Source: Rhodopirellula islandica (lineage in GTDB: Bacteria; Planctomycetota; Planctomycetia; Pirellulales; Pirellulaceae). Taken from it: 64,000 bases of DNA. Location of the stretch: the NCBI RefSeq assembly GCF_001027925.1, contig NZ_LECT01000019.1, forward strand, positions 1 to 64,000. Direction: 5' to 3'. The translations under genes were made by a program, and so were the position numbers. Of the stretch, positions 1 to 64,000 are shown one piece after another. The notes beneath the pieces were generated by a model. That model was not told where the DNA came from. It searched no databases and was given only the letters and a program-made list of their open reading frames with translations. The stretch's first letter is position 1, and every line of letters begins with the position of its first letter.

Positions 1-334
1 GCAACTCCCGGCTACCATCTGACATCCCTACCGGGATGAAGAAAGACAGCAAGCCGGAAGAAAAATTGCATTCGCTATCCGAACGCCAACATCAAACATT
101 TCGCAGCCCAGGCGAACGCCCAAACGGCTCACAAGGTGAAACCCAATCATTCTTGCGTAGCGGCTTTGGAGTCGGTCGAGCCGTGGAGGTGGCTGGCATG
201 ATTTTGGTTGGTGGGTTAGGAAAGGTTCGGCCGCCTGCTAGCATTGTCGCTGAGCGTTGGATGCATCAAACGCTCCAGGGTTTGAACCCGCTTGTTCGGC
301 CCACTCACCTTTCCATCTCCACTGTTGATCGACC
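1..334. other. Intergenic repeat-bearing stretch before gltX
   Basis: No convincing gene is seen here. The first 45 bases hold a small hairpin (CCCTACCGGGA type) resembling 30660-30693. Bases 59-114 are one copy of a three-copy repeat. Bases 114-133 share the string AACGCCCAAACGGCTCACA with 32409-32427. The short open frames across it read through these repeats and are not believable proteins. Confidence 0.6.
59..114 (+). repeat. Dispersed ~55-bp repeat, copy 1
   Basis: This copy begins GAAAAATTGC and ends CAAACATTTCGCAGCCCAGG. The same two ends, at the same spacing, occur at 7737-7791 (GAAAACTTGC ... CAAACATTTAGTAGCCCAGC) and 25008-25060 (GAAACTTGC ... CAAAGATTGAACAGCCCAGG). The middle is poorly conserved. 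All three copies are intergenic and on the same strand of the window. Confidence 0.6.
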
Positions 335-1885
335 ATGATTCGCACGCGATTTGCCCCCAGCCCGACCGGATACTTGCACATCGGCGGCGTCCGTACCGCA
401 CTTTTCAATTGGCTGCTCGCGAAACAGGCTGGCGGGCAATTCATCCTGCGAATCGACGACACGGACGCGGGACGCAATGTCGAGGCGGCCCTGAAACCGA
501 TCCTGGACGGTTTTCGTTGGCTCGGGATGGACTGGGACGAAGGCCCCGATGTCGGCGGCCCCCACGGTCCCTACTTCCAATCACAGCGAGGCGATTTGTA
601 CCGAGCCGCGGCTGAGAAGCTGCTCGCCGACGGTCACGCCTACCGTGATTTTGCCAAGCCCGATGAGTTGCAGGCACTGCGCGAAGAAGCTCAAAAAGCC
701 GGCGAGGCATTTGTCTACGATCGCCGCTGGATGGCGGAAGACGAAGCGGCCGCGGCCAAGTTCGAAGCCGAAGGTCGCCAAGGCGTCCTGCGTCTGAAGA
801 TGCCCCGCGAAGGACAATGCGTGATCCAAGATTTGATCCGCGGCGAAGTCGTCGTGGAATGGGCGTCGGAACAAGACCATGTGATCGCGCGTGCTGACGG
901 CAGCCCGCTGTATCACCTGGCCAGCGTCGTCGATGATCACGAACTGAAGATCACGCACGTCGTTCGGGCCGCGGAACACCTGCCCAACACGGCTCGCCAA
1001 GTCTTCATCGCTCAATCCCTCGGGTATGACCTGCCGATCTACGCTCACCTGCCCTATGTGGCTGAGCCCGGTGGATCTGCCAAGTTGAGCAAGCGAAAAC
1101 TCGACAAGTACAAGAAGAACCGCGACTTCGCAGTGTTGCTGGCTCACGGCGAAAAGATTGCCGAGCGTTGCAACATGCAAATCGACGCGGACACGTTCAA
1201 TCCCGTGCTGGTCGATTTCTATCGTGAAATCGGATTCTTGCCCGATGCGTTGCTCAACTACCTGTTGTTGCTGGGTTGGTCGCTGGACGGCGAAACCGAA
1301 AAGTTCACGGTCGCGGAAATGATCGAGAAGTTCACTCTGGACCGAGTCAACAAGGCTCCTGCTTCATTCGACCCTGCCAAATTGCAATCGTTCGAAGGCG
1401 ATGCGTTCGCGGCATTGTCCGACGAGAAACGAGCCGAGTTGGTTCGCCCGTTTGCGGTCGCCGCTGGCTTTGTTGCCGAAGGTGATTCCGATGAAACGTT
1501 GAACGAGGTTCTGGCTGCTGCCGGTGATCGTTTGAAGATGGCCGGCGACATCATCGATTTCGACTACTGCTTCGTGGACGACTATGCCATCGACGAAAAG
1601 GCGTACGAGAAACGTTTGGTCAAGGCCGATGGCGCGAAGGAGTTGCTTGCGAAGCTGAACGAGACTTTGAAAGCAGCGACCGAGTTTGACGCGGCCAGCG
1701 TGGAAACCACGGTGAAGTCATTCTGCGAATCGGAAGGCATCAAGATCGGCCAAATCATTCACGCCTTGCGAGTCGCGACGACGGGAGCGGCCAGCGGATT
1801 CGGCATGTTTGAAACGCTGGCGGTTCTGGGCCAAGCCAAGGTGACAGCACGAATCGAAAAAACGATCGCTGGTCTGCCAGCGTAG
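335..1885 (+). CDS. gltX: Glutamyl-tRNA synthetase
   Basis: Cytoplasmic enzyme that charges tRNA-Glu with glutamate using ATP. The class I HIGH motif reads HIGG at residues 15-18, inside [13 protein letters not shown]. The KMSKS-type loop reads KLSKR at 250-254. At 516 residues it is a little longer than the usual 470-490. Directly after KLSKR there is an extra charged stretch of roughly 35 residues (about 255-290) before the normal continuation [15 protein letters not shown]. The ATG at 335 gives the usual [13 protein letters not shown]-terminus. No gene lies upstream on this strand in the window. Whether the enzyme is discriminating (Glu only) or also charges tRNA-Gln cannot be told by eye. 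Confidence 0.96.
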
Positions 1886-1950
1886 AGCCGTTGCCCGCAA
1901 CGGTTCGCGTGATCAGGTCTCAGCCGGAGCAATGCACGGTCATTGCTCAC
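1886..1950. terminator. Possible hairpins between gltX and the ABC permease
   Basis: Two inverted repeats lie between the converging ends of gltX and the permease gene: CCGTTG/CAACGG (1888-1893 and 1898-1903) and GAGCAATG/CATTGCTC (1927-1934 and 1941-1948). The second overlaps the permease stop codon. Neither is followed by a clear T-run, so intrinsic termination is only a guess. Confidence 0.35.
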
Positions 1951-3170
1951 CCGAATTGGCGGCGGAAGTACCCCATGCTCATCCCGTAGATGGCAGCTCC
2001 GAACAGAGCAATGGCGAGGATCGAATCCCACAATAACCCAATGCCGGACCCTTTGAGCATGATGCCGAGGCTGGCGTCGATGTAGTGATGCAGCGGCGCG
2101 ATGGCGCTGACAGCGCGAAGCACCGGCGGCATGTTCTCGGGCGGCGTCCATGCTCCTGAGAGGAAGACCATGGGGATGAAGATCAAGGCGGTCAGCATGC
2201 CGACTTGGGCCAAGTTCCTGGCGATGGTCGCCAGCAGCATTCCGATCCCAGCGGTCGTGAAAACATAAATCGCGGTCACTGCCATGAACAGCGTCAGGCT
2301 GCCGCGAAAAGGGACGCCAAAGAAGGGTTGCAAGATCAGATGAATCGTGATCATGGTGCCCACCAGGATCACACTGGTCATGGCGAGCACCTTGGGAAAC
2401 ATCATTTGAAACGTCGACAGCGGTGAAACCAAGAGTTGTTCAACGGTGCCGCGTTCTTTCTCACGGGCCATCGCAGAGGCCGGCAGCAGGATCGCAAACA
2501 TCGTGATGACATTGAGCATCTCCACGACGGACATGAACCACGCGTCGTCCTGATTGGCGTTGTACCAAACACGATGTTCTTCGTGGATGATCGGCGCAGC
2601 TTGTTCGTTCAGGCCGATGCCTTCTCGCTGCATCGCGGCCTCCAGTCCATATTGCCCGACAATCTGCTCACCATAGCTGGTCGCCAAAAATCCCAGGACG
2701 GGGTTCGAAGTGTCGATCTGCAATTGCACGCTGGTGGTTTCGCCGGCCAAGAGGGATTCCTGAAACTGCGGCGGGATATCGAGCACCATCATCGCTTCCC
2801 CGCGGTCGAGCAAATCAATGCTCTCGCCGTGATTGAGAACTTCGCCATCGATGCTGAATTGAGGCGGGCGAAAGCGATGGATCAGTTCTCGCGACGCGAA
2901 GCTGTGATCGGAATCGTGGATCTGCAAGGCTCCATTCTGCAATTGCATGCTGACTCCTGATCCGGCCAGGAAGACTTCCAGCGTGAAGGCGTACAGCATG
3001 AACACAATCAAAATTCGATCGCGGTAGAGCTGCAGGTACTCTTTGATCGTCATCACTCGCATGCGGTTCCACCACACAACGAATGCTCGGCCGCGACGGG
3101 GGCGAGCCTCTGGTTCGTCAGCCGCGTGCTGCGGACGTCGTTCTCCTGCTGTTCGAGTTTCGGGACTCAT
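1947..3170 (-). CDS. ABC-2 type transporter permease (last gene of efflux operon)
   Basis: Inner-membrane permease subunit of an ABC-2 exporter, 407 residues. It has a basic N-terminus, one membrane segment near residues 52-70 (ILIVFMLYAFTLEVFLAGSG), a large extracytoplasmic loop, and then about five membrane segments from residue 215 to the C-terminus, the normal ABC2_membrane_3 layout. The cytoplasmic loop carries the typical AREKERGTVEQLLVSPL sequence. Its ATG overlaps the stop of the preceding permease as ATGA (3167-3170), implying translational coupling. Together with the double ATPase and HlyD protein it resembles the E. coli YhhJ/RbbA/YhiI arrangement. The substrate is unknown; drugs or other amphiphiles are plausible. 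Confidence 0.9.
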   Translation of the reverse strand: MSPETRTAGERRPQHAADEPEARPRRGRAFVVWWNRMRVMTIKEYLQLYRDRILIVFMLYAFTLEVFLAGSGVSMQLQNGALQIHDSDHSFASRELIHRFRPPQFSIDGEVLNHGESIDLLDRGEAMMVLDIPPQFQESLLAGETTSVQLQIDTSNPVLGFLATSYGEQIVGQYGLEAAMQREGIGLNEQAAPIIHEEHRVWYNANQDDAWFMSVVEMLNVITMFAILLPASAMAREKERGTVEQLLVSPLSTFQMMFPKVLAMTSVILVGTMITIHLILQPFFGVPFRGSLTLFMAVTAIYVFTTAGIGMLLATIARNLAQVGMLTALIFIPMVFLSGAWTPPENMPPVLRAVSAIAPLHHYIDASLGIMLKGSGIGLLWDSILAIALFGAAIYGMSMGYFRRQFG

Positions 3171-4321
3171 GTGCTGGGCCTTTTGTGGAACATTCGATAT
3201 CCGATTGTCATCAGCCCAGCTGCGTAGAACGCCAGGACCAGAACATCAGGCCATAGCTCACGCAGTCCCACCCCTTTCATGAAGGTGCCGACGATGATGT
3301 TGGTGTAGTACATCGCCGGCAGTCCATGGGCGGTCATTTGTGCCGTTGGACTGAGCGATGAAATCGGCACGATCACTCCCGAATAGAGGATGGAAGGGAT
3401 GACCGTGACGATGAAGGTCACCACCATGGCGGCCACTTGGGTTCGCACCAGGACGGAGACAACCAATCCCAGACCGGTGGTGCAAATGATGTACAGCAGC
3501 GTTGCCGGGATGAAGAACAACAGGCTGCCTTTGAAGGGAGCACCAAAGAGCTGGGTCGCGATCAGCCAGAGAATCACCGCATTGGCGGAGGAAATGCCCA
3601 CATAGGGAATCAGTTTCCCAATCAGGAATTCGAGTCTTGTGACAGTCGATGAATAGATGTTGTAGATCGACCCGCGTTCTTTTTCGCGAACGATTCCGAG
3701 TGCCGTGTAGAACGGGGGCGTCATCATCAAGATGACCATGATCAGCCGCGGGGCAATCGCCCAATCGCTTTTCATGCTTTGGTTGTAGAGATACCTCGCT
3801 TCCAAGGTGACCGGACGGATGGACGTGGCGGCTTGCGCCAATGGGATTCCGCGGCGTTTGGAGATATACGATGCCAGCACTTCGCTGGAGAACGAGGTGT
3901 TCATCGCCAGCACGTACCCCTTGGTCGTTTGGGCACGAAACGGAAACGTCCCGTCGATCAGGGTTTGCACCACCACCGGCCGGCCACCAAGAAGTTCCTT
4001 TTGGAAGTTCTCCGGGAGAATGATGGCAGCACGGATTTTGTTGTCCGCTAACAGAGGCGACAGGTCGTGCACGTCGAGCGCGTACCCCTTGAAATCAAAG
4101 TAGCGTGAGTCGATGTAGCGGTAAGCATATTCGCGGCTCAGGTTTGTCCCGTCACGATCCACAATCGCGAGTGGGATGTCTTCGACGTCCAGTGAGAGGC
4201 CATACCCAACGACGAGCATCAACGAGACTGGCACCAGGAACGTGAGCGCGAGAAACATGCGGTCTCGCACGATCTCTCGCCATTCTTTGGATGCCACGGC
4301 GGCGACGCGACGCAGATTCAT
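3167..4321 (-). CDS. ABC-2 type transporter permease (first of two)
   Basis: Second inner-membrane permease of the same exporter, 384 residues. A membrane segment at about 24-44 is followed by an extracytoplasmic domain and about five C-terminal membrane segments. The loop IVREKERGSIYNIYSSTVTRLEFLIGKLIPY is the usual ABC2_membrane_3 signature. It overlaps the upstream ATPase gene by the four bases ATGA (4318-4321) and the downstream permease the same way. Two non-identical permeases suggest a heterodimeric channel driven by the double ATPase. Ligand unknown. Confidence 0.9.
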   Translation of the reverse strand: MNLRRVAAVASKEWREIVRDRMFLALTFLVPVSLMLVVGYGLSLDVEDIPLAIVDRDGTNLSREYAYRYIDSRYFDFKGYALDVHDLSPLLADNKIRAAIILPENFQKELLGGRPVVVQTLIDGTFPFRAQTTKGYVLAMNTSFSSEVLASYISKRRGIPLAQAATSIRPVTLEARYLYNQSMKSDWAIAPRLIMVILMMTPPFYTALGIVREKERGSIYNIYSSTVTRLEFLIGKLIPYVGISSANAVILWLIATQLFGAPFKGSLLFFIPATLLYIICTTGLGLVVSVLVRTQVAAMVVTFIVTVIPSILYSGVIVPISSLSPTAQMTAHGLPAMYYTNIIVGTFMKGVGLRELWPDVLVLAFYAAGLMTIGYRMFHKRPST

Positions 4322-6342
4322 TGCGTTTCCCCGTTTGCTCTCGCGTCGGCTTTTTCAAGGGCAAGGACGCGGTTCACAAACACGTCTTCCATCGTCAGCG
4401 GTTGTTCCAACACCGACAGCACCTCAATGTTGGACTGCTTCAAAGCGTCCCTGACTCGCTGTTCGGCGACCGCTGGATCCGACGCGAGGAAGTGAATGCG
4501 TTTGCCGAACAAAGACACCCCTGGAAACCCTTCTGATTCGAGGACTTCGAGGGCGGCCAACGGATTGTCCGTGGTGACTTCAAGCAGTTGGCCCGATTCG
4601 TTTCGCAAGCTCGCTTTGAGTTCGCTCGGCGAAGCGTCGGCAAAGACGCGTCCGGCGTACATCATCGCAATGTGGTCGCAGTGTTCCGCTTCGCTCATGT
4701 AGTGTGTGGTGACAAGAATCGCCACGCCTTCGTTGCGAGACAGGTCAAATATGATGTCCCACAAACGCCGTCTTCCGATCGGGTCGACTCCGGATGTTGG
4801 TTCATCGAGAAACAGGACTTGCGGACGGTGAACCAAAGCACAGCCGATGGCCAGTCGTTGACGCACGCCCATCGGCAGGCTTCCCGAGAGCGAGTTTTCA
4901 CGACCCGACAGTCCAGCCATGTCGATGATCCATTCGGTCCGCTCACGTGCCCGGCGTCGAGAGAGTCCGTAGATCCCTGCGTACAAGCGAATGTTCTCGA
5001 CGACGCTCAGGTCCTGGTACAACGAGAACGCCTGGGACATGTAGCCAATGCGTTCTTTGATCGCCTGACCCGCGCGGCGCATTTCGGCACCGGCAACGCG
5101 GCCCGTTCCTGCCGTCGGCGGCAGCAGACCCGTCAGCATCTTGATGACCGTTGTTTTGCCCGCGCCGTTGGCACCCAGCAGTCCAAAGATCTCACCCTGT
5201 TCGACGCGGAAGTTGACGCGATCGACGGCTCGGAAAGAACCGAATTCTCGCACCAGTTCGTTCGCTTCGATGGCGAGTCCGTCCGCGTGTCGGGCGTTTG
5301 TGTTGGAAGTCGAAGACGCTGTTTGCACGTCATCGTTGTCCGTGAGTCCACGTCGCCGCAGCAAGGCAATGAACACGTCTTCCAGATCCGGTTCCGCAAC
5401 ATGCATTTCATGTGGTGAGAACTTTTCAATCCGAGACGTGACGGCCTGTTTGGCCTGTTCATCGTCAGCGTCGTCGACGAACACGCGGAGCCACGGTCCA
5501 ACCGCTTCGGATTGCGGGAACGTCTGTTTGAGGATCCCCAGCGATTCCGCTTGTGGTTCGGCCTTGGCCTGCACAATTCGGCCTGGAACGAGCGCTGCGA
5601 TCTCGTCCGGTTCACCCCGAGCGAGCACCTTCCCGTCGAACAACAGTGCGGCGTGATGGAATCGCGTTGCTTCGTCCATGTAGGCGGTGGAAACCAACGC
5701 TGTGATTTGTTCTTCTCGCAGCAGTTGAGCAAGAATGCTCCAGAAATCTCGGCGTGAGACCGGGTCGACTCCCGTCGTCGGTTCGTCCAGCACCACGAGT
5801 TGGGGATGGTGGATCAGGCAACAGACCAGCCCTAGCTTTTGCTTCATTCCTCCCGAGAGATTCTTCATCGCCCGATCGCGAAATTTGTCGAGCCGGGTCA
5901 TCTCGAGCAAGCGTTTCTTGCGTTGCTCCAGAATCTCTTTGGGAACCAGTCGGATTTGACCGAAGAAGTCCACGTTTTCTTCGATGGTCAGGTCGGCGTA
6001 AAGGTTCAGCCCCAGGCCTTGTGGCATCAAGCCAATTCGATCTTTGATCGTTTCCGCGGATTGTTCTGAATCAACCTGGGTTCCAAAAACTTCGAGTGTT
6101 CCGCTGTCGTAGGTGAGGACACCTGCGATGGCTTTCATCAGACTGCTCTTACCGGCACCATCGGGACCTATCAGGCCGTAGATCTCTCCGCGACTGATTT
6201 CCAGGTCGATGCCATCGACGGCGATTGTACGACCATAGGTCTTGCGGAATTCTGTGACGCGAACGATCGGTTCGGAAGCAGGTGACGAGGTGGTGTCGGC
6301 GGAGTGACTGCGGCCGGCGTCTACCATTGGGGGTTGGCCCAT
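4318..6342 (-). CDS. Double ABC ATPase of the efflux system (RbbA/YhiH-like, no permease domain)
   Basis: Cytoplasmic protein with two fused ABC ATPase domains that should power the two permeases downstream. Domain 1 has Walker A GPDGAGKSS (about residue 60), signature LSGGMKQKLGL and Walker B LVVLDEPTTGVDP. Domain 2 has Walker A GANGAGKTT (about 390), Walker B VLFLDEPTSGVDP and a degenerate signature, SGSLPMGVRQR. I prefer the ATG at 6342 over the one at 6360 because a perfect AAGGAGGA sits just upstream of it (6349-6356); this gives 674 residues. The start lies inside the end of the HlyD gene (about 20-base overlap). In E. coli RbbA two such domains are fused to a permease; here the permeases are separate. 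Confidence 0.92.
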   Translation of the reverse strand: MGQPPMVDAGRSHSADTTSSPASEPIVRVTEFRKTYGRTIAVDGIDLEISRGEIYGLIGPDGAGKSSLMKAIAGVLTYDSGTLEVFGTQVDSEQSAETIKDRIGLMPQGLGLNLYADLTIEENVDFFGQIRLVPKEILEQRKKRLLEMTRLDKFRDRAMKNLSGGMKQKLGLVCCLIHHPQLVVLDEPTTGVDPVSRRDFWSILAQLLREEQITALVSTAYMDEATRFHHAALLFDGKVLARGEPDEIAALVPGRIVQAKAEPQAESLGILKQTFPQSEAVGPWLRVFVDDADDEQAKQAVTSRIEKFSPHEMHVAEPDLEDVFIALLRRRGLTDNDDVQTASSTSNTNARHADGLAIEANELVREFGSFRAVDRVNFRVEQGEIFGLLGANGAGKTTVIKMLTGLLPPTAGTGRVAGAEMRRAGQAIKERIGYMSQAFSLYQDLSVVENIRLYAGIYGLSRRRARERTEWIIDMAGLSGRENSLSGSLPMGVRQRLAIGCALVHRPQVLFLDEPTSGVDPIGRRRLWDIIFDLSRNEGVAILVTTHYMSEAEHCDHIAMMYAGRVFADASPSELKASLRNESGQLLEVTTDNPLAALEVLESEGFPGVSLFGKRIHFLASDPAVAEQRVRDALKQSNIEVLSVLEQPLTMEDVFVNRVLALEKADARANGETQ

Positions 6343-7430
6343 GGCGTGTCCTCCTTCCATCGCACCACGGCATCGGCTGGCAAACCGGGCGTCAGTCGAT
6401 GATCGGGGTTCTCATCCAAGTACAGCTTGACGGCGTAGACCAGCTTCACGCGTTCATCAGGCGTTTGCACTTCCTTGGGGGTGAATTCAGCCCGGCTCGA
6501 AACGTAGCGGACAGTGGCTGGAAATGGCGTTTCGGGGTAGGCGTCGGTGTGGATCCGTGCGGGCAATTCCAAACGCACCCGTCCGATTTCGACTTCAGGC
6601 ACGTAGACCTTCAGGTACAGGCGGTCGAGATTCACGAGGTCGAACAAGGGGGAACCAGCGGCGACGATCTCACCAATGTCAACGACGCGCGTGGTGATGA
6701 CGCCGTCCGCGGGGGCGGTGATGGTCAAGTCATCGAGGACACTTTGGGCTTCGTCTCGAACGGCTTCTGCGCCCGCCACTTGGGCGGCGAGTGCTTCGAG
6801 TTCTTGCCGTTTGGCCTGAACGCGACGGTCGCCCAGGTTTGCTTCGGCCAGTTGCTTTTCGGCTTGCGTCAAAGCGGTCTCGGCCACGCGCACATCGTTC
6901 TTGGCGACCGTCCAAGCGAGTTCAGCTTCTTCGCCCTTGCGTTGGTCGATGGTTCCACGAGACGCAAGTTCAGTGAATCGCTTGGCGTCGCGAGCCGATT
7001 GCTGCTCGGCGGCTTTCGCTTTTGCAACGACCGCCTTGGCATGCTCCAGCGATGCCTCCGCCGTTTCAATCATCAATGGCACTTCACTTTCGAGCAACTC
7101 GAGCCCTGATTGGGCCGCTCGGTACTGAGCCTGTGCGGCTTGGACGGCCTGCTCGGCTTGTCGTAGTTTGGCCTGGACCTGCTGGCTGTCCAAGCGAGCC
7201 AAAACCTGTCCGGCTTGAACACTGTCGCCTTCGCGAGCAAGTAGTTCGTGAACCTTGCCGGCGAACTTGCTGGCGACGGTGACGTGGTCGCCTTCGATGC
7301 GGCCGTTTGCTTGAACCAGTCCATCGGGCAGCGGTTCCACCCGTCCCCAGCGATCCCAGGCGAAGTAGCCTCCCACCACGCATGCCGCGAGCAACAAGAG
7401 CATGGACAATCGTTTGAATAACTTCGCCAT
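6321..7430 (-). CDS. HlyD/EmrA-family periplasmic adaptor
   Basis: Membrane-fusion protein linking the inner-membrane ABC exporter to a TolC-like channel, 369 residues. It has an N-terminal anchor or signal (LSMLLLLAACVVGGYFAW) and a lipoyl-like half-motif around VTVASKFAGKVHELLAREGDSVQAGQVLARLD. A long alanine/glutamate-rich coiled-coil hairpin follows (about 85-215), then the second lipoyl half ADGVITTRVVDIGEIVAAGSPLFDLV and a beta-barrel region. AGGA lies nine bases before the ATG. It is the first gene of the overlapping adaptor-ATPase-permease-permease group. The TolC-like gene upstream is separated by 436 bp and may have its own promoter. Confidence 0.92.
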   Translation of the reverse strand: MAKLFKRLSMLLLLAACVVGGYFAWDRWGRVEPLPDGLVQANGRIEGDHVTVASKFAGKVHELLAREGDSVQAGQVLARLDSQQVQAKLRQAEQAVQAAQAQYRAAQSGLELLESEVPLMIETAEASLEHAKAVVAKAKAAEQQSARDAKRFTELASRGTIDQRKGEEAELAWTVAKNDVRVAETALTQAEKQLAEANLGDRRVQAKRQELEALAAQVAGAEAVRDEAQSVLDDLTITAPADGVITTRVVDIGEIVAAGSPLFDLVNLDRLYLKVYVPEVEIGRVRLELPARIHTDAYPETPFPATVRYVSSRAEFTPKEVQTPDERVKLVYAVKLYLDENPDHRLTPGLPADAVVRWKEDTPWANPQW

Positions 7431-7866
7431 CGTGACGGATCCTGATCATGAAGAAGATCGCCGTCACTTCAAACGAAATTGCAAACTCGATTCGCTCTGC
7501 CTTTGTTCGTGGACGACAAACAGCAGACGCCTCAAAGCACAGGGTGTGCCATTGTCATCCAAGGTGCCCAAAGGCACGGTCGCACGAGAGACGGACTTGA
7601 TATCCGACGGGACCAGACTGCTGGTGTGACGACATCGCACTGCCGGGCAGGGGGCAGCGAGCGTATTTGCACAAGCTTCCGCAGAGCCGATGCCTCCTGA
7701 GCAGGTCGGGGCGAGGGGAGCCAGGACATTTCAGATGAAAACTTGCGCAAACGAATAGGCTCCACAACACCAAACATTTAGTAGCCCAGCGTCGGCCCCG
7801 GTTGCACATGGGGGCAACAACGCTAACCGAAACAGTTCGAATGCAGAAAGACTCCTGCCGATCTGC
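7431..7866. other. Intergenic gap between the TolC-like and HlyD genes
   Basis: This 436-bp stretch lies between two minus-strand genes of the same export system. Apart from the repeat copy at 7737-7791 I see no gene, RNA or clear terminator. The promoter of the adaptor-ATPase-permease operon probably lies in the part near 7431-7600. Confidence 0.5.
7737..7791 (+). repeat. Dispersed ~55-bp repeat, copy 2
   Basis: This copy starts GAAAACTTGCGCAAAC and ends CAACACCAAACATTTAGTAG followed by CCCAGC. It matches copies at 59-114 and 25008-25060 at both ends. It lies between the TolC-like and HlyD genes. Confidence 0.6.
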
Positions 7867-9417
7867 TTACAGATTGCCGGTTGCTCGGTCGAGCATCACG
7901 CGAGCGAGGGCGGCGTCATACTTCGCCGAGAAATAGCTGTTGCGACTTTGCGCCAACAACGTCTGAGCGTCCAAGGCTTCGGTGTTGGTGCCGACTCCTT
8001 GGCGGTAGCGGTCCAGGGCTGACTGAAGGTTTTCTTCCGCCTGTTCAACGGATGTTTCGGCGACCAGGATACGGTCGTTCGCGTTTTGTAGATTGAGCCA
8101 GGACTGCTTGACTTGCAATGCGATGCGGCTTTCCAGGTCTTGTTTGAGCCGAGCCAACGCGGAGGCCTGCTGTCGGAGTGCGGCGGCTTTGTTGCGAGCG
8201 ACTCCGCCATCAAAAAGGGTCCATTCAGCCAATAGAGAAGCGGACCAAAATCCTTCGTGCGTGAGGTTTTCATTTTCAAGAAAACTGAATCCGCCCGCGG
8301 CACCCACCTGAGGTCCCAAAGCCGCCAGTTCACGCTTTGCTTGATGACGAAGTGCGTTTGATTTGTGGGCGACTGCCTGCAATTCAGATCGTTGTGCCAG
8401 TGCCGTTGCAATCAATTCATTGGGCCCAGCATCGGCCGGCAGTCCAACCGCCTCGAATTCCGAATTCATGGGTTGCGAATTCGAAATCTCGGCGAGTGTC
8501 ACCGGTGCGTCCAGCGGTCGTCCGACATAGCGATTGTAGGCTGCGCGTGCGAGATCGAGCCCATTGGTCGCTTGCAGGTGCTTGTCGCGAGCCTCGGAAA
8601 GGGTGGTTTTGACGGCCAAGACATCGCTGTTGGCGACCACACCTTCTCCAAATAAATCCTGGACATCCACCAAATGCTTCTCCAGCGTGACGACGCTGAT
8701 CCGAGCGACTTCGACGAGTTTGGCCGCCTTCAAGACATTCACAAACGCTTCGGCCACCTCCATTTTTAAGTCGTGCCGTTCGGAGCGTTGGTCGAAACGC
8801 GACGCGTGCACATTGGCGCAGGTGGCGTCAATGGTGCTGCTAATCCGCCCACTCGTGTAAACGGGGACTGACGCGAAAGTGGCGGATGAAAAGAAATCCT
8901 TTTCTCCGATCGGCAGGGAACTGAAACCGAGGAAGGCCAGTCCAGGAACGTCGACCCCAATTCCAGGTTCTCGATCCAGGGCGGTGTAAGAATTGAACGT
9001 TCTCAGGGAAGGGTTTCGGGCCGACTTCGCTGCCTCGTGAGCGTAGACGGCGGCCCCGGTCACATTGGCTTTGGATTGCAGTTTCTGATCCACTGCGACT
9101 GCCATTGCCCAGGCTTCTGGCAGCGATTCGCCACCGGTGGAATTCAGTTCGATGCTGTCCAGCACGACGGGGGGCGGTGTTGGTTCCTCCGCCATTTCCA
9201 TGTCGTTCAGCTCCAGATTCGCCTCGACGTCTGTGAAGCTAGCCAGGCTGACAGGTGGCGACAGGTTCGCGGGAACGCTTGTCTCGCTCGGTGAATGCGC
9301 TGCCGCAAGGGGATTGCTGACGGTGGTGGTGTCAGCCAATCGGTGCGTGCCCGACCCGGCGCAACCGATCGCGTTGACCAACAAGACAGCCATGGCAGTT
9401 TGGAATCGTGAATGCAT
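7867..9417 (-). CDS. TolC-family outer-membrane efflux lipoprotein
   Basis: Outer-membrane channel component, 516 residues from the ATG at 9417. That start gives a short basic end, a hydrophobic stretch and a lipobox ending in Cys (NAIGC), so the product is probably a lipoprotein; the longer frame from 9468 adds 17 unlikely residues. The body shows the paired helical repeats of TolC/OEP proteins, such as ALDRYRQGVGTNTEALDAQ and LFGEGVVANSDVLAVKTTLSEA. The N-terminal 100 residues are a proline/serine-rich spacer. It is co-directional with the HlyD/ABC genes downstream and most likely completes a tripartite exporter with them. Confidence 0.9.
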   Translation of the reverse strand: MHSRFQTAMAVLLVNAIGCAGSGTHRLADTTTVSNPLAAAHSPSETSVPANLSPPVSLASFTDVEANLELNDMEMAEEPTPPPVVLDSIELNSTGGESLPEAWAMAVAVDQKLQSKANVTGAAVYAHEAAKSARNPSLRTFNSYTALDREPGIGVDVPGLAFLGFSSLPIGEKDFFSSATFASVPVYTSGRISSTIDATCANVHASRFDQRSERHDLKMEVAEAFVNVLKAAKLVEVARISVVTLEKHLVDVQDLFGEGVVANSDVLAVKTTLSEARDKHLQATNGLDLARAAYNRYVGRPLDAPVTLAEISNSQPMNSEFEAVGLPADAGPNELIATALAQRSELQAVAHKSNALRHQAKRELAALGPQVGAAGGFSFLENENLTHEGFWSASLLAEWTLFDGGVARNKAAALRQQASALARLKQDLESRIALQVKQSWLNLQNANDRILVAETSVEQAEENLQSALDRYRQGVGTNTEALDAQTLLAQSRNSYFSAKYDAALARVMLDRATGNL

Positions 9418-9786
9418 TCTGGAAGCCCTGGACAACACAAATCGGGTGTGGAAGTCGTTCGGCTGCAAACGGCAGGGCCGGATCTCAACGACTGTTCACG
9501 ACATTCCCTGTTTTCGTCACACCCGCTAGGAAGGTCTTAACTGGCCGGTCGAGCAAGGAGGAACCGGCAGGATCGTTACAACGCGAATCACCGCAATCGT
9601 TCCAGTCCGCAAGGTCAACGATGTCAGAGCATCTTCTCCCAAGCAGGTCGCTTTTGGCCGCCTGCGGTCCCCAGCGGCACGTCGCTTGCCCTCTTTGCCA
9701 TCGCTTGCCGGTCGTCATTGATGAGCCGCTTGCCAGTCGCGGGGCGATGGGACGTCCCCAAGAGCCAACCACACAAGGAAAACAAA
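9418..9786. other. Divergent intergenic region (TolC-like gene / SpoIIAA-like gene)
   Basis: About 370 bp separates two divergent genes and must hold both promoters. I see no repeat, RNA gene or credible small protein in it. Confidence 0.4.
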
Positions 9787-10170
9787 ATGGCTGTTCAAAT
9801 CATTCAAGATCCAGCAACGAACATGATCGAGATCCAGGCTTCTGGATTGTTGACGACGGAAGACTACGAGACCTTCCTGCCTCGCGTTGAAAAAGCGATT
9901 GAAGAACATGGCAAAATCAACCTGATGTTTGTCATGGAGCACGTCGACGGCTGGGAAGTGGGGGCGTTTTGGGACGACCTCAAGTTCGGTTTCAAGCACC
10001 ATGGCGACCTGAATCGGATCGCGATCGTCGGTGATAAGAAATGGGAAATCGCCATGGCGAAGATCGGCCAGTACTTCACCAGTGCAGAGGTCAAATTCTT
10101 CTCCGCCAGCGATCAGCATCATGCGATCGATTGGTTTCGCGTTGGTGGGACGTCGCCTGCAAAGGCGTGA
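9787..10170 (+). CDS. SpoIIAA-like (STAS-related) small protein
   Basis: Soluble protein of 127 residues matching the SpoIIAA-like/DUF3478 type: an N-terminal beta strand (IEIQASGLLTTEDYETFLP), the strand-turn region INLMFVMEHVDGWEVGAFWDDLKFGFKH, the strand NRIAIVGDKKWE and a C-terminal FFSASDQHHAIDWF. The family is often linked to stress or regulatory interactions and has no demonstrated enzyme activity. The ATG at 9787 is chosen over an upstream in-frame ATG at 9718 because AAGGAAAAC precedes it and the family begins this way. It appears monocistronic. Confidence 0.85.
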   Translation: MAVQIIQDPATNMIEIQASGLLTTEDYETFLPRVEKAIEEHGKINLMFVMEHVDGWEVGAFWDDLKFGFKHHGDLNRIAIVGDKKWEIAMAKIGQYFTSAEVKFFSASDQHHAIDWFRVGGTSPAKA

Positions 10171-10581
10171 GCCAAACCCGCTGTTCGAGAGGGTGATGGT
10201 GCGTTCCAAGGACCACCCTCGATCCTGGACGTCGTGCCGTTTTTTGGTGCTGCATTTTGGCGGGTTTCTGGAGCAACCACCAATCACAACCCGAAGCGTG
10301 AGCGAGGGACGCCCCCAACTCCCACGACGGCCCCATCCGGGGCGATACCCAGACGCCCGCCACCATTTGTTTTTCGAACGTCCCAAGGGAGGGTGGTAAT
10401 AAACGCTTGGCAACACGGTACTTCAAAACTGCACGACCTCCTGCGCGGACGGGGTTCGCAAGACGCTACCAGCCCGGCACTTCACAACTGCACGACCTCC
10501 GCGGGCCGAGGTGGGACGCGGCGAGTCCGTTTAATCCTGCGAGGCTCGTCAACGGTGAGGGATGGAGCAGAATGGGCGGGA
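10171..10581. other. Intergenic stretch of repeats
   Basis: This 411-bp gap lies between two converging genes. It contains ACCCGAAGCGTGAGCGAGGG (about 10289-10308), a string I associate with intergenic repeats of planctomycetes. It also contains two copies of the CTGCACGACCTC repeat (10429-10440 and 10488-10499). No believable coding sequence is present. Confidence 0.6.
10415..10510 (+). repeat. CTGCACGACCTC repeat, two tandem copies
   Basis: Two copies begin about 59 bp apart: ACTTCAAAACTGCACGACCT... (10419 onward) and ACTTCACAACTGCACGACCT... (10478 onward). The first continues CCTGCGCGGACGGGGTT. Related copies lie at 45961-45985 (opposite strand), 46319-46346 and 46511-46522. Confidence 0.7.
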
Positions 10582-11643
10582 TCAGAACCGGATCAACGGT
10601 TTGAGCATGCCGTCTTCTTTGGTTTCCATCATGTGCAGGGCTTTTCCAACCTCGTCAAAGTCGAATGAATGCGTCGTCAAAGGCGATGGATCGACACGTC
10701 CAGTTTCCAGCAGGCGAAGCAGTCGCGACATGCGGACGTTTCCGCCGGGGCACAGTCCCGTCCGAATGACTTTGTCACTCATGCCGACGCCCCATTCCAG
10801 GCGTGGGATGTTGACGCTGTCGCCGTGTCCAAAGTAACCCGCGACTGAGATCGTTGCGCCCGGCCGGGTTGCCTTGATACAGGACTCAAAGGTGAGCTGA
10901 GCCCCGAGGCACTCGATCGCGGAGTCGACGCCGACACCTCCGGTCAGTTTGCGAATTTCTTCCACTGGATCGACTTGGTTGAAGTTCAGGACAACGTCAG
11001 CGCCGAAGTGCCGAGAAAGTTCGAGGCGTTTCTCCATCCCGTCGACTCCGATGACCAACCCTGCCCCCAGCAACCGAGCACCAACGGTTGCCATCAAACC
11101 CACAGGACCTTGGGCAAAGATCGCCACGGTGCCTCCCAAGGGGATGTTGGCATGTTCGGCTCCCATGAACCCAGTCGACATCATGTCGCAAGCGTAGACG
11201 GCGGTGTCATCGGAGATCGAATCGGGAATTGGAGTCAAATTCGCTTTGGCGTCGTTGACGTGAAAGTACTCTGCGAAACTGCCGTCTTTGATGTTCGCGT
11301 ACTTCCAACCGCCAAGCATCTCGCCGCATTGCGAAGAGTAGCCGCGTTGACAGTTTTCGCACTGAAAGCAGGGCGTGATCGCATTGACCGCCACACGATC
11401 ACCTTCGCGGAAACCGCGAACTTCACTGCCAAGTTTGGTGACGATGCCCACCGCTTCATGACCGAGTGTCAGACCGCTTCGATCTCCAATTGCACCTTTG
11501 ACGGTGTGCACGTCGGAGGTGCACACCAGGGCTCGGGTGGTTTTGACAATGGCGTCATTGGGGCCCGGGGTAGGAATGGGTTTGTCGACGAACTCGACGC
11601 GATCAATGCCTTGCATCACGAACGCTTTCATCAGGCTGGACAT
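10582..11643 (-). CDS. Zinc-dependent alcohol dehydrogenase (MDR family)
   Basis: NAD(P)-dependent oxidoreductase of the medium-chain zinc family, closest by eye to the isopropanol-dehydrogenase type. The catalytic zinc ligands are suggested by CTSDVHT and GHEAVG. The structural zinc loop is CFQCENCQRGYSSQC. The Rossmann motif region is AIFAQGPVGLMATVGARLLGA. The ATG at 11643 (353 residues, MSSLMKAFVMQ) has GGAG upstream and fits the family; the frame extending to 11718 adds 25 atypical residues. ATG at 11631 is also possible. It converges with the SpoIIAA-like gene. Substrate not determinable here. Confidence 0.9.
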   Translation of the reverse strand: MSSLMKAFVMQGIDRVEFVDKPIPTPGPNDAIVKTTRALVCTSDVHTVKGAIGDRSGLTLGHEAVGIVTKLGSEVRGFREGDRVAVNAITPCFQCENCQRGYSSQCGEMLGGWKYANIKDGSFAEYFHVNDAKANLTPIPDSISDDTAVYACDMMSTGFMGAEHANIPLGGTVAIFAQGPVGLMATVGARLLGAGLVIGVDGMEKRLELSRHFGADVVLNFNQVDPVEEIRKLTGGVGVDSAIECLGAQLTFESCIKATRPGATISVAGYFGHGDSVNIPRLEWGVGMSDKVIRTGLCPGGNVRMSRLLRLLETGRVDPSPLTTHSFDFDEVGKALHMMETKEDGMLKPLIRF

Positions 11644-12134
11644 CGGGGGAACTCCGTTGGCGGGTTGAAGTGAACTCGGATCGCTGCTCGAGGCAGCGTG
11701 TCTGGACAGACGGTCCACTGCATGTTTGCGATCCCCGTGCCAGAGTGCCGGAGATCGCAGTGGGTAGGTGGCTGGTGGTTCGGCTCGGTGCCATCCGTCG
11801 GAAAGTCTCCGCTGTGATGTGTTGGTGCCGGGTGGGATGAGACTTGCCTGTCAAAGCCTTGTCCTCATTCCGGTGGCGAGGTTTTGCCGGAGTTGCCTGT
11901 TTGCTCCATTCGAATGACCAAGAGTGTGCGAACACGTCCAGGTTGTGCGAATGCGATCGCACTGGTTGGTTCTGTTGGGGAAAAAGGATGTTGTCTCTCT
12001 GTTGTTCGGTGGATGGTCTGACCTCACGGCATTGGAGTTGCGTTGAGATCCTCCGTTGCTCCTTCGGAAAGTGAGCAAAGTGGCGGGCTGGATCGCCCGG
12101 GGAAATAGCGAGCACAAACTCAACGAGAAGATGG
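11644..12134. other. Divergent intergenic region (alcohol dehydrogenase / phosphorylase)
   Basis: About 490 bp separates two divergent genes and should carry both promoters. GTGCGA...TCGCAC around 11946-11963 is a short inverted repeat that could be a protein-binding site. I see no gene or recognised RNA. Confidence 0.4.
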
Positions 12135-14660
12135 ATGAACATGCCTTCTTTGCATGACCAGTTGCCAACGGACATCGATGGGTTTGACCTGTTGGCAGAG
12201 CTCTCGCTCGACCTGCGTTCAACCTGGAACCATGCGACCGATGAAATTTGGCGGACGCTCGACGCGGAGCTTTGGGAAGCGACTCAGAATCCCTGGGTGG
12301 TGCTGCAAGCGGCTTCTCATGAACGGATTGAAAAGCAGCTTTCGAATCCCGAGTTTCGCGAACGAGTCAACCAGTTGGTGAAAGTCCGCCGCGACGCGGC
12401 GGAAGCCCCCGGTTGGTTCCAGCAATTCCATGCCGAGTCGGCGTTGAAAAGCGTGGCTTACTTCAGCATGGAATACATGCTTAGCGAGGCACTGCCGATC
12501 TATTCGGGAGGGCTGGGCAACGTTGCGGGTGACCAGCTCAAAGCGGCCAGTGATTTGGGCGTTCCTGCGACCGGCATTGGGCTGCTGTATCAGCAAGGCT
12601 ACTTTCGCCAAGCCATCGATGCGGACGGCGCCCAGCAAGCTTTGTATCCCTACAACGATCCGGGGCAGCTTCCCGTGTCTCCGCTGCGAACCGACGATGG
12701 CGAATGGTTGCGGCTGAAGATCAGTTTGCCCGGTCACTCCGTTTGGTTGCGCGCTTGGAAAGCGAATGTCGGACGAGTCAAGCTGTACCTGCTCGATAGC
12801 AACGATCCTGCCAATCTGCCGGTGTACCGCAGCATCACCAGTGAGTTGTATGGTGGCGGGCCGGAACTGCGGTTGATGCAAGAGATGGTCTTGGGCATCG
12901 GCGGATGGCGACTGTTGAAAGCGGTGGGGGTCGCACCGGATGTTTGTCACCTCAACGAAGGGCATGCCGCTTTTGCTGTCTTGGAACGGGCTCGCGATTT
13001 CATGGACGAGTCGGGGCAGGCGTTTGATGCGTCCCTGGCGATCACTCGAGCCGGGAATCTGTTCACGACCCACACGGCGGTGGCTGCCGGGTTCGATCGT
13101 TTTGATCCGCGTCGGATCGAACAGTATCTTGGTCGTTATGCTCGTGAGCAATTGGGCATCGGCGTCCGCGAGCTGCTCGCATTGGGACGCCTCGATGCCG
13201 ACGATGATTCGGAACCTTTCAACATGGCGTACCTGGCGGTGCGCGGCAGCGGTGCCGTGAACGGGGTCAGCCGCTTGCATGGTGAAGTCAGTCGTCAGTT
13301 GTTTGAGCCTTTGTTCCCGCATTGGCCCGAAGAGGAAGTGCCAATCACGCATGTGACCAATGGGGTGCACGTGCCGACTTGGGATTCTGCGCCCGCGGAT
13401 GCCCTGTGGACGAAGGCCTGTGGCCAGTGTCGATGGCGGGGCACAACGGACACGCTCGAGCAAGACATGCGGGCGGTAACCGATGAGCAATTGTGGGGAT
13501 TTCGGCTGGCATCGACTCACGCATTGGTGGACTACGCCAGGTCCCGATTGTCGCGGCAACTGGCCGGCTCGGGAGCATCGCCAGAGGACATCGAAGCGGC
13601 CCGTCACCTGTTTGACCCCGCTGCCTTGACGCTCGGTTTTGCGCGCCGGTTCGCAACTTACAAACGCCCGAATTTGTTGCTGCATGAACCCGATCGCCTG
13701 TTGAGATTGTTGTCGAATTCGGAACGTCCCGTGCAGTTGATCATCGCCGGCAAAGCTCACCCAGCTGATCAGGCGGGACAGGATCTGATTCGTCAGTGGA
13801 TTCAGTTCATCCGTCGCGCCGAAGTACGTCCGCACGTGATTTTCATCAGCGACTATGACATGTTGCTGACGCAGCATTTGGTGCGCGGGGTCGATGTGTG
13901 GCTGAACACGCCGCGTCGGCCTTGGGAAGCGAGCGGCACCAGCGGAATGAAAGTGTTGGTGAATGGGGGCCTGAATCTGTCTGAGCTGGATGGCTGGTGG
14001 GCCGAAGCGTATTCACCTGATGTGGGTTGGGCGATTGGCGATGGGAAAGAGCATGGGGACGATCCGCAGTGGGATGCGATCGAGGCCAACCAGCTTTATG
14101 AGCTGCTCGAAAACGAGGTTGTGCCGGAGTACTACGACCGCAACGAACTGGGGATCCCTTCGCGTTGGCTGGCGAGAATGCGGGAAAGCATGGCACGTCT
14201 GACGCCGCGGTTTTCAGCCGTGCGAACGGTCTGCGAGTACACCGAGAAGATTTACATTCCAGCCGCGAATCGCATTCAGTCACGAACCAAGCTTGGCGGC
14301 GTGGCAGGCACCAATCTGGTGAATTGGAAGCATGCGTTGATGGAGAGATGGTCTTCGATTCGGTTTGTGGATGTCGCGGTCACATCGAGCGAGAGCGAGC
14401 ATCATTTTGTGGTGCAGGTGGATCCCGGCGGTTTGGAAGCTGGGTGCATCCGAGTGGAGATGTTCGCCGATGCGATTCAAGACGGCGAGCCGGAACGGTT
14501 GTTGATGAACCGTCAGGTCGACGACCAAGCGAGTCATCTTGTTTACGAGTTGTCGGTGCCGAGCACCCGACCCGCGAACGACTACACCGCCCGGATTCTG
14601 CCCCAGCACGAAGGTGTCGCGGTGCCGCTGGAGCTGCCGCTGATTCTCTGGCAACGATAG
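12135..14660 (+). CDS. glgP: Alpha-glucan (glycogen) phosphorylase, short bacterial/archaeal type
   Basis: Releases glucose-1-phosphate from storage alpha-glucans using phosphate; cytoplasmic and PLP-dependent. The 841-residue protein starts with the region typical of the TIGR02094-type phosphorylases (DLRSTWNHATDEIWRTLD) and has SMEYMLSEALPIYSGGLGNVAGD near residue 115. The PLP lysine is K606 in EASGTSGMK. LVRGVDVWLNTPRRPWEASG immediately before it is also characteristic. The C-terminal 120 residues resemble the extra domain seen in these forms. The start at 12135 has only a weak ribosome site; ATG at 12141 would serve as well. Transcribed alone. Confidence 0.94.
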   Translation: MNMPSLHDQLPTDIDGFDLLAELSLDLRSTWNHATDEIWRTLDAELWEATQNPWVVLQAASHERIEKQLSNPEFRERVNQLVKVRRDAAEAPGWFQQFHAESALKSVAYFSMEYMLSEALPIYSGGLGNVAGDQLKAASDLGVPATGIGLLYQQGYFRQAIDADGAQQALYPYNDPGQLPVSPLRTDDGEWLRLKISLPGHSVWLRAWKANVGRVKLYLLDSNDPANLPVYRSITSELYGGGPELRLMQEMVLGIGGWRLLKAVGVAPDVCHLNEGHAAFAVLERARDFMDESGQAFDASLAITRAGNLFTTHTAVAAGFDRFDPRRIEQYLGRYAREQLGIGVRELLALGRLDADDDSEPFNMAYLAVRGSGAVNGVSRLHGEVSRQLFEPLFPHWPEEEVPITHVTNGVHVPTWDSAPADALWTKACGQCRWRGTTDTLEQDMRAVTDEQLWGFRLASTHALVDYARSRLSRQLAGSGASPEDIEAARHLFDPAALTLGFARRFATYKRPNLLLHEPDRLLRLLSNSERPVQLIIAGKAHPADQAGQDLIRQWIQFIRRAEVRPHVIFISDYDMLLTQHLVRGVDVWLNTPRRPWEASGTSGMKVLVNGGLNLSELDGWWAEAYSPDVGWAIGDGKEHGDDPQWDAIEANQLYELLENEVVPEYYDRNELGIPSRWLARMRESMARLTPRFSAVRTVCEYTEKIYIPAANRIQSRTKLGGVAGTNLVNWKHALMERWSSIRFVDVAVTSSESEHHFVVQVDPGGLEAGCIRVEMFADAIQDGEPERLLMNRQVDDQASHLVYELSVPSTRPANDYTARILPQHEGVAVPLELPLILWQR

Positions 14661-14682
14661 GAGGCTGCAACGCGATTGTGCG

Positions 14683-15129
14683 TCACGGCAGTTGGACTTC
14701 GATTGCCGTCCCGTTTTGTCGGATCGGAAACACCGCTTGCAGCGGTTGGCGGCTGGTCGTTTGGGTTCCGGTCTCCAGTTCGTATTGCCATCCATGCCAG
14801 GGGCAGGTCACGCAGCCGTCCGCCACATGACCTTCCGCGAGCGGGCCGCCTTGGTGGGTGCAGATGCCGTCCATCGCGTACCACTGGCCGGCGTGGAAAA
14901 TCACGGCGAGAATTCGATCACCGACCAAGGCTTCCCGAGCAAAGGATTCGGTGTCGGGCGCGGCGGCCAGGCGTTCAGCGAGGCCCGCTTCGACCTCATT
15001 GAGGTCAAACGCGACGTGCCATGGCAGGTCTGCTCGGGGCTGGCGGTTGTGATTTTGCTCGGCGAGTTCGTTGGGATACAAATCTCGCTTGGGTGGTTGC
15101 TCGGAGGGGGTGGGTTGCGAATCGTTCAT
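14683..15129 (-). CDS. Rieske [2Fe-2S] ferredoxin-like protein
   Basis: Small soluble Rieske protein of 148 residues. The cluster motifs are CTHQGGP and CPWHGW, spaced as CxH...CxxH, giving two Cys and two His ligands, and ending in the usual beta strand (AVFPIRQNGTAIEVQLP). The N-terminal 50 residues are polar and proline-rich. I chose ATG at 15129 (MNDSQPTPSEQ); the longer frame to 15294 runs into the divergent peptidase gene and looks non-coding. It could be a ferredoxin for an oxygenase or nitrite-reductase-like small subunit, but no partner gene is adjacent. Confidence 0.9.
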   Translation of the reverse strand: MNDSQPTPSEQPPKRDLYPNELAEQNHNRQPRADLPWHVAFDLNEVEAGLAERLAAAPDTESFAREALVGDRILAVIFHAGQWYAMDGICTHQGGPLAEGHVADGCVTCPWHGWQYELETGTQTTSRQPLQAVFPIRQNGTAIEVQLP

Positions 15130-15272
15130 GGGGGCTGTCCGTGAATGGCGTTGGGAGCGCACAGTGTGAAGTTTGGCGTCGATCACGGCGACCCCGGGGG
15201 GACACAGTCGTCGCCTCGCCGTTACAATTCGGGCGTCCCTCAGCTCACACATCACTCCAACGAGACGATCGG

Positions 15273-18101
15273 ATGAATTTCGCAATGCTTTCACACCTGG
15301 ATGTGGCGGCGGTTCCGTGCCGCTTCGGTCGAAGTGCGCCCGCCATTTGGCTGGGTAGCTTGGTCGCTGCTCTCTGTTTGATTCCCAACCTCAGTTCTGC
15401 CGAAGACACGGCAAAAAAGGATTCGTCCGTGCCATCGAAACTCCATGAAGTCGAGGGGATCAGCGAGTACACGCTGCCCAACGGCGTGAAGGTTTTGCTC
15501 TTTCCCGATGAGAGCAAAGAGGTCGTGACGGTCAACATGACCGTGTTCGTTGGCTCGCGTCACGAAGGCTACGGCGAAGCCGGGATGGCGCACTTGCTCG
15601 AGCACATGTTGTTCAAGGGCACTCCCACGCATCCGGAGGTTCCCAAGGCGTTGCAGGATCGCGGGGCGCGGTTCAACGGCACGACTTGGATGGACCGTAC
15701 CAATTACTACGAAACATTGCCGGCTAGCGAAGACAATCTCGAATTCGCCTTGAATTTAGAAGCCGACCGATTGCTCAACAGCAACATCAAAGGCGAGGAC
15801 CTCGAAAGCGAAATGACCGTGGTTCGCAACGAGTTCGAGCGAGGAGAGAACTCGCCCATGCGAGTCCTGATGCAGCGAATCGAATCGGCCGCATTTGATT
15901 GGCACAACTATGGCAAATCGACGATTGGCAACCGCAGTGACATCGAACGGGTGCCGGTTGTCAAACTGCGCCAGTTCTATCGCAAGTATTATCGCCCCGA
16001 CAACGTGATGGTCATCATCGCGGGCAATTTCGATGTCGATCACGCCTTGAAATCGGTCAATGACGCGTTTGGCAGCCTACCGGTTCCGAGCACGCCGATC
16101 GACGAAACCTACACGGTCGAGCCACCCAAAGACGGGGAGCGGACGGTTGTGTTGCGACGAGTTGGCGACGTGCAAGTCGTCGGCGCCGCGTATCACATCC
16201 CCGCCGGCAGTCATCCGGATTATGCCGCGGTGAAGGCGCTCACGAACGTTTTGGGGGATGAACCGAGCGGTCGCTTGTACAAGGAAATGGTTGAAACGGA
16301 AATTGCCAGCAGCGTGTTCGCGATGTCATTTGGTTTTCGCGAGCCTGGTTTGTTGATGACAATGGCGGAAGTCCCGGCGGAGCAGTCCATCGAGCAGGCC
16401 CGTGCCAAGTTGATTGAGTTGATGGAAAACGATTGGGCCGACCATCCAATCACGGAAGAGGAAGTCGAACGTGCCAAGCAGCAGATGTTGAAGTCTCGCG
16501 AATTGGAGTCGGCCAACACCGACAAGATCGCAGTCTCGCTCAGTGACTGGGCGGCCCAAGGCGATTGGCGTTTGTATTTCTTGTACCGCGACGCGGTGGA
16601 AGCTTTGACGGTTGATCAAGTCCGCGAAGTGGCCAGTCGCTATCTGAAACGGAACAATCGCACCGTGGGATTGTTCATTCCATCGGCCGAGTCAGATCGC
16701 GTCAGCGTGCCCGAATCGCCTGATTTGGTCGCCTTGTTGAAGGACTACAAGGGCCGCGCTGCGGTGGCTGCGGGAGAACGTTTTGATCCCGATCCGGAGG
16801 CGATTGAAGAGCGAGTGCAACGCGGGAAATTGGCTGGCGGGATTGAGTACGCCGTCCTGCCCAAGAAGACTCGCGGTGATTCGGTTTCGGTTTTGATGAC
16901 CCTGCGGTTCGGGACGCCTGAATCGCTCAAGGACAAACTGGGGGCGGTTGAACTGTTGGGCATGATGATGGCTCGCGGGACCGAAAACCTCGACTACCAA
17001 CAGTTGCAGGACGAGTGGACTCGGTTGCGTGCCGAAGTTCAGATCTACAGTTTGAAGGGCGTGTTGCAGGTTCAGGTGCAAACCAAGCAAGAGTTTTTGC
17101 CGGAAGTGATTGAGTTGCTGGGCAAGATCTTCCGTTCACCTCGCCTGGAGCCATCGGAGCTGGAAGTGATGCGACGTCAGGTCGTCACCGGTTTGGAAAA
17201 GAACAAGACCGAACCCAATGCGTTGGCACCTCGCCGGGTTCAGCAAATGCTTTCGCCGTACAGCAGGGATGACATTCGCTATGTCATGACGATCGACGAA
17301 GAGATTGCCATGTACGAAGGAACGACGATCGAGCAAATTCGTCAGTTGCATGACGAGTACCTTGGCAACCAAGCCGGTGAGCTGGCCGTCGTTGGCAACA
17401 TCGAGGTCGAGCCCACGCTGGAGAAGTTTCGAGCGATCTTGGAAGGTTGGGAGACCGAGCAGCCATTCGAGCGGATTGTGACGCCGGCGCAGCCTGACAT
17501 TCCGGGTGCGATGGTGACGATCGAAACGCCGGACAAATCCAACGCGTTGTTGTACAGCGGCCAGCAATACAAGCTGGCAGATTCGGATCCTGAGTACGCG
17601 TCGCTGGTGCTGGGGAACTTCATTTTGGGCGGCGGATCGCTGAGCAGCCGTTTGGCCAATCGGGTGCGTCAGCAAGAAGGGTTGTCGTACGGTGTCCGCA
17701 GCGGATTGACGGCCGCGAATTTTGCGGTGGATGAGAAGGTCAGCTTCACGCTGTACGCGATCACCAACCCGGCCAACAAAGACAAATTGCTTCGCGTGAT
17801 TCGTGAAGAGGTCGATCGATTGCTGGAAGAGGGGGTCACCGAAGAGGAGTTGGAGCAAGCCAAGGGGGCTTATTTGCAAGCCGAACGGATTGGCCGAACG
17901 GGTGATTCGAAGCTGGCTAGCATGCTGGTCAAATCGGTCTTCAACGATCGCACGATGGCATTTGTGGCCGAACACGAAGCGCAAATTCAGGCGGCCACCG
18001 TCGACTCGGTGAATGCCGCTCTGAAAAAATACGTGGATCTCGATGGCTTGGTGATGGCCATCGCGGGTGACTTTGCGGCGGTCCAGCAGCCAGCAGAGTG
18101 A
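15273..18101 (+). CDS. M16 family (insulinase/pitrilysin-like) zinc metallopeptidase, two-domain
   Basis: Exported zinc peptidase of 942 residues from the ATG at 15273. That start gives a signal segment (AIWLGSLVAALCLIPNLSSA) followed by SSAEDTAKK, a likely signal peptidase I site. The inverted zinc motif HxxEH reads HLLEH at 107-111. The distal glutamate lies within LESEMTVVRNEFERGE. The second half (about 500-942) repeats the M16 fold without the zinc motif, ending in the R/Y-pair region RVRQQEGLSYGVRSG typical of M16_C. The frame extends upstream to 15021 but overlaps the divergent Rieske gene and is not used. A hairpin terminator follows at 18145. Confidence 0.93.
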   Translation: MNFAMLSHLDVAAVPCRFGRSAPAIWLGSLVAALCLIPNLSSAEDTAKKDSSVPSKLHEVEGISEYTLPNGVKVLLFPDESKEVVTVNMTVFVGSRHEGYGEAGMAHLLEHMLFKGTPTHPEVPKALQDRGARFNGTTWMDRTNYYETLPASEDNLEFALNLEADRLLNSNIKGEDLESEMTVVRNEFERGENSPMRVLMQRIESAAFDWHNYGKSTIGNRSDIERVPVVKLRQFYRKYYRPDNVMVIIAGNFDVDHALKSVNDAFGSLPVPSTPIDETYTVEPPKDGERTVVLRRVGDVQVVGAAYHIPAGSHPDYAAVKALTNVLGDEPSGRLYKEMVETEIASSVFAMSFGFREPGLLMTMAEVPAEQSIEQARAKLIELMENDWADHPITEEEVERAKQQMLKSRELESANTDKIAVSLSDWAAQGDWRLYFLYRDAVEALTVDQVREVASRYLKRNNRTVGLFIPSAESDRVSVPESPDLVALLKDYKGRAAVAAGERFDPDPEAIEERVQRGKLAGGIEYAVLPKKTRGDSVSVLMTLRFGTPESLKDKLGAVELLGMMMARGTENLDYQQLQDEWTRLRAEVQIYSLKGVLQVQVQTKQEFLPEVIELLGKIFRSPRLEPSELEVMRRQVVTGLEKNKTEPNALAPRRVQQMLSPYSRDDIRYVMTIDEEIAMYEGTTIEQIRQLHDEYLGNQAGELAVVGNIEVEPTLEKFRAILEGWETEQPFERIVTPAQPDIPGAMVTIETPDKSNALLYSGQQYKLADSDPEYASLVLGNFILGGGSLSSRLANRVRQQEGLSYGVRSGLTAANFAVDEKVSFTLYAITNPANKDKLLRVIREEVDRLLEEGVTEEELEQAKGAYLQAERIGRTGDSKLASMLVKSVFNDRTMAFVAEHEAQIQAATVDSVNAALKKYVDLDGLVMAIAGDFAAVQQPAE

Positions 18102-18144
18102 TCTTGTCGCAGTTCGGCTGCGATCGATCTACAAAAAATGACTG

Positions 18145-18184
18145 AAGCCGGACCGGGCGGGTGCCAGGTCCGGCTTTTGTTGTT
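18145..18184 (+). terminator. Intrinsic terminator after the M16 peptidase
   Basis: A perfect 10-bp stem, AAGCCGGACC (18145-18154) with GGTCCGGCTT (18167-18176), is followed by a T-rich tail TTTGTTGTTT. It lies 43 bp after the peptidase stop and before gcvT. Confidence 0.8.
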
Positions 18185-18284
18185 TACACTCGGCACCAAC
18201 ATTGATCTTTTTCATCCGAGTGTTTCGTCCTTGTCCAGGGTTCCGGCTGGCTGGTGTTGTGCCAGTTGAGAGGGGACCCTCCCG

Positions 18285-19490
18285 ATGAGGTTCGTTTTTG
18301 CCTGCGTTGTCGAGCGTTTTTATATGACAACTTCATCCACCAACGATCCTGTGGAAAATCCTTCCACCCCAGCGGACTGTCTGCAAACACCGTTGGACGC
18401 GTGGCACCGCGAGGCGGGGGCCAAGATGGTTCCCTTCGCCGGCTACTCGATGCCGATTCAGTACGAGGGCATCGTCGCGGAACACCAAGCGTGTCGAAAT
18501 TCGGCCGCTCTGTTTGATGTGTCGCACATGGGCCGCCTGCGTTTCGACGGTGATCATGCGGCTGAGTTTCTCGACCACATGCTGACTCGCCGAGTGACCG
18601 ACATGGTGCCTGGCCAGGTTCGCTACGGCATGGTCTGCAACGCAGAAGGCGGCGTGCTGGACGATGTGTTGGTTTCGTTCTTGCAAACCCCATCGGAACG
18701 ACGTTTTCACCTGTTGGTTGTCAACGCATCCAACCGGGAAAAGATCCTGAAGTGGTTCGAGCCTCACCTGGCCGACTTTCCCACCGTGACGATGTCGGAT
18801 CGGACGGAGTTGACCGCGATGATCGCGGTTCAGGGACCGATGGCGATCGAAGTTTGCAAGAAACTGTTCACGATCGATCCCTCTCGCCTAAAAAATTACA
18901 GCGCGTTCATCACCGACCAATTCGCAAAGCCTGTCATCGTCAGTCGGACCGGGTACACCGGTGAGGACGGTTTGGAATTGATCGTCCGCGCGGAAGAAGC
19001 CCAACGGGTTTGGGAAAACGTCTTGCTCGCCGGTCGTGAAGCTGGTTTCAAACCCGCTGGTTTGGGCGCTCGCGACACGCTGCGAATGGAAGCCGGGATG
19101 CCACTCTACGGGCATGAACTGGACGAAACGATTGATCCGATCACCGCTGGTTTGAAGTTTGGTTGCAACCTGAAAGACCGGCACTTCATCGGCGATCAAG
19201 CTTTGCAGGCCGTTGTCGATCAAGGCCGGACGCGTTGCCGAATTGGATTGCTGCCGACTGGAAAACGTCCTGCCCGAGAAGGCTGTGCCGTGCTGACAGC
19301 GGATGGCGAAACGATCGGGAAAGTCACCAGCGGTGGTCCATCACCCACATTGGGTGTTCCGATCGCGATGGCGACGATTGATGCCAAGCACGCGAAAGAC
19401 GCGAGCTTCCAAATCGACATTCGTGGCAAGACCACCGAAGCGTTGCCGACCAAATTGCCGTTTTACAAACGTCCGGTCGCTGCATCCTGA
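18285..19490 (+). CDS. gcvT: Glycine cleavage system T protein (aminomethyltransferase)
   Basis: Transfers the methylene group from aminomethyl-lipoyl-GcvH to tetrahydrofolate, releasing ammonia. The 401-residue protein carries GAKMVPFAGYSMPIQYEG, LFDVSHMGRLRFDG, SRTGYTGEDGLEL and GLGARDTLRMEAGMPLYGHELD, all GCV_T hallmarks. Two starts are possible: 18285, preceded by GAGAGGGGAC, or 18324 (MTTSSTNDP), which gives a length closer to the family average. It is first in gcvT-gcvH-gcvPA-gcvPB-lplA, all on one strand. I looked for a glycine riboswitch upstream and did not recognise one. Confidence 0.94.
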   Translation: MRFVFACVVERFYMTTSSTNDPVENPSTPADCLQTPLDAWHREAGAKMVPFAGYSMPIQYEGIVAEHQACRNSAALFDVSHMGRLRFDGDHAAEFLDHMLTRRVTDMVPGQVRYGMVCNAEGGVLDDVLVSFLQTPSERRFHLLVVNASNREKILKWFEPHLADFPTVTMSDRTELTAMIAVQGPMAIEVCKKLFTIDPSRLKNYSAFITDQFAKPVIVSRTGYTGEDGLELIVRAEEAQRVWENVLLAGREAGFKPAGLGARDTLRMEAGMPLYGHELDETIDPITAGLKFGCNLKDRHFIGDQALQAVVDQGRTRCRIGLLPTGKRPAREGCAVLTADGETIGKVTSGGPSPTLGVPIAMATIDAKHAKDASFQIDIRGKTTEALPTKLPFYKRPVAAS

Positions 19491-19608
19491 TTTCCGTGGT
19501 GCGTTGTTTGACGAATGCCAAGGCAACCTAGCGTTGGCAATCGTTGGCCGTATCATTCATTGATTCACTTTTTCCTTTCATTTTTCATTGATTCGTTAGG
19601 AGCCTCTG

Positions 19609-20007
19609 ATGGCACGAGACCCTTCGACCCTGCGTTATGCCGAGACCCATGAGTGGGTGGACGTCCAAGAAGAAGGCGGCGACAAGTTCGCAACGATCGG
19701 TATCTCAGCGTTCGCCGTCGAGCAACTCAACGACTTGGTCTACATGGACCTCCCCGAAGTCGGACGAGAACTTGAAATTGGCGAAGAATTCGGTGAAGTC
19801 GAATCCGTCAAAGCGGTTAGCCCTCTGTACAGCCCGGTGGCTGGTGAAGTCGTCGCAGTTCACTCCGATCTGCCTGACAACTTGGACAACTTGAACGACG
19901 ACGCGTTCGACTTTGGATGGATTCTAAAAGTGAAATTGTCAGCGGATCTGCCTGATTCGTTGATGGACTTTGCCGCTTATCAAAAACAGTGCTCCGAAGC
20001 AGGTTGA
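19609..20007 (+). CDS. gcvH: Glycine cleavage system H protein
   Basis: Lipoylated carrier that shuttles the aminomethyl intermediate between the P and T proteins. 132 residues, normal for the family. The lipoyl-lysine is K68 in FGEVESVKAVS. The HEWV and GISAFAVEQLNDLVYMDLPEVG blocks are also conserved. A good ribosome site (TAGGAG, six bases before ATG) marks the start. gcvPA begins four bases after its stop. Confidence 0.96.
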   Translation: MARDPSTLRYAETHEWVDVQEEGGDKFATIGISAFAVEQLNDLVYMDLPEVGRELEIGEEFGEVESVKAVSPLYSPVAGEVVAVHSDLPDNLDNLNDDAFDFGWILKVKLSADLPDSLMDFAAYQKQCSEAG

Positions 20008-20011
20008 TCGA

Positions 20012-21415
20012 ATGAGTTATCTCTTTCACACCGACGAAGACCGCCGTGAAATGTTGAAATCGATTGGTGCTGAAAGCATCGATGAGATCATCAACGATCA
20101 GGTGCCCGAAGCGGTTCGTTTGAAACGTCCCTTGAATTTGCCGCCCGCATGCAACGAGTTGGCGCTGACCGCCGAGATGACGCGGTTGGCAGCACGCAAC
20201 GCTTCGGCTGATTCGCACGTGTGCTTCTTGGGTGGCGGTGCGTACGACCACTTCATCCCTGCCGCCGTGGATGAAATTGCGTCGCGAGGGGAGTACTACA
20301 CCTCTTACACGCCGTACCAAGCCGAAGTCAGCCAAGGCAATTTGCAGGTGATGTTTGAGTACGAAACCTTGGTCACGCAGTTGACTGGGTTGGGTGTCAG
20401 CAACGCCAGTCTGTACGACGGTGGGTCCGCTGCGACGGAAGCGGTCTTGATGGCTTTGTCGATGCAACGCGGCCGCAACAAGGTCATCACGACCGATGTG
20501 GTTCATCCACAGTACCGTGACATCCTGGTGGCTTACCTCAAGAACATCGACGCTGAGTTGGTGGTGGTTCCGTCGGATGAGAATGGGCACTCCAAGCCCA
20601 TGATCGATGCGATCGATGACAAAACCGCTTGCGTGCTGATCCAGCATCCGAACTTTGTCGGTCAACTCGAATCGGTTTCCGAGATCGCTGCCGCGGCCAA
20701 AGAAGCCGGGGCACTGACGATTCAAGTGTTCGATCCGGTTAGCCTCGGTCGACTGAAGCGTCCCGGTGACATGGGCGTCGACATTGCCATCGCCGAAGGA
20801 CAAAGCTTGGGCAACCCGCTGGCCTACGGCGGCCCTTACCTGGGCATCATGGCGTGCCGAGATGAGTTGGTGCGTCGCTTGCCTGGCCGGATTGCGGGAC
20901 AAACGACTGACCGTCGTGGGAAACGCTGCTGGGTGTTGACGCTGCAGACTCGCGAGCAACACATTCGCCGCGAAAAAGCGACCAGCAACATTTGCAGCAA
21001 CCAAACGCTGTTGGCCTTGCGAGCGACCGTGCACCTGTCGTTGCTCGGCCCAGAAGGTTTGAAAGAGACTGCGGATCACTGCATCGCGAAAACGGCTTAT
21101 GCCAAAGAAGTGATCGCGAAATCGGAACGATTTGAAGTGGTCGGCGAAGGTCCCTCGCTGAAAGAGTTTGTCGTGCGAGATCTCGGTGCGGACGTGGCTG
21201 GATTGTTGGCTCATGCCCGTGAACAAGGTTTGTTGGCAGGGATCGACATGACGCCGATGTGCGTCGGTGGTTCGGAAGCCTCGGAGCCCGCGGTTGCTTT
21301 GCCGTCGCGATACGAGCAGTGTTTCTTGGTCGCGGTGACCGAAAAACGTTCGCGAGTGGAGATTGATCGTTGGGCCAATGTGCTCTGCGAAGCTCCCTCG
21401 ATGGCCACGGTTTGA
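20012..21415 (+). CDS. gcvPA: Glycine dehydrogenase (decarboxylating) subunit 1
   Basis: N-terminal half of the split P protein, which with GcvPB decarboxylates glycine and loads the aminomethyl group onto GcvH. 467 residues from ATG at 20012, chosen because it sits just after the gcvH stop and gives the family start MSYLFHTDEDRREML; the frame upstream overlaps gcvH. Recognisable blocks are SFLGGGAYDH-type (VCFLGGGAYDHFIPAAVD), YTPYQAEVSQGNLQ and GNPLAYGGPYLGIMACRDELVRRLPGR. This half lacks the PLP lysine. Confidence 0.95.
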   Translation: MSYLFHTDEDRREMLKSIGAESIDEIINDQVPEAVRLKRPLNLPPACNELALTAEMTRLAARNASADSHVCFLGGGAYDHFIPAAVDEIASRGEYYTSYTPYQAEVSQGNLQVMFEYETLVTQLTGLGVSNASLYDGGSAATEAVLMALSMQRGRNKVITTDVVHPQYRDILVAYLKNIDAELVVVPSDENGHSKPMIDAIDDKTACVLIQHPNFVGQLESVSEIAAAAKEAGALTIQVFDPVSLGRLKRPGDMGVDIAIAEGQSLGNPLAYGGPYLGIMACRDELVRRLPGRIAGQTTDRRGKRCWVLTLQTREQHIRREKATSNICSNQTLLALRATVHLSLLGPEGLKETADHCIAKTAYAKEVIAKSERFEVVGEGPSLKEFVVRDLGADVAGLLAHAREQGLLAGIDMTPMCVGGSEASEPAVALPSRYEQCFLVAVTEKRSRVEIDRWANVLCEAPSMATV

Positions 21416-21448
21416 TTCTACGAAGTTCTCTCTTTTATTCACGCAACC

Positions 21449-22951
21449 ATGCGAAACCAACAATCGACTCAGCTTCTGTTTGAACTCAGCCGTGCTGGAC
21501 GACGAGCTCACCGACTTGGTGATTTGGACGTGCCTTCGGTGAATGTGGACGATTTGTTCACAGCAGAATCGCTCGCCGAAACGCCTCCCCCGCTTCCCGA
21601 GTTGGCCGAAGGCGACGTGGTGCGTCACTTCGTTTGTTTGTCGACGCTGAACATGAGCGTCGACACGCACTTTTACCCGTTGGGTTCGTGCACGATGAAG
21701 TACAACCCGAAACGCAACGAACGCATCGCGTCGTTGCCAGGGTTCCTGAACGTGCACCCACTGCAACATGAGTCGGGCCTGCAAGGGTTGCTGGAGTTGT
21801 TGTACGAACTGCAGGGCATGTTCGCTGAGATCAGCGGTTTGCCAGGCGTGTCGATGCAGCCTGCTGCAGGGGCGCATGGTGAGTTGGCGGCATTGTTGGT
21901 CGCGGCGGCTTACTTCCGTGAACAGGGCAGCGACCGAAGCGTGGTTTTGACCGCCGACTCGGCTCACGGGACCAACCCCGCCAGCGCTCAGATGGCCGGT
22001 TTCAAAACCAAGACGGTCAAGAGCAACGCGAATGGTTTGGTGGACCTGGAAGATCTCAAAGCCAAGCTCGATGACAAGACCGCCGTGTTCATGCTGACCA
22101 ATCCGAACACGCTGGGATTGTTTGATAGCCAGATCGAAGAGATCAACCAACTGGTTCACGATGCCGGAGCGTTGATCTACTTGGACGGTGCCAACATGAA
22201 CGCGATCTTGGGCATCACTCGGCCAGGTGACTTCGGCGCGGATTTGATGCATTACAACCCACACAAGACTTTCTCCGGACCTCACGGCGGTGGCGGTCCT
22301 GGTGCAGGCCCGATTTGCGTTCGTGACTTCTTGGCCAAGTATTTGCCGGGGCCGATCGTGACTCGCGTCGAAAACGAAAATGCGACGAGTGACGACGATC
22401 GTTACACCTATCATCTGACATCGCCTTCCGGTGATTCGATCGGACGTGTGCGTAGCTTCTTTGGCAACACCGGCGTGTTGGTGCGGGCGTACATCTACCT
22501 GCGGACTTACGGTGGGGATGGCTTGCGGCATGTCAGCGAAGACGCTGTTCTTGGTGCCAACTACTTGCTCAGCAAGGTCAAGCATTTCCTCGACGTGCCG
22601 CATGGCAATCGTTGCATGCACGAGTTCGTTGCCTCGGCTTCCCGGTTGAAAAAAGAAAAGCATCTGTCCGCGATGGACATCGCCAAGCGGATTTTGGACT
22701 ACGGATTCCACGCTCCCACGGTGTACTTCCCGTTGGTGGTGGATGAAGCCGTGATGGTGGAGCCAACTGAAACGGAAAGCAAGCAAACGCTGGATGCGTT
22801 CGTGGAGGCTCTCTTCCGGATCACGGAAGAAGGCGAAGAGTTGATTCATGATGCTCCCCACTCGACGCGAATCAGTCGTCCCGATGATGTGACGGCAGCT
22901 CGGCGTCCGGTTTTGAAATGGACCGATGCGGCGGGCGAATCGGCGACGTGA
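21449..22951 (+). CDS. gcvPB: Glycine dehydrogenase (decarboxylating) subunit 2
   Basis: C-terminal, PLP-binding half of the split P protein, 500 residues. The PLP lysine is K273 in NPHKTFSGPHGGGGPG. Other conserved blocks are FYPLGSCTMKYNPK, MQPAAGAHGE and DSAHGTNPASAQMAGF. It starts 33 bp after gcvPA. Its stop codon overlaps the GTG start proposed for the lipoate ligase, so the two are probably translationally coupled. Confidence 0.96.
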   Translation: MRNQQSTQLLFELSRAGRRAHRLGDLDVPSVNVDDLFTAESLAETPPPLPELAEGDVVRHFVCLSTLNMSVDTHFYPLGSCTMKYNPKRNERIASLPGFLNVHPLQHESGLQGLLELLYELQGMFAEISGLPGVSMQPAAGAHGELAALLVAAAYFREQGSDRSVVLTADSAHGTNPASAQMAGFKTKTVKSNANGLVDLEDLKAKLDDKTAVFMLTNPNTLGLFDSQIEEINQLVHDAGALIYLDGANMNAILGITRPGDFGADLMHYNPHKTFSGPHGGGGPGAGPICVRDFLAKYLPGPIVTRVENENATSDDDRYTYHLTSPSGDSIGRVRSFFGNTGVLVRAYIYLRTYGGDGLRHVSEDAVLGANYLLSKVKHFLDVPHGNRCMHEFVASASRLKKEKHLSAMDIAKRILDYGFHAPTVYFPLVVDEAVMVEPTETESKQTLDAFVEALFRITEEGEELIHDAPHSTRISRPDDVTAARRPVLKWTDAAGESAT

Positions 22952-23775
22952 GTGGCGTTCCCTCCGTTCGTGGGCGATTGATCGAGCTGGCGCAGCACGA
23001 TGCGGCTGCGAACATGGCGATCGATGAAGCGTTGTTGAACAGCGTTGCCATGGGAGCACCACCGACGCTGCGATTTTACGGGTGGAAACGGCCGACGTTG
23101 TCGCTCGGGTACTTTCAACCGCTGGCCGAGGCAAAGGCTTGGGCGGAGCGAACCGGCATCGCTCTGGGAGCGGACGGCGACGTGGATCTGGTTCGCCGGT
23201 CCACGGGTGGTGGTGCCATTCTGCATCATGCTGAGCTGACGCTGTCGTTGACCTTGCCGATGAACGTGTCGGACACCGGAGCTCGGGAAGCAACGTATCG
23301 CAACGTGCACGAAGCGATCGCGGACGAGCTCAAACTCTTGGGTGTCGACGCGAAACCGTTTCGAACCTTGGGGACGAGCGCGGTTTCGCGATCGGAAGCC
23401 GATGCGGCAGTGCCTGCGAAGGCGAGCAAAGGAGATGAGCCATTTCTCTGCTTCCAACGTCGCACCGACGAGGATTTGATCGTCAGTGGCTACAAGGTGC
23501 TTGGCAGTGCACAACGCAGAACCAAGGGCGCGTTGCTGCAGCACGGCAGTTTGCTATGGAGTGTTTCGCGTCACGCGGATGTCTTGCCGGGGATGCAGCA
23601 GTTGGCTGGCCGGCAGTTGAACCTCGAAGCATTCATTCGCGGTTTGAAGCGGCGTTTGGAGACGATCTTTGGAATCGATTGGCAGTCCGGATCGCTGGAG
23701 TCGACGGAGCTGGAAGCTGCCGAACAAATTGTGACGCAGCGATACGGCAATCCGGACTGGACTGCGAAAAGATAG
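22948..23775 (+). CDS. lplA: Lipoate-protein ligase A family protein
   Basis: Attaches lipoate or octanoate to the lysine of carrier proteins such as GcvH; cytoplasmic. Conserved blocks are MAIDEALL, LSLGYFQPL, VRRSTGGGAILHH (substrate loop) and the lysine motif SGYKVLGSAQRR. I prefer the GTG at 22948, which overlaps the gcvPB stop as GTGA, giving 275 residues; an ATG at 22918 lies inside gcvPB. Its place right after gcvPB points to lipoylation of GcvH. The short lengths and absence of a C-terminal accessory domain also fit octanoyltransferase (LipM-like) relatives, so the exact chemistry is open. Confidence 0.88.
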   Translation: MSGVPSVRGRLIELAQHDAAANMAIDEALLNSVAMGAPPTLRFYGWKRPTLSLGYFQPLAEAKAWAERTGIALGADGDVDLVRRSTGGGAILHHAELTLSLTLPMNVSDTGAREATYRNVHEAIADELKLLGVDAKPFRTLGTSAVSRSEADAAVPAKASKGDEPFLCFQRRTDEDLIVSGYKVLGSAQRRTKGALLQHGSLLWSVSRHADVLPGMQQLAGRQLNLEAFIRGLKRRLETIFGIDWQSGSLESTELEAAEQIVTQRYGNPDWTAKR

Positions 23776-23866
23776 CAGTGGGGGAGCGTCCCTTCGCACA
23801 GCGGGGGCGGAGATCGTTACACTGCAGGAATCCCTTTCTGCAAATGCTCCGCATCGAAGGCATCTC

Positions 23867-24808
23867 ATGGCGATTCAATTCAATTGTTCTTCGTGCAACG
23901 CTGTGTTGCGTGTGGGTGACGAATCGGCAGGCAAGTCGGCGCGTTGTCCCACGTGTCAAAGCATCCAGCCCATTCCCGGACCGTCGGCTCCCACACCCAG
24001 CGATGATCCGTTTGGTGCTTTCAAATCGGAATTCAACGAACCGCCTGCCGCATCGCCGTCCAATCCCTACGCATCGCCGGTGACGTCCCACACCTCCACC
24101 AGCGTCGCGGCGGGTGGTTATCAGCCGACAGCGACTGATTTCGGAGAGATTTTCTCGCACACGTGGCAGGCCTTCAAACGCAATGTGGGCGTCTTGGTGG
24201 GGGCAACTGTGGTGGTTGGTGCGGTCTCCTTCCTTTTCAACATCATCACGTCCATCTTGGATTCGGCTGCGGACAACAACAATCGCATGGAGTTCGTGGT
24301 GTTGTCGCTGGTGGTGAGCTTGTTGGGAAGTTGCGTCAACACCTTCATTGGGATTGGGATGGCGCGAATTTGCTTGGCCACCGCCCGTTTTCAGCCTGCT
24401 GAACTTGGCACGCTGTTCAGTGGAGGGGACAAGTTTTTGGCGGTGGTGGGGGGCACGATTCTGTACATGATGGGAGCGATGTTTGGCATGCTGTTGTTGA
24501 TCCTTCCTGGTCTGATCTTCATGCTTCTGCTGTGGCCCTACTACTACTTCATTGTCGATCGCCAGTGTGGCGTGTTTGAATCCTTTTCGAAGGCGTTTGA
24601 GGTTGGCAAATTGAACTGGGTGACCTCATTGGTCCTTGGGATTGCCACCATTGTGATTTTCATTGCCGGTGCGTTGGCGTTGTTGGTTGGGCTCTTGTTT
24701 GCTGCCCCCTTCATCGGTGTGATGTTCGCCACGACGTACCTGATGATGAAAGGGGAGCACCCTGGGCAGCCAGGGATCTCGCAACCCGGTGCACCTCAGG
24801 CGTTTTAG
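23867..24808 (+). CDS. Zinc-ribbon membrane protein of unknown function
   Basis: 313 residues. An N-terminal zinc ribbon (CSSC at about 8-11 and CPTC at about 28-31) is followed by a proline/serine-rich linker of about 60 residues. About five hydrophobic membrane segments follow from residue 108 on, including VLVGATVVVGAVSFLFNII, a central pair around ILYMMGAMFGMLLLILPGLI and a late one (TIVIFIAGALALLVGLLF). The start at 23867 gives MAIQFNCSSC. The arrangement of a short zinc ribbon joined to a multi-pass domain is common in planctomycetes, but I cannot assign a function. It lies 91 bp after the lipoate ligase and may be transcribed with it. Confidence 0.8.
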   Translation: MAIQFNCSSCNAVLRVGDESAGKSARCPTCQSIQPIPGPSAPTPSDDPFGAFKSEFNEPPAASPSNPYASPVTSHTSTSVAAGGYQPTATDFGEIFSHTWQAFKRNVGVLVGATVVVGAVSFLFNIITSILDSAADNNNRMEFVVLSLVVSLLGSCVNTFIGIGMARICLATARFQPAELGTLFSGGDKFLAVVGGTILYMMGAMFGMLLLILPGLIFMLLLWPYYYFIVDRQCGVFESFSKAFEVGKLNWVTSLVLGIATIVIFIAGALALLVGLLFAAPFIGVMFATTYLMMKGEHPGQPGISQPGAPQAF

Positions 24809-25177
24809 CTGGACAGGTGCTCGTCGTGATTGGAACGGCGGGCGTCATGAAACTCCATTCAACGGATTCAAACGCATGAGCATTCCTTGCTGCCTCGCCC
24901 TGTTGGTGTGCACGCTATCGGGTTCGGTTCGTCTTCGGTAATTGTGGGCTATCGCTGGGCTCTCCCCCAGCAAAGCTGAGGGAGAGGTGACTTGTCGATG
25001 CGAGACAGAAACTTGCGCACACCAGAAACACTGCAACCCCAAAGATTGAACAGCCCAGGCTAGCGCCCGTCGGCTGATCGCTCAATCCGCGAAATGCACT
25101 CGATCAACAGCCTGTAGCCTGGGACAACGTCCCAGGAACGGTGCAAGCATCCGTCCCGCCCCTTGCCCGATCTGGGA
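24809..25177. other. Intergenic repeats between converging genes
   Basis: This 369-bp gap holds three repeat-like structures and no credible gene. They are the hairpin CTCTCCCCCAGC/GCTGAGGGAGAG (24960-24971 with 24975-24986, one mismatch), copy 3 of the 55-bp repeat (25008-25060), and the tight hairpin CCTGGGAC/GTCCCAGG (25118-25125 with 25129-25136). Confidence 0.6.
25008..25060 (+). repeat. Dispersed ~55-bp repeat, copy 3
   Basis: This copy starts GAAACTTGCGCACACC and ends CAACCCCAAAGATTGAACAG followed by CCCAGGC. It pairs with copies at 59-114 and 7737-7791 and is immediately preceded by a CTCTCCC.../...GGGAGAG hairpin. Confidence 0.6.
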
Positions 25178-25966
25178 TCAGTTGATCGGCGTGAGGAGCC
25201 CCAGCGGCGAGATGCCTGCGCCGAGTTGGGGGGCATTGCGAATCGCGTTGTGGACAAACGATCGAGCGGTTTGCACGGCGTTGTGCAAGTCCTCGCCTTG
25301 AGCGAGGCGTGCCGTGATGGCTGCGGACAACACGCACCCGCTGCCGTGGGTGCGATTGGATTCCAGTCGCGGTGAACGCAGCAATTGAACACCGCTGGCA
25401 TCGGCCAAGCAGTCGACTGATTCGTCGCTCAAGTGAGCTTTGACCAAGACCGCGCGCGGTCCCAATGCAAGCAGTTTTGCGGCGACGTTGACAAGGTCCT
25501 CTTCGCTGCGGACCGTGTGGCCCACCAAGCGTTCGGCCTCAAAGGAATTGGGGGTCACGAGATCCGCCAGCGGAAACAGCCTTTCGATCAGCTTGTCGAC
25601 CGCATCGTCGTCGATGATGGCATGACCATGTTTGCTGATCATCACGGGATCGATGACCACAGGGCTGGAGGCGGAGTCCAGGCAATCCGCGACTGCCTCG
25701 ATCATTTCGGCGTTGCCCAGTGCGCCTGTTTTGATGGCAGCCAAAGGCAGATCGCTGGAGACACTGGCCCATTGTGTCCTGGCAAAATCAGTGGGAACCA
25801 TCTGAATGCCTTGGACTCCCAGCGTGTTCTGTGCTGTGAGCAGTGTCACCACGCTGCAACCGTACACGCCCAGCGTGTGGAACGTCTTCAAGTCGGCTTG
25901 CAATCCCGCCCCGCCAGACGGATCCGAGCCAGCGATCGTGAGTGCAACTGGAGCGGCAGAGGGCAT
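25178..25966 (-). CDS. thiD: Hydroxymethylpyrimidine/phosphomethylpyrimidine kinase
   Basis: Phosphorylates HMP and HMP-phosphate in thiamine synthesis; cytoplasmic ribokinase-fold enzyme. 262 residues, normal length. Blocks seen are TIAGSDPSGGAGLQADLKTF, VVIDPVMISKHGHAIID, LVTPNSFEAERLVG and the anion-hole GSGCVLSAAITARLAQG. It begins seven bases after the stop of the NtrC-type regulator, so it is probably the last gene of that transcript. No TPP riboswitch is evident just upstream, which is coding sequence. Confidence 0.93.
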   Translation of the reverse strand: MPSAAPVALTIAGSDPSGGAGLQADLKTFHTLGVYGCSVVTLLTAQNTLGVQGIQMVPTDFARTQWASVSSDLPLAAIKTGALGNAEMIEAVADCLDSASSPVVIDPVMISKHGHAIIDDDAVDKLIERLFPLADLVTPNSFEAERLVGHTVRSEEDLVNVAAKLLALGPRAVLVKAHLSDESVDCLADASGVQLLRSPRLESNRTHGSGCVLSAAITARLAQGEDLHNAVQTARSFVHNAIRNAPQLGAGISPLGLLTPIN

Positions 25967-25973
25967 GGGGGGA

Positions 25974-27431
25974 TCAATGGTTGGCGTATTGGAGACGCGG
26001 GTCGTCGAGGCCCAGGCGTTTCATTTTTTTGTAGAGCGTTGTTCGATTGATTTCAAGCTCGTCCGCGGTGGCAGCTCGGTTCCAGTTGTGGCGTCGAAGC
26101 GAATGGAGAATGATCTCCCGCTCAGGACCTTCAAGCGCTTCTCGCAGACTGCAGCCATCGAGAATGGCTGGGTTGAAGGAGGAGGGGCCGCTCGACGCGG
26201 TCACACCCGGCGAATGCCCGACGCTGCCGATGGAGGCATGTTGGTTGGCGGAGGTTCCGAGCACGTCGGGTGGCAAGTCATCCTTGGTGAGGACGCGATC
26301 GGTGGCGAGCAAAACGGCTCGCTCAACCACGTTTTCAAGTTGGCGAACGTTGCCGGGCCAAGCATAGGATTGCAGGGTCTTCATCGCTTCGCGGTCAAAA
26401 CCATCGACCTCTCGGCCAGCAGTTTCAGCGGCTTCGCGCAGGAAGTGGTCGACCAGCAGAGGAACGTCGCCCGGTCGCTCTCGAAGCGACGGCAAGACGA
26501 TGTTCACGACGTTGATTCGGTAGTACAAATCTTGACGGAACGAGCCATCAGCGACGGCTTGATCCAGGTTTTCGTTGGTTGCCAAGATGACGCGTGTGTC
26601 GACGCTGCGTGTCTCCATGCCACCGAGTGGTTCGAACTGGAGTTCTTGGAGAACGCGAAGCAATTTGACCTGCATGGCTGGTGTTGCCGTTGCGATCTCG
26701 TCGAGGAACAACGTTCCGCCGTCGGCGAGTTCAAACTTGCCTCGGCGGTCGGTGTTGGCGCCGGTGTAGGCGCCCGCAACGTGACCGAACAATTCGCTTT
26801 CGAGCAAGGTGTCAGGCAACGCACCGCAAGCGACTTCGATGAAGGGGCCACTGCGTCGGTTGCAGCGGTTGTGAATGGCACGGGCGATCATGCTTTTCCC
26901 CGTGCCGTTTTCGCCCGTGATCAAAATCGATGCCTTGGCATCCGCGACACTGTCGATGACATCGAAGATTTTCATCATTCGGTAGTCATGGCTGAGGATG
27001 TTTTCGAGTCCACTGCGTTGATCGAGTTGTCGACGCAGAGTTTCGTTCTCCGCCTCAATCTGGCGTTGGTTCATGGCGCGATCGATGGCGAGCAACAATT
27101 CGTCATCGATGACCGGTTTGGTCAGCAAGTCCACTGCCCCAGCGCGGACGGCTTCCACCGCAGTGTTGGGAGTCGCGTAGCCGGTCATCACCAGAACCGG
27201 AGTTTCGCAGTGGTGGCGTTTGATGTCCTTCACCAACGTCATTCCATCGTCACCGCCCAATCGTAAGTCGGTGATCACCAATTCGAACGCGTGTTGTTTG
27301 AGTTGTTGGCGTGCGTGTTCGAGCGTGCCAGCCAGATGGATTTCGAAACCTTCATCGGCTAGCCATTCACCCAGCGAGGTTGCCAAGTGATGGTCGTCGT
27401 CGACAAGCAGGATCGAAGCAGCGGGCATCAT
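25974..27431 (-). CDS. Sigma-54-dependent response regulator (NtrC/AtoC family)
   Basis: Transcription activator of sigma-54 promoters, 485 residues. An N-terminal receiver domain has the acidic pocket DDD at 11-13 and phosphoacceptor D55 (ITDLRLGG). The AAA+ domain has Walker A GENGTGKS, the sigma-54 contact loop as GAYTGA (the usual form is GAFTGA), Walker B GGTLFLDEI and the sensor region around WPGNVRQLENVVERAV. A C-terminal Fis-type helix-turn-helix is NRAATADELEINRTTLYKKM. No cognate histidine kinase lies nearby. The gene follows csrA by 126 bp and precedes thiD by 7 bp. Tyr for Phe in GAFTGA is a natural variant and is usually functional. Confidence 0.95.
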   Translation of the reverse strand: MMPAASILLVDDDHHLATSLGEWLADEGFEIHLAGTLEHARQQLKQHAFELVITDLRLGGDDGMTLVKDIKRHHCETPVLVMTGYATPNTAVEAVRAGAVDLLTKPVIDDELLLAIDRAMNQRQIEAENETLRRQLDQRSGLENILSHDYRMMKIFDVIDSVADAKASILITGENGTGKSMIARAIHNRCNRRSGPFIEVACGALPDTLLESELFGHVAGAYTGANTDRRGKFELADGGTLFLDEIATATPAMQVKLLRVLQELQFEPLGGMETRSVDTRVILATNENLDQAVADGSFRQDLYYRINVVNIVLPSLRERPGDVPLLVDHFLREAAETAGREVDGFDREAMKTLQSYAWPGNVRQLENVVERAVLLATDRVLTKDDLPPDVLGTSANQHASIGSVGHSPGVTASSGPSSFNPAILDGCSLREALEGPEREIILHSLRRHNWNRAATADELEINRTTLYKKMKRLGLDDPRLQYANH

Positions 27432-27557
27432 GGTGCGATTCCGAAGCAGGGTGTTTCGTGAGGATTACTCCATTTCCTAGGTCACGTTTGACGATGAGGC
27501 AAAAAAGAACACGTGTTGCTTTCGGGCTGCATGGGGGGCGTTTGCCCCGGTTCGATT

Positions 27558-28127
27558 TCAGGGGGCGGTGAAATAACCGGCCAAAGGACTGCGTTTGAGC
27601 GACCCTTCGCCTGTCCGACGACTGACCTTGCCACTGTAGACACGGAGTTCTGAGTCAGGGGACTTTTGTGAAACCGTGTCGGTTGCATCGATTGCAGCGG
27701 TCATGCGGTTCGCGGTGTTTTCCGAAGGCAACATGTGCCCAACTCGGTTGGAGGAACCCTTTCCTGCCAGTGAGGATGGGGGGGGCGTCCGTTCGACGGC
27801 CGATGGTTGCGGACGCTTGGCGATCGAGGCGGGGGACTGAGCTGGTTTCTTTGCAGCGGCGGGGCGGTAGGTGGCTTCGATATCTTCGGTCGTTTTGAGC
27901 AGTGCCTGGGTGGCTTCGTCGTTCAGGTCCAAGTCGACCACCAGTTGAGTGTCGGTTGTCTCGGTGGCTTCGCTTTCTTTCGGTTCCAGTTCGCCTCGCA
28001 GGACACGAATGTCGCGAGGTGCCGAGATGCCAAGCCGGACTTGGTTGTTCCGGACTTTAATGACGGTGATCTTGATGTTGTCGCCGATCACGATTTGTTC
28101 GTCGATTTTTCGAGTGAGAACCAACAT
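27558..28127 (-). CDS. csrA: Carbon storage regulator CsrA with long C-terminal extension
   Basis: RNA-binding post-transcriptional regulator. The N-terminal 60 residues are a complete CsrA: MLVLTRKIDEQIVIGDNIKI, then VIKVRNNQVRLGISAPRDI and VLRGEL. CsrA is normally about 60-75 residues; this one has 189, with an extra tail of about 125 residues rich in Ala, Pro, Ser and Thr and without a recognised domain. AAGGAAAC precedes the ATG. The tail reads cleanly in frame with no stop. It may be disordered or serve protein contacts. Confidence 0.92.
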   Translation of the reverse strand: MLVLTRKIDEQIVIGDNIKITVIKVRNNQVRLGISAPRDIRVLRGELEPKESEATETTDTQLVVDLDLNDEATQALLKTTEDIEATYRPAAAKKPAQSPASIAKRPQPSAVERTPPPSSLAGKGSSNRVGHMLPSENTANRMTAAIDATDTVSQKSPDSELRVYSGKVSRRTGEGSLKRSPLAGYFTAP

Positions 28128-28413
28128 GGCAGTTTCCTTTGCCCCAGAAGAGAGTCGTTTATGAAGAGCGGATCGTTGCGACCCGCGGTTGTGATGGGGG
28201 AGTAATGCAACGGGGATGCCAAACGGGACCGTGAATCGAGATTCTTTTCCGTAAGTCTCTGTGTGGTGGTGGTTTACATTCTGTGAGACGGTTTTGGGTT
28301 TCGGGTGAGTGCAAGATTGGGCAGTAGGTGTTACAAGCGGAGGTCAAGAATTACAAACCGGTCTGGACGCCCCCCGCTGCGGTCGACTATTCCCTGTTCT
28401 AGGCACGAATTCG

Positions 28414-29340
28414 ATGCCCAAAATGAATTGGATGGGTCCCGCGATGCTTTCTATTTCCGCCCGTATTGGTCAATTGCCGACTTTCGTTCGGCCTCGGTTG
28501 CCGCTTGCGCGGAAATCGAAGTCCTCGGTCAGCGGGATCGCGTGGGTGTTCGGCGGTTTGCTGGTGCCTGTCCTTGGGATGCTGCTGACCAGCGGACAAG
28601 CCATGGCCCAGGATTTCCGTTTGGCCAGTCGTCTCGGTGAAAAGTCCGAGCAGGCTGGTTCGCCGAACTTCACCCTCACCACCAAGATCTATTTCGCGGG
28701 TGAGCGAAATCCGAACTCGGTCCACCAGAACATCTTCCATGACGGTGTGATCTACAGCGTGTCGGAATCGGATCCTCGGTTTCTGACGGTGTTTGATCTG
28801 AACCAGTCAGTGATTGTTTTGTTGGATCAGCAAACCAAGACGCGTTGCTCCGTTTCGATGGACGTGTTGACTCAGTTGACTGCTCGTGCGGACGCGACGG
28901 TCACGGATCCAAAGCGTCGGGAACGACTGGGGATGAATGCCAGGGTGAGATCGCTCGGCAACCATCGCTATCAGATGACGTACCCGGGTGTTCGCTATGA
29001 AGTGGAGGGTGTTGTGCCTCCGTCGCCTGCCATGGCAGTTGCCAATGCTCAGTTGGTTGATTGGGCCTGCCGTCTGAACATCGCTCGCCCTCGCGGTTTG
29101 CCACCGTTTGGTCGGATGCGATTGAACGATGAACTGTGGAAGCAATCGCTGATTGGCGTGAAAACAAACTTGACGATTGACCGGAATGGCGCTGATGGCG
29201 AACCGGTCATGAAAGCAAACCTGAACATTGAATCGACTTGGTCCGAGGGCATTGATGACGCTGCCCAGCGTCAGATTGATCAGGCCATGGGCCACCGAGT
29301 CGTTTACAAACAAGTGAACTGGAACGAGTTCGCTGACTGA
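28414..29340 (+). CDS. Exported protein of unknown function
   Basis: I do not recognise this family. From ATG at 28414 it has 308 residues: a basic stretch, a hydrophobic signal segment (VFGGLLVPVLGMLLTSG) and a likely cleavage site AMA|QDF near residue 66, so the mature protein would be extracytoplasmic. The mature part is mixed alpha/beta with a repeated theme of FDLNQSVIVLLDQQTKTRC and a C-terminal amphipathic segment. Starts at 28309, 28432 and 28444 are also in frame. The long n-region before the hydrophobic core is common in planctomycete signal peptides. Confidence 0.7.
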   Translation: MPKMNWMGPAMLSISARIGQLPTFVRPRLPLARKSKSSVSGIAWVFGGLLVPVLGMLLTSGQAMAQDFRLASRLGEKSEQAGSPNFTLTTKIYFAGERNPNSVHQNIFHDGVIYSVSESDPRFLTVFDLNQSVIVLLDQQTKTRCSVSMDVLTQLTARADATVTDPKRRERLGMNARVRSLGNHRYQMTYPGVRYEVEGVVPPSPAMAVANAQLVDWACRLNIARPRGLPPFGRMRLNDELWKQSLIGVKTNLTIDRNGADGEPVMKANLNIESTWSEGIDDAAQRQIDQAMGHRVVYKQVNWNEFAD

Positions 29341-29452
29341 GTTGCCAGCGCTGTGATCGCTTCGGCAATGTTTGCCATCGAAGGGAAGTCCTTCCGTGGT
29401 GGCGTTTCCTTTGGTTGTCCTACGTCGTTGTCTGTTTTTTCCTACTCCCTCG

Positions 29453-30298
29453 ATGAAAGTCCCACCACTCGTGAATCCAGTGATCGGAGCAGGCATCGCT
29501 GTGACGTTCAGGTTGTTTCGACTCACGTTTCGAATACGTGTTCGCAATGACCAACGTGAACGCTTGGTGCAGCGAACCGGCAAGCAGTACGCGCTTGCGA
29601 TTCTGCATGCTCATCAGTTAGCTGCCTTGTCATTGTCCGCGCCCAAAGTGGGGGCGATGGTGTCTCGTTCCCGTGACGGGGATTTGTTGATGCCGTTGCT
29701 TCGAGGCAACGGATGTGTGCCGATTCGTGGCAGCAGCGGAGTGGGAGAAAAGGGGGGCGCCACGGCGCTGACCAAGATGATCCGCCACGTGAAGGATGGC
29801 AATCCAAGCGTGATCGCGGTCGATGGGCCGCGCGGGCCTCGTGGGGTCGTGCAAAAAGGGATTGCGATGGTGGCGATCAAAGCCGACGTGCCGATCGTCC
29901 CCGTGGTGCTGATTCCCCGGCGACGTTGGATCATGCCCAAAGCATGGGATCGAATGCAGATTCTGTTGCCGTTCACTCGGGTGGACGCGTTGTTTGGCGA
30001 CCCGATCTTTCCGGCTCCTGGGCAGTCCATCGACGACCTGAGAGAGAAGGTGGCAGAATCCTTGCGAGTCATGGAGCATCGCATGGATCCCGAAGAAGCA
30101 GCACGTTGTGAGCGCCTGTGCAGCAAGAAAGCTGGCTCGCGCCGCGGCAAGAATCGACCCGTTCCACCGACCTCGGAATCGTCGGCTGGCGAAACAGGGG
30201 ACTCAGTGGGGGGGAAGGCCGAGGCGATCGTTCCAACAGAGACGCTTCGGGACGCTGAAAATCTCGCTTCCGACACGAGCAAACGAGCCGCGGCCTAG
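29453..30298 (+). CDS. DUF374 / lysophospholipid acyltransferase-like protein
   Basis: Probable inner-membrane-associated acyltransferase, 281 residues from ATG at 29453. It matches the DUF374 pattern: HAHQLAAL near residue 45, VSRSRDGDLLMPLLRGNGCVPIRGSS and the conserved VIAVDGPRGPRGVVQKGIAMVA block, followed by VPIVPVVLIPRRRW. The family relates to LPLAT enzymes and is often implicated in Kdo-lipid A or phospholipid acylation. The C-terminal 70 residues are a charged tail (CSKKAGSRRGKNRPVPP...) with no recognised fold. The frame extends upstream to 29372, but that region looks unrelated to the family. Confidence 0.82.
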   Translation: MKVPPLVNPVIGAGIAVTFRLFRLTFRIRVRNDQRERLVQRTGKQYALAILHAHQLAALSLSAPKVGAMVSRSRDGDLLMPLLRGNGCVPIRGSSGVGEKGGATALTKMIRHVKDGNPSVIAVDGPRGPRGVVQKGIAMVAIKADVPIVPVVLIPRRRWIMPKAWDRMQILLPFTRVDALFGDPIFPAPGQSIDDLREKVAESLRVMEHRMDPEEAARCERLCSKKAGSRRGKNRPVPPTSESSAGETGDSVGGKAEAIVPTETLRDAENLASDTSKRAAA

Positions 30299-30959
30299 CA
30301 GGGAACGGATCGCTTCGGGCCGGTTGGGGTTACCCGCGGGATCCGATGCTGAACCCTCGCTTCGCTTCGGTTGACCCTCCCAAAAGGGAGGCCTGGCGAA
30401 TCGGTGGTAAGCGGTCCAATCAAGGTGGTCGCATTTTGCTCGTGTTTCACAGGGGCTCGCGTTCGCGAGTGAGGCCACGAAGTGGTCACAGACGGTAGCC
30501 GGTGGTCGAGCAAAGCGAAAACCACCGGACAGCGACAAAAGATCGCGGCGTCGGCCCCGAAGGGAGTCGCAGAAAGCTCGGCCGTCAAAGTCTTCGACCC
30601 CTTCGGGGTCAACCGTGTGATCGGGGGGCATCCCGGCGGTGTTCGCTTCGCTCGACCGCCGGCTACCCTCTGCATTCCCTCCGGGAAAGAAGGCGCGCCG
30701 TCGCAATCCCCACCATCCCACCTGTTTCCAGCCCAACGCTGCGATCACCGGTGGAGAATGTCACAGCCCCCAGGGCGTCTGTTTCACGCCTTCAGAGACA
30801 CGACCAAAGCGATGGGGCAAAGCTTTCCTATCCCTCCCAAATGCACACCGATTCGTCAGGCCACCAAAAGGGAAGGTGATGATCAGCGTCAGGCGAAACG
30901 AACCTTGAAATCGGCACACGACCTGTCGGATTGGCAGGCGTCTTGGCGAAACGGAGTGG
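30299..30959. repeat. Long intergenic region with inverted repeats
   Basis: 660 bp without a convincing gene. Arms at about 30490-30530 and 30637-30675 are inverted copies: the reverse of the first, GCTCGACCACCGGCTACC, resembles GCTCGACCGCCGGCTACC in the second. Other shared strings are CTTCGCTTCGGTTGACCCTC (about 30358-30377) and the hairpin-like CCCTCCGGGAA near 30680, which also resembles the start of the window. The short open frames in all six frames here run through these repeats. Confidence 0.6.
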
Positions 30960-32321
30960 ATGCTTAGAATCTGGGCTCTCGATCGCAACGCGATTGTCTT
31001 CGGAAATTCCTCTTCACCAGGCAGTGTCATCGTGGCTGAGCTCGCTCATCACAATTTGGATATCAAACGCGTCGCGATCTTGTTCGCTGGCGGACCCGCT
31101 CCCGCCGCCAACGCGGTCATCAGTACCGCTGCGTTTTCGTTCCTGGAAGAAGGTGCTCAGGTCTTCGGCATCAAGCACGGTTACAGCCGTTTGGCGGAGT
31201 ACACCGCGGCGGGGCCGTTGCAAGAAGGCACCGATTACATGCGGTTCACGCACGATTCGCTGACCCACGCTCGCAGCAGCCGTGGGATCATGATCGGAAC
31301 GGCTCGGACCAACCCCGGCAAACACGTCAGCAGCCCCGAGCATCTGAAAGATCCCGAGTTGGTCGCGCCGCTTCGCCGCGTGTATGAAGGCCTGTGTTCG
31401 TTGGAAGTCGACGCGTTGATCTCGATCGGCGGCGACGACACACTGAAAACCGCGAACAAACTCAAAATGTTCCAAGACAACCTGCCCGGCGAGGCACGTC
31501 GTTTCCCGGTGGTTCATCTGCCCAAAACGATCGACAACGATTACTCAGGCATTGATTTCACGTTTGGATTCTTCACCGCCGTGGAAACCTTGGCCGAAGA
31601 AATCCGTAACTTGAACTACGACGCGGCGGCTGGTCGTGCGTACTTCTTGTGCGAAGCGATGGGCCGCAGTGCCGGTTGGCTGGCGTACGGTGCCGCGATT
31701 GCCGGTGAAGCCAGCATGGTGCTCAGCGTGGAAGACATCATCGGAGCACTGGCGGAAGAAGAAGTCGTCAATCAAGAGACTGGCGAGACTCGCAAGATCA
31801 TGGCGATGGATCGTGTGATCGATCGGATGGTCGACATGATGCTGGCTCGCGAACGGGAAGGCCGCCAATACGGCACGATCGTGATCGCGGAAGGCATGGC
31901 GGAGTACCTACCCGCGAAGTATCTCGAAGGCGTCACTCGCGATGATCACGGTCACATCAACATCTCGTTGGTGAACCTTTCAGCGCTGATGTCCCGCTTG
32001 TTGGCCGCTCGCTACAACGAACGCACCGGTCGGACTCGCAAGGTGAACGGATTGCAAATGGGATACGAATCTCGTTGTGCACCACCACACGCTTACGATG
32101 TCATGTTGGGATCGCAACTCGGCGTCGGTGCCTACCGAGCGCTCGTGGAAGAGAAACTCAACGGCGTGATGGTTTCCGTTTCCGGCCAATTTGATTTGCA
32201 CTTTGTGCCGTTTGAAGAATTGGTTGACCCGCAAACGCTGGTCACCAAGGTTCGCTTCATCGAGCAGAACTCGGATTTCCATCGCTTGGCACGGTTCCTG
32301 GAAACCTGCATCGACAATTGA
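30960..32321 (+). CDS. pfp: 6-phosphofructokinase, pyrophosphate-dependent type
   Basis: Phosphorylates fructose-6-phosphate, by sequence probably with PPi rather than ATP. 453 residues. The phosphoryl donor site reads GGDDTLKTA (ATP enzymes have GGDGS), and the substrate motif is PKTIDNDYSG (ATP enzymes have PGTIDND); both changes are typical of PPi-using enzymes. CEAMGRSAGWLAYGAAIAGEA is also a family block. The ATG at 30960 adds about 24 residues before the first conserved region; a GTG at 31032 (VAELAHHNLDIKRVAILFAGG) is an equally plausible start. No neighbouring glycolytic gene. Confidence 0.9.
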   Translation: MLRIWALDRNAIVFGNSSSPGSVIVAELAHHNLDIKRVAILFAGGPAPAANAVISTAAFSFLEEGAQVFGIKHGYSRLAEYTAAGPLQEGTDYMRFTHDSLTHARSSRGIMIGTARTNPGKHVSSPEHLKDPELVAPLRRVYEGLCSLEVDALISIGGDDTLKTANKLKMFQDNLPGEARRFPVVHLPKTIDNDYSGIDFTFGFFTAVETLAEEIRNLNYDAAAGRAYFLCEAMGRSAGWLAYGAAIAGEASMVLSVEDIIGALAEEEVVNQETGETRKIMAMDRVIDRMVDMMLAREREGRQYGTIVIAEGMAEYLPAKYLEGVTRDDHGHINISLVNLSALMSRLLAARYNERTGRTRKVNGLQMGYESRCAPPHAYDVMLGSQLGVGAYRALVEEKLNGVMVSVSGQFDLHFVPFEELVDPQTLVTKVRFIEQNSDFHRLARFLETCIDN

Positions 32322-32440
32322 TCGATGCCTGACCAGAGGGCTCACGGGCGGTTCATTTCGTGAGCCGCTTAGGATTCGCCTCAGTTCCAACGCCACTGAA
32401 CCGGGGCCAACGCCCAAACGGCTCACATGAAGAGTCGAAC
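32322..32440 (+). repeat. Hairpin repeat after the phosphofructokinase gene
   Basis: The outer arms GTGAGCCG (about 32360) and CGGCTCAC (about 32420) pair across a GC-rich interior. The right half, AACGCCCAAACGGCTCACA (32409-32427), recurs at 114-133. The element lies between two converging genes and could also end transcription. Confidence 0.55.
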
Positions 32441-32493
32441 CGACCAACCGACAGCCTGCTTGCGGGTTTTCGGGTTCAAATGACTTACGGAGG

Positions 32494-33390
32494 TCAGTCT
32501 CGACAGTTGTCTGGCATGGAAACGCTGGGGTGCCGACCGCTTTTGCGTTGGCATCCCGGGCAAAAAAACGTTGCCCGTTGAGCTTGGACGATTCGCCGGA
32601 TCACCCCGCCCTCGCATCGCGGGCACCCCAGGTGTTCGCGATCGTAGACCCGGTGCATGTTTTGATAGTTGCCGGGGTCGTTCAGGGCATTGCGATACGT
32701 CCCGTCGCTCAGCGTGCTGCCTTCGTGGTTGATCGCGTCTTGCAGCACCAACGTGATTGCAGGATGGATGCGTTCCCACTGTGGTTTTGTCAGTCGGTCG
32801 CAACGTGTGCGGGGATCCACGCCGGCTAAGAACAGGATTTCGGCCGCGTACAGGTTGCCAATCCCGGCGACGGCGGATTGATCCAGCAAGGCCACTTTGA
32901 TGGGGCGACGTGAGGCCGCCAAGTTCTGACGCAATTCCTCTGCGGTGATGCGCATGGCGTCCGGTCCCAGACGCGAATCGACTTTTTCAAGGTAGTCCTG
33001 TTCGCTCATCCAGCGGATCGTCCCCAGCCCGCGACGGTCCCAGAGCAGCAATTCCGTGGGAGCGTCCGCGGATGGAATCGATGGCGGGCGAAACTGGATC
33101 CGCAGTCGCAAGTGGTCTGGATCCGGTGGGTCGGCCAGCAGCACCAGGCCTGTCATCCGAGGTTCGATGACGAGTCGCGACCGATTGTCGAAGCACAGCA
33201 TCACTCGTTTGCCGCGACGCTCGATTGCCTGAACCGGGCGGCCTCGCAGTTGTCGGTGAATGCTGGCGATCGAGGGTTCGATCGTCATCGGTCGGCAGTG
33301 ACACGGCGGAACTTCAACCCGCTCAATCTCGCGCCCGATGATTGGGGCGATCCCGCGGCACATCGTTTCGACTTCCGGCAACTCCGGCAT
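32494..33390 (-). CDS. mutM: Formamidopyrimidine-DNA glycosylase
   Basis: Excises oxidised purines (8-oxoG, FapyG) and cuts the abasic site. 298 residues. The N-terminus MPELPEVETMCRGIAP holds the catalytic Pro2 and Glu3. The conserved lysine region is RRGKRVMLCFDN. VAGIGNLYAAEILFLAGVDP is the helix-two-turn-helix. The C-terminal zinc finger is CPRCEGG...FFCPGCQRK. About 20 residues after the finger are extra. An AGGA precedes the ATG. It converges with the phosphofructokinase gene. Confidence 0.95.
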   Translation of the reverse strand: MPELPEVETMCRGIAPIIGREIERVEVPPCHCRPMTIEPSIASIHRQLRGRPVQAIERRGKRVMLCFDNRSRLVIEPRMTGLVLLADPPDPDHLRLRIQFRPPSIPSADAPTELLLWDRRGLGTIRWMSEQDYLEKVDSRLGPDAMRITAEELRQNLAASRRPIKVALLDQSAVAGIGNLYAAEILFLAGVDPRTRCDRLTKPQWERIHPAITLVLQDAINHEGSTLSDGTYRNALNDPGNYQNMHRVYDREHLGCPRCEGGVIRRIVQAQRATFFCPGCQRKSGRHPSVSMPDNCRD

Positions 33391-33559
33391 GAGGGTTCCT
33401 GTTGAAGAGGATTGGAGGGAGTTTGTTTTGAGTGCCTGCGTCAGTTCGCTTGAGTTCGGCTGCCGTTGGTTGGTGATTGAGTTTCACGGCAAGTTGCACG
33501 GGCGGGTTTCGAGCTGACTCGTCTGGCGTTCGCGAACGAGAATTCGTTATTGAAAGGAC

Positions 33560-34846
33560 ATGCGTGCGACTCATCTTCGTCTGAATCAAGCGGATTCTGC
33601 CGAATCGGCTCCCAAGAATACCAACCTGCTCGGCCTGGATGCCGTGCGGGCGTGGGCGGCCATTGGCGTTGTGGTGCTGCATGCCTGTGTGCCTTATTCC
33701 AATCCGGACGTCCCAGGACTGACTTGGGCGACCACCGATACCCCGCATTCGGGGCTCACGGCGCTGATGTGGGCGATCGAGATTGTCATCATGCCGATCT
33801 TCTTGGTGATGGCTGGGTTCTTGGCTGTACGCAGCATGGCCTCGCGAGGTCCACTGGCGACGTTGAAATCCAGGACACGACGATTGGGTTGGCCCTTCGT
33901 TTTGGCGGTTGTGTTTTTGATCCCCGTCGACCTCTACGCATGGTTGTTGGGCTGGTTGGCGGATGGTGTGATCACGCCCCGTCAAATGCGATCGTTGAAA
34001 TTCTCCGAAGGGCAAGACCAGCACCTTTGGGGGCTGTCTCATCTGTGGTTCTTGCAGTACCTGATTCTTTACATCGCCGTTTTGGCGGGTGCCTGGAAGT
34101 GGCTGCAACAGACGGATCCGAAGCGTGTTTTTCGGATCGGCATGCCGCTGGTGATCGCGGTGGGTGTGGCTGTGCTTTGTGTTCGTCCCGAAGTCGTTTG
34201 GGGATTCCAACACGCGTTCTTGCCGGTGCCTTCCAAGTGGCTGTACAGCGGGTGCGCCTTTGCGATGGGAGTGTTGATTGCACACGCTGATCCTGACATG
34301 CAAGGTCTGACTCGGTTCGCCGGTCGAGCTTGGTGTCCCAGTGCGATGGTTTGCGTCGCTGCCACGATGCTTGGGATCTGGGTGCTGGAACAGCCAACGG
34401 TCAGTGACACCGAGCAAGCCTCCGCTTTCCCGGTTGTGATCAGTTCCTCGACTTGGTTGTGCCTCGCATTGTTGACCGTTGCGGGTGCCACGGGGGTTGC
34501 GTTTTCATTGATTGGATTGGCGTGCCGATGGGTGAAGCGACTGGACCCGATCACTCAGCAATTGGCGACGGCTTCTTTCGCGATCTACTTGTTGCATCAT
34601 CCCGTGCTGGTGCTCGTTCACATCGCGGTCAAGCATGGGCTGCCGTCGGCGTCGCCGTTGTTGAAGATGTCGTTGGCGACCCTCATCGCAGTTTGTGTCC
34701 CGCTCGGCATGCACTTTGTGCTTCGTCGCGTGAAGGCTCGGCGTCAGTCCAAGCAGATCGAACGAAGCGACCAGGACGGTCCTTCGATTCTGGCGATGCC
34801 CACGACCTCCGACGCGTCGCAATCCGAGCAACGATTGGCCGGGTAG
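33560..34846 (+). CDS. Acyltransferase family 3 (OpgC/OafA-like) membrane protein
   Basis: Multi-pass inner-membrane acyltransferase, 428 residues with about ten hydrophobic segments. The N-terminal block LLGLDAVRAWAAIGVVVLHA carries the conserved R and H of this family, and HLWGLSHLWFLQYLILYIA is the second hallmark, as in OpgC/MdoC. Such proteins O-acylate glucans, polysaccharides or other envelope molecules. AAAGGAC precedes the ATG. The last 40 residues are a charged cytoplasmic tail. The substrate cannot be inferred: no polysaccharide cluster is adjacent. Confidence 0.85.
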   Translation: MRATHLRLNQADSAESAPKNTNLLGLDAVRAWAAIGVVVLHACVPYSNPDVPGLTWATTDTPHSGLTALMWAIEIVIMPIFLVMAGFLAVRSMASRGPLATLKSRTRRLGWPFVLAVVFLIPVDLYAWLLGWLADGVITPRQMRSLKFSEGQDQHLWGLSHLWFLQYLILYIAVLAGAWKWLQQTDPKRVFRIGMPLVIAVGVAVLCVRPEVVWGFQHAFLPVPSKWLYSGCAFAMGVLIAHADPDMQGLTRFAGRAWCPSAMVCVAATMLGIWVLEQPTVSDTEQASAFPVVISSSTWLCLALLTVAGATGVAFSLIGLACRWVKRLDPITQQLATASFAIYLLHHPVLVLVHIAVKHGLPSASPLLKMSLATLIAVCVPLGMHFVLRRVKARRQSKQIERSDQDGPSILAMPTTSDASQSEQRLAG

Positions 34847-34853
34847 CGGGCCT

Positions 34854-36164
34854 CTACGAGAGTTTGGCCACCGCATCGGCGAGACGTTCGTATTGTTCCA
34901 GCGTGTTGTAGGCTTGCGCCGAGATCCGCAGGCAGACATTGGCTGCATCAAACCGGAACACGGGCAGTTCAAAGCGATGGTCAGCTCGCAGAGAATTTCG
35001 GACTGCTTGGACTTGAGCGGGCGAGTGATTCGTCCAAGCTGGAATCGGAATCGTCGCGAGACTTCCAAGCATGGATTCAGGGGCTGGCTCGGCAAGGTTG
35101 AGTTTCTCCAAGAGCACGCGTCGGCCCGCCACCACCAGTTCATGGTTGTGTTTCATTAGTCCCGCCAACCGGTTGGGGGCGTCCGTTGGATACAAACTTG
35201 CGAGAAAGTCGATCGCGGTGGGGAGGGCCAGCAACGGTGACGGGTCAAAGGTTCCGGGCCAATTGAATTGGCTTTGGAATTGGCTTGGCCCGTAGCCTTC
35301 CGTGTTCGCGCCGTGGCTGATGATGGGAGGCAGCACTTCGTCTTGGAAGTCTTCTTGGACGGAGAGGAATCCAGACACCTTCGGACCACACCACCACTTG
35401 TGATGATTGGCGGTGTAGTAGTCGGGTTGCAGTTGGTCGAGGTTCAGCGGCAGCATTCCAGGGGCGTGAGCCCCATCGACCATCACGCGAATGTTGTTGG
35501 AGTGAGCCAGTTCGATCAGCTCGGCAACTGGCAGGACGATCCCGGTGGGGCTGGTCACATGATCGATCAACATCCAGGCGGTCTGGGGGGTGATGCTTTG
35601 CTCGATCGCCTGCACCACTTCTTTGGGATGGCGAATGGGGAACGGAATGTTCGCGGTGACCACCGACGCGCCGGCGGAATCAGCGGCTTGGCTGACCGCG
35701 TTGATGCAGGCGTTGTACCCATGGTTGGTCACCAGGATCTCATCGCCGGATTGCAATGGCCACGAACGCACGACGGCGTTGACTCCTTCGGTGGCATTGC
35801 GAACAAACGCGATGTCATGGGGAGTCGCGTGAATCTCTTGGGCAACCGTTTGGCGAACGACGTCGAGTTTGGGCAGCAGCGACCTTTCCGGTGCTAGGAA
35901 CTCAATTGGGTCTTCTTCCAAGAGGTTTTGCCAATGCCGTTGGTTTTCGAGCACGCAGCGCGGTGTGGCGCCGAAGGACCCGTGGTTGAGGAATTCCAGG
36001 TCGGGCCGAATCAACCATGGTTCGTATTGTGTGTCGTTCAACGAAGGGCCTGTTGGTTGGAAGGGGCGATTGGAGTGCGTTGTCGAGTGGCGAAATGGAT
36101 CGGGTGGTGGAACACCAAGTGAACTCGGGACGCGGGTAGAATGATTTTCCGCTGATGTCGGCAA
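34854..36164 (-). CDS. Class V aminotransferase (isopenicillin-N epimerase-like)
   Basis: PLP-dependent enzyme of the class V / isopenicillin-N epimerase group, 436 residues. LEFLNHGSFGATP and RNATEGVNAVVRSWPLQSGDEIL are the opening blocks. DGAHAPGMLPLNLDQLQPDYYTANHHKWWCGPKVSGFL contains the PLP lysine (HHKWW). The first 45 residues are low-complexity and may not be translated; internal starts exist. It converges with the acyltransferase gene. The natural substrate is unknown; desulfurase or epimerase activities are both possible in this group. Confidence 0.9.
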   Translation of the reverse strand: MPTSAENHSTRVPSSLGVPPPDPFRHSTTHSNRPFQPTGPSLNDTQYEPWLIRPDLEFLNHGSFGATPRCVLENQRHWQNLLEEDPIEFLAPERSLLPKLDVVRQTVAQEIHATPHDIAFVRNATEGVNAVVRSWPLQSGDEILVTNHGYNACINAVSQAADSAGASVVTANIPFPIRHPKEVVQAIEQSITPQTAWMLIDHVTSPTGIVLPVAELIELAHSNNIRVMVDGAHAPGMLPLNLDQLQPDYYTANHHKWWCGPKVSGFLSVQEDFQDEVLPPIISHGANTEGYGPSQFQSQFNWPGTFDPSPLLALPTAIDFLASLYPTDAPNRLAGLMKHNHELVVAGRRVLLEKLNLAEPAPESMLGSLATIPIPAWTNHSPAQVQAVRNSLRADHRFELPVFRFDAANVCLRISAQAYNTLEQYERLADAVAKLS

Positions 36165-36203
36165 TGAGCCTCATCCACCTCGATCTCCGTCAGGAACGCG
36201 AAA

Positions 36204-37142
36204 ATGAAACGCATTCAAAGTTCATGGTTGCTCATTGTCGTGTGTTCACTGATGTTGCAGAAGGCGGGTTTTGCCGAGGAAAAAGACTCCCACGAGGTGC
36301 ATCGTGTCTCGGTGTTCCGTGACTTGGTGTATGCGGAGGTTCCCGGCGAGGAGGGAGATCGCCCGCTTCAGTTGGACTTGTTTGTTCCGGCGACGTCAGA
36401 GGCTCCGCCGCTTGTCGTTTGGATTCACGGCGGTGGGTGGCGGAATGGTTCGCGACGCAATCCGAAGCTGATGCAGGTGACCGAGAACGGGTACGCACTG
36501 GCCAGCCTGAGTTACCGCTTCTCGAAAGAGGCCATTTTCCCGGCTCAGGTTCACGATTGCAAAGCGGCGATTCGATGGTTGCGAGCCAATTCGAAACGCT
36601 ATGGCTACAACGCGGACTGGATCGCGGTCGCGGGAAGTTCCGCTGGCGGGCACCTGGCGTTGTTGCTGGGCACGTCCGGCGATGTGGCTGAGTTGGAAGG
36701 TGAAGTGGGCGGAAACCTCGAGCAGTCCTCTCGCGTGCAGGCCGTCATCGATTATTTCGGCCCGTCTGATTTTGTTCTGCGTGGGAAGACTCAACCCGAG
36801 CGAGCGTACACTGATCTCTCCGGCAGCTACGCGTTGCTGGGCGGCAAAGACGGGAAGGTTGCCGAGTCGATGGAGCGACTGGCCAGCCCGGCGACCCACG
36901 TGTCCTCCGACGACCCACCGCTATTGATCTTTCACGGAACAGCAGACAAGACGGTGCTGTTGGATCAAAGCGAACGGATGGTTGAGTTGTACGAGGCCCT
37001 CGGTCTCGAAGTGGAGCTGATTCAGCACGAGGGTGCCGGCCACGGCGGCAAGCGATTCTTTGAGGGGGATTCACTTCGTCGAGTGCTTGCCTTTTTGAAT
37101 GCTCAACGTCCGAGTCGCGACGAGAATATTGCCTCTGAATGA
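36204..37142 (+). CDS. Exported alpha/beta hydrolase (esterase/lipase, BD-FAE type)
   Basis: Probable secreted or periplasmic carboxylesterase, 312 residues. An N-terminal signal peptide ([22 protein letters not shown]) is followed by the oxyanion motif HGGGW, the nucleophile elbow GSSAGG, the acid region [21 protein letters not shown] and the catalytic His in HEGAGHGG. Proteins like this act on sugar esters. It lies in the same neighbourhood as a sulfatase and a PqaA-type protein, all exported hydrolases, although they are not one operon. Confidence 0.9.
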
Positions 37143-37261
37143 TCACCTGCATAAGGTTTCGGATTGAAGCAACCGTGTGATGAATTTTGATGACGTGACT
37201 AAGTGCAGAACGACGGTGTCTGATGCACTGTATTGAACTTATTCAATCGTGGGGAAACGTT

Positions 37262-37743
37262 ATGAATTGCTCTTGGAGTTTTTTGCTCTGCGTCTTGGTT
37301 TCTTGGCTTGGCCTCTGTGGGCAGCTCGCGGGCGACGAGCCAATCTCGGAAGATCTTGTTCAGAATGAAAAGCGGGTCGAAAAAGCGAAGGGGATTCTCC
37401 AAGATTTTTTACTCGACGTGTCGGCTTTGGAAAAAGATGCCTTCGTTTGCGTGGGCTTGGCGAGAAACTTTGGCAGGACATCAGCCGATGCGAGATTTGA
37501 TGGCAATTTCCCATTCGTCGTGTTTCGCGCACGAGACTTCGGTCGTGCAAAGAAAGAGAAGTTTTGGTCACAGTCTTCAGAGAGTTTGGATCCACGTACG
37601 CCTCTTGGTGGATTGCTCACGACGAGCTGCCGGCTGACGTCTACTTAAAAGAAGGGCTTCTATCGCAAGTGGCGCCGATGCGAGAAAAGTATGAGACTTG
37701 GATCGAGAAAGCGAGTGAGGTTGAGCCTATGATGGTCGACTGA
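37262..37743 (+). pseudogene. Small exported protein, apparently frameshifted
   Basis: From ATG 37262 a frame encodes a signal peptide (SFLLCVLVSWLGLCGQLAGD) and about 100 residues that look like a real protein, but the last 25-30 residues (to 37648) are atypical. In another frame the sequence 37552-37743 reads REVLVTVFREFGSTYASWWI and continues AHDELPADVYLKEGLLSQ... to a stop at 37743, which looks like the proper C-terminus. The two join around the purine run GCAAAGAAAGAGAAG (37547-37561). Net length 482 bases is not a multiple of three. Family not recognised. A sequencing error would look the same. Confidence 0.6.
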
Positions 37744-37800
37744 TTTCGTTGTTTGAGCCGGTGAGATAGGCGGACGCAGTTGCTTCTTGGGAGAACAGGC

Positions 37801-39330
37801 ATGTCGTTGAGACTGGGCGGGTTGTTGTGTGGCATCGTGATGATGGTCGGTGGCACGGTGCTGGGGCAAAGTGTCTCTGGCGACGAGCCCGATCGTCCCA
37901 ATGTCATCTTGGTGATGGCGGACGACTTGGGGTACGCGCAGACGGGATACTTTGAACACCCCTTGCTGAAGACACCTGAACTGGATCGCTTGGCAGCGGG
38001 TGGTTTGCGTCTGGATCGGTTCTACGCGGCCTCCGCAGTTTGCTCGCCAACCCGAGCGAGCGTGCTGACGGGGCGTTCGCCCGAGCGGACCGGTGTGCCT
38101 TCGCATGGTCACGCACTGCGACATCAGGAACGATCCATCGCAACTGCGATTCGGAAGGCGGGCTATGTCACCGGGCACTTTGGAAAGTGGCATCTCAATG
38201 GTCTTCGCGGACCGGGAGTTCCGATCCTAGGCGAGGATCGCTTTCATCCCGGTCGGTTTGGGTTTGATGTGTGGTTGTCGGTGACCAACTTCTTTGATCG
38301 CAACCCCTTGATGAGTCGGCGTGGCAAGTTTGAAGCCTTCGAAGGCGACTCGTCCGAAGTGATCGTGGAAGAAGCGTTGGATTTCGCGTCTCGATCGGCG
38401 CGGTCTCAGCAACCGTTTTTCGCGGTGGTTTGGTATGGCACCCCGCACAGTCCGTTTGTGGCATCCGATGAAGACATGCAAGCATTGGTCGATGCGGGCA
38501 AGGACGAAGATGAAAAGGCAAGGTTGCAGCAGATCATCGATGGCATGGATGAAGACTCTCGCAATCACTATGGCGAATTGGTGGCCATGGATCGGAGTTT
38601 GGGAACTCTGAGAGCAGGTTTGGAACGGTTGCGTGTGCTGGACAACACGTTGATTTGGTTCTGCAGTGACAACGGTGGTTTGCCAGGCATCGAACCATCG
38701 ACAACGGCTCCGCTGCGAGGTCACAAGTCACAGCTCTACGAGGGTGGGCTGCGCGTGCCGTGTGTGTTGCACTGGCCCGATCAGATTCAGGCTGGACGCG
38801 TCAGTCGGGTTCCAGCTTGTGCGACCGATATTGCGCCGACGCTGGTGGATTTGCTGGGATTGCCCGGTGACTCACTGACCACGCCTGTCGATGGAATCAG
38901 TTTGCTGCCAGTGATTCAGGGCGATGGCGAGACCGCCATGGTTCGTCGCGAAAAGCCGATCGGGTTTCGGTTTCGTGGCAAGTCAGCCGTGGTCGACAAC
39001 CAGTGGAAGCTGATTCGCGAAACGCGAAAGCAGAAGGGGAAATCGGTGGTCAGCGAACAGTTGTATCAACTGGACGACGATGTCAGCGAAAGCAAAGACG
39101 TGACCGGAGACTACCCAGAAATTGCGTCGCGATTGAGCGAGTGGTTGGCGGAATGGAACGCGTCGGTCGATGACAGCGTGGCGGGGTTGGACTATCCCGA
39201 GCAACGTGTCGACCCGGACCATCCGGAATCGAAGTACTGGTCCAGCGATTCGCGATACGAAGCGTTCTTCGAAGAGTGGCGTGGACGCCCAGAGTATCAA
39301 TCGTTCTTGAAGACTCGTTTGGCAAAGTGA
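37801..39330 (+). CDS. Sulfatase (arylsulfatase type, exported)
   Basis: Hydrolyses sulfate esters, probably on algal polysaccharides, outside the cytoplasm. 509 residues from ATG 37801 (GGGAG upstream), with signal segment LGGLLCGIVMMVGGTVLGQS. The formylglycine motif is CSPTRASVLTGR, so Cys is converted by an anaerobic or aerobic maturase. NVILVMADDLGYAQ holds the metal-binding Asp pair, and GKWHLNG and SDNGG are the other conserved blocks. Downstream are two palindromic repeat elements, not a partner gene. Confidence 0.95.
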   Translation: MSLRLGGLLCGIVMMVGGTVLGQSVSGDEPDRPNVILVMADDLGYAQTGYFEHPLLKTPELDRLAAGGLRLDRFYAASAVCSPTRASVLTGRSPERTGVPSHGHALRHQERSIATAIRKAGYVTGHFGKWHLNGLRGPGVPILGEDRFHPGRFGFDVWLSVTNFFDRNPLMSRRGKFEAFEGDSSEVIVEEALDFASRSARSQQPFFAVVWYGTPHSPFVASDEDMQALVDAGKDEDEKARLQQIIDGMDEDSRNHYGELVAMDRSLGTLRAGLERLRVLDNTLIWFCSDNGGLPGIEPSTTAPLRGHKSQLYEGGLRVPCVLHWPDQIQAGRVSRVPACATDIAPTLVDLLGLPGDSLTTPVDGISLLPVIQGDGETAMVRREKPIGFRFRGKSAVVDNQWKLIRETRKQKGKSVVSEQLYQLDDDVSESKDVTGDYPEIASRLSEWLAEWNASVDDSVAGLDYPEQRVDPDHPESKYWSSDSRYEAFFEEWRGRPEYQSFLKTRLAK

Positions 39331-39331
39331 G

Positions 39332-39462
39332 CTAGTGGTCCGTCAAAGTTAAAAGTTAGGGTTGATCGTAGTGGGCGAGGCCACGAGTCCTTGGATTTTA
39401 CGCCAGTTCAGGACTCGTGGCCTCGTCCACTACCCTAAAAACAAGTCCTGACAGACCACTAG
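39332..39462. repeat. 131-bp palindromic element (CTAGTGGTC ends)
   Basis: Outer arms CTAGTGGTCCGTCA (39332-39345) and TGACAGACCACTAG (39449-39462) are inverted with one mismatch in 14. Inner arms at 39368-39390 and 39411-39433 match in 22 of 23 positions (ACGAGGCCACGAGTCC region). About 20 bp separate the inner arms. The element can fold into one long hairpin, carries no gene, and shares its last two bases with the next element. Confidence 0.85.
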
Positions 39463-39571
39463 CAACGCGTGAACAACAAGTGACGATGTTAGCGGTGTGG
39501 CGCAAGCCGCCCGGTGAGGAACCGGAGGGCTCGCGCCCTTCCGCTACGTCACTTGTTGTTCACGTGGTGCT
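39461..39571 (+). repeat. 111-bp near-palindromic element, copy A
   Basis: The 24-bp terminal arms (39461-39484 and 39548-39571) match in 22 of 24 positions when inverted, with a perfect 16-bp core GTGAACAACAAGTGAC / GTCACTTGTTGTTCAC. The 63-bp interior is itself partly self-complementary (TAGCGG...CCGCTA). A second copy in opposite orientation lies at 46011-46121 and differs at 4 of 111 positions. No open frame of note. Confidence 0.92.
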
Positions 39572-39593
39572 TAACTGCGTGACAAGCGAAGAC

Positions 39594-41024
39594 TCACTCC
39601 ACCACGTAAATCTGCGAGGTCAATGACAGCGGGAAGGTGCCGCCCGTTTCGTACTGTGCCTCCATGAAGGCTGCCTCGGCCCCGGAGCTTGGCGAATTGA
39701 CTTGCGCACTCCAGATCCCATTCTCATCCGTCTTCAAGGGCGTCGACTTCCAATGCGAGGATCGGAGGTCACGTGTGGGCGAGGTCGTGGTCCAAACCAT
39801 CACCTTGGTCGGGGTTTGATCACTCGTCGCAATGATTTTCACCCCCTCAGGCGTCGGTTCCGAACGCGTCTTCCAATCCGGCATGACGTTGTCTTGGCAG
39901 ACCGATCGATGCAGCGCCGAAACGCCCCCCACCATTCTTGAGATGTCATTCAACCCGTGCCCATTGTTCGGAATGTTCAGCAGCCACTTGGAACCGGGCA
40001 GATCGTCGAAGTAATGCTGCGCTGAATCGGCAGGCCAATAGGGATCATTGCTTCCCAGCAACACGAGCTTCGGCATCTCCAAGGCCGCCCGGTGCTCATA
40101 GGGATCCACCAGTTGCATCAACGTTTTCCCGCTTGGCGTGGACATCATTTCCTGAAGACCACGCTGCGTGTAGTCCTTGATCTGAGGCGAGTAGGCTCCC
40201 CAAGCTTCGATCTGGTGTTTCATTTGCACATTCAGATTCAACATGTCGATGACCATCGGGGCGATCGCCTTGACGCGCGGGTCCGTCGCACCCACCAAGT
40301 AAGTCGTCCATCCACGTTTGCTCGCTCCGGTCACCGTGAATCCATCCAGCGATAAACCCCATTCCTCCTTGGTTGCTCCGACGACCGCGTCCATGGCCGC
40401 CGAAGCGGAACGCGCCATCACCGGCAACAACGGCCACTCGGGATCTTTCGTTTCGAAAAACTTTTGAAAGGTGAGCGAAATCAAAGCGTCTTCCTTCAGC
40501 CCATCAAACATCGGTTGAAAGGGAACCTGTTTCAGGATCGCAACCGGTGTCTTCACCTCCATCGCCAAACTCGCCAGCACAACCGCCTCGCGAGGCACTT
40601 TGACTTCCATCGGACCATCTGATCCCCACTCGGATTTCCAAGACCCACCGCTGATCAGCATCAACGCGTTGGATTCATTCGGATCCACCTCCGGCGGATT
40701 CAAAATGTACAGTTCGTGTTGCCAAGGAACTCCTTGCCACGCTTGGGAGACCAGATGCACCACGACGTAGTCGCACCCACCGAAGTTCCCACGATCACGG
40801 ATCTCCCAGCGAAAATGCTCGTCTCGACTCAACACCATCTCAGCCAAACGCTGGGTTGCTTCGGCGCTGGAGACATCTGTTTCCAACGGCCGAAGGTCCT
40901 CCGCGCGAAGATTCGAAACGGTCACCGAAAAGGTCCCCAGCAACAGCAATAAACCGGACGTCCATCTTTTTCCAAACACGGGGCGAGACTCAAACAGTTC
41001 AAGGATTCCATGCGAACCGGCCAT
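39594..41024 (-). CDS. PhoPQ-activated pathogenicity-related (PqaA-type) protein
   Basis: Exported alpha/beta-hydrolase-fold protein of the PhoPQ_related family, 476 residues. A signal segment (SGLLLLLGTFSVTVSNLRA) is followed by WQHELYILNPP, LISGGSW, the nucleophile-like elbow GASKRGW, PMVIDMLN and LLGSNDPYWPADSAQHYFDDLPG with GHG as probable His. The family was named from Salmonella; the function in planctomycetes is not known. It begins 108-210 bp from the divergent YjbQ gene. Confidence 0.92.
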   Translation of the reverse strand: MAGSHGILELFESRPVFGKRWTSGLLLLLGTFSVTVSNLRAEDLRPLETDVSSAEATQRLAEMVLSRDEHFRWEIRDRGNFGGCDYVVVHLVSQAWQGVPWQHELYILNPPEVDPNESNALMLISGGSWKSEWGSDGPMEVKVPREAVVLASLAMEVKTPVAILKQVPFQPMFDGLKEDALISLTFQKFFETKDPEWPLLPVMARSASAAMDAVVGATKEEWGLSLDGFTVTGASKRGWTTYLVGATDPRVKAIAPMVIDMLNLNVQMKHQIEAWGAYSPQIKDYTQRGLQEMMSTPSGKTLMQLVDPYEHRAALEMPKLVLLGSNDPYWPADSAQHYFDDLPGSKWLLNIPNNGHGLNDISRMVGGVSALHRSVCQDNVMPDWKTRSEPTPEGVKIIATSDQTPTKVMVWTTTSPTRDLRSSHWKSTPLKTDENGIWSAQVNSPSSGAEAAFMEAQYETGGTFPLSLTSQIYVVE

Positions 41025-41234
41025 CGCGATGGCTGGCGCTGCATGGTGAAGTTGGTTGCAAAGACACGTCCACGCGAAAGCAACGAATCGCGTTCCGGAC
41101 CATCATCTCATAAAATCATCGGTGAAACATGAATGTCATTCGGAACCCGCAACCATTTCGCGAACGTCGTGTCGCGAATTGAGTTCGCCTTCCTCAGAAA
41201 CCTTTGCCCCTCGAACGATGCCCGGAGTCCAACG

Positions 41235-41669
41235 TTGAAGTCATTGACCAAAGAACTGTGGATGGAAATCCCCAACCGTCGCGGAATTGTTTCGATCCAC
41301 CGGGAAGTCGACCAACTGGTTCGAGAGAGCGGCATCCAAGAAGGCATGGTGTTGGTCAACGCCATGCACATCACCGCCAGCGTCTTCATCAACGACAATG
41401 AATCCGGATTGCACGCTGACTATGAACGTTGGCTTGAGGAACTGGTTCCATTCAACGCCGGCACGGAGCCGGCCTCGGGCGGCTACCTGCACAATCGAAC
41501 GGGCGAAGACAACGCCGACGCACACCACAAGCGCCAGATCATGGGACGCGAGGTTGTCGTGGCAATCACCGAAGGCGAGCTTCACCTCGGGCCTTGGGAG
41601 CACATCTTCTACTACGAGTTTGATGGGCGACGTCGAAAGCGAATCCTCGTCAAAATCATCGGTGAGTAA
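41235..41669 (+). CDS. yjbQ: YjbQ/UPF0047 family protein
   Basis: Small cytoplasmic protein of the YjbQ family, reported to have weak thiamine-phosphate synthase activity. The TTG at 41235 gives 144 residues, the normal family length, and has GGAG seven bases upstream; an ATG at 41133 would add 34 residues unlike the family. Blocks seen are [60 protein letters not shown] and [13 protein letters not shown] with conserved histidines. It faces fusA across a shared hairpin terminator. Confidence 0.9.
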
Positions 41670-41726
41670 CCGTTTGGTCGCCACTCCCGATCGGGAACGC
41701 AAAAAGCAGCGACTGATCTCGCGCAC

Positions 41727-41762
41727 AAAAAAACCACGCAACGTGAGTTGCGTGGTTTTCGG
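41727..41762. terminator. Bidirectional terminator between yjbQ and fusA
   Basis: A perfect 13-bp stem, AAAACCACGCAAC (41730-41742) with GTTGCGTGGTTTT (41747-41759), has a four-base loop. It ends in a T-run on the plus strand and is preceded by an A-run, which serves as the T-run for fusA on the minus strand. Confidence 0.9.
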
Positions 41763-41785
41763 TTCATTTGAACTGGCAGGGTGGC

Positions 41786-43873
41786 TTAGCGAGCGCCGGC
41801 CAATTCTTCTTTCTTGCGTTCCGCAATGATCTCTTCTTGGATGTTCGACGGGGTCTGACGGTAGGCCGCCAATTCCATCGTGAACGTTCCTTGACCTTGA
41901 GTCATGCTGCGAAGGTCAGTGGCGTAACCAAAGGTTTCTGCCAAAGGAACTTCTGCACGGATGACGGTCATGCCTTCGTTGGTATCGTTGCTGGTCATCA
42001 GACCACGACGACGAATCACGTCACCAGTCACGGTTCCTTGGAAGTCTTCTGGCACTTCGATTTCCACGCTCATGATCGGCTCGAGCAACTTCGGAGCAGC
42101 TTGCTTGAAGTACTCGCGGAAGCAACCTTGAGCAGCCGTGTAAAAGGCTTTTTCGCTGGAGTCAACATCGTGGTAGCTACCGTCGAGCAGCTCGATGCGG
42201 GTTCCCACGACGGGATACTCAGCGATTGGGCCTTTCCCCAGGATATCGCGGAAGCCTTTTTCAACAGCCGGGATGTACTGCTTTGGAATCCGTCCACCAA
42301 CGACCTTTTCTTCGAACTCGAAGCTGTCTTCGCTTTCCGATTCGATCGGGATCAGCTTGCCAACGATGTGAGCGTACTGACCTGAACCACCGGTTTGCTT
42401 CTTGTGCTTGTAGTTGAAGTCGACTTCTTTGGTCGGGCTTTCGCGGTAAGAAACCTTGGGAGCACCGACTTCGATTTCGACGCCGTATTCACGACGAATG
42501 CGTTCGATGTAGATTTCCAGGTGCAACTCACCCATGCCCGAGATCAAGATCTCGTTGGTTTCTTCATCGGTGTAAACGCTGAACGTTGGGTCTTCCTTGC
42601 GGAAGCGTTGCAACGCCTTGCTCATCTTGTCGCCATCGCCACGGTTGAGTGGGTTGACGGCGATCTTGATAACGGGCTCTGGCACGAACATCGATTCCAA
42701 CGTCGCGTAATCGCGCTCGCTGCAATAAGTGTCCCCGGAGGCACAGTCGATGCCCATCACGGCGATGATGTCGCCGGCGCTGGCTTCGTCAATTTCCTCT
42801 CGTTTTTCACTGTGCATTCGCACGATCCGGCTGAACCGTTCTTTCTTGGTCGAACGTTGGTTCGTGTAGGCCTCGCCCTTCTTGATCGTGCCTTGGTAGA
42901 TACGCATGAAGGTCAACTGACCAAACGGATCTTCGGCGATCTTGAAGGCCATTCCGACGAAAGGCTTTTCCGGATCGGGAGCCAATTCGATCTTCTTGTC
43001 TTCGTCGGAAGGGTCGCGACCGTAAATTTCACGATCCAGCGGGCTGGGCAAGTACTCGGTGACGGCGTCGAGCAAGGGCTGAACACCTTTGTTCTTGTAC
43101 GCACTGCCCATGTAGACTGGGGTCGCACCGTTCAGGACGGCCTGACGCATGACCTTGTAGATCATGTCCTTGGGCACTTCTTCTTCACTGAGCAACAATT
43201 CCATCACTTCATCGCTGTAGTTGGACAACGAATCCAACATCGCGACGCGTGACTCTTCCGCTTCGTCTTTCAAGTCCGCTGGGATTTCGCCAGTGACAAC
43301 CTTTTCGCCTTGGTCGCCTTCGAACGTGTAGGCCACCATTTCGATCAGGTCGACGACGCCACGGAAGTTTTCTTCCGCACCGATTGGAATCTGAGCCAGG
43401 AAGGCATCGGCACCAAGTTTCTCGCGCAGTTGCTCAACCACGCGTCGGGGGTTGGCACCGGTGCGGTCCATCTTGTTGATGAACGCCAAGCGAGGAATTT
43501 GGTATCGCTTCATTTGACGGTCAACGGTGATCGACTGGCTTTGCACACCACCGACACTGCAAAGAACCAACACCGCACCATCGAGAACACGCAGCGAACG
43601 TTCCACTTCGACGGTGAAGTCAACGTGGCCGGGCGTGTCGATCAAGTTGATGTGATAACCCTTGTGCGTCACGCTGGTCGCGGCACTGGTGATCGTGATC
43701 CCACGTTCTTTTTCCAGTTCCATGTGATCCATCGTCGCGCCGTCACCACCACCACGAACATCTTCGATCTTGTGAATCCGACCGCTGTAAAACAGGATCC
43801 GTTCGCTCAGAGTGGTCTTGCCCGAGTCAATGTGGGCACTGATACCAATGTTTCTGATTTTCTCCAAATTCAT
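41786..43873 (-). CDS. fusA: Elongation factor G
   Basis: GTPase that drives translocation of the ribosome. 695 residues, full length. G1 reads AHIDSGKTT (most EF-Gs have AHIDAGKTT), G2 is RGITITSAA, G3 is DTPGHVDF and G4 is NKMDRTG. The remaining domains are complete to the C-terminal LAGAR. AGGTGAAG lies before the ATG. It stands alone rather than in the classical str operon, so it may be one of several fusA paralogues. I see no ribosomal genes nearby. Confidence 0.96.
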   Translation of the reverse strand: MNLEKIRNIGISAHIDSGKTTLSERILFYSGRIHKIEDVRGGGDGATMDHMELEKERGITITSAATSVTHKGYHINLIDTPGHVDFTVEVERSLRVLDGAVLVLCSVGGVQSQSITVDRQMKRYQIPRLAFINKMDRTGANPRRVVEQLREKLGADAFLAQIPIGAEENFRGVVDLIEMVAYTFEGDQGEKVVTGEIPADLKDEAEESRVAMLDSLSNYSDEVMELLLSEEEVPKDMIYKVMRQAVLNGATPVYMGSAYKNKGVQPLLDAVTEYLPSPLDREIYGRDPSDEDKKIELAPDPEKPFVGMAFKIAEDPFGQLTFMRIYQGTIKKGEAYTNQRSTKKERFSRIVRMHSEKREEIDEASAGDIIAVMGIDCASGDTYCSERDYATLESMFVPEPVIKIAVNPLNRGDGDKMSKALQRFRKEDPTFSVYTDEETNEILISGMGELHLEIYIERIRREYGVEIEVGAPKVSYRESPTKEVDFNYKHKKQTGGSGQYAHIVGKLIPIESESEDSFEFEEKVVGGRIPKQYIPAVEKGFRDILGKGPIAEYPVVGTRIELLDGSYHDVDSSEKAFYTAAQGCFREYFKQAAPKLLEPIMSVEIEVPEDFQGTVTGDVIRRRGLMTSNDTNEGMTVIRAEVPLAETFGYATDLRSMTQGQGTFTMELAAYRQTPSNIQEEIIAERKKEELAGAR

Positions 43874-44174
43874 AATACTTCACCTAAGCGCGACCAATGC
43901 GGCGGTTCCAAGCACGCCCGTCGACACCACTGACATGGATGTCGCAGAAATTCCGGGTGGATTTGGAGGGTGGCCGACGAATCGTCAAAAATTGTTGGGG
44001 GGTGTAGACTGGCAATACCGGGAATCGCCCGGACATCCGTTTCGAATCTCGCCAAGAAATCGAACGGAAATATCGCAAAGGTGGCCCCGATCGGGAACCC
44101 CAAAACGAATCAGGCGCAATCTTTGCTCGTCTTTGCGTACGGATCTTCCCTGACATTGGATTTTTGAAACGATT
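43874..44174. other. Divergent intergenic region (fusA / purine nucleoside phosphorylase)
   Basis: 300 bp between two divergent genes, which should contain both promoters. I cannot pick out a convincing -10/-35 pair, and I see no RNA gene or repeat. Confidence 0.4.
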
Positions 44175-45074
44175 TTGCCCGCCAACTTCAACCATTCCGC
44201 CGTCCCCCACTCGCCTCCCGATTTCTCCGAATCGCTGGCGGCTCTGCGAGCGAAATCCCCGGTTCTGACTGAATCTTCTAAACCGCCCCTGGGAGTCGTG
44301 CTGGGCAGCGGATTGGGGGGACTCGCCGATGCGATCGAATCCCCCACTGTCATCCCCTACGGCGAGATTCCAGGGCTGGCCGCGTCCACTGCTGCCGGGC
44401 ATCGAGGCGAATTCATTGTGGGGCACTTGGCGTCGCGGCCAATCATCGCGATGGCCGGCCGACTGCACGTTTACGAGGGACACTCGCTGCCAGACGTCAC
44501 TCGGCCCGTCGCTCTGATGGCGGGCATCGGAATCAGCGAACTGGTCGTCAGCTGTGCGGCAGGCGGGCTGAATCCCGGTTTTTCAGTCGGCGATCTCGTC
44601 CTGCTCGACGAACACAGCAGTTGGTTGGATGGCAAACTGGGAGCACCGCCGACCCTGTTTCAGGCGGCCGAATGCCCGGCGCCCGAACAAGCCTCCGCGA
44701 CGGGTTGGTTCCGCCGACACCTGAGCACCTGCGATCCACAACTGGATCAAATCGCTCACCAAACCGCTCGCAAACACGGGTTCCGACTTCGCCGCGGGAT
44801 GTACCTGGCCGTCAGCGGGCCGAACTACGAAACGCGGGCCGAGTGCCGGATGATGCGGGGCCTGGGAGCGGACTTGGTCGGCATGAGCACCGTCCCAGAG
44901 ATCCTGTGTGCCTCCTCGGCGGGCGTTCGTACACTGGGAATTTCAGTCGTCACCAACCTCGCGCTGCCTGACGCCCCGGTGACCGCGGATCACGCGGATG
45001 TCTTGGAGGTGTGCGAGCGGGCCGCCAACCGGTTACAACAAATCGTCCGAGCGATTGCCACCCATGGAGCGTGA
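44175..45074 (+). CDS. Purine nucleoside phosphorylase
   Basis: Cleaves purine nucleosides with phosphate, family of PNP/MTAP trimers; cytoplasmic. 299 residues from a TTG at 44175; no ATG lies before the conserved part, so a TTG or another non-ATG start is needed. Blocks: LGVVLGSGLGGLAD (phosphate loop), AGRLHVYEGHSL, SCAAGGLNPGFSVGDLVLL, AVSGPNYETRAECRMMRGLGADLVGMSTVPEI and the final VTNLALP. The N in NLALP is a base-contact residue of inosine/guanosine types. It overlaps the next gene by 11 bases. Confidence 0.9.
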   Translation: MPANFNHSAVPHSPPDFSESLAALRAKSPVLTESSKPPLGVVLGSGLGGLADAIESPTVIPYGEIPGLAASTAAGHRGEFIVGHLASRPIIAMAGRLHVYEGHSLPDVTRPVALMAGIGISELVVSCAAGGLNPGFSVGDLVLLDEHSSWLDGKLGAPPTLFQAAECPAPEQASATGWFRRHLSTCDPQLDQIAHQTARKHGFRLRRGMYLAVSGPNYETRAECRMMRGLGADLVGMSTVPEILCASSAGVRTLGISVVTNLALPDAPVTADHADVLEVCERAANRLQQIVRAIATHGA

Positions 45075-45807
45075 CGTGACGAAGGAACCCCATCAGCCCG
45101 ATCATTCTTGGGACATTTCCAACCTGTCCGATGCCGAATTGCGATCGGCCATGCAATCGATTCCCTGTCAAACCGACCCAGAGGCTCCCGCGCCACTGGT
45201 CGAGTTGACCGGCCTGCATGGCCAGCACTCTGCCATGATGCGTTGCGAAACGCCGCTGCGTTTCCAGGCCGCTGGCGACCTCGGTGACTACGCGTTCGCG
45301 TTTTGTCGCGATGCGGACGTTCGCCTGGACGGCAACGTCGGCCACGGCGCAGGCGACGGAATGAGACGCGGTGTGGTCCTGATCACTGGCAATGCGGGCT
45401 GCGGATTGGGATCGGCGATGACCGGCGGAACCCTGGCCGTCTACGGCTCGGCAGGCGACCGCGTCGGTGCGGCAATGCGTGGCGGCAGCATCTTTGTTCG
45501 TGGAAGCGTCGGCGATGACACCGGTGCCGGAGCCCTGGGCGGCACGATTGTGGTCGGGGGAGACGCGGGCAAACGACTGGGCGATGGACTGAACAACGTG
45601 ACCGTTTTCCTGCGTGGCAAGGCGGAATCCTTGGCCCCCGGTGTGATCGAGGCTCCCCTGAGAAAGCGTGAGGAGGTCCGCCTGGGATTGCTGCTGATGG
45701 GAGCCTCGATTCGCGGCTCAGCCTCCGAGTTTCGACGCATCATTCCCCAAGCACGCCTGGACGCCGAAGAAGCAGGTGCCGGTGAAATCCGCCCGAACTG
45801 GCGCTAG
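45064..45807 (+). CDS. Stand-alone GXGXG-domain protein (GltB C-terminal / FwdC-like)
   Basis: 247 residues. After a polar N-terminal 55 residues it is almost entirely a GXGXG right-handed beta-helix, with turns such as GNVGHGAGDGMRRGVVLITG, GNAGCGLGSAMTGGTLAVYG, GSAGDRVGAAMRGGSIFVRG and GSVGDDTGAGALGGTIVVGG. This is the fold of the glutamate synthase large-subunit C-terminus and of formylmethanofuran dehydrogenase subunit C. Planctomycetes carry C1 genes of the methanopterin type, so FhcC is possible, but no other C1 gene is adjacent. ATG 45064 overlaps the phosphorylase end, suggesting translational coupling. Function uncertain. Confidence 0.75.
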   Translation: MERDVTKEPHQPDHSWDISNLSDAELRSAMQSIPCQTDPEAPAPLVELTGLHGQHSAMMRCETPLRFQAAGDLGDYAFAFCRDADVRLDGNVGHGAGDGMRRGVVLITGNAGCGLGSAMTGGTLAVYGSAGDRVGAAMRGGSIFVRGSVGDDTGAGALGGTIVVGGDAGKRLGDGLNNVTVFLRGKAESLAPGVIEAPLRKREEVRLGLLLMGASIRGSASEFRRIIPQARLDAEEAGAGEIRPNWR

Positions 45808-45960
45808 AAGCGGCCCCGCTCTCACTCTGGTTAGCCCGATTTCGCCCCCCATCAAACCGTAGCCGGAGTCGCCAGACTTCGGTCTCCTGCAAACCAGCCT
45901 GTTGATAATGGCACAAGGTGCCAGCCACATTCCAAGCCCCTCACAACGCCTTAATAACCC

Positions 45961-45985
45961 CGCCCGCGCAGAGGTCGTGCAGCTT
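45961..45985 (-). repeat. CTGCACGACCTC repeat, reverse copy
   Basis: Read on the minus strand this is AGCTGCACGACCTCTGCGCG followed by GGCGGGG, matching the first 10.4-kb copy over about 25 bases. It lies 25 bp before the palindromic element copy B. Confidence 0.7.
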
Positions 45986-46010
45986 TTAAGCATCGTGCCA
46001 GTAGCGCCTT

Positions 46011-46121
46011 AGCACCACATGAACAACAAGTGACGTAGCGGAAGGGCGCGAGCCCTCCGGTTCCTCACCGAGCGACTTGCGCCACACCGCTAACATCGTC
46101 GCTTGTTGTTCACGCGTTGCT
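46011..46121 (-). repeat. 111-bp near-palindromic element, copy B
   Basis: Reverse-complemented, this copy matches 39461-39571 at 107 of 111 positions. Its ends are AGCACCACATGAACAACAAG and CTTGTTGTTCACGCGTTGCT. Both differences in the inner arms break pairing rather than compensate, so the family similarity reflects copying, not just a common fold. It is intergenic, after the GXGXG gene. Confidence 0.92.
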
Positions 46122-46318
46122 TAAGAACCCCGCCCGACGAAGTTGGGAGGGGTCGGAAAACGAGCGTTCAGCGAGATTTCCGGGGGAGGGCCATCCGCGC
46201 CGTTTCCCCTGCTCAGCCTCCTCCCTCGCGTACGCCTGAACGGCGTCGCTCCCCCCCAAACTTCGTTTCAGGAGAGGTGTTCCAATGCAGAAACCCGCCA
46301 AAACGCGGTCTCAGTAAA

Positions 46319-46346
46319 CGGCACGACCTCTGCGCGAACAGGGGGC
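46319..46346 (+). repeat. CTGCACGACCTC repeat, variant copy
   Basis: Reads GGCACGACCTCTGCGCGAAC then AGGGGGCC, with one change in the core (CGGCACGACCTC). A shorter partial copy (CTGCACGACCTCGGAAGCGG) lies at 46511-46530. Confidence 0.6.
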
Positions 46347-46547
46347 CTGAATGTCCTTTCAGAGTAGAACATTTGTCCCAAGATGTTTGCGTGACGGGTT
46401 GGTTTCGTCGAGCAGTGTGACGCGAACGTTTGAAAGGGGACTTGGGTGCGATGAGGCTTGGCGATGGAAGGCTGCCCGACGGAACAGTTGAGGACAACTG
46501 TTCTACTCGGCTGCACGACCTCGGAAGCGGATTGGAAAACGATTCCC

Positions 46548-47717
46548 TCAGCCGCCTGAGATCACATCCAAGTAGCGATACCCGCCGCGATTCTGACGTG
46601 CGATTTCTTTCATGAACGAATTCGCGGGCTCCGGGCCCGAGCCGAACTGGATCGCATGGATCACCGTGCCGGCTTGCTCCGCTCTCCGGCGGATGTCCGC
46701 CATCTGTTCCGCGTTCATCGTTTGAATTGACGCATCGGTCAAAAAAAAGATCGCGTCCGGCGCCAATCGCAACGCCATCCGCAATGCCAACTGGTGCTCG
46801 GTGCCGCCGATCGCCACCGTCCGCTGGACAAACGCCTCGGCCAGTTTGCGATTGCCTTCTTCACCCAAAACCAAACCGCTGGACTGCCCATCGGGTGAAA
46901 ACGCCTTGGGGCGATCATTGTAAAAGATGACCTGAAACTGCTGGCGCTCACTCAACGTTTGCAAACTTCGAATCAATTCTTGCTTGGCCGCTCGCAAAGG
47001 CTTTCCACCGGAAGCGGACATGCTCTCGCTGTGGTCGAACACATACACAAACGCGCTGCCGGATCCCGAAACACCAAACACGGAGGTGGTCGTTTGACCA
47101 GCCCCTTCGCCTGCGCGTGTCGTACCGGGAACCAATTCACCGGTGCCCAACTGATCCGCGGTCTTGCCGTCGCCAAACTGCAGCACGCCTTCGACGCCGG
47201 TCCCCTCGGACTCGCCCGCTGCCACACCGCGACGCGTCATCTCGGCAAACAAACCGTCCAAATCCACGGGCGGCACAAAGCCCGCAGGCGGTGCCGACGC
47301 GGGCGAAGCACTCGACTGAGACTGCTCCGCATCGGTCGAATCGACGGACTTGGATCGTTCGTCGACTGGTCGATCCGAGGGGTTTGCGGTCGCGGCGTCA
47401 GACTCTTCCGCTGAATCTTCGGTGACATAAAGCGTTCGGTCCGGCATCCGGTAGGCCATCGCCACACCGACACTGGTCGTCGGCTGGTCGATCGTCCCCG
47501 CCGATCGAGATTGCACCCAGCCAAAAATCGAGCCAATCAAAATCAGGTGAACCAAACAGGAACCAACCAGCGGCCAAGTCGAGACGGTCGGCCGCTGCCA
47601 CGGTGTCTCGACGGCAGGCAGGTTGCCCGGGACACGACTGCCGCGCGGACGATTGGATCCTGGTCCGTCGGAATCCCCGGCGTTCGTGTTCGGTTCGTGA
47701 GGACGTGAGGAAGCCAT
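46548..47717 (-). CDS. Membrane protein with von Willebrand factor A domain
   Basis: 389 residues. A polar, proline-rich N-terminal 48 residues precede one membrane segment (LVGSCLVHLILIGSIFGWVQ, about 50-69). A long low-complexity Ser/Ala/Asp/Pro linker follows, then a VWA domain from about residue 220. The MIDAS motif is DHSESMS, with downstream GGTEHQLAL (threonine) and FLTDASIQTM (aspartate), so metal binding looks intact. VWA proteins of this kind mediate protein contacts in the periplasm. The N-in topology leaves the VWA outside. No MoxR-type ATPase lies nearby, so the partner is unknown. Confidence 0.88.
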   Translation of the reverse strand: MASSRPHEPNTNAGDSDGPGSNRPRGSRVPGNLPAVETPWQRPTVSTWPLVGSCLVHLILIGSIFGWVQSRSAGTIDQPTTSVGVAMAYRMPDRTLYVTEDSAEESDAATANPSDRPVDERSKSVDSTDAEQSQSSASPASAPPAGFVPPVDLDGLFAEMTRRGVAAGESEGTGVEGVLQFGDGKTADQLGTGELVPGTTRAGEGAGQTTTSVFGVSGSGSAFVYVFDHSESMSASGGKPLRAAKQELIRSLQTLSERQQFQVIFYNDRPKAFSPDGQSSGLVLGEEGNRKLAEAFVQRTVAIGGTEHQLALRMALRLAPDAIFFLTDASIQTMNAEQMADIRRRAEQAGTVIHAIQFGSGPEPANSFMKEIARQNRGGYRYLDVISGG

Positions 47718-47858
47718 GGCAGCTCAGGAGCGATTCTTTTCCGTTATTTGTGCCGCTTTGCGCCGTCGTGACCAGACTTTACGCTATGGGGCACGTCGCG
47801 GGAGGAAACCAATTTCCAACGGCGATCATTTTCGTCTGTTTTCCCGGAGATCAGTGTA

Positions 47859-49046
<1,188 letters not shown>

Positions 49047-49080
49047 GGTTTCGTCTTTCCCAAGTCGTTGCAACGTCTCC

Positions 49081-49935
49081 TTGAATCAGCCTCTTCGCCG
49101 AATCGCGTGGATCACCGACCCACACTTTGACCATGCCAAACTGGATGTTTGGCAGTCGTGGACTGCAAAGCTGCTGGACCTGGATCCCGACGCGATTCTG
49201 ATCACGGGCGATTTGTCCGAGGGAGACGATGTTGCCTACCAATTGCGATGCCTGGCCGAAACTCTGAATCGGCCGATTCATTTCGTGCTCGGCAACCATG
49301 ATTTCTACGGCAAATCGATCGCGTCCACGCGGCGTGATCTGATCGCTCTGTGCCGTGACGTTCCACAGCTGACCTACCTCACCGATCACCCTGCCGTGAC
49401 GCTCAACGCATCCACGGTTTTGATCGGTGACGATGGCTGGGGCGATGCGACGGAGGGCGATTACGCAGGCTCCATTGTGCGTCTGAACGACTTCCAACTG
49501 ATCGAAGACTTTCGCACCAGCAACCCGGATAGTTGGCAGTCCTTGCTGAACGCCGAGGGCAGAGCCGCCGCGGACCGGATCGCTGAAAAGCTCCGCAATC
49601 TGCCCGATGAGATCACGCAAGTCTTGATCGCCACGCACGTGCCGCCATTCCGCGAAGCGTGTTGGTACGAAGGCCAAACGACCGACGACAACTGGGCCCC
49701 CTTCTTCGTCTGCGGGCAACTCGGCCGAGTTCTTCGAACCGCGGCCGAACAAGCCCCCAAGCGCAAGCACGTTGTCCTGTGTGGTCATACGCACCACGAC
49801 GGAGTGGCCCAGATGACGGACAACCTCGTCGTCCACACCGGTTTTTCACGCTACGGCAGTCTGGAAATCGAGTCGATGCTCTCGATCGAAGAGGATATCA
49901 TTGAACTCTCACGTCCCACCATTTGCTTCCCATGA
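49081..49935 (+). CDS. Calcineurin-like metallophosphoesterase
   Basis: Binuclear-metal phosphoesterase, 284 residues. The signature order is complete: DPHFDH, GDLSEG, GNHDFYG, ATHVPP and GHTHHD. Only a TTG start at 49081 (LNQPLRRIAWITDPHFDH) gives a sensible N-terminus; the frame continues upstream into metK in another phase. ICC/CpdA-type enzymes cut cyclic nucleotides and others cut diverse phosphates, and the sequence alone does not tell which. It directly follows metK. Confidence 0.88.
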   Translation: MNQPLRRIAWITDPHFDHAKLDVWQSWTAKLLDLDPDAILITGDLSEGDDVAYQLRCLAETLNRPIHFVLGNHDFYGKSIASTRRDLIALCRDVPQLTYLTDHPAVTLNASTVLIGDDGWGDATEGDYAGSIVRLNDFQLIEDFRTSNPDSWQSLLNAEGRAAADRIAEKLRNLPDEITQVLIATHVPPFREACWYEGQTTDDNWAPFFVCGQLGRVLRTAAEQAPKRKHVVLCGHTHHDGVAQMTDNLVVHTGFSRYGSLEIESMLSIEEDIIELSRPTICFP

Positions 49936-50025
49936 CAACGGGCACCAGCGTCCTGTTGGTTTCCAAACGATCTTCCAGCCCCGCGGTCAGCAACGTAGAC
50001 TCAAGCAGCAAATTGTCACCCACTC

Positions 50026-50099
50026 GCCCTCGTAGCTCAGCTGGATAGAGCAGCGCATTCCTAACGCGCAGGTCACAGGTTCAAATCCTGTCGGGGGTA
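50026..50099 (+). tRNA. tRNA-Arg (anticodon CCU)
   Basis: A cloverleaf can be drawn by eye: acceptor GCCCTCG/CGGGGGT (with two G-T pairs), D-arm GCTC...GAGC, anticodon loop TTCCTAA giving anticodon CCU, and T-arm ACAGG TTCAAAT CCTGT. The discriminator base is A50099. CCA is not encoded. The anticodon stem has an A-C mismatch at positions 31-39 (GCGCA with CGCGC). The codon read is AGG. An integrase fragment begins 130 bp downstream on the same strand, as expected for an integration target. Confidence 0.93.
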
Positions 50100-50229
50100 C
50101 TGAAAACAGCCTTGTAAGTCTTTGTCGAATCACCATTTACGGTGTTACCGCCTTTTGGCGTGCGACTCATTTCCACCGAGTTTTAGGTAATCCATACCCA
50201 AAAACTCTTTTTTGAATGAGGAACGCACC

Positions 50230-50724
50230 ATGGGACGCCCCAAAAAGGCAATGCCGGAATACCGGTTCCACGTTTCCGGTCAGGCCGTCGTCACGCTCAG
50301 TGGCAAGACGTTTTACTTGGGTCAGCACAATTCACCGGAGAGCCGCGCGCGTTACCTGTCGCTCTTGCAGACATACAACGAGAACGGACTTCGGATGCCC
50401 GATGATGTCCCGACTCAGCAGAAAGAGACCGTTCTGACCGTGGAGTGTGTCACCGCAGAGTTCCGGGAGTACGCCGAGAAGAAGTACACAAACAACAAGT
50501 CGCACCTGAACCGGATGCTGAACCTCTGCAACCTGCTCGATGATGAGTACGGAAACACGCCTGCGGCAGAGTTCGGACCACGGAAGCTCTCTGCGATACG
50601 TGACCTCTTCGTCGCCTCTGGCAACAGTCGCAGCTACTCCAACTGCCAGACCCGCAACATTGCCTACATCTTCAAGCATGCCGTCAGTCGCGAACTGGTG
50701 CCCGCAACGGTCGGCGAATGCTGA
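50230..50724 (+). pseudogene. Integrase N-terminal fragment (tyrosine recombinase type)
   Basis: 164 residues from ATG 50230 (GAGGA nine bases before). It looks like the DNA-binding N-terminal half of a planctomycete tyrosine recombinase: AVVTLSGKTFYLGQHNSPES, then a SAM-like core-binding region EFREYAEKKYTNNKSHLNRM and GNSRSYSNCQTRNIAYIFKHA. It stops at VPATVGEC, where family members continue to the catalytic domain with the R, H, R and Y residues; none are present. The end overlaps the next open frame as ATGCTGA. I call it a truncated gene; recognition is by pattern only. Confidence 0.72.
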
Positions 50725-51680
50725 TCCGGTCAACCACCAAAAGCTACAACAAACTGATCGCCGAACTAATCCGCGAGCTCGGATCATCGGACCGTGAGAA
50801 GATCGGTGATGCGATCGAGCAGTTCTTGCTTTCGCAGAAAAGTAACAGTCGATATTGGCCTGACGACGGAGAGGTTTTGGAGCAGCTGAAAGTGCTACCG
50901 GGCTATCGACGACTCGGTCGCGGTCGTTTGCGGATGGTGCTGGAAGCTGTCGAAGATCATCTTCGCGGCTGGACCAATGGCAAATCCGGATTAGGCGGCG
51001 AAAGAGTTGCCCGTAGCAAGCTCGCCATTGAACACGTCATGCCGCAAAAGTGGGCCACTCATTGGCCACTTCCAGCGGGACCGCGTGCAGAAGGCGAGAG
51101 AGAAGCGTTGATCCACACGCTTGGCAATTTGACACTACTGACTTCGCGATTGAACTCGAAGGTTTCCAACGGTCCGTGGACTAGCGATGGTGGCAAGCGC
51201 CAAGGTTTGGAAATGCACGACGTATTGGTAATGAACCGGGAATTGCGGAAGGGTTCAGAAACCGAATGGACCGAGTCAACGATTCGTGCTCGGTCGGAGG
51301 AACTTGCCAATCGAATCATCGAAGCCTGGCCAACGCCGGAGGGATACAAGTCAGGCTTTGCCGCCGAAACAGTCCGCCCACGTCACCGTGTCGAATTGAG
51401 CGACTTGGTGAGTGCTGAGTTTCTCAAGCCCGGTGCCAAGTTGGTCCCCCGATCGAAGAAATTTCGCGATCAGGTCGCCGTGGTTCTCTCCGACGGGCGC
51501 ATCGAATGGAATAACCAGTTCTTCTCGAGTCCATCACTTGCTGGCAAGGCGATCACCGGCCGTGTGGCTGTCAATGGTTGGTACTTTTTCCTGGTCGAAG
51601 GCGAGAAAGAGCGCTCGCTGAAAGATTTGCGAATCCGCTATCTCGAAGCCATCTCAGCCGATCCAGAAGACGATGAATAG
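50718..51680 (+). pseudogene. C-terminal part of a GmrSD-like restriction protein (DUF1524 + RAMA)
   Basis: 320 residues in frame from ATG 50718. Residues about 95-155 are a DUF1524 His-Me finger nuclease: KLAIEHVMPQKW, then HTLGNLTLLTSRLNSKVSN. The last 90 residues match a RAMA domain (LVSAEFLKPGAKL, DGRIEWNNQFFSSPSLAGKA, VNGWYFFL). Whole proteins of this kind (GmrSD/type IV restriction) start with a DUF262 domain with its IxxLQR-type motif, and that half is missing. The reading frame begins at the point where the integrase breaks off. It is probably a remnant, although the nuclease motif itself is intact. Confidence 0.75.
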
Positions 51681-52071
51681 AGAGCGGTCTCGGAGTCTCT
51701 CTCTGCATCGCCGGTTTGCGTTAAAGAGACCTGACAGGGTAGGCCAGCAGTTGCATTGGCCTTTGGCGTTAAATCACGGGCACTCGCTGTTCGCGGATAC
51801 CCGAAAAGGCTCCTCGAACCCAACGCTCTCCGGAAAGAGCTTCGGTTTGGTGAACGCTCTAACGCATTGTGTTCAAAGGGGCTACAGTCCGTTGGGTTCG
51901 GCCAAAGGGTTTTGCGGTCGTGACACTCGTGAAATTTGGAACCGTTGGCTAATGGTGGAGTGTTAACCGGAGAACGTTTTGTCTTTTTGTGGGGCTCGGC
52001 GCGTCACTGGTTAGCAGCGGCAAAATGAGCCTCTTGGTTTCTGACCTGACAAACCGGTCCTGAGATTTGGC
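51681..52071. other. Intergenic region before the giant gene
   Basis: 391 bp between a plus-strand remnant and the 3' end of a minus-strand gene. I looked for a repeat of the tRNA-Arg 3' end (GGTTCAAATCCTGTCGGGGG) that would mark the right end of an island and did not see one. No gene or strong hairpin is visible. Confidence 0.5.
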
Positions 52072-55000
52072 CTAATTGATGTCCGCTTCCAACCCAGAAT
52101 CTTCGTCCAGCAGGTTTAGTTCGGAAAAATCGCTTGAGTAGTCTTCCGACATCACTGTGTCGATACTTGCGGCACTCGCCGTTGCGTCGTACGGATCAGA
52201 TTCGAAATGCGTGGTTGGTACGGGGGAAATTTGGGGAGTAAAGATACTGGAATCGCTCCCGCCGAACAGTTCTTCGTCTCGAATCTCGATTGAAGTCTTA
52301 GCCGCTCTGCTGAGGTCGATGTCAAGCGTGACCTCAACGCCAGAGATTGATTCAGGAGAGGCGGAAGGGACTGTGCTTTCACCTTCGGCGAATCGACGTG
52401 CTGACTGACGATTCAACTCATTGATGATCAAGAGCGCATCCAACGCGCTGACTCGGTCGTCGCCGTTCACATCTGCGTAGACCTGATTCGTCCCCCGCAA
52501 TGGCTGCTCGCCGCTTGCGGTAGACGCGTCCATGATATTCAAGCGGTTGATGACACGCAGTGCATCAAGTGCGGAGACACGACCGTCGTAGGTGACGTCG
52601 TATGGCGAATGCGGGTTATGCATTCGCAAGTCCTCGGAGCTGCCGGCGAAGACCGCTGCCGAAGTGAGGCCGCCCATTAGTCGCTGGATCGTTGCTTCGG
52701 GTGACGGGGTTGATGCGAGGAAGTCCCGCTTGGTTGGATTGAGTAAACCACGCTCGCCGAAGTTGTAGTTCAGCGCGACCGCATTGTCCTCCAGAAGGAT
52801 GTTGGAAATCGAATCGTTGGCCAGGGTTCCGTTGCCGGGGATTCCGATTGCGTCAATACCGTCGAGAAAGTCTGAAGGGTGTGTTTGGGTGACGGTGTAG
52901 ACGCCGTCCGGTAGTCCGATGAACGAATAGGTCCCATCGGGTGTTGTGACGGTGGTGCTTGTGACTGGGCCGGTCAGAGTGATCTGAACATTCGGTAAGA
53001 CGAGTTCGGGTGCGTCTCGCTGGCCATTGTTATTGATGTCCAGGTAGACGATCCCGCCGATCGAATTTCGTGATGGCTGAGGACGCAGGAACTCACCGAA
53101 GTTGTATTCCACCGCGCTGTTACGACCATCGACAACGATCGATCGAAAGCCGTCGGGCAGGACTTCGCCACCCTGGCTGCCGAGAGATTCCATGCCATCG
53201 TCGTAGGTTACCGGTTGGACCTGGAACAGGCTGTAGGTTCCTTCGGGAAGATCGCCGAACGAATAGCTACCGAACTGATCCGTCAAAACGGTTCGCGAAA
53301 CCGGTCCCGTCAGTTGGATCTCAACGGCTCGCAAGCCTGGCTCGCTATCGAACTGACCGTTTCGATTGAGATCAATGTAGACACGGCCAGAAATGATGCT
53401 CTGCGAGTTGTTGAGCGGCACCTCCCCGAAGTTGTAGCCAATCGCGACCGTGTTGCCGCCCGAGAGAACCAGTCCAGCGAACTCATCGTTGGCAACGGTT
53501 CCGAGGGCCGGCGTCCCTTGCGATTCGCGTCCATCGTCAAAGCTGCTTGGTTGCGTTTCGCGGACGGTATAGGTGCCATCGGGAAGGCTCGCGAAGCGGT
53601 ACGCCCCCGTGCTATCAGTTACCATCGTTCGGTTTTCCGGGCCAAGCAAATCGATCACGACTCCGCTAATGCCCGACTCTTCACTGTCAAAACTCCCGTT
53701 GTTGTTGGCGTCGAGATACACGAAGCCAGCGATTGAGCTGTTCTGTGCGATCACAGTCTCGCGCTCGCCAAAGTTAAAGTTCCGCGCGTCGATGCCGCCG
53801 GACAAACCCAAGCCAACGAATCGGTCATTCTCGACGGTCCCCAGCAAAGGCTGGCCCTGGGTGTCTTTCCCGTCATCGAAACCAGCGACTTGCGTTTGGA
53901 TGACCGAATACGTTCCGTCGGGAAGCGATTCAAACAGATAGCTTCCGTCGGTGCTAGTCGTGAAGCTGCGATTAACCGGGCCAGTCAGCGAGATGGTAGC
54001 TCCACTGATCGGTACTTCGTCGGGGTCGAATACTCCGTCGTCGTCTTCATCGATATACACGAATCCAGCGATCGAGTTATTCGGTGGCACAACAATCTGG
54101 AACTGGCCGAAGTTGTAGCCGGTCGCTTGGACGTTGTTCCCGGACAGGACAAGGGCTTGGAAACTATCCGGACCGATGGTTCCGAGAACCGGTGTCCCTG
54201 GAGTTTCGATGCCATCGTCAAATCCGGCGGGCTGCGTCTGGGTCACCGTGTAGGTGCCATCCGCCAGCGACGTAAATGCGTAGGAGCCATCGTTGGCGGT
54301 GGTGACCGTTCGATCTGCCGAGCCGGTGAGACGGATGGTGACGCCGCTGATGGGTACTTCGCCGCCATCAAACAAGCCATTCTCATTCGCGTCGACGTAG
54401 ACGAACCCGCTGATCGAATTATTGGGCGCGATCACGATGGGGCGTTCGCCGAAGTTGTACCCGACCGCTTGAACGTCGTTGCCACTCAAAACCAAATCGG
54501 CAAACGTTCCATTTGCGAGCGAACCAAGAAGTGGTGTTCCTTGTGTTTCCTTGCCGTCCTCAAACCCTGGTGGCTGAACATGCTGGATGCGGTAAGTGCC
54601 ATCAGGTAGCGATGTGAACGAGTAGGCACCGTTGGCGTTGGTCGTGACGGTTCTTGATTTTTCACCAGACAGGATGATCGTCACGCCGCTGATGGGCTGT
54701 TCATTGGTGTCAAAGACGCCATCGTCATCGGCATCGACGTAAACGAATCCCGAGATCGAATTGTTGGGCAAGGGGGCGATGGCGAGTTCGCCGAAGTTGT
54801 AGCCGATGGCCTGAACATCATTGCCCGTCAGGACAAGATCGATGAATCGGTCGTTTTCCACGGTTCCGAGCGTCGGCGTGCCCTGCGTGTCCGCCCCGTC
54901 GTTGAATTCGGTTGGCTGGGTCTGTGCCACCGTGTAGGTACCGTCGGGTAGATCCGAGAATCGATACGCCCCGGTGGAGTCGGTTGTCATGGTCCTGGAT

Positions 55001-58000
55001 TCGGTGCCGCTCAATGAAACCAACACGCCTTCGATTGGTAGGTCACCGGAATCAAAGACTCCGTTTTCGTTTGCGTCGACGTAAGCGGTCCCGGCGATCG
55101 AGTTACCAGGGATAAACAGCTCGCCGAAGTTGTAGCCCGTCGCTTGGACGTCATTCCCACTAAGAGTCATGTCGACGAATCGGTCGTTCTCAACGGTTCC
55201 GAGGATCGGTGTTCCCGCTGATTCTTGCCCGTCGTTGAATCCGGCCGGTTGCGTTTGCGTGACGGTGTAGGTTCCGTCGGCCAGAGCGGTGAATTGATAG
55301 ACACCGTTGGATTCCGTCGTGAACGTGCGAGTCGCGTCGCCGGACAGATTGATCTCGACGCCACCGATGGTGGGTTCGCCATTGTCAAAGACGCCGTTGC
55401 TGTTGGCATCGACGTAGACGACTCCACTGATCGAGTTGTTGGGAGCAACCACGATCGGCAATTCGCCGAAGTTATAGCCAGACGCTTCGACGTTATTTCC
55501 GGCCAGAACCAAACTGACGAACTGATCATTCTGGACCGTGCCAAGCACCGGCGTGCCCTGCGTATCCTTGCCGTCGTCGAAACCAGCGGGCTGGGTTTGG
55601 GTGACCGTGTAGGTGCCGTCACTGAGTCCCAGGAACGAATACGAACCGTCCGCGAGCGTGGTCATCGTGCGAGACTCCGACCCAGACAGCTCGACCGTCA
55701 CACCGCTGATCGGCTGTTCGCCGGTATCGAAGAGCCCGTTGTCGTTGGCGTCCAGGTAAACGAACCCGCCGATCGAATTGCCTGGGATTGAATTGGCATC
55801 GAGCACATCGATTTGGACGGTACTTCGGGCGACGCCAAATCCGAGCAAGTCGAACGAGAGCGTAGCGATTGCATCAGTAGGCAAGCCACTCACGTCGACC
55901 GAAACCTCAATCGGCTGAGTCAGATCCAAAACGCCCGGCGATAGAACGTCGCCACTCACCGTGACGCCAGCCCCAGCGAAGAAGCTGCCGTCGGCTTGGA
56001 TATTGAACAGAGCATCCGTGTTGGCAAGATCGGTGATCGGACTGACAAACGCACCCGAATCAAGATGCAAAGCCGCCTCGAAAGCATCGGGAGCCTGATC
56101 GACGCCGTTGTCCTCCAGAAACAGATCATGGACCCGAAACGTGAACGTGCCTCGGTCCGGATCAATCGCGTAATCGCGACTCGCACCTGAGATCAACTGC
56201 GGATGCTCATCCAGCCGAACGGTAGTATCAACAACACTCGCATTGCCCCTGAATTGCCATGTTGTATTTGAGTTCAGAGCCCGAGTATCAGAGGAAAAAA
56301 AGCTCGAGCTAACCGATGGCAGCGCGCTGCTGCTATCATTACCTAGCCAAAGTGAAGAAGCAGTTTCCAACGAAATCACTCTTTCTGAATTGATCAAAGA
56401 CACCCTCAATGCTGGTTGCCGACCCTGAAAAAGCTCAACCGGGAAACTGTGTTCACGAGCATCCGACACCTGCTTGGGCGTAAGCCGACGCGCATTCTCA
56501 ACGCCAGCCACGGTATTTACAAAGCCTATCTCCTCTAGCATCAAGTTGTTATTCGGTAAACCAATGGGGTCAATTTCAGAATCGAAATGCGGGAGACTCA
56601 ATGAATGGCCGAGCTCGTGCGCTAAAGCGAAAAAAAGATCCGGCTCTCGCTGGTTCAAAATCGTGCTCTTTGCTGCTTTTCCAACAATGACATACGGGTC
56701 ACCCGGCGTGGTAAATGCGGGAGTCGTGTTGACGCTATTGATGCTCAAAATGTCACCCACAAAAAAGACATCAACAGTATCACTGTCAGCGTCCACCAAC
56801 TCTCTCACGAATGACTGATACGATTCGCCGAAATCAGGGATCCCAAATTCAAGCATCTCGGAAATCGAATCAGACGCCGTCGCCAATTCAATATTGTCGT
56901 TCGTGAAGACTCCACCTTCAACGTTAACGAAGCGTATGTTTGCTTGCGCCCAGGCAATATTTGCCATCTGCAACTCTTCTAGTATTCTTGCATTGTCGTA
57001 GAACCTACTTGATGGATCTGCGGCACAAGTCTCCGGTGGCACGCTTTCCGAGCAAAATGTAACAGGGCGCACACGAACCTCACGAATCGCCTTTCGATGA
57101 TCTTCTCCAGCCGGCCTACCAACCTCAATCGAGGTCGCAACTTCCTTCCCTAGAGCACTATGGTACATCAGCTGAATTGTGTCACCGAGCTCCACCAAAA
57201 TTGTTTGATCGCCACTCGCCTCGTCGTCCACCCCATTACTTACGAGCCTGAGAACATCACCTCTGTAACGGTTTTCGGAAGTGTACCTCAATGTATAAGA
57301 AGCACTGCTTTTTACTGAGCCATCAGAAACTACCTGCAATAGCACATCAATGGACTCCGAAAAATTGGTTGGATCGAAAACCTCAAGTCGAAAGTTGTCT
57401 GGGTCTGTGGTTAGGGTCTCAAATGCAGTGATGGAGGGTTCTGGCAGATCTGTTGTTGTTACATACTGGCTGACCTTCAGTGCGTCGGCTGCAGTGTTTA
57501 TCAAGTCGTTAGTGCTTGCATTGAGAAAACCTATTGAAATACCGTTTGCGATAACTAGGCCCTCGCCGAGACTACCTTTTGCCCAGAAAGCTAGCTGACC
57601 GCTATCGTTTAGTGAATCGTGGAGAGCGAGTTTGGACACGGCTCCGACACCGTCCAAGGTTTGCCCCACGCTTACTACTCGCTCAACGGCTCGGATATTC
57701 GCGGATGCCAAGTCTGACGTCTGTGCCAATACGTATTCAGCAAGGATCAGGCTTGAGGCGAAGCTTGTTGAGTCGCACGCCAACATGTGACCGGAGAAGC
57801 CGATGAAACCTTCTGCCTGCGCAAAGTTTCGCGGAGAAATGTTCACCTGAGAGTCAATGTCTATCCCAAAGACACTGCCGATGTCTTCAGTCCCATCATT
57901 ATCAAATACACCATTGTCGTTTTTGTCATCCCATGTTTCATTGATGTCAAGGTGACCATCGTTGCTGATTCCAATTACTTTTTTCCATGTCGAGGGACTG

Positions 58001-61000
58001 CCATCAGGTGCAATTATCGTATCGGCCAGATAGATCCCGATTCCTTGTTCTGAGTGTTCGGCAGCGAAGGCAACTAGCGAACCGTCATCTGAAATTGTCG
58101 GACGATCACCCATCTCCAGGAAACCGGACTGCCGACCCGCGATGGTGTGGACGTTTGTCCAAACATGATTTCCAAGATAGAGTTCGTCATCGACTGTGCT
58201 TGTAACGAAAAGTCCATTGTCCGCAAGCTTTGCTGCAAGCGGAGCAATGGATTCGCTACCGATGTTCCGTATATTCGCGTGTGGCGATGTCACCAAATTC
58301 TCTTTTCGGCCCAATACTGCATCATCCTGATTCGGTGCAGTCAATGCGCTGAACACGTACTGCGGTGTGTCACTATTGTTGAGTGAGGCTGGCACACTAC
58401 TGTGAACAAGGGTGAAAGGGGATTGACGATCTAGGGACGTTGGGTACAGATCTACCCATATCGGGTTCGTGATCGTAACAGGAGGTCTTGCCAGTGTTGT
58501 CAGTGCTGCGGCTGCGGCTGCGAACCCGAACGGCCCTGGCAGAAATGCTCCGATCAAGAAAGAACTGCTAAATGATGGCGAGGTTCTGAGCAATCCTGTG
58601 AGTGGATCTTCAATTACTCCTCCCAGCGTTTCAAGACGTAATCCCGCACCATACAGCCCGCCGTCTCCCATCGCGACTCTGTCAATGGTGTTCCCAGCAC
58701 CTGAGGTCTCGGCATCCCAAGTCTCGAGGAACGTGAGAAGGGCGACACTGTCAGGGCCTATCAAGAGGTCACCTAACCGAGTTCTTGCTGTCAATGTTCT
58801 GTGTGCCAAGACATTGAGCTGATCGTTAATCTGAACGTATTCGCCAAAACTCGTGTGCGGTGCGGACGTCTCATCGCCGAAGCCATCTTCCGCGATGGGG
58901 TGATTGATGAAGTCATTCATCAATCGGTTGATCGATGTTCCTGCGTCGGTCGAGTCAACGGCATAGACATTTCCATAGTGCGAAGCGCCAGTACTTGTCG
59001 TCGCACTGAATGCTACCCACCCATCGTTGTTAATCGACACTCCTTTTCCGATGGAGCTGAAAGTAGTGTCATTGGTGTACACGCTCGAGCCGCTCCGCCC
59101 CGACACAGCGGTTGTGGTATTCGTCGACGCAATCAGCTGGTAATCGAAATTGACTTTTGGATCTTCAATCACCGTGATACGAACAGTGGCCGTCTCCACT
59201 ACACCGCTTTCGTCGACAATTTGATATGTGAAGGAATCAAGCATCACATCATTGCAGGTGACGCTGTTTCGGAGTTCGGCGGAGGTAGTTGGGTCGTACC
59301 GATAGCTACCATCGGCTTGAATGGAGAATAAAGCTCCCCGTTCTGTGGTACCTGACGCGGGTATGACTGTTACGGCCTCGCCGTCCGGATCTGAGTCGTT
59401 CTTCAGCACTCCATTTGCTGCAATGACCAGCGTTCGATCGACCTTTGCGACGGCTGCGTCGTCTACGGCAATTGGAGCATCGTTGACACCGGTAACTGTG
59501 ATAGTGACGGTAGCAATGTCAAAATCAAATCCATCCGAGGCTGCATAGTAAAAAGTATCGGTTTCCGTTTCACCTGCTTTAAGATGATCGAACCGCCCGG
59601 CGGGGTTGTAAAAGAACTTTCCGGAGTCCTTGTTGATATCTATCCGTGCTTGTTTTTCGCTTCTTGCAGAAGTCAACACGGCAATCATCTGATCGCCATC
59701 GGGATCGAAGTCGTTTGCAAGCACTCCGACATCAACAAATAACACAAAGTCCTCTTCCGCCTCGTAATTGTCATCGTTGGCAACAGGTGGCTGGTTCACC
59801 GGGTTCGGTTCAATTGGGACGGTCGTTCCCGACTGTATGTAACCAGCGTCTACCGAGCGGTCCCTTTCATTGCTTTCACCAATCAAGATAGTTTGGGATT
59901 GTCCAGTATTGATGTCAGCGTCGCTGTCTTGCGAAGGATTCCCACCAACTTTGGCTTCTGTGAGCAGGTAACCAACAGGAATCTCGAACTCAACGACATA
60001 GTCACCGAACGCGATTTGACTGAAACCGTATCCACCATCAGGACCTGATACCGCCGTTTGAATGACTCCACCGTCGACGTCGAGAAGTCGCACGGACACG
60101 CCACCGATTCCGATTTCACCATTGTCTTGTAATCCATTGGCATTGCTGTCGAGCCAGACGCGGTCACCGATTGATCCTAAAGACGTTCCTGGGTCTTCGC
60201 TGAGCACGTCTAGAAGCACGATTCCGGCTGTGTTGCCCCCCTGGCTATCTTTTACTTGATAGGTGAACCTGTCTTTAAATGAAGAACCGGGAGCCAATCG
60301 CCCTGCCAGTTCGGTGGCGTCGTAGGTAAATGTTCCGTTCGACTTGAGCGATATTCGCGCACCAGCTTCAGTGAACCCGGAATACGCTTCTACCGTCAAC
60401 GAGTTGCCATCTGCATCGGAGTCATTTCGCAACAGGCCGTCCGCAAATGACATAACCTCGAAGACCTGTCCCGTGGTTACCGGTTGGCTCATTGCGAGCG
60501 GATAGTTGTCATTTTGGGCGATTGGAGAACGATTGTTTTGGCTCGGCACTCCGTTCACCGCGGCTGTGTTCGTTTCTCCGCGATACAAACGAATCTGACT
60601 CAAGAATCGGTTGCCAGCTTGGTCAACCACTTCATACGGAAAGAGATTCTCCCCGAACTCAAGTTCAACATCAGGGACTTCAAAGCGGCCCTGTTCATCC
60701 GAGACAATGGTTTGGCTAGTCGTTCCGAAACGAACAATGGATTTGGGTTCCGTCAGACCACTGACGATGACGCTGGCAAGATCCGTCCTGCGGTCACCTC
60801 GTGTCCCTGTGTCGGAATCGTTGTGTAGACCGAGCAGGACCGTTGGAATGGCGGTGTCGACTGTGATCTTCAATGGCAGCGACTCAGGACTTTCATTTCC
60901 GGCCAAGTCCCGTACCTTGACGGTAATGCTATTGACGCCATCAGGAAGACCGGGAAGCGTGAATGTTCCGTCTGAAGTTGAGATCGTTTCGTACAGTTCT

Positions 61001-64000
61001 CTACCGTTTTGATAGAAAATGACGGTACTGCCGACGGAAGTGAGAAGTTGAACAGTGGGTGTCAAATCCGCCGTAAGTTGATCGCGTGACTCGGCACCCG
61101 TGTCGCTCGATGGATCTAGCTTTAGCGGAAGGACGCCGGGGGACCATGTGTCGAGAACAAAGTTGGTCTGAAGGATGTCCGACGAATTTCCTTCGCCATC
61201 GTTTGCTCGCAATCGCAACGTGTGAAACCCATTACGGATCTCGGATCCCGCAAAAGTCTCAAGAGTCGCAAGATCAAAATTGAAGAAGCCGTTGTCGAGA
61301 AAACTGGTTGCCTCGATGAAGGGGTTGTTGTCAACGCTAACATCAAAGCGAACGACACCACTGGAATCAAAAACTCGCCCAGTCATTGCAAGTGAATTTG
61401 TAATTCGATCAGTATTGGAGGTCCCCGTGTCGTCAATTAACTGAACCTCGATCGTTGGCCCCGATAGATCCTCGAAAGTAACAATCGTTGACGACGAGCT
61501 CGTGTTGCCAGCTTGATCAGACGCCGTGACGAAAATCTCGTTTGACCCTGGGGCCAATGAGATCGAATCGAAACGATAAGTTCCATCTTCTCCAACCGTG
61601 GTGGATCTGCCGAACGGTTGGATACTAATGAGCGACGTCGGCTCACCAATACCGACCAGGCTTACGTTTTCTTGCGAAGCGGCGGTAACGATCCCACTCT
61701 GGAAACGGTCATCTAGCTGGACCGTTGGCACGATCGGCGGTGTTTGATCCACTTCAACGATGCTTGAGATAGCGAAACTGGAAACGTTGCCGGCGATGTC
61801 TTCGCTGGTGGCGGTGAAGACGTGTAGGCCATCGGGTAGATCTGCGAGAGAGAATTCGACGCTAACTCCGCCGATGGTCTGAGCGACTTGCTGGCCCGCT
61901 TGGTAGAGACGGACGATAGAGCCTGATTCGGCTGAGGTCGTTAGCACGAAATTGGATCGCGCCGTGATGTTGTCGGTATTGCTGACGCCGGTGTCGTCTG
62001 CGGCGGCTAGATCGAGCGTTGGAAGCGGTGTCGGTCGCGTTTTGTCGAGTGTGTAGGTGAAGGACTCGGTTGCGGACGTGTTTCCAAGTGAGTCGGTGGC
62101 CGTCAGCTCGAGTGTGTACTGTCCGTCTGCTAGCGCGGCAGCGTTCAAACCGCGTAGTCGCGACATTGAGAAGTCGATGGCGACACCCTGTAACCAGGCC
62201 GTCACGTCTTGGGCGGTGCCTTCATTGAGGGACGCGAATACTTGCGAAACCCCACTCGGATCGTCGATCGTTGCCAAGACCTCAATTTGGCTGGTGATTT
62301 GGTCGGCGGCGTCTCGGCCGGTGTCACGTACCAGTTTCATCGATACGTTGGGTGCCGAAGTGTCGCTGGCGCTGGTCTGAACGCTTAGTTGCCGCGAGAC
62401 TTTGTTCCCGGCTACATCGAATGCTGAGACGGTGAAGTCGTTCGTGCCTTGTTTGAGATCAACTCCATCGATTCGGTAGTTGCCATCACCGTCCGTGATC
62501 GATTCCAGAATACCGTGCAGTGTGTCTGAGGAGCGGAACACGACGACTCGTGTGTTGGGATCTGACTGGCCTACGATCGAGATGGTTTCGACGTCGGTTT
62601 GAACATCGCCCAGGGGTGCCGCATCGGTGTCTTGTGACAAGTCGGCGGTGATGGAGGTTGGGCTGGTTCGATCAACCGTGATCGTCAGCGGGAGTGACGC
62701 GGCACTGGCGTTGCCAGCGTCGTCGCGCGCCACCAAGGTTAAGTCGTGCGAGCCAGAACCGGGGAGTGTGATCGGGATCGTGACCACACCGGTCGCTGTT
62801 TGTGTCGCGATGATCTGCCCGCCAAGCAAGACTTCGACACGGGAGCCGGCAACCGATTCAGCGGTCAGAATCACATCGACTCGATTCGTGATCCCATCGG
62901 AATCGCTTATGCCGGTGTCACTGTTGGCGGTAAGCCTGAATTGTTCCGGCACCGGTGGTGCAACGGTGTCGATGGTGAAGCTGAGCGAACGTGTTTCGGA
63001 CACGTTTTGAAGTGCGTCGAAGGCTCGGACTCTTGCCAAGTACCTGCCATCGGTGATCTCGCGGTTGGCAAGTTGCTGTAAGTCGTCTCGTGAAATTTCA
63101 AACGTTCCATCGGCTGCGTCAAACTCGATGGATCGCCAAACGCCGTTATCCATCGAAACTTCGATTCGACTAATGCCGCTTGGATCATTGGCAACACCGA
63201 CAATGGTCGGATCGGAAGTGATTCGGTCGCGGTCGTTCCAGCCGGTGTCGTCGGCAAGGTTCACGGTTAGTTCGGGCGGAGTGGTTTCATTGCCGATCCG
63301 CGTCACCGTGACAGGAACGCTTGGTCCCGCCGTGAACCCGAGGCCCGCAGCGATTCCGGTTCCAGTGGAAACCGTGAAGTCGTTTGGCCCGACATTGAGC
63401 GGGACGTCCGAGAATGCGAACATGCCGTTGATGAGCGACGTCGTCGTGGCCTGGGTTTCGTTGAGACGCAATGTCGTGAATGGACTGGCGGTTCCGGCCA
63501 AAGTGACTCGTGCAAGGCTGGTGATGTTGTCGTCGAGAGGAATGGAATCGTCGCTCCCCGTTTCCAAGCCAATGGCATTGATGCTGGCTGGCAGTGCGAA
63601 GCTGGTTGCGGACGAAGCAAACCCGTAGGAGTAGAGCAGCGTCATTCGGTCGGCGTAGTCAAGAACACTGTCACCGTTGATGTCGGCGGCCGCGTCGAAG
63701 CCCAATCCATCGGCGTCGGAGGTCATTGCGTCTTGAAAGATCGCCGCGTCGTTGGCGTCGACGAGTGCATCTGAGTTCAAGTCTCCCGCAACACTTACAT
63801 CGAGCGTGTAGTTGCCCGCAGGACCGGAAATCTGCAACAAGCTTATGCCGGCTCGATCGACCACGAACAGCGATGTGGCTCGAACCCCGTCGACGACTCT
63901 TGATACCTGGAGTGCGTGATCGAGCGTGATGGTCGGGGGAGCGATGTCTTGTCCTTCGACGACGACTCGTAACAGTAAATTGCCCTGTGGTGACGATGCC
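52072..64000 (-). CDS. Giant modular surface/secreted protein, 5' end beyond the window
   Basis: At least 3,975 residues; the frame is open to base 64000 and a GTG at 63864 is only internal. Order from the N-terminal side: a dockerin-like EF-hand pair (DLNSDALVDANDAAIFQDA and ADINGDSVLDYADRM, about 63630-63790); about eight Ig-like repeats with a DDTG...D.IT pattern (to about 60600); a cadherin/VCBS-like domain; one SdrD-B module (about 59870-60180); two more cadherin-like domains; a propeller-like region; a zincin HELGHSLSLPH (56587-56619); nine tandem SdrD-B-like repeats (52747-55782); two C-terminal dockerin repeats (NGDDRVSALDALLIINELN). Numbering from 63864 puts HELGH at 2416-2420. Composition dips in the middle. 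Function unknown; adhesion or surface-layer roles are typical. Confidence 0.9.
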   Translation of the reverse strand, partial: ASSPQGNLLLRVVVEGQDIAPPTITLDHALQVSRVVDGVRATSLFVVDRAGISLLQISGPAGNYTLDVSVAGDLNSDALVDANDAAIFQDAMTSDADGLGFDAAADINGDSVLDYADRMTLLYSYGFASSATSFALPASINAIGLETGSDDSIPLDDNITSLARVTLAGTASPFTTLRLNETQATTTSLINGMFAFSDVPLNVGPNDFTVSTGTGIAAGLGFTAGPSVPVTVTRIGNETTPPELTVNLADDTGWNDRDRITSDPTIVGVANDPSGISRIEVSMDNGVWRSIEFDAADGTFEISRDDLQQLANREITDGRYLARVRAFDALQNVSETRSLSFTIDTVAPPVPEQFRLTANSDTGISDSDGITNRVDVILTAESVAGSRVEVLLGGQIIATQTATGVVTIPITLPGSGSHDLTLVARDDAGNASAASLPLTITVDRTSPTSITADLSQDTDAAPLGDVQTDVETISIVGQSDPNTRVVVFRSSDTLHGILESITDGDGNYRIDGVDLKQGTNDFTVSAFDVAGNKVSRQLSVQTSASDTSAPNVSMKLVRDTGRDAADQITSQIEVLATIDDPSGVSQVFASLNEGTAQDVTAWLQGVAIDFSMSRLRGLNAAALADGQYTLELTATDSLGNTSATESFTYTLDKTRPTPLPTLDLAAADDTGVSNTDNITARSNFVLTTSAESGSIVRLYQAGQQVAQTIGGVSVEFSLADLPDGLHVFTATSEDIAGNVSSFAISSIVEVDQTPPIVPTVQLDDRFQSGIVTAASQENVSLVGIGEPTSLISIQPFGRSTTVGEDGTYRFDSISLAPGSNEIFVTASDQAGNTSSSSTIVTFEDLSGPTIEVQLIDDTGTSNTDRITNSLAMTGRVFDSSGVVRFDVSVDNNPFIEATSFLDNGFFNFDLATLETFAGSEIRNGFHTLRLRANDGEGNSSDILQTNFVLDTWSPGVLPLKLDPSSDTGAESRDQLTADLTPTVQLLTSVGSTVIFYQNGRELYETISTSDGTFTLPGLPDGVNSITVKVRDLAGNESPESLPLKITVDTAIPTVLLGLHNDSDTGTRGDRRTDLASVIVSGLTEPKSIVRFGTTSQTIVSDEQGRFEVPDVELEFGENLFPYEVVDQAGNRFLSQIRLYRGETNTAAVNGVPSQNNRSPIAQNDNYPLAMSQPVTTGQVFEVMSFADGLLRNDSDADGNSLTVEAYSGFTEAGARISLKSNGTFTYDATELAGRLAPGSSFKDRFTYQVKDSQGGNTAGIVLLDVLSEDPGTSLGSIGDRVWLDSNANGLQDNGEIGIGGVSVRLLDVDGGVIQTAVSGPDGGYGFSQIAFGDYVVEFEIPVGYLLTEAKVGGNPSQDSDADINTGQSQTILIGESNERDRSVDAGYIQSGTTVPIEPNPVNQPPVANDDNYEAEEDFVLFVDVGVLANDFDPDGDQMIAVLTSARSEKQARIDINKDSGKFFYNPAGRFDHLKAGETETDTFYYAASDGFDFDIATVTITVTGVNDAPIAVDDAAVAKVDRTLVIAANGVLKNDSDPDGEAVTVIPASGTTERGALFSIQADGSYRYDPTTSAELRNSVTCNDVMLDSFTYQIVDESGVVETATVRITVIEDPKVNFDYQLIASTNTTTAVSGRSGSSVYTNDTTFSSIGKGVSINNDGWVAFSATTSTGASHYGNVYAVDSTDAGTSINRLMNDFINHPIAEDGFGDETSAPHTSFGEYVQINDQLNVLAHRTLTARTRLGDLLIGPDSVALLTFLETWDAETSGAGNTIDRVAMGDGGLYGAGLRLETLGGVIEDPLTGLLRTSPSFSSSFLIGAFLPGPFGFAAAAAALTTLARPPVTITNPIWVDLYPTSLDRQSPFTLVHSSVPASLNNSDTPQYVFSALTAPNQDDAVLGRKENLVTSPHANIRNIGSESIAPLAAKLADNGLFVTSTVDDELYLGNHVWTNVHTIAGRQSGFLEMGDRPTISDDGSLVAFAAEHSEQGIGIYLADTIIAPDGSPSTWKKVIGISNDGHLDINETWDDKNDNGVFDNDGTEDIGSVFGIDIDSQVNISPRNFAQAEGFIGFSGHMLACDSTSFASSLILAEYVLAQTSDLASANIRAVERVVSVGQTLDGVGAVSKLALHDSLNDSGQLAFWAKGSLGEGLVIANGISIGFLNASTNDLINTAADALKVSQYVTTTDLPEPSITAFETLTTDPDNFRLEVFDPTNFSESIDVLLQVVSDGSVKSSASYTLRYTSENRYRGDVLRLVSNGVDDEASGDQTILVELGDTIQLMYHSALGKEVATSIEVGRPAGEDHRKAIREVRVRPVTFCSESVPPETCAADPSSRFYDNARILEELQMANIAWAQANIRFVNVEGGVFTNDNIELATASDSISEMLEFGIPDFGESYQSFVRELVDADSDTVDVFFVGDILSINSVNTTPAFTTPGDPYVIVGKAAKSTILNQREPDLFFALAHELGHSLSLPHFDSEIDPIGLPNNNLMLEEIGFVNTVAGVENARRLTPKQVSDAREHSFPVELFQGRQPALRVSLINSERVISLETASSLWLGNDSSSALPSVSSSFFSSDTRALNSNTTWQFRGNASVVDTTVRLDEHPQLISGASRDYAIDPDRGTFTFRVHDLFLEDNGVDQAPDAFEAALHLDSGAFVSPITDLANTDALFNIQADGSFFAGAGVTVSGDVLSPGVLDLTQPIEVSVDVSGLPTDAIATLSFDLLGFGVARSTVQIDVLDANSIPGNSIGGFVYLDANDNGLFDTGEQPISGVTVELSGSESRTMTTLADGSYSFLGLSDGTYTVTQTQPAGFDDGKDTQGTPVLGTVQNDQFVSLVLAGNNVEASGYNFGELPIVVAPNNSISGVVYVDANSNGVFDNGEPTIGGVEINLSGDATRTFTTESNGVYQFTALADGTYTVTQTQPAGFNDGQESAGTPILGTVENDRFVDMTLSGNDVQATGYNFGELFIPGNSIAGTAYVDANENGVFDSGDLPIEGVLVSLSGTESRTMTTDSTGAYRFSDLPDGTYTVAQTQPTEFNDGADTQGTPTLGTVENDRFIDLVLTGNDVQAIGYNFGELAIAPLPNNSISGFVYVDADDDGVFDTNEQPISGVTIILSGEKSRTVTTNANGAYSFTSLPDGTYRIQHVQPPGFEDGKETQGTPLLGSLANGTFADLVLSGNDVQAVGYNFGERPIVIAPNNSISGFVYVDANENGLFDGGEVPISGVTIRLTGSADRTVTTANDGSYAFTSLADGTYTVTQTQPAGFDDGIETPGTPVLGTIGPDSFQALVLSGNNVQATGYNFGQFQIVVPPNNSIAGFVYIDEDDDGVFDPDEVPISGATISLTGPVNRSFTTSTDGSYLFESLPDGTYSVIQTQVAGFDDGKDTQGQPLLGTVENDRFVGLGLSGGIDARNFNFGERETVIAQNSSIAGFVYLDANNNGSFDSEESGISGVVIDLLGPENRTMVTDSTGAYRFASLPDGTYTVRETQPSSFDDGRESQGTPALGTVANDEFAGLVLSGGNTVAIGYNFGEVPLNNSQSIISGRVYIDLNRNGQFDSEPGLRAVEIQLTGPVSRTVLTDQFGSYSFGDLPEGTYSLFQVQPVTYDDGMESLGSQGGEVLPDGFRSIVVDGRNSAVEYNFGEFLRPQPSRNSIGGIVYLDINNNGQRDAPELVLPNVQITLTGPVTSTTVTTPDGTYSFIGLPDGVYTVTQTHPSDFLDGIDAIGIPGNGTLANDSISNILLEDNAVALNYNFGERGLLNPTKRDFLASTPSPEATIQRLMGGLTSAAVFAGSSEDLRMHNPHSPYDVTYDGRVSALDALRVINRLNIMDASTASGEQPLRGTNQVYADVNGDDRVSALDALLIINELNRQSARRFAEGESTVPSASPESISGVEVTLDIDLSRAAKTSIEIRDEELFGGSDSSIFTPQISPVPTTHFESDPYDATASAASIDTVMSEDYSSDFSELNLLDEDSGLEADIN
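52747..55782 (-). repeat. Nine tandem SdrD-B-like protein repeats (~337 bp each)
   Basis: Each unit of about 113 residues begins NNSIxGFVYVDANxNGxFD and ends GYNFGE, with core GTYTVTQTQPAGFDDG. Units 1-5 are closest to each other; 6-9 are more divergent (unit 8 has RVYIDLNRNGQFDSE, unit 9 IVYLDINNNGQRDAP). Nucleotide identity between neighbours is clearly below 100%, so the array is not freshly amplified. Fixed acidic DANxNG loops suggest calcium binding. Confidence 0.9.

What the first reader, a model, noticed from the sequence alone, without database searches (positions are those of the whole stretch)
39461..46121. Two inverted copies of a 111-bp near-palindrome with 16-bp perfect arms
Copies at 39461-39571 and 46011-46121 match at 107/111 positions after inversion, and each copy is itself a near-perfect hairpin (arms GTGAACAACAAGTGAC). 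They carry no gene. The four differences are unpaired singles, so identity comes from duplication. This looks like a MITE or REP-like mobile element. The facing copies also flank a 6.4-kb block (pqaA-like, yjbQ, fusA, PNP, GXGXG) that could invert by recombination.
Basis: partly seen in the sequence, partly recalled or inferred. Interest (0 to 1): 0.8.

Follow-up and report, generated by a model that had tools for sequence, protein, structure and literature searches.

The report
Miniature transposon with a nested palindrome
The two mirror-image 111-bp repeats are copies of a small, gene-less jumping element with at least 21 near-complete copies in this Rhodopirellula-like genome, which duplicates three bases where it lands and carries another kind of palindromic repeat in its centre.

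Summary
Each copy is a 109-bp element (39462-39570; 46012-46120), one of 21 near-complete copies in the genome (lower bound), with full-length copies in 4 of 12 congeners and no match in 27 genomes outside the genus. It is a MITE: flanks carry a 3-bp TWA duplication (20 of 30 insertions identical, 10.7 expected by shuffling), and two loci show the empty site with a single TAA or TTA. Covariation gives no support for an RNA gene.

TNA duplications point to the IS1031 group of IS5. Such elements (919-957 bp, five with TWA duplications) exist in congeners; none was found in this genome. Their ends resemble those of a sister MITE, family B (shuffle p 0.0009 and 0.006), but not significantly those of this element (0.13, 0.28), so the transposase link is indirect.

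The centre is a REP-like doublet found also between other arms and in tandem arrays.

The 6.4-kb block is not inverted in five congeners. The left copy instead lies at a synteny break: element-made rearrangement, or a draft misjoin.

The parts
39462..39570 (+). left copy of the 109-bp MITE (family A)
39459..39461 (.). left 3-bp flank, CTA (not identical to the right one); shared with the CTAG duplicate of the neighbouring hairpin
39571..39573 (.). right 3-bp flank, TTA
39490..39546 (+). REP-like doublet core TAGCGG...CCGCTA of the left copy
46012..46120 (-). right copy of the 109-bp MITE, opposite orientation
46009..46011 (.). target duplicate TTA (TAA in the element's orientation)
46121..46123 (.). 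target duplicate TTA (TAA in the element's orientation)
46036..46092 (-). REP-like doublet core of the right copy
39332..39462 (.). another repeated hairpin (123 bp between CTAG duplicates) abutting the left copy; a neighbour, not part of the MITE

Best explanation
Each copy is a 109-bp non-autonomous DNA transposon (MITE) moved by a transposase supplied in trans, which cuts at a TWA target (weak wider consensus GC-TWA-GC) and duplicates those 3 bp. Shown: family, copy number, ends, 3-bp duplication, empty sites at two loci. Inferred: the transposase is of the IS1031 group of the IS5 family, encoded by full-length ISs seen in sister species and not found in this genome. The centre is a REP-like doublet that rides inside the MITE; in the sister family B a related centre lies between different arms with TNA duplications. 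14 of the 15 copies whose neighbours could be classed have the 3' end of at least one gene beside them, where insertion is either tolerated or favoured.
For: 21 matches covering at least 107 of 126 query bases in the genome (40 of 73 candidates scored, so a lower bound); full-length copies in 4 of 12 congeners, no match at E 1e-5 in 27 genomes of other genera. Of 37 full-length insertions among the fetched loci, 7 with like flanks were dropped; of the other 30, 20 have identical 3-bp flanks (12 TTA, 8 TAA) against 10.7 on average in 5000 shuffles, none of which reached 20; lengths 1, 2 and 4-12 gave no excess. Empty sites: locus L020 filled in own and G007, empty with one TAA in G005 and G002; G004 has other DNA there. 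Locus L004 filled in own, empty with one TTA in G002 and G004; G007 not alignable beyond the gene end. Family B: 6 of 13 flank pairs match against 1.9 expected, p 0.005; five of the six are TNA, one is TAG. Five of ten PF13340 loci in congeners gave a clear pair of ends GA[AG]CCTATCCG, 919-957 bp apart, each with TAA/TAA or TTA/TTA; four of these proteins all match NCBIfam IS5 family NF033580. The IS1031 subgroup is reported to prefer TNA, to duplicate 3 bp and, in ISLrh, to begin GAACCTGTC (PMC12016507, one passage). Family B ends match those IS ends in up to 12 of 16 positions, p(best match) 0.0009 and 0.006 for its two ends.
Against: No IS1031-type transposase was found in this genome or in G002, though both carry the element. 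This element's own ends do not match the IS ends significantly (p of best match 0.28 left, 0.13 right; of mean match 0.21, 0.08), and the ten IS ends compared come from related elements. Family B ends at up to 1 mismatch form pairs only at MITE distance in 5 genomes; one facing pair 3.1 kb apart in G002 lies beside and inside ordinary genes. 10 of 30 copies lack identical flanks, the left window copy among them.
Confidence: 0.77

Rival explanations
1. The whole unit is a REPIN/BIME spread by a REP-associated tyrosine transposase (RAYT, Y1 type); the arms are only flanking DNA carried along.
For: The core halves look like REPs (TAG plus an imperfect GC hairpin), occur as inverted doublets and in tandem arrays in G009 (449 half-motif hits; 20 loci read). 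RAYT-like genes exist in the genus. REP dimers inside longer palindromes are on record (PMC3733652, passage).
Against: The unit duplicates its target, which Y1 transposition does not do (recalled). The RAYT unit examined (L178, L179, L181, L191) ends in its own inverted repeats, about AAAAGGGGACGGGGGTC, not in this REP. Matches to that RAYT do not track REP counts: G009 has only partial or distant ones, G001 and G006 have 16 and 15 and no REP hit; other Y1 families in G009 were not searched. GTAG precedes 25 of 56, 13 of 42 and 8 of 58 core halves.
Confidence: 0.08
2. A conserved structured RNA or a bidirectional terminator kept for its function.
For: Very stable hairpin. Of 21 own copies, 15 could be classed by a crude codon-based gene caller: 9 convergent, 5 tandem, 1 divergent; none was flagged inside a gene.
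Against: On 33 of the 37 aligned copies (28 distinct), 1 of 44 pairs has a change on both sides, shuffled mean 1.9. No Rfam match above threshold in 39200-46400. No run of T follows either window copy. Empty sites show that it comes and goes. A secondary role as terminator is not excluded.
Confidence: 0.06
3. The two facing copies act as a recombination switch that inverts the 6.4-kb block.
For: 111 bp at 96% identity in inverted orientation. The left copy lies at a synteny break: own A-e-B and C-e-D against A-D in G002, G004, G005, G007 and C-e-B in G002.
Against: The block has the same orientation relative to its right neighbour in five congeners. The break involves a copy on another contig (C7), not the right window copy, and may be a misjoin at a repeat in a 55-contig draft.
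Confidence: 0.03

Closest known systems
IS1031 group of the IS5 family (and ISs of that kind in congeners: L229, L230, L231, L235, L237)
   Same: 3-bp TNA target duplication; IS ends GAACCTATCCGG similar to family B ends
   Different: this element is 109 bp and codes for nothing; its own ends do not match those ISs significantly
Tourist-like MITEs of eukaryotic PIF/Harbinger transposons (recalled)
   Same: TWA duplication, inverted ends, gene-less, many copies
   Different: bacterial; the centre is a REP-like doublet
REPIN / BIME (PMC3116915 and PMC3733652, passages)
   Same: inverted doublet of short GC-rich palindromes, tandem arrays
   Different: GTAG tag not conserved, no flanking RAYT found, moved with a target duplication as part of a larger unit
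GTAG-15 dimers inside long palindromes in Anabaena variabilis (PMC3733652, passage)
   Same: a REP dimer nested between long palindromic arms; arms without the dimer not found
   Different: the passage read reports no target duplication and no transposase kin for the arms

Membership tests
MITE | short, no coding capacity, terminal inverted repeats | tested here: met
   109 bp, no ORF of 100 aa within; arm helix paired in 90% of cells
MITE | multiple dispersed near-identical copies | tested here: met
   21 near-complete copies on many contigs, 4 of 12 congeners
MITE | target-site duplication | tested here: met
   TWA, 20 of 30 identical, 10.7 expected
MITE | empty sites in relatives | tested here: met
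   loci L020 and L004; for L002, L005 and L009, also in the query, no comparable match across the joint was listed
MITE | ends shared with an autonomous element | tested here: inconclusive
   family B ends resemble IS1031-type ISs; this element's ends not significantly; no such IS found in own genome
IS1031 group (IS5 family) derivative | 3-bp TNA duplication | tested here: met
   TTA or TAA for this element, also TGA for family B; rule from PMC12016507
IS1031 group (IS5 family) derivative | mobilised by such a transposase | not testable with these tools
   needs an assay
GTAG REP / REPIN (for the core) | GTAG at one end of nearly all units | tested here: not met
   25 of 56, 13 of 42, 8 of 58 halves in the fetched loci
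GTAG REP / REPIN (for the core) | flanks a RAYT gene | tested here: not met
   no core motif in 10 of 11 Y1 loci of the own genome (about 1.5 kb each side, less for one); L038 has a doublet some 300 bp behind the gene, outside the repeated RAYT unit
GTAG REP / REPIN (for the core) | inverted doublets and tandem clusters | tested here: met
   G009 loci
Rfam RNA gene | match above gathering score or compensatory changes | tested here: not met

The most novel reading that the evidence does not exclude
One REP-like doublet has been a portable core: within a single genus it lies inside at least three sets of arms (families A and B with TNA duplications; family C in G009, with ends GGGACGTCGATTG that in several loci lie in the middle of other palindromes) and in free tandem arrays. 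MITEs with different ends would then repeatedly form around, or swap, a common hairpin core, a 'core and shell' way of making new mobile elements.
Probability: 0.3. Interest if true: 0.6.

Novelty: new variant of a known kind. Interest (0 to 1): 0.42.

Why it matters
It joins two classes of bacterial repeats that are usually treated apart, MITEs with a target duplication and REP-like palindromes, in one element with empty sites in sister species, and gives this genus a defined mobile marker. The left copy may mark an element-made rearrangement, which one PCR can test.

Tried and rejected
Autonomous partner in the genome: PF01609 gave 3 hits (frames of 478, 476 and 78 aa), whose ends were not analysed; PF13340 and the profile A1 gave none. 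Arm without core as an IS end: of 52 hits of the 19-bp arm pattern with up to 3 mismatches (reversed control 5), nearly all fall on core-bearing copies; L111/L115 carries a lone arm followed by another repeat. Family B ends as IS ends: facing pairs only at MITE distance in 5 genomes, apart from one pair 3.1 kb apart in G002 that I fetched and found to be an ordinary gene neighbourhood. RAYT as driver of the core: not supported. RNA covariation: my first structure string was shifted by two columns and was replaced by the right one; result negative. Rfam: two sub-threshold hits, taken as chance. Plasmid collection: no match; phage records and viral contigs were not searched. An exact 64-bp scan of genome contigs gave one record, Rhodopirellula europaea 6C; records of the own genome may be left out there. 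Papers: no paper in the library holds both Rhodopirellula and 'miniature inverted-repeat', or Rhodopirellula and 'repetitive extragenic palindromic'; three wider searches were seen as listings only, apart from passages of PMC3733652 and PMC2516522.

Full report
Observation. The two 111-bp copies exist as described, 96% complementary with 6439 nt between them, and each folds into one long hairpin far more stable than shuffled sequence (z -8.8 and -7.5 on the + strand).

Copy number and range. A DNA search of the own genome (7.43 Mb, 55 contigs) gives 21 places matched over at least 107 of the 126 query bases, both window copies among them, and further partial ones; only 40 of 73 candidates were scored. 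Of 40 genomes searched (own, 12 congeners, 27 from other genera) 8 match at E 1e-5, own included. The best copies of G002, G004, G005 and G007 are 97-99% identical over 114-118 bp; G011 has an 86% match over 92 bp; the listed matches of G009 and G010 cover the core only; G001, G003, G006, G008, G012 and all 27 outside genera have none. An exact 64-bp scan of named genomes hit Rhodopirellula europaea 6C.

It is a MITE. Aligned full-length insertions show constant ends, GCAACG and mostly GGTCC, flanked by TTA/TTA or TAA/TAA. Of 37 such insertions in the fetched loci 7 with like flanks were dropped; of the other 30, 20 have identical 3-bp flanks, against 10.7 on average when flanks are shuffled among copies and never 20 in 5000 shuffles; other lengths give no excess. 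Locus L020: own and G007 carry the element between two TAA; G005 and G002 have the uninterrupted site with one TAA; G004 has other DNA there. Locus L004: G002 and G004 have one TTA where own has 109 bp plus a second TTA; G007 diverges at that point. The gain is thus 109 bp plus 3 bp.

Window copies in relatives. At the place of the right copy G002 still holds a 41-bp piece identical to it, with bases that no other aligned copy shares, next to another repeat; I infer that this insertion predates the split of the two genomes. No match to the element was found at that place in G004, G005, G007 or G011. The left copy: in G002 the pqaA side carries the element, interrupted at the arm/core TTA by a repeat of about 120 bp, but followed by a flank that in own lies on contig C7; the sulfatase side is joined, without any element, to the other C7 flank in G002, G004, G005 and G007. 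Own thus shows A-e-B and C-e-D where relatives show A-D and (G002) C-e-B. Copy-paste of the element within the chromosome into the A/D joint, or crossing-over between two copies, would make this; so would a misjoin at a repeat in a draft. The orientation of the 6.4-kb block relative to its right neighbour is the same in G002, G004, G005, G007 and G011.

The centre. Between the 24-bp arms lies TAGCGG...CCGCTA, two inverted GC-rich half-palindromes. A 26-base half motif with up to 3 mismatches has 63 hits in own, 449 in G009, 73 in G002, 51 in G005, 42 in G004, 38 in G007, 12 in G011 and 0-2 in each of the other six congeners; the reversed control has none in any of the 13 (hits are halves, so some elements count twice). 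The core lies in other arms: family B (GGAACCGTTCGGAATC...), with matching flanks in 6 of 13 copies, and in G009 family C (GGGACGTCGATTG...), whose outer flanks in several loci are themselves inverted repeats, as if it had landed in hairpin loops, and in tandem arrays (20 loci chosen from a capped list and read by eye). Family B and C arms share the stretch GGATTTCAAAAG next to the core (by eye). One own copy, L022, has a family A left end and a B-like right end (by eye).

Transposase. TNA targets with a 3-bp duplication mark the IS1031 subgroup of IS5 (PMC12016507, one passage). PF13340 has 10 hits, in G004, G007 and G011. A profile of four of these proteins adds short pieces in G005, several at contig ends, and a weak fragment in G009; own, G002 and the other six congeners have none. 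Five of the ten loci gave clear ends 919-957 bp apart, each with TAA or TTA duplications; L234 and L236 have other ends, L228, L232 and L233 gave none, though a later, longer stretch of the L232 place shows one such left end (L248). The four proteins match the IS5 family. The two ends of family B match these IS ends better than shuffles (p of best match 0.0062 and 0.0009), those of family A do not (0.28, 0.13). I therefore hold an IS1031-type transposase as likely for the kind, and the partner as unproven.

Not an RNA gene, not a RAYT element. On 28 distinct copies (33 of 37 aligned) 94.4% of pair cells form pairs, 1 pair has changes on both sides, and the shuffles do as well or better on all five measures. 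Rfam gives nothing above threshold. The RAYT unit examined does not end in this core, and its matches do not track the number of cores. Of 21 own copies, 15 could be classed by a crude gene caller: 9 between convergent genes, 5 tandem, 1 divergent.

A facing pair of family B-like ends 3.1 kb apart in G002, passed over at first, was fetched and is an ordinary gene neighbourhood. Confidence in the best explanation was left at about its first value (0.78 to 0.77).

Noticed in passing
window 39332-39462: A second palindromic repeat (123 bp between CTAG duplicates) abuts the left copy; 12 further copies of 96-99% identity are listed in the own genome and others in congeners (capped list).
   Followed up: partly
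L139, L115, L023, L025; also beside L003, L008, L079, L086, L087: A third short repeat, AGCAGGTC...GACCTGCT (about 120 bp), sits at TTA sites; in L139 it lies exactly at the arm/core TTA of the element, so TTA in and beside this MITE looks like a hot spot.
   Followed up: partly
window 46120-46330 and 46342-46523: Further dispersed repeats right of the right copy, about 210 bp at 79-91% and about 180 bp at up to 94% identity.
   Followed up: no
L125, L127, L128, L130-L133 (G009): REP-cored elements with ends GGGACGTCGATTG appear to lie inside other palindromes, possibly terminators (by eye).
   Followed up: partly
L178, L179, L181, L191: A RAYT-like Y1 transposase gene in a repeated unit of about 780 bp with inverted ends AAAAGGGGACGGGGGTC.
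   Followed up: partly
L018: A copy with the two outer tips exchanged (GGACCACG left, CGCGTTGC right), as if the inside had flipped.
   Followed up: no
L234, L236 (G011): IS5-like elements with different ends, CTAGGCACTGTC..., possibly with a CTAG target.
   Followed up: no
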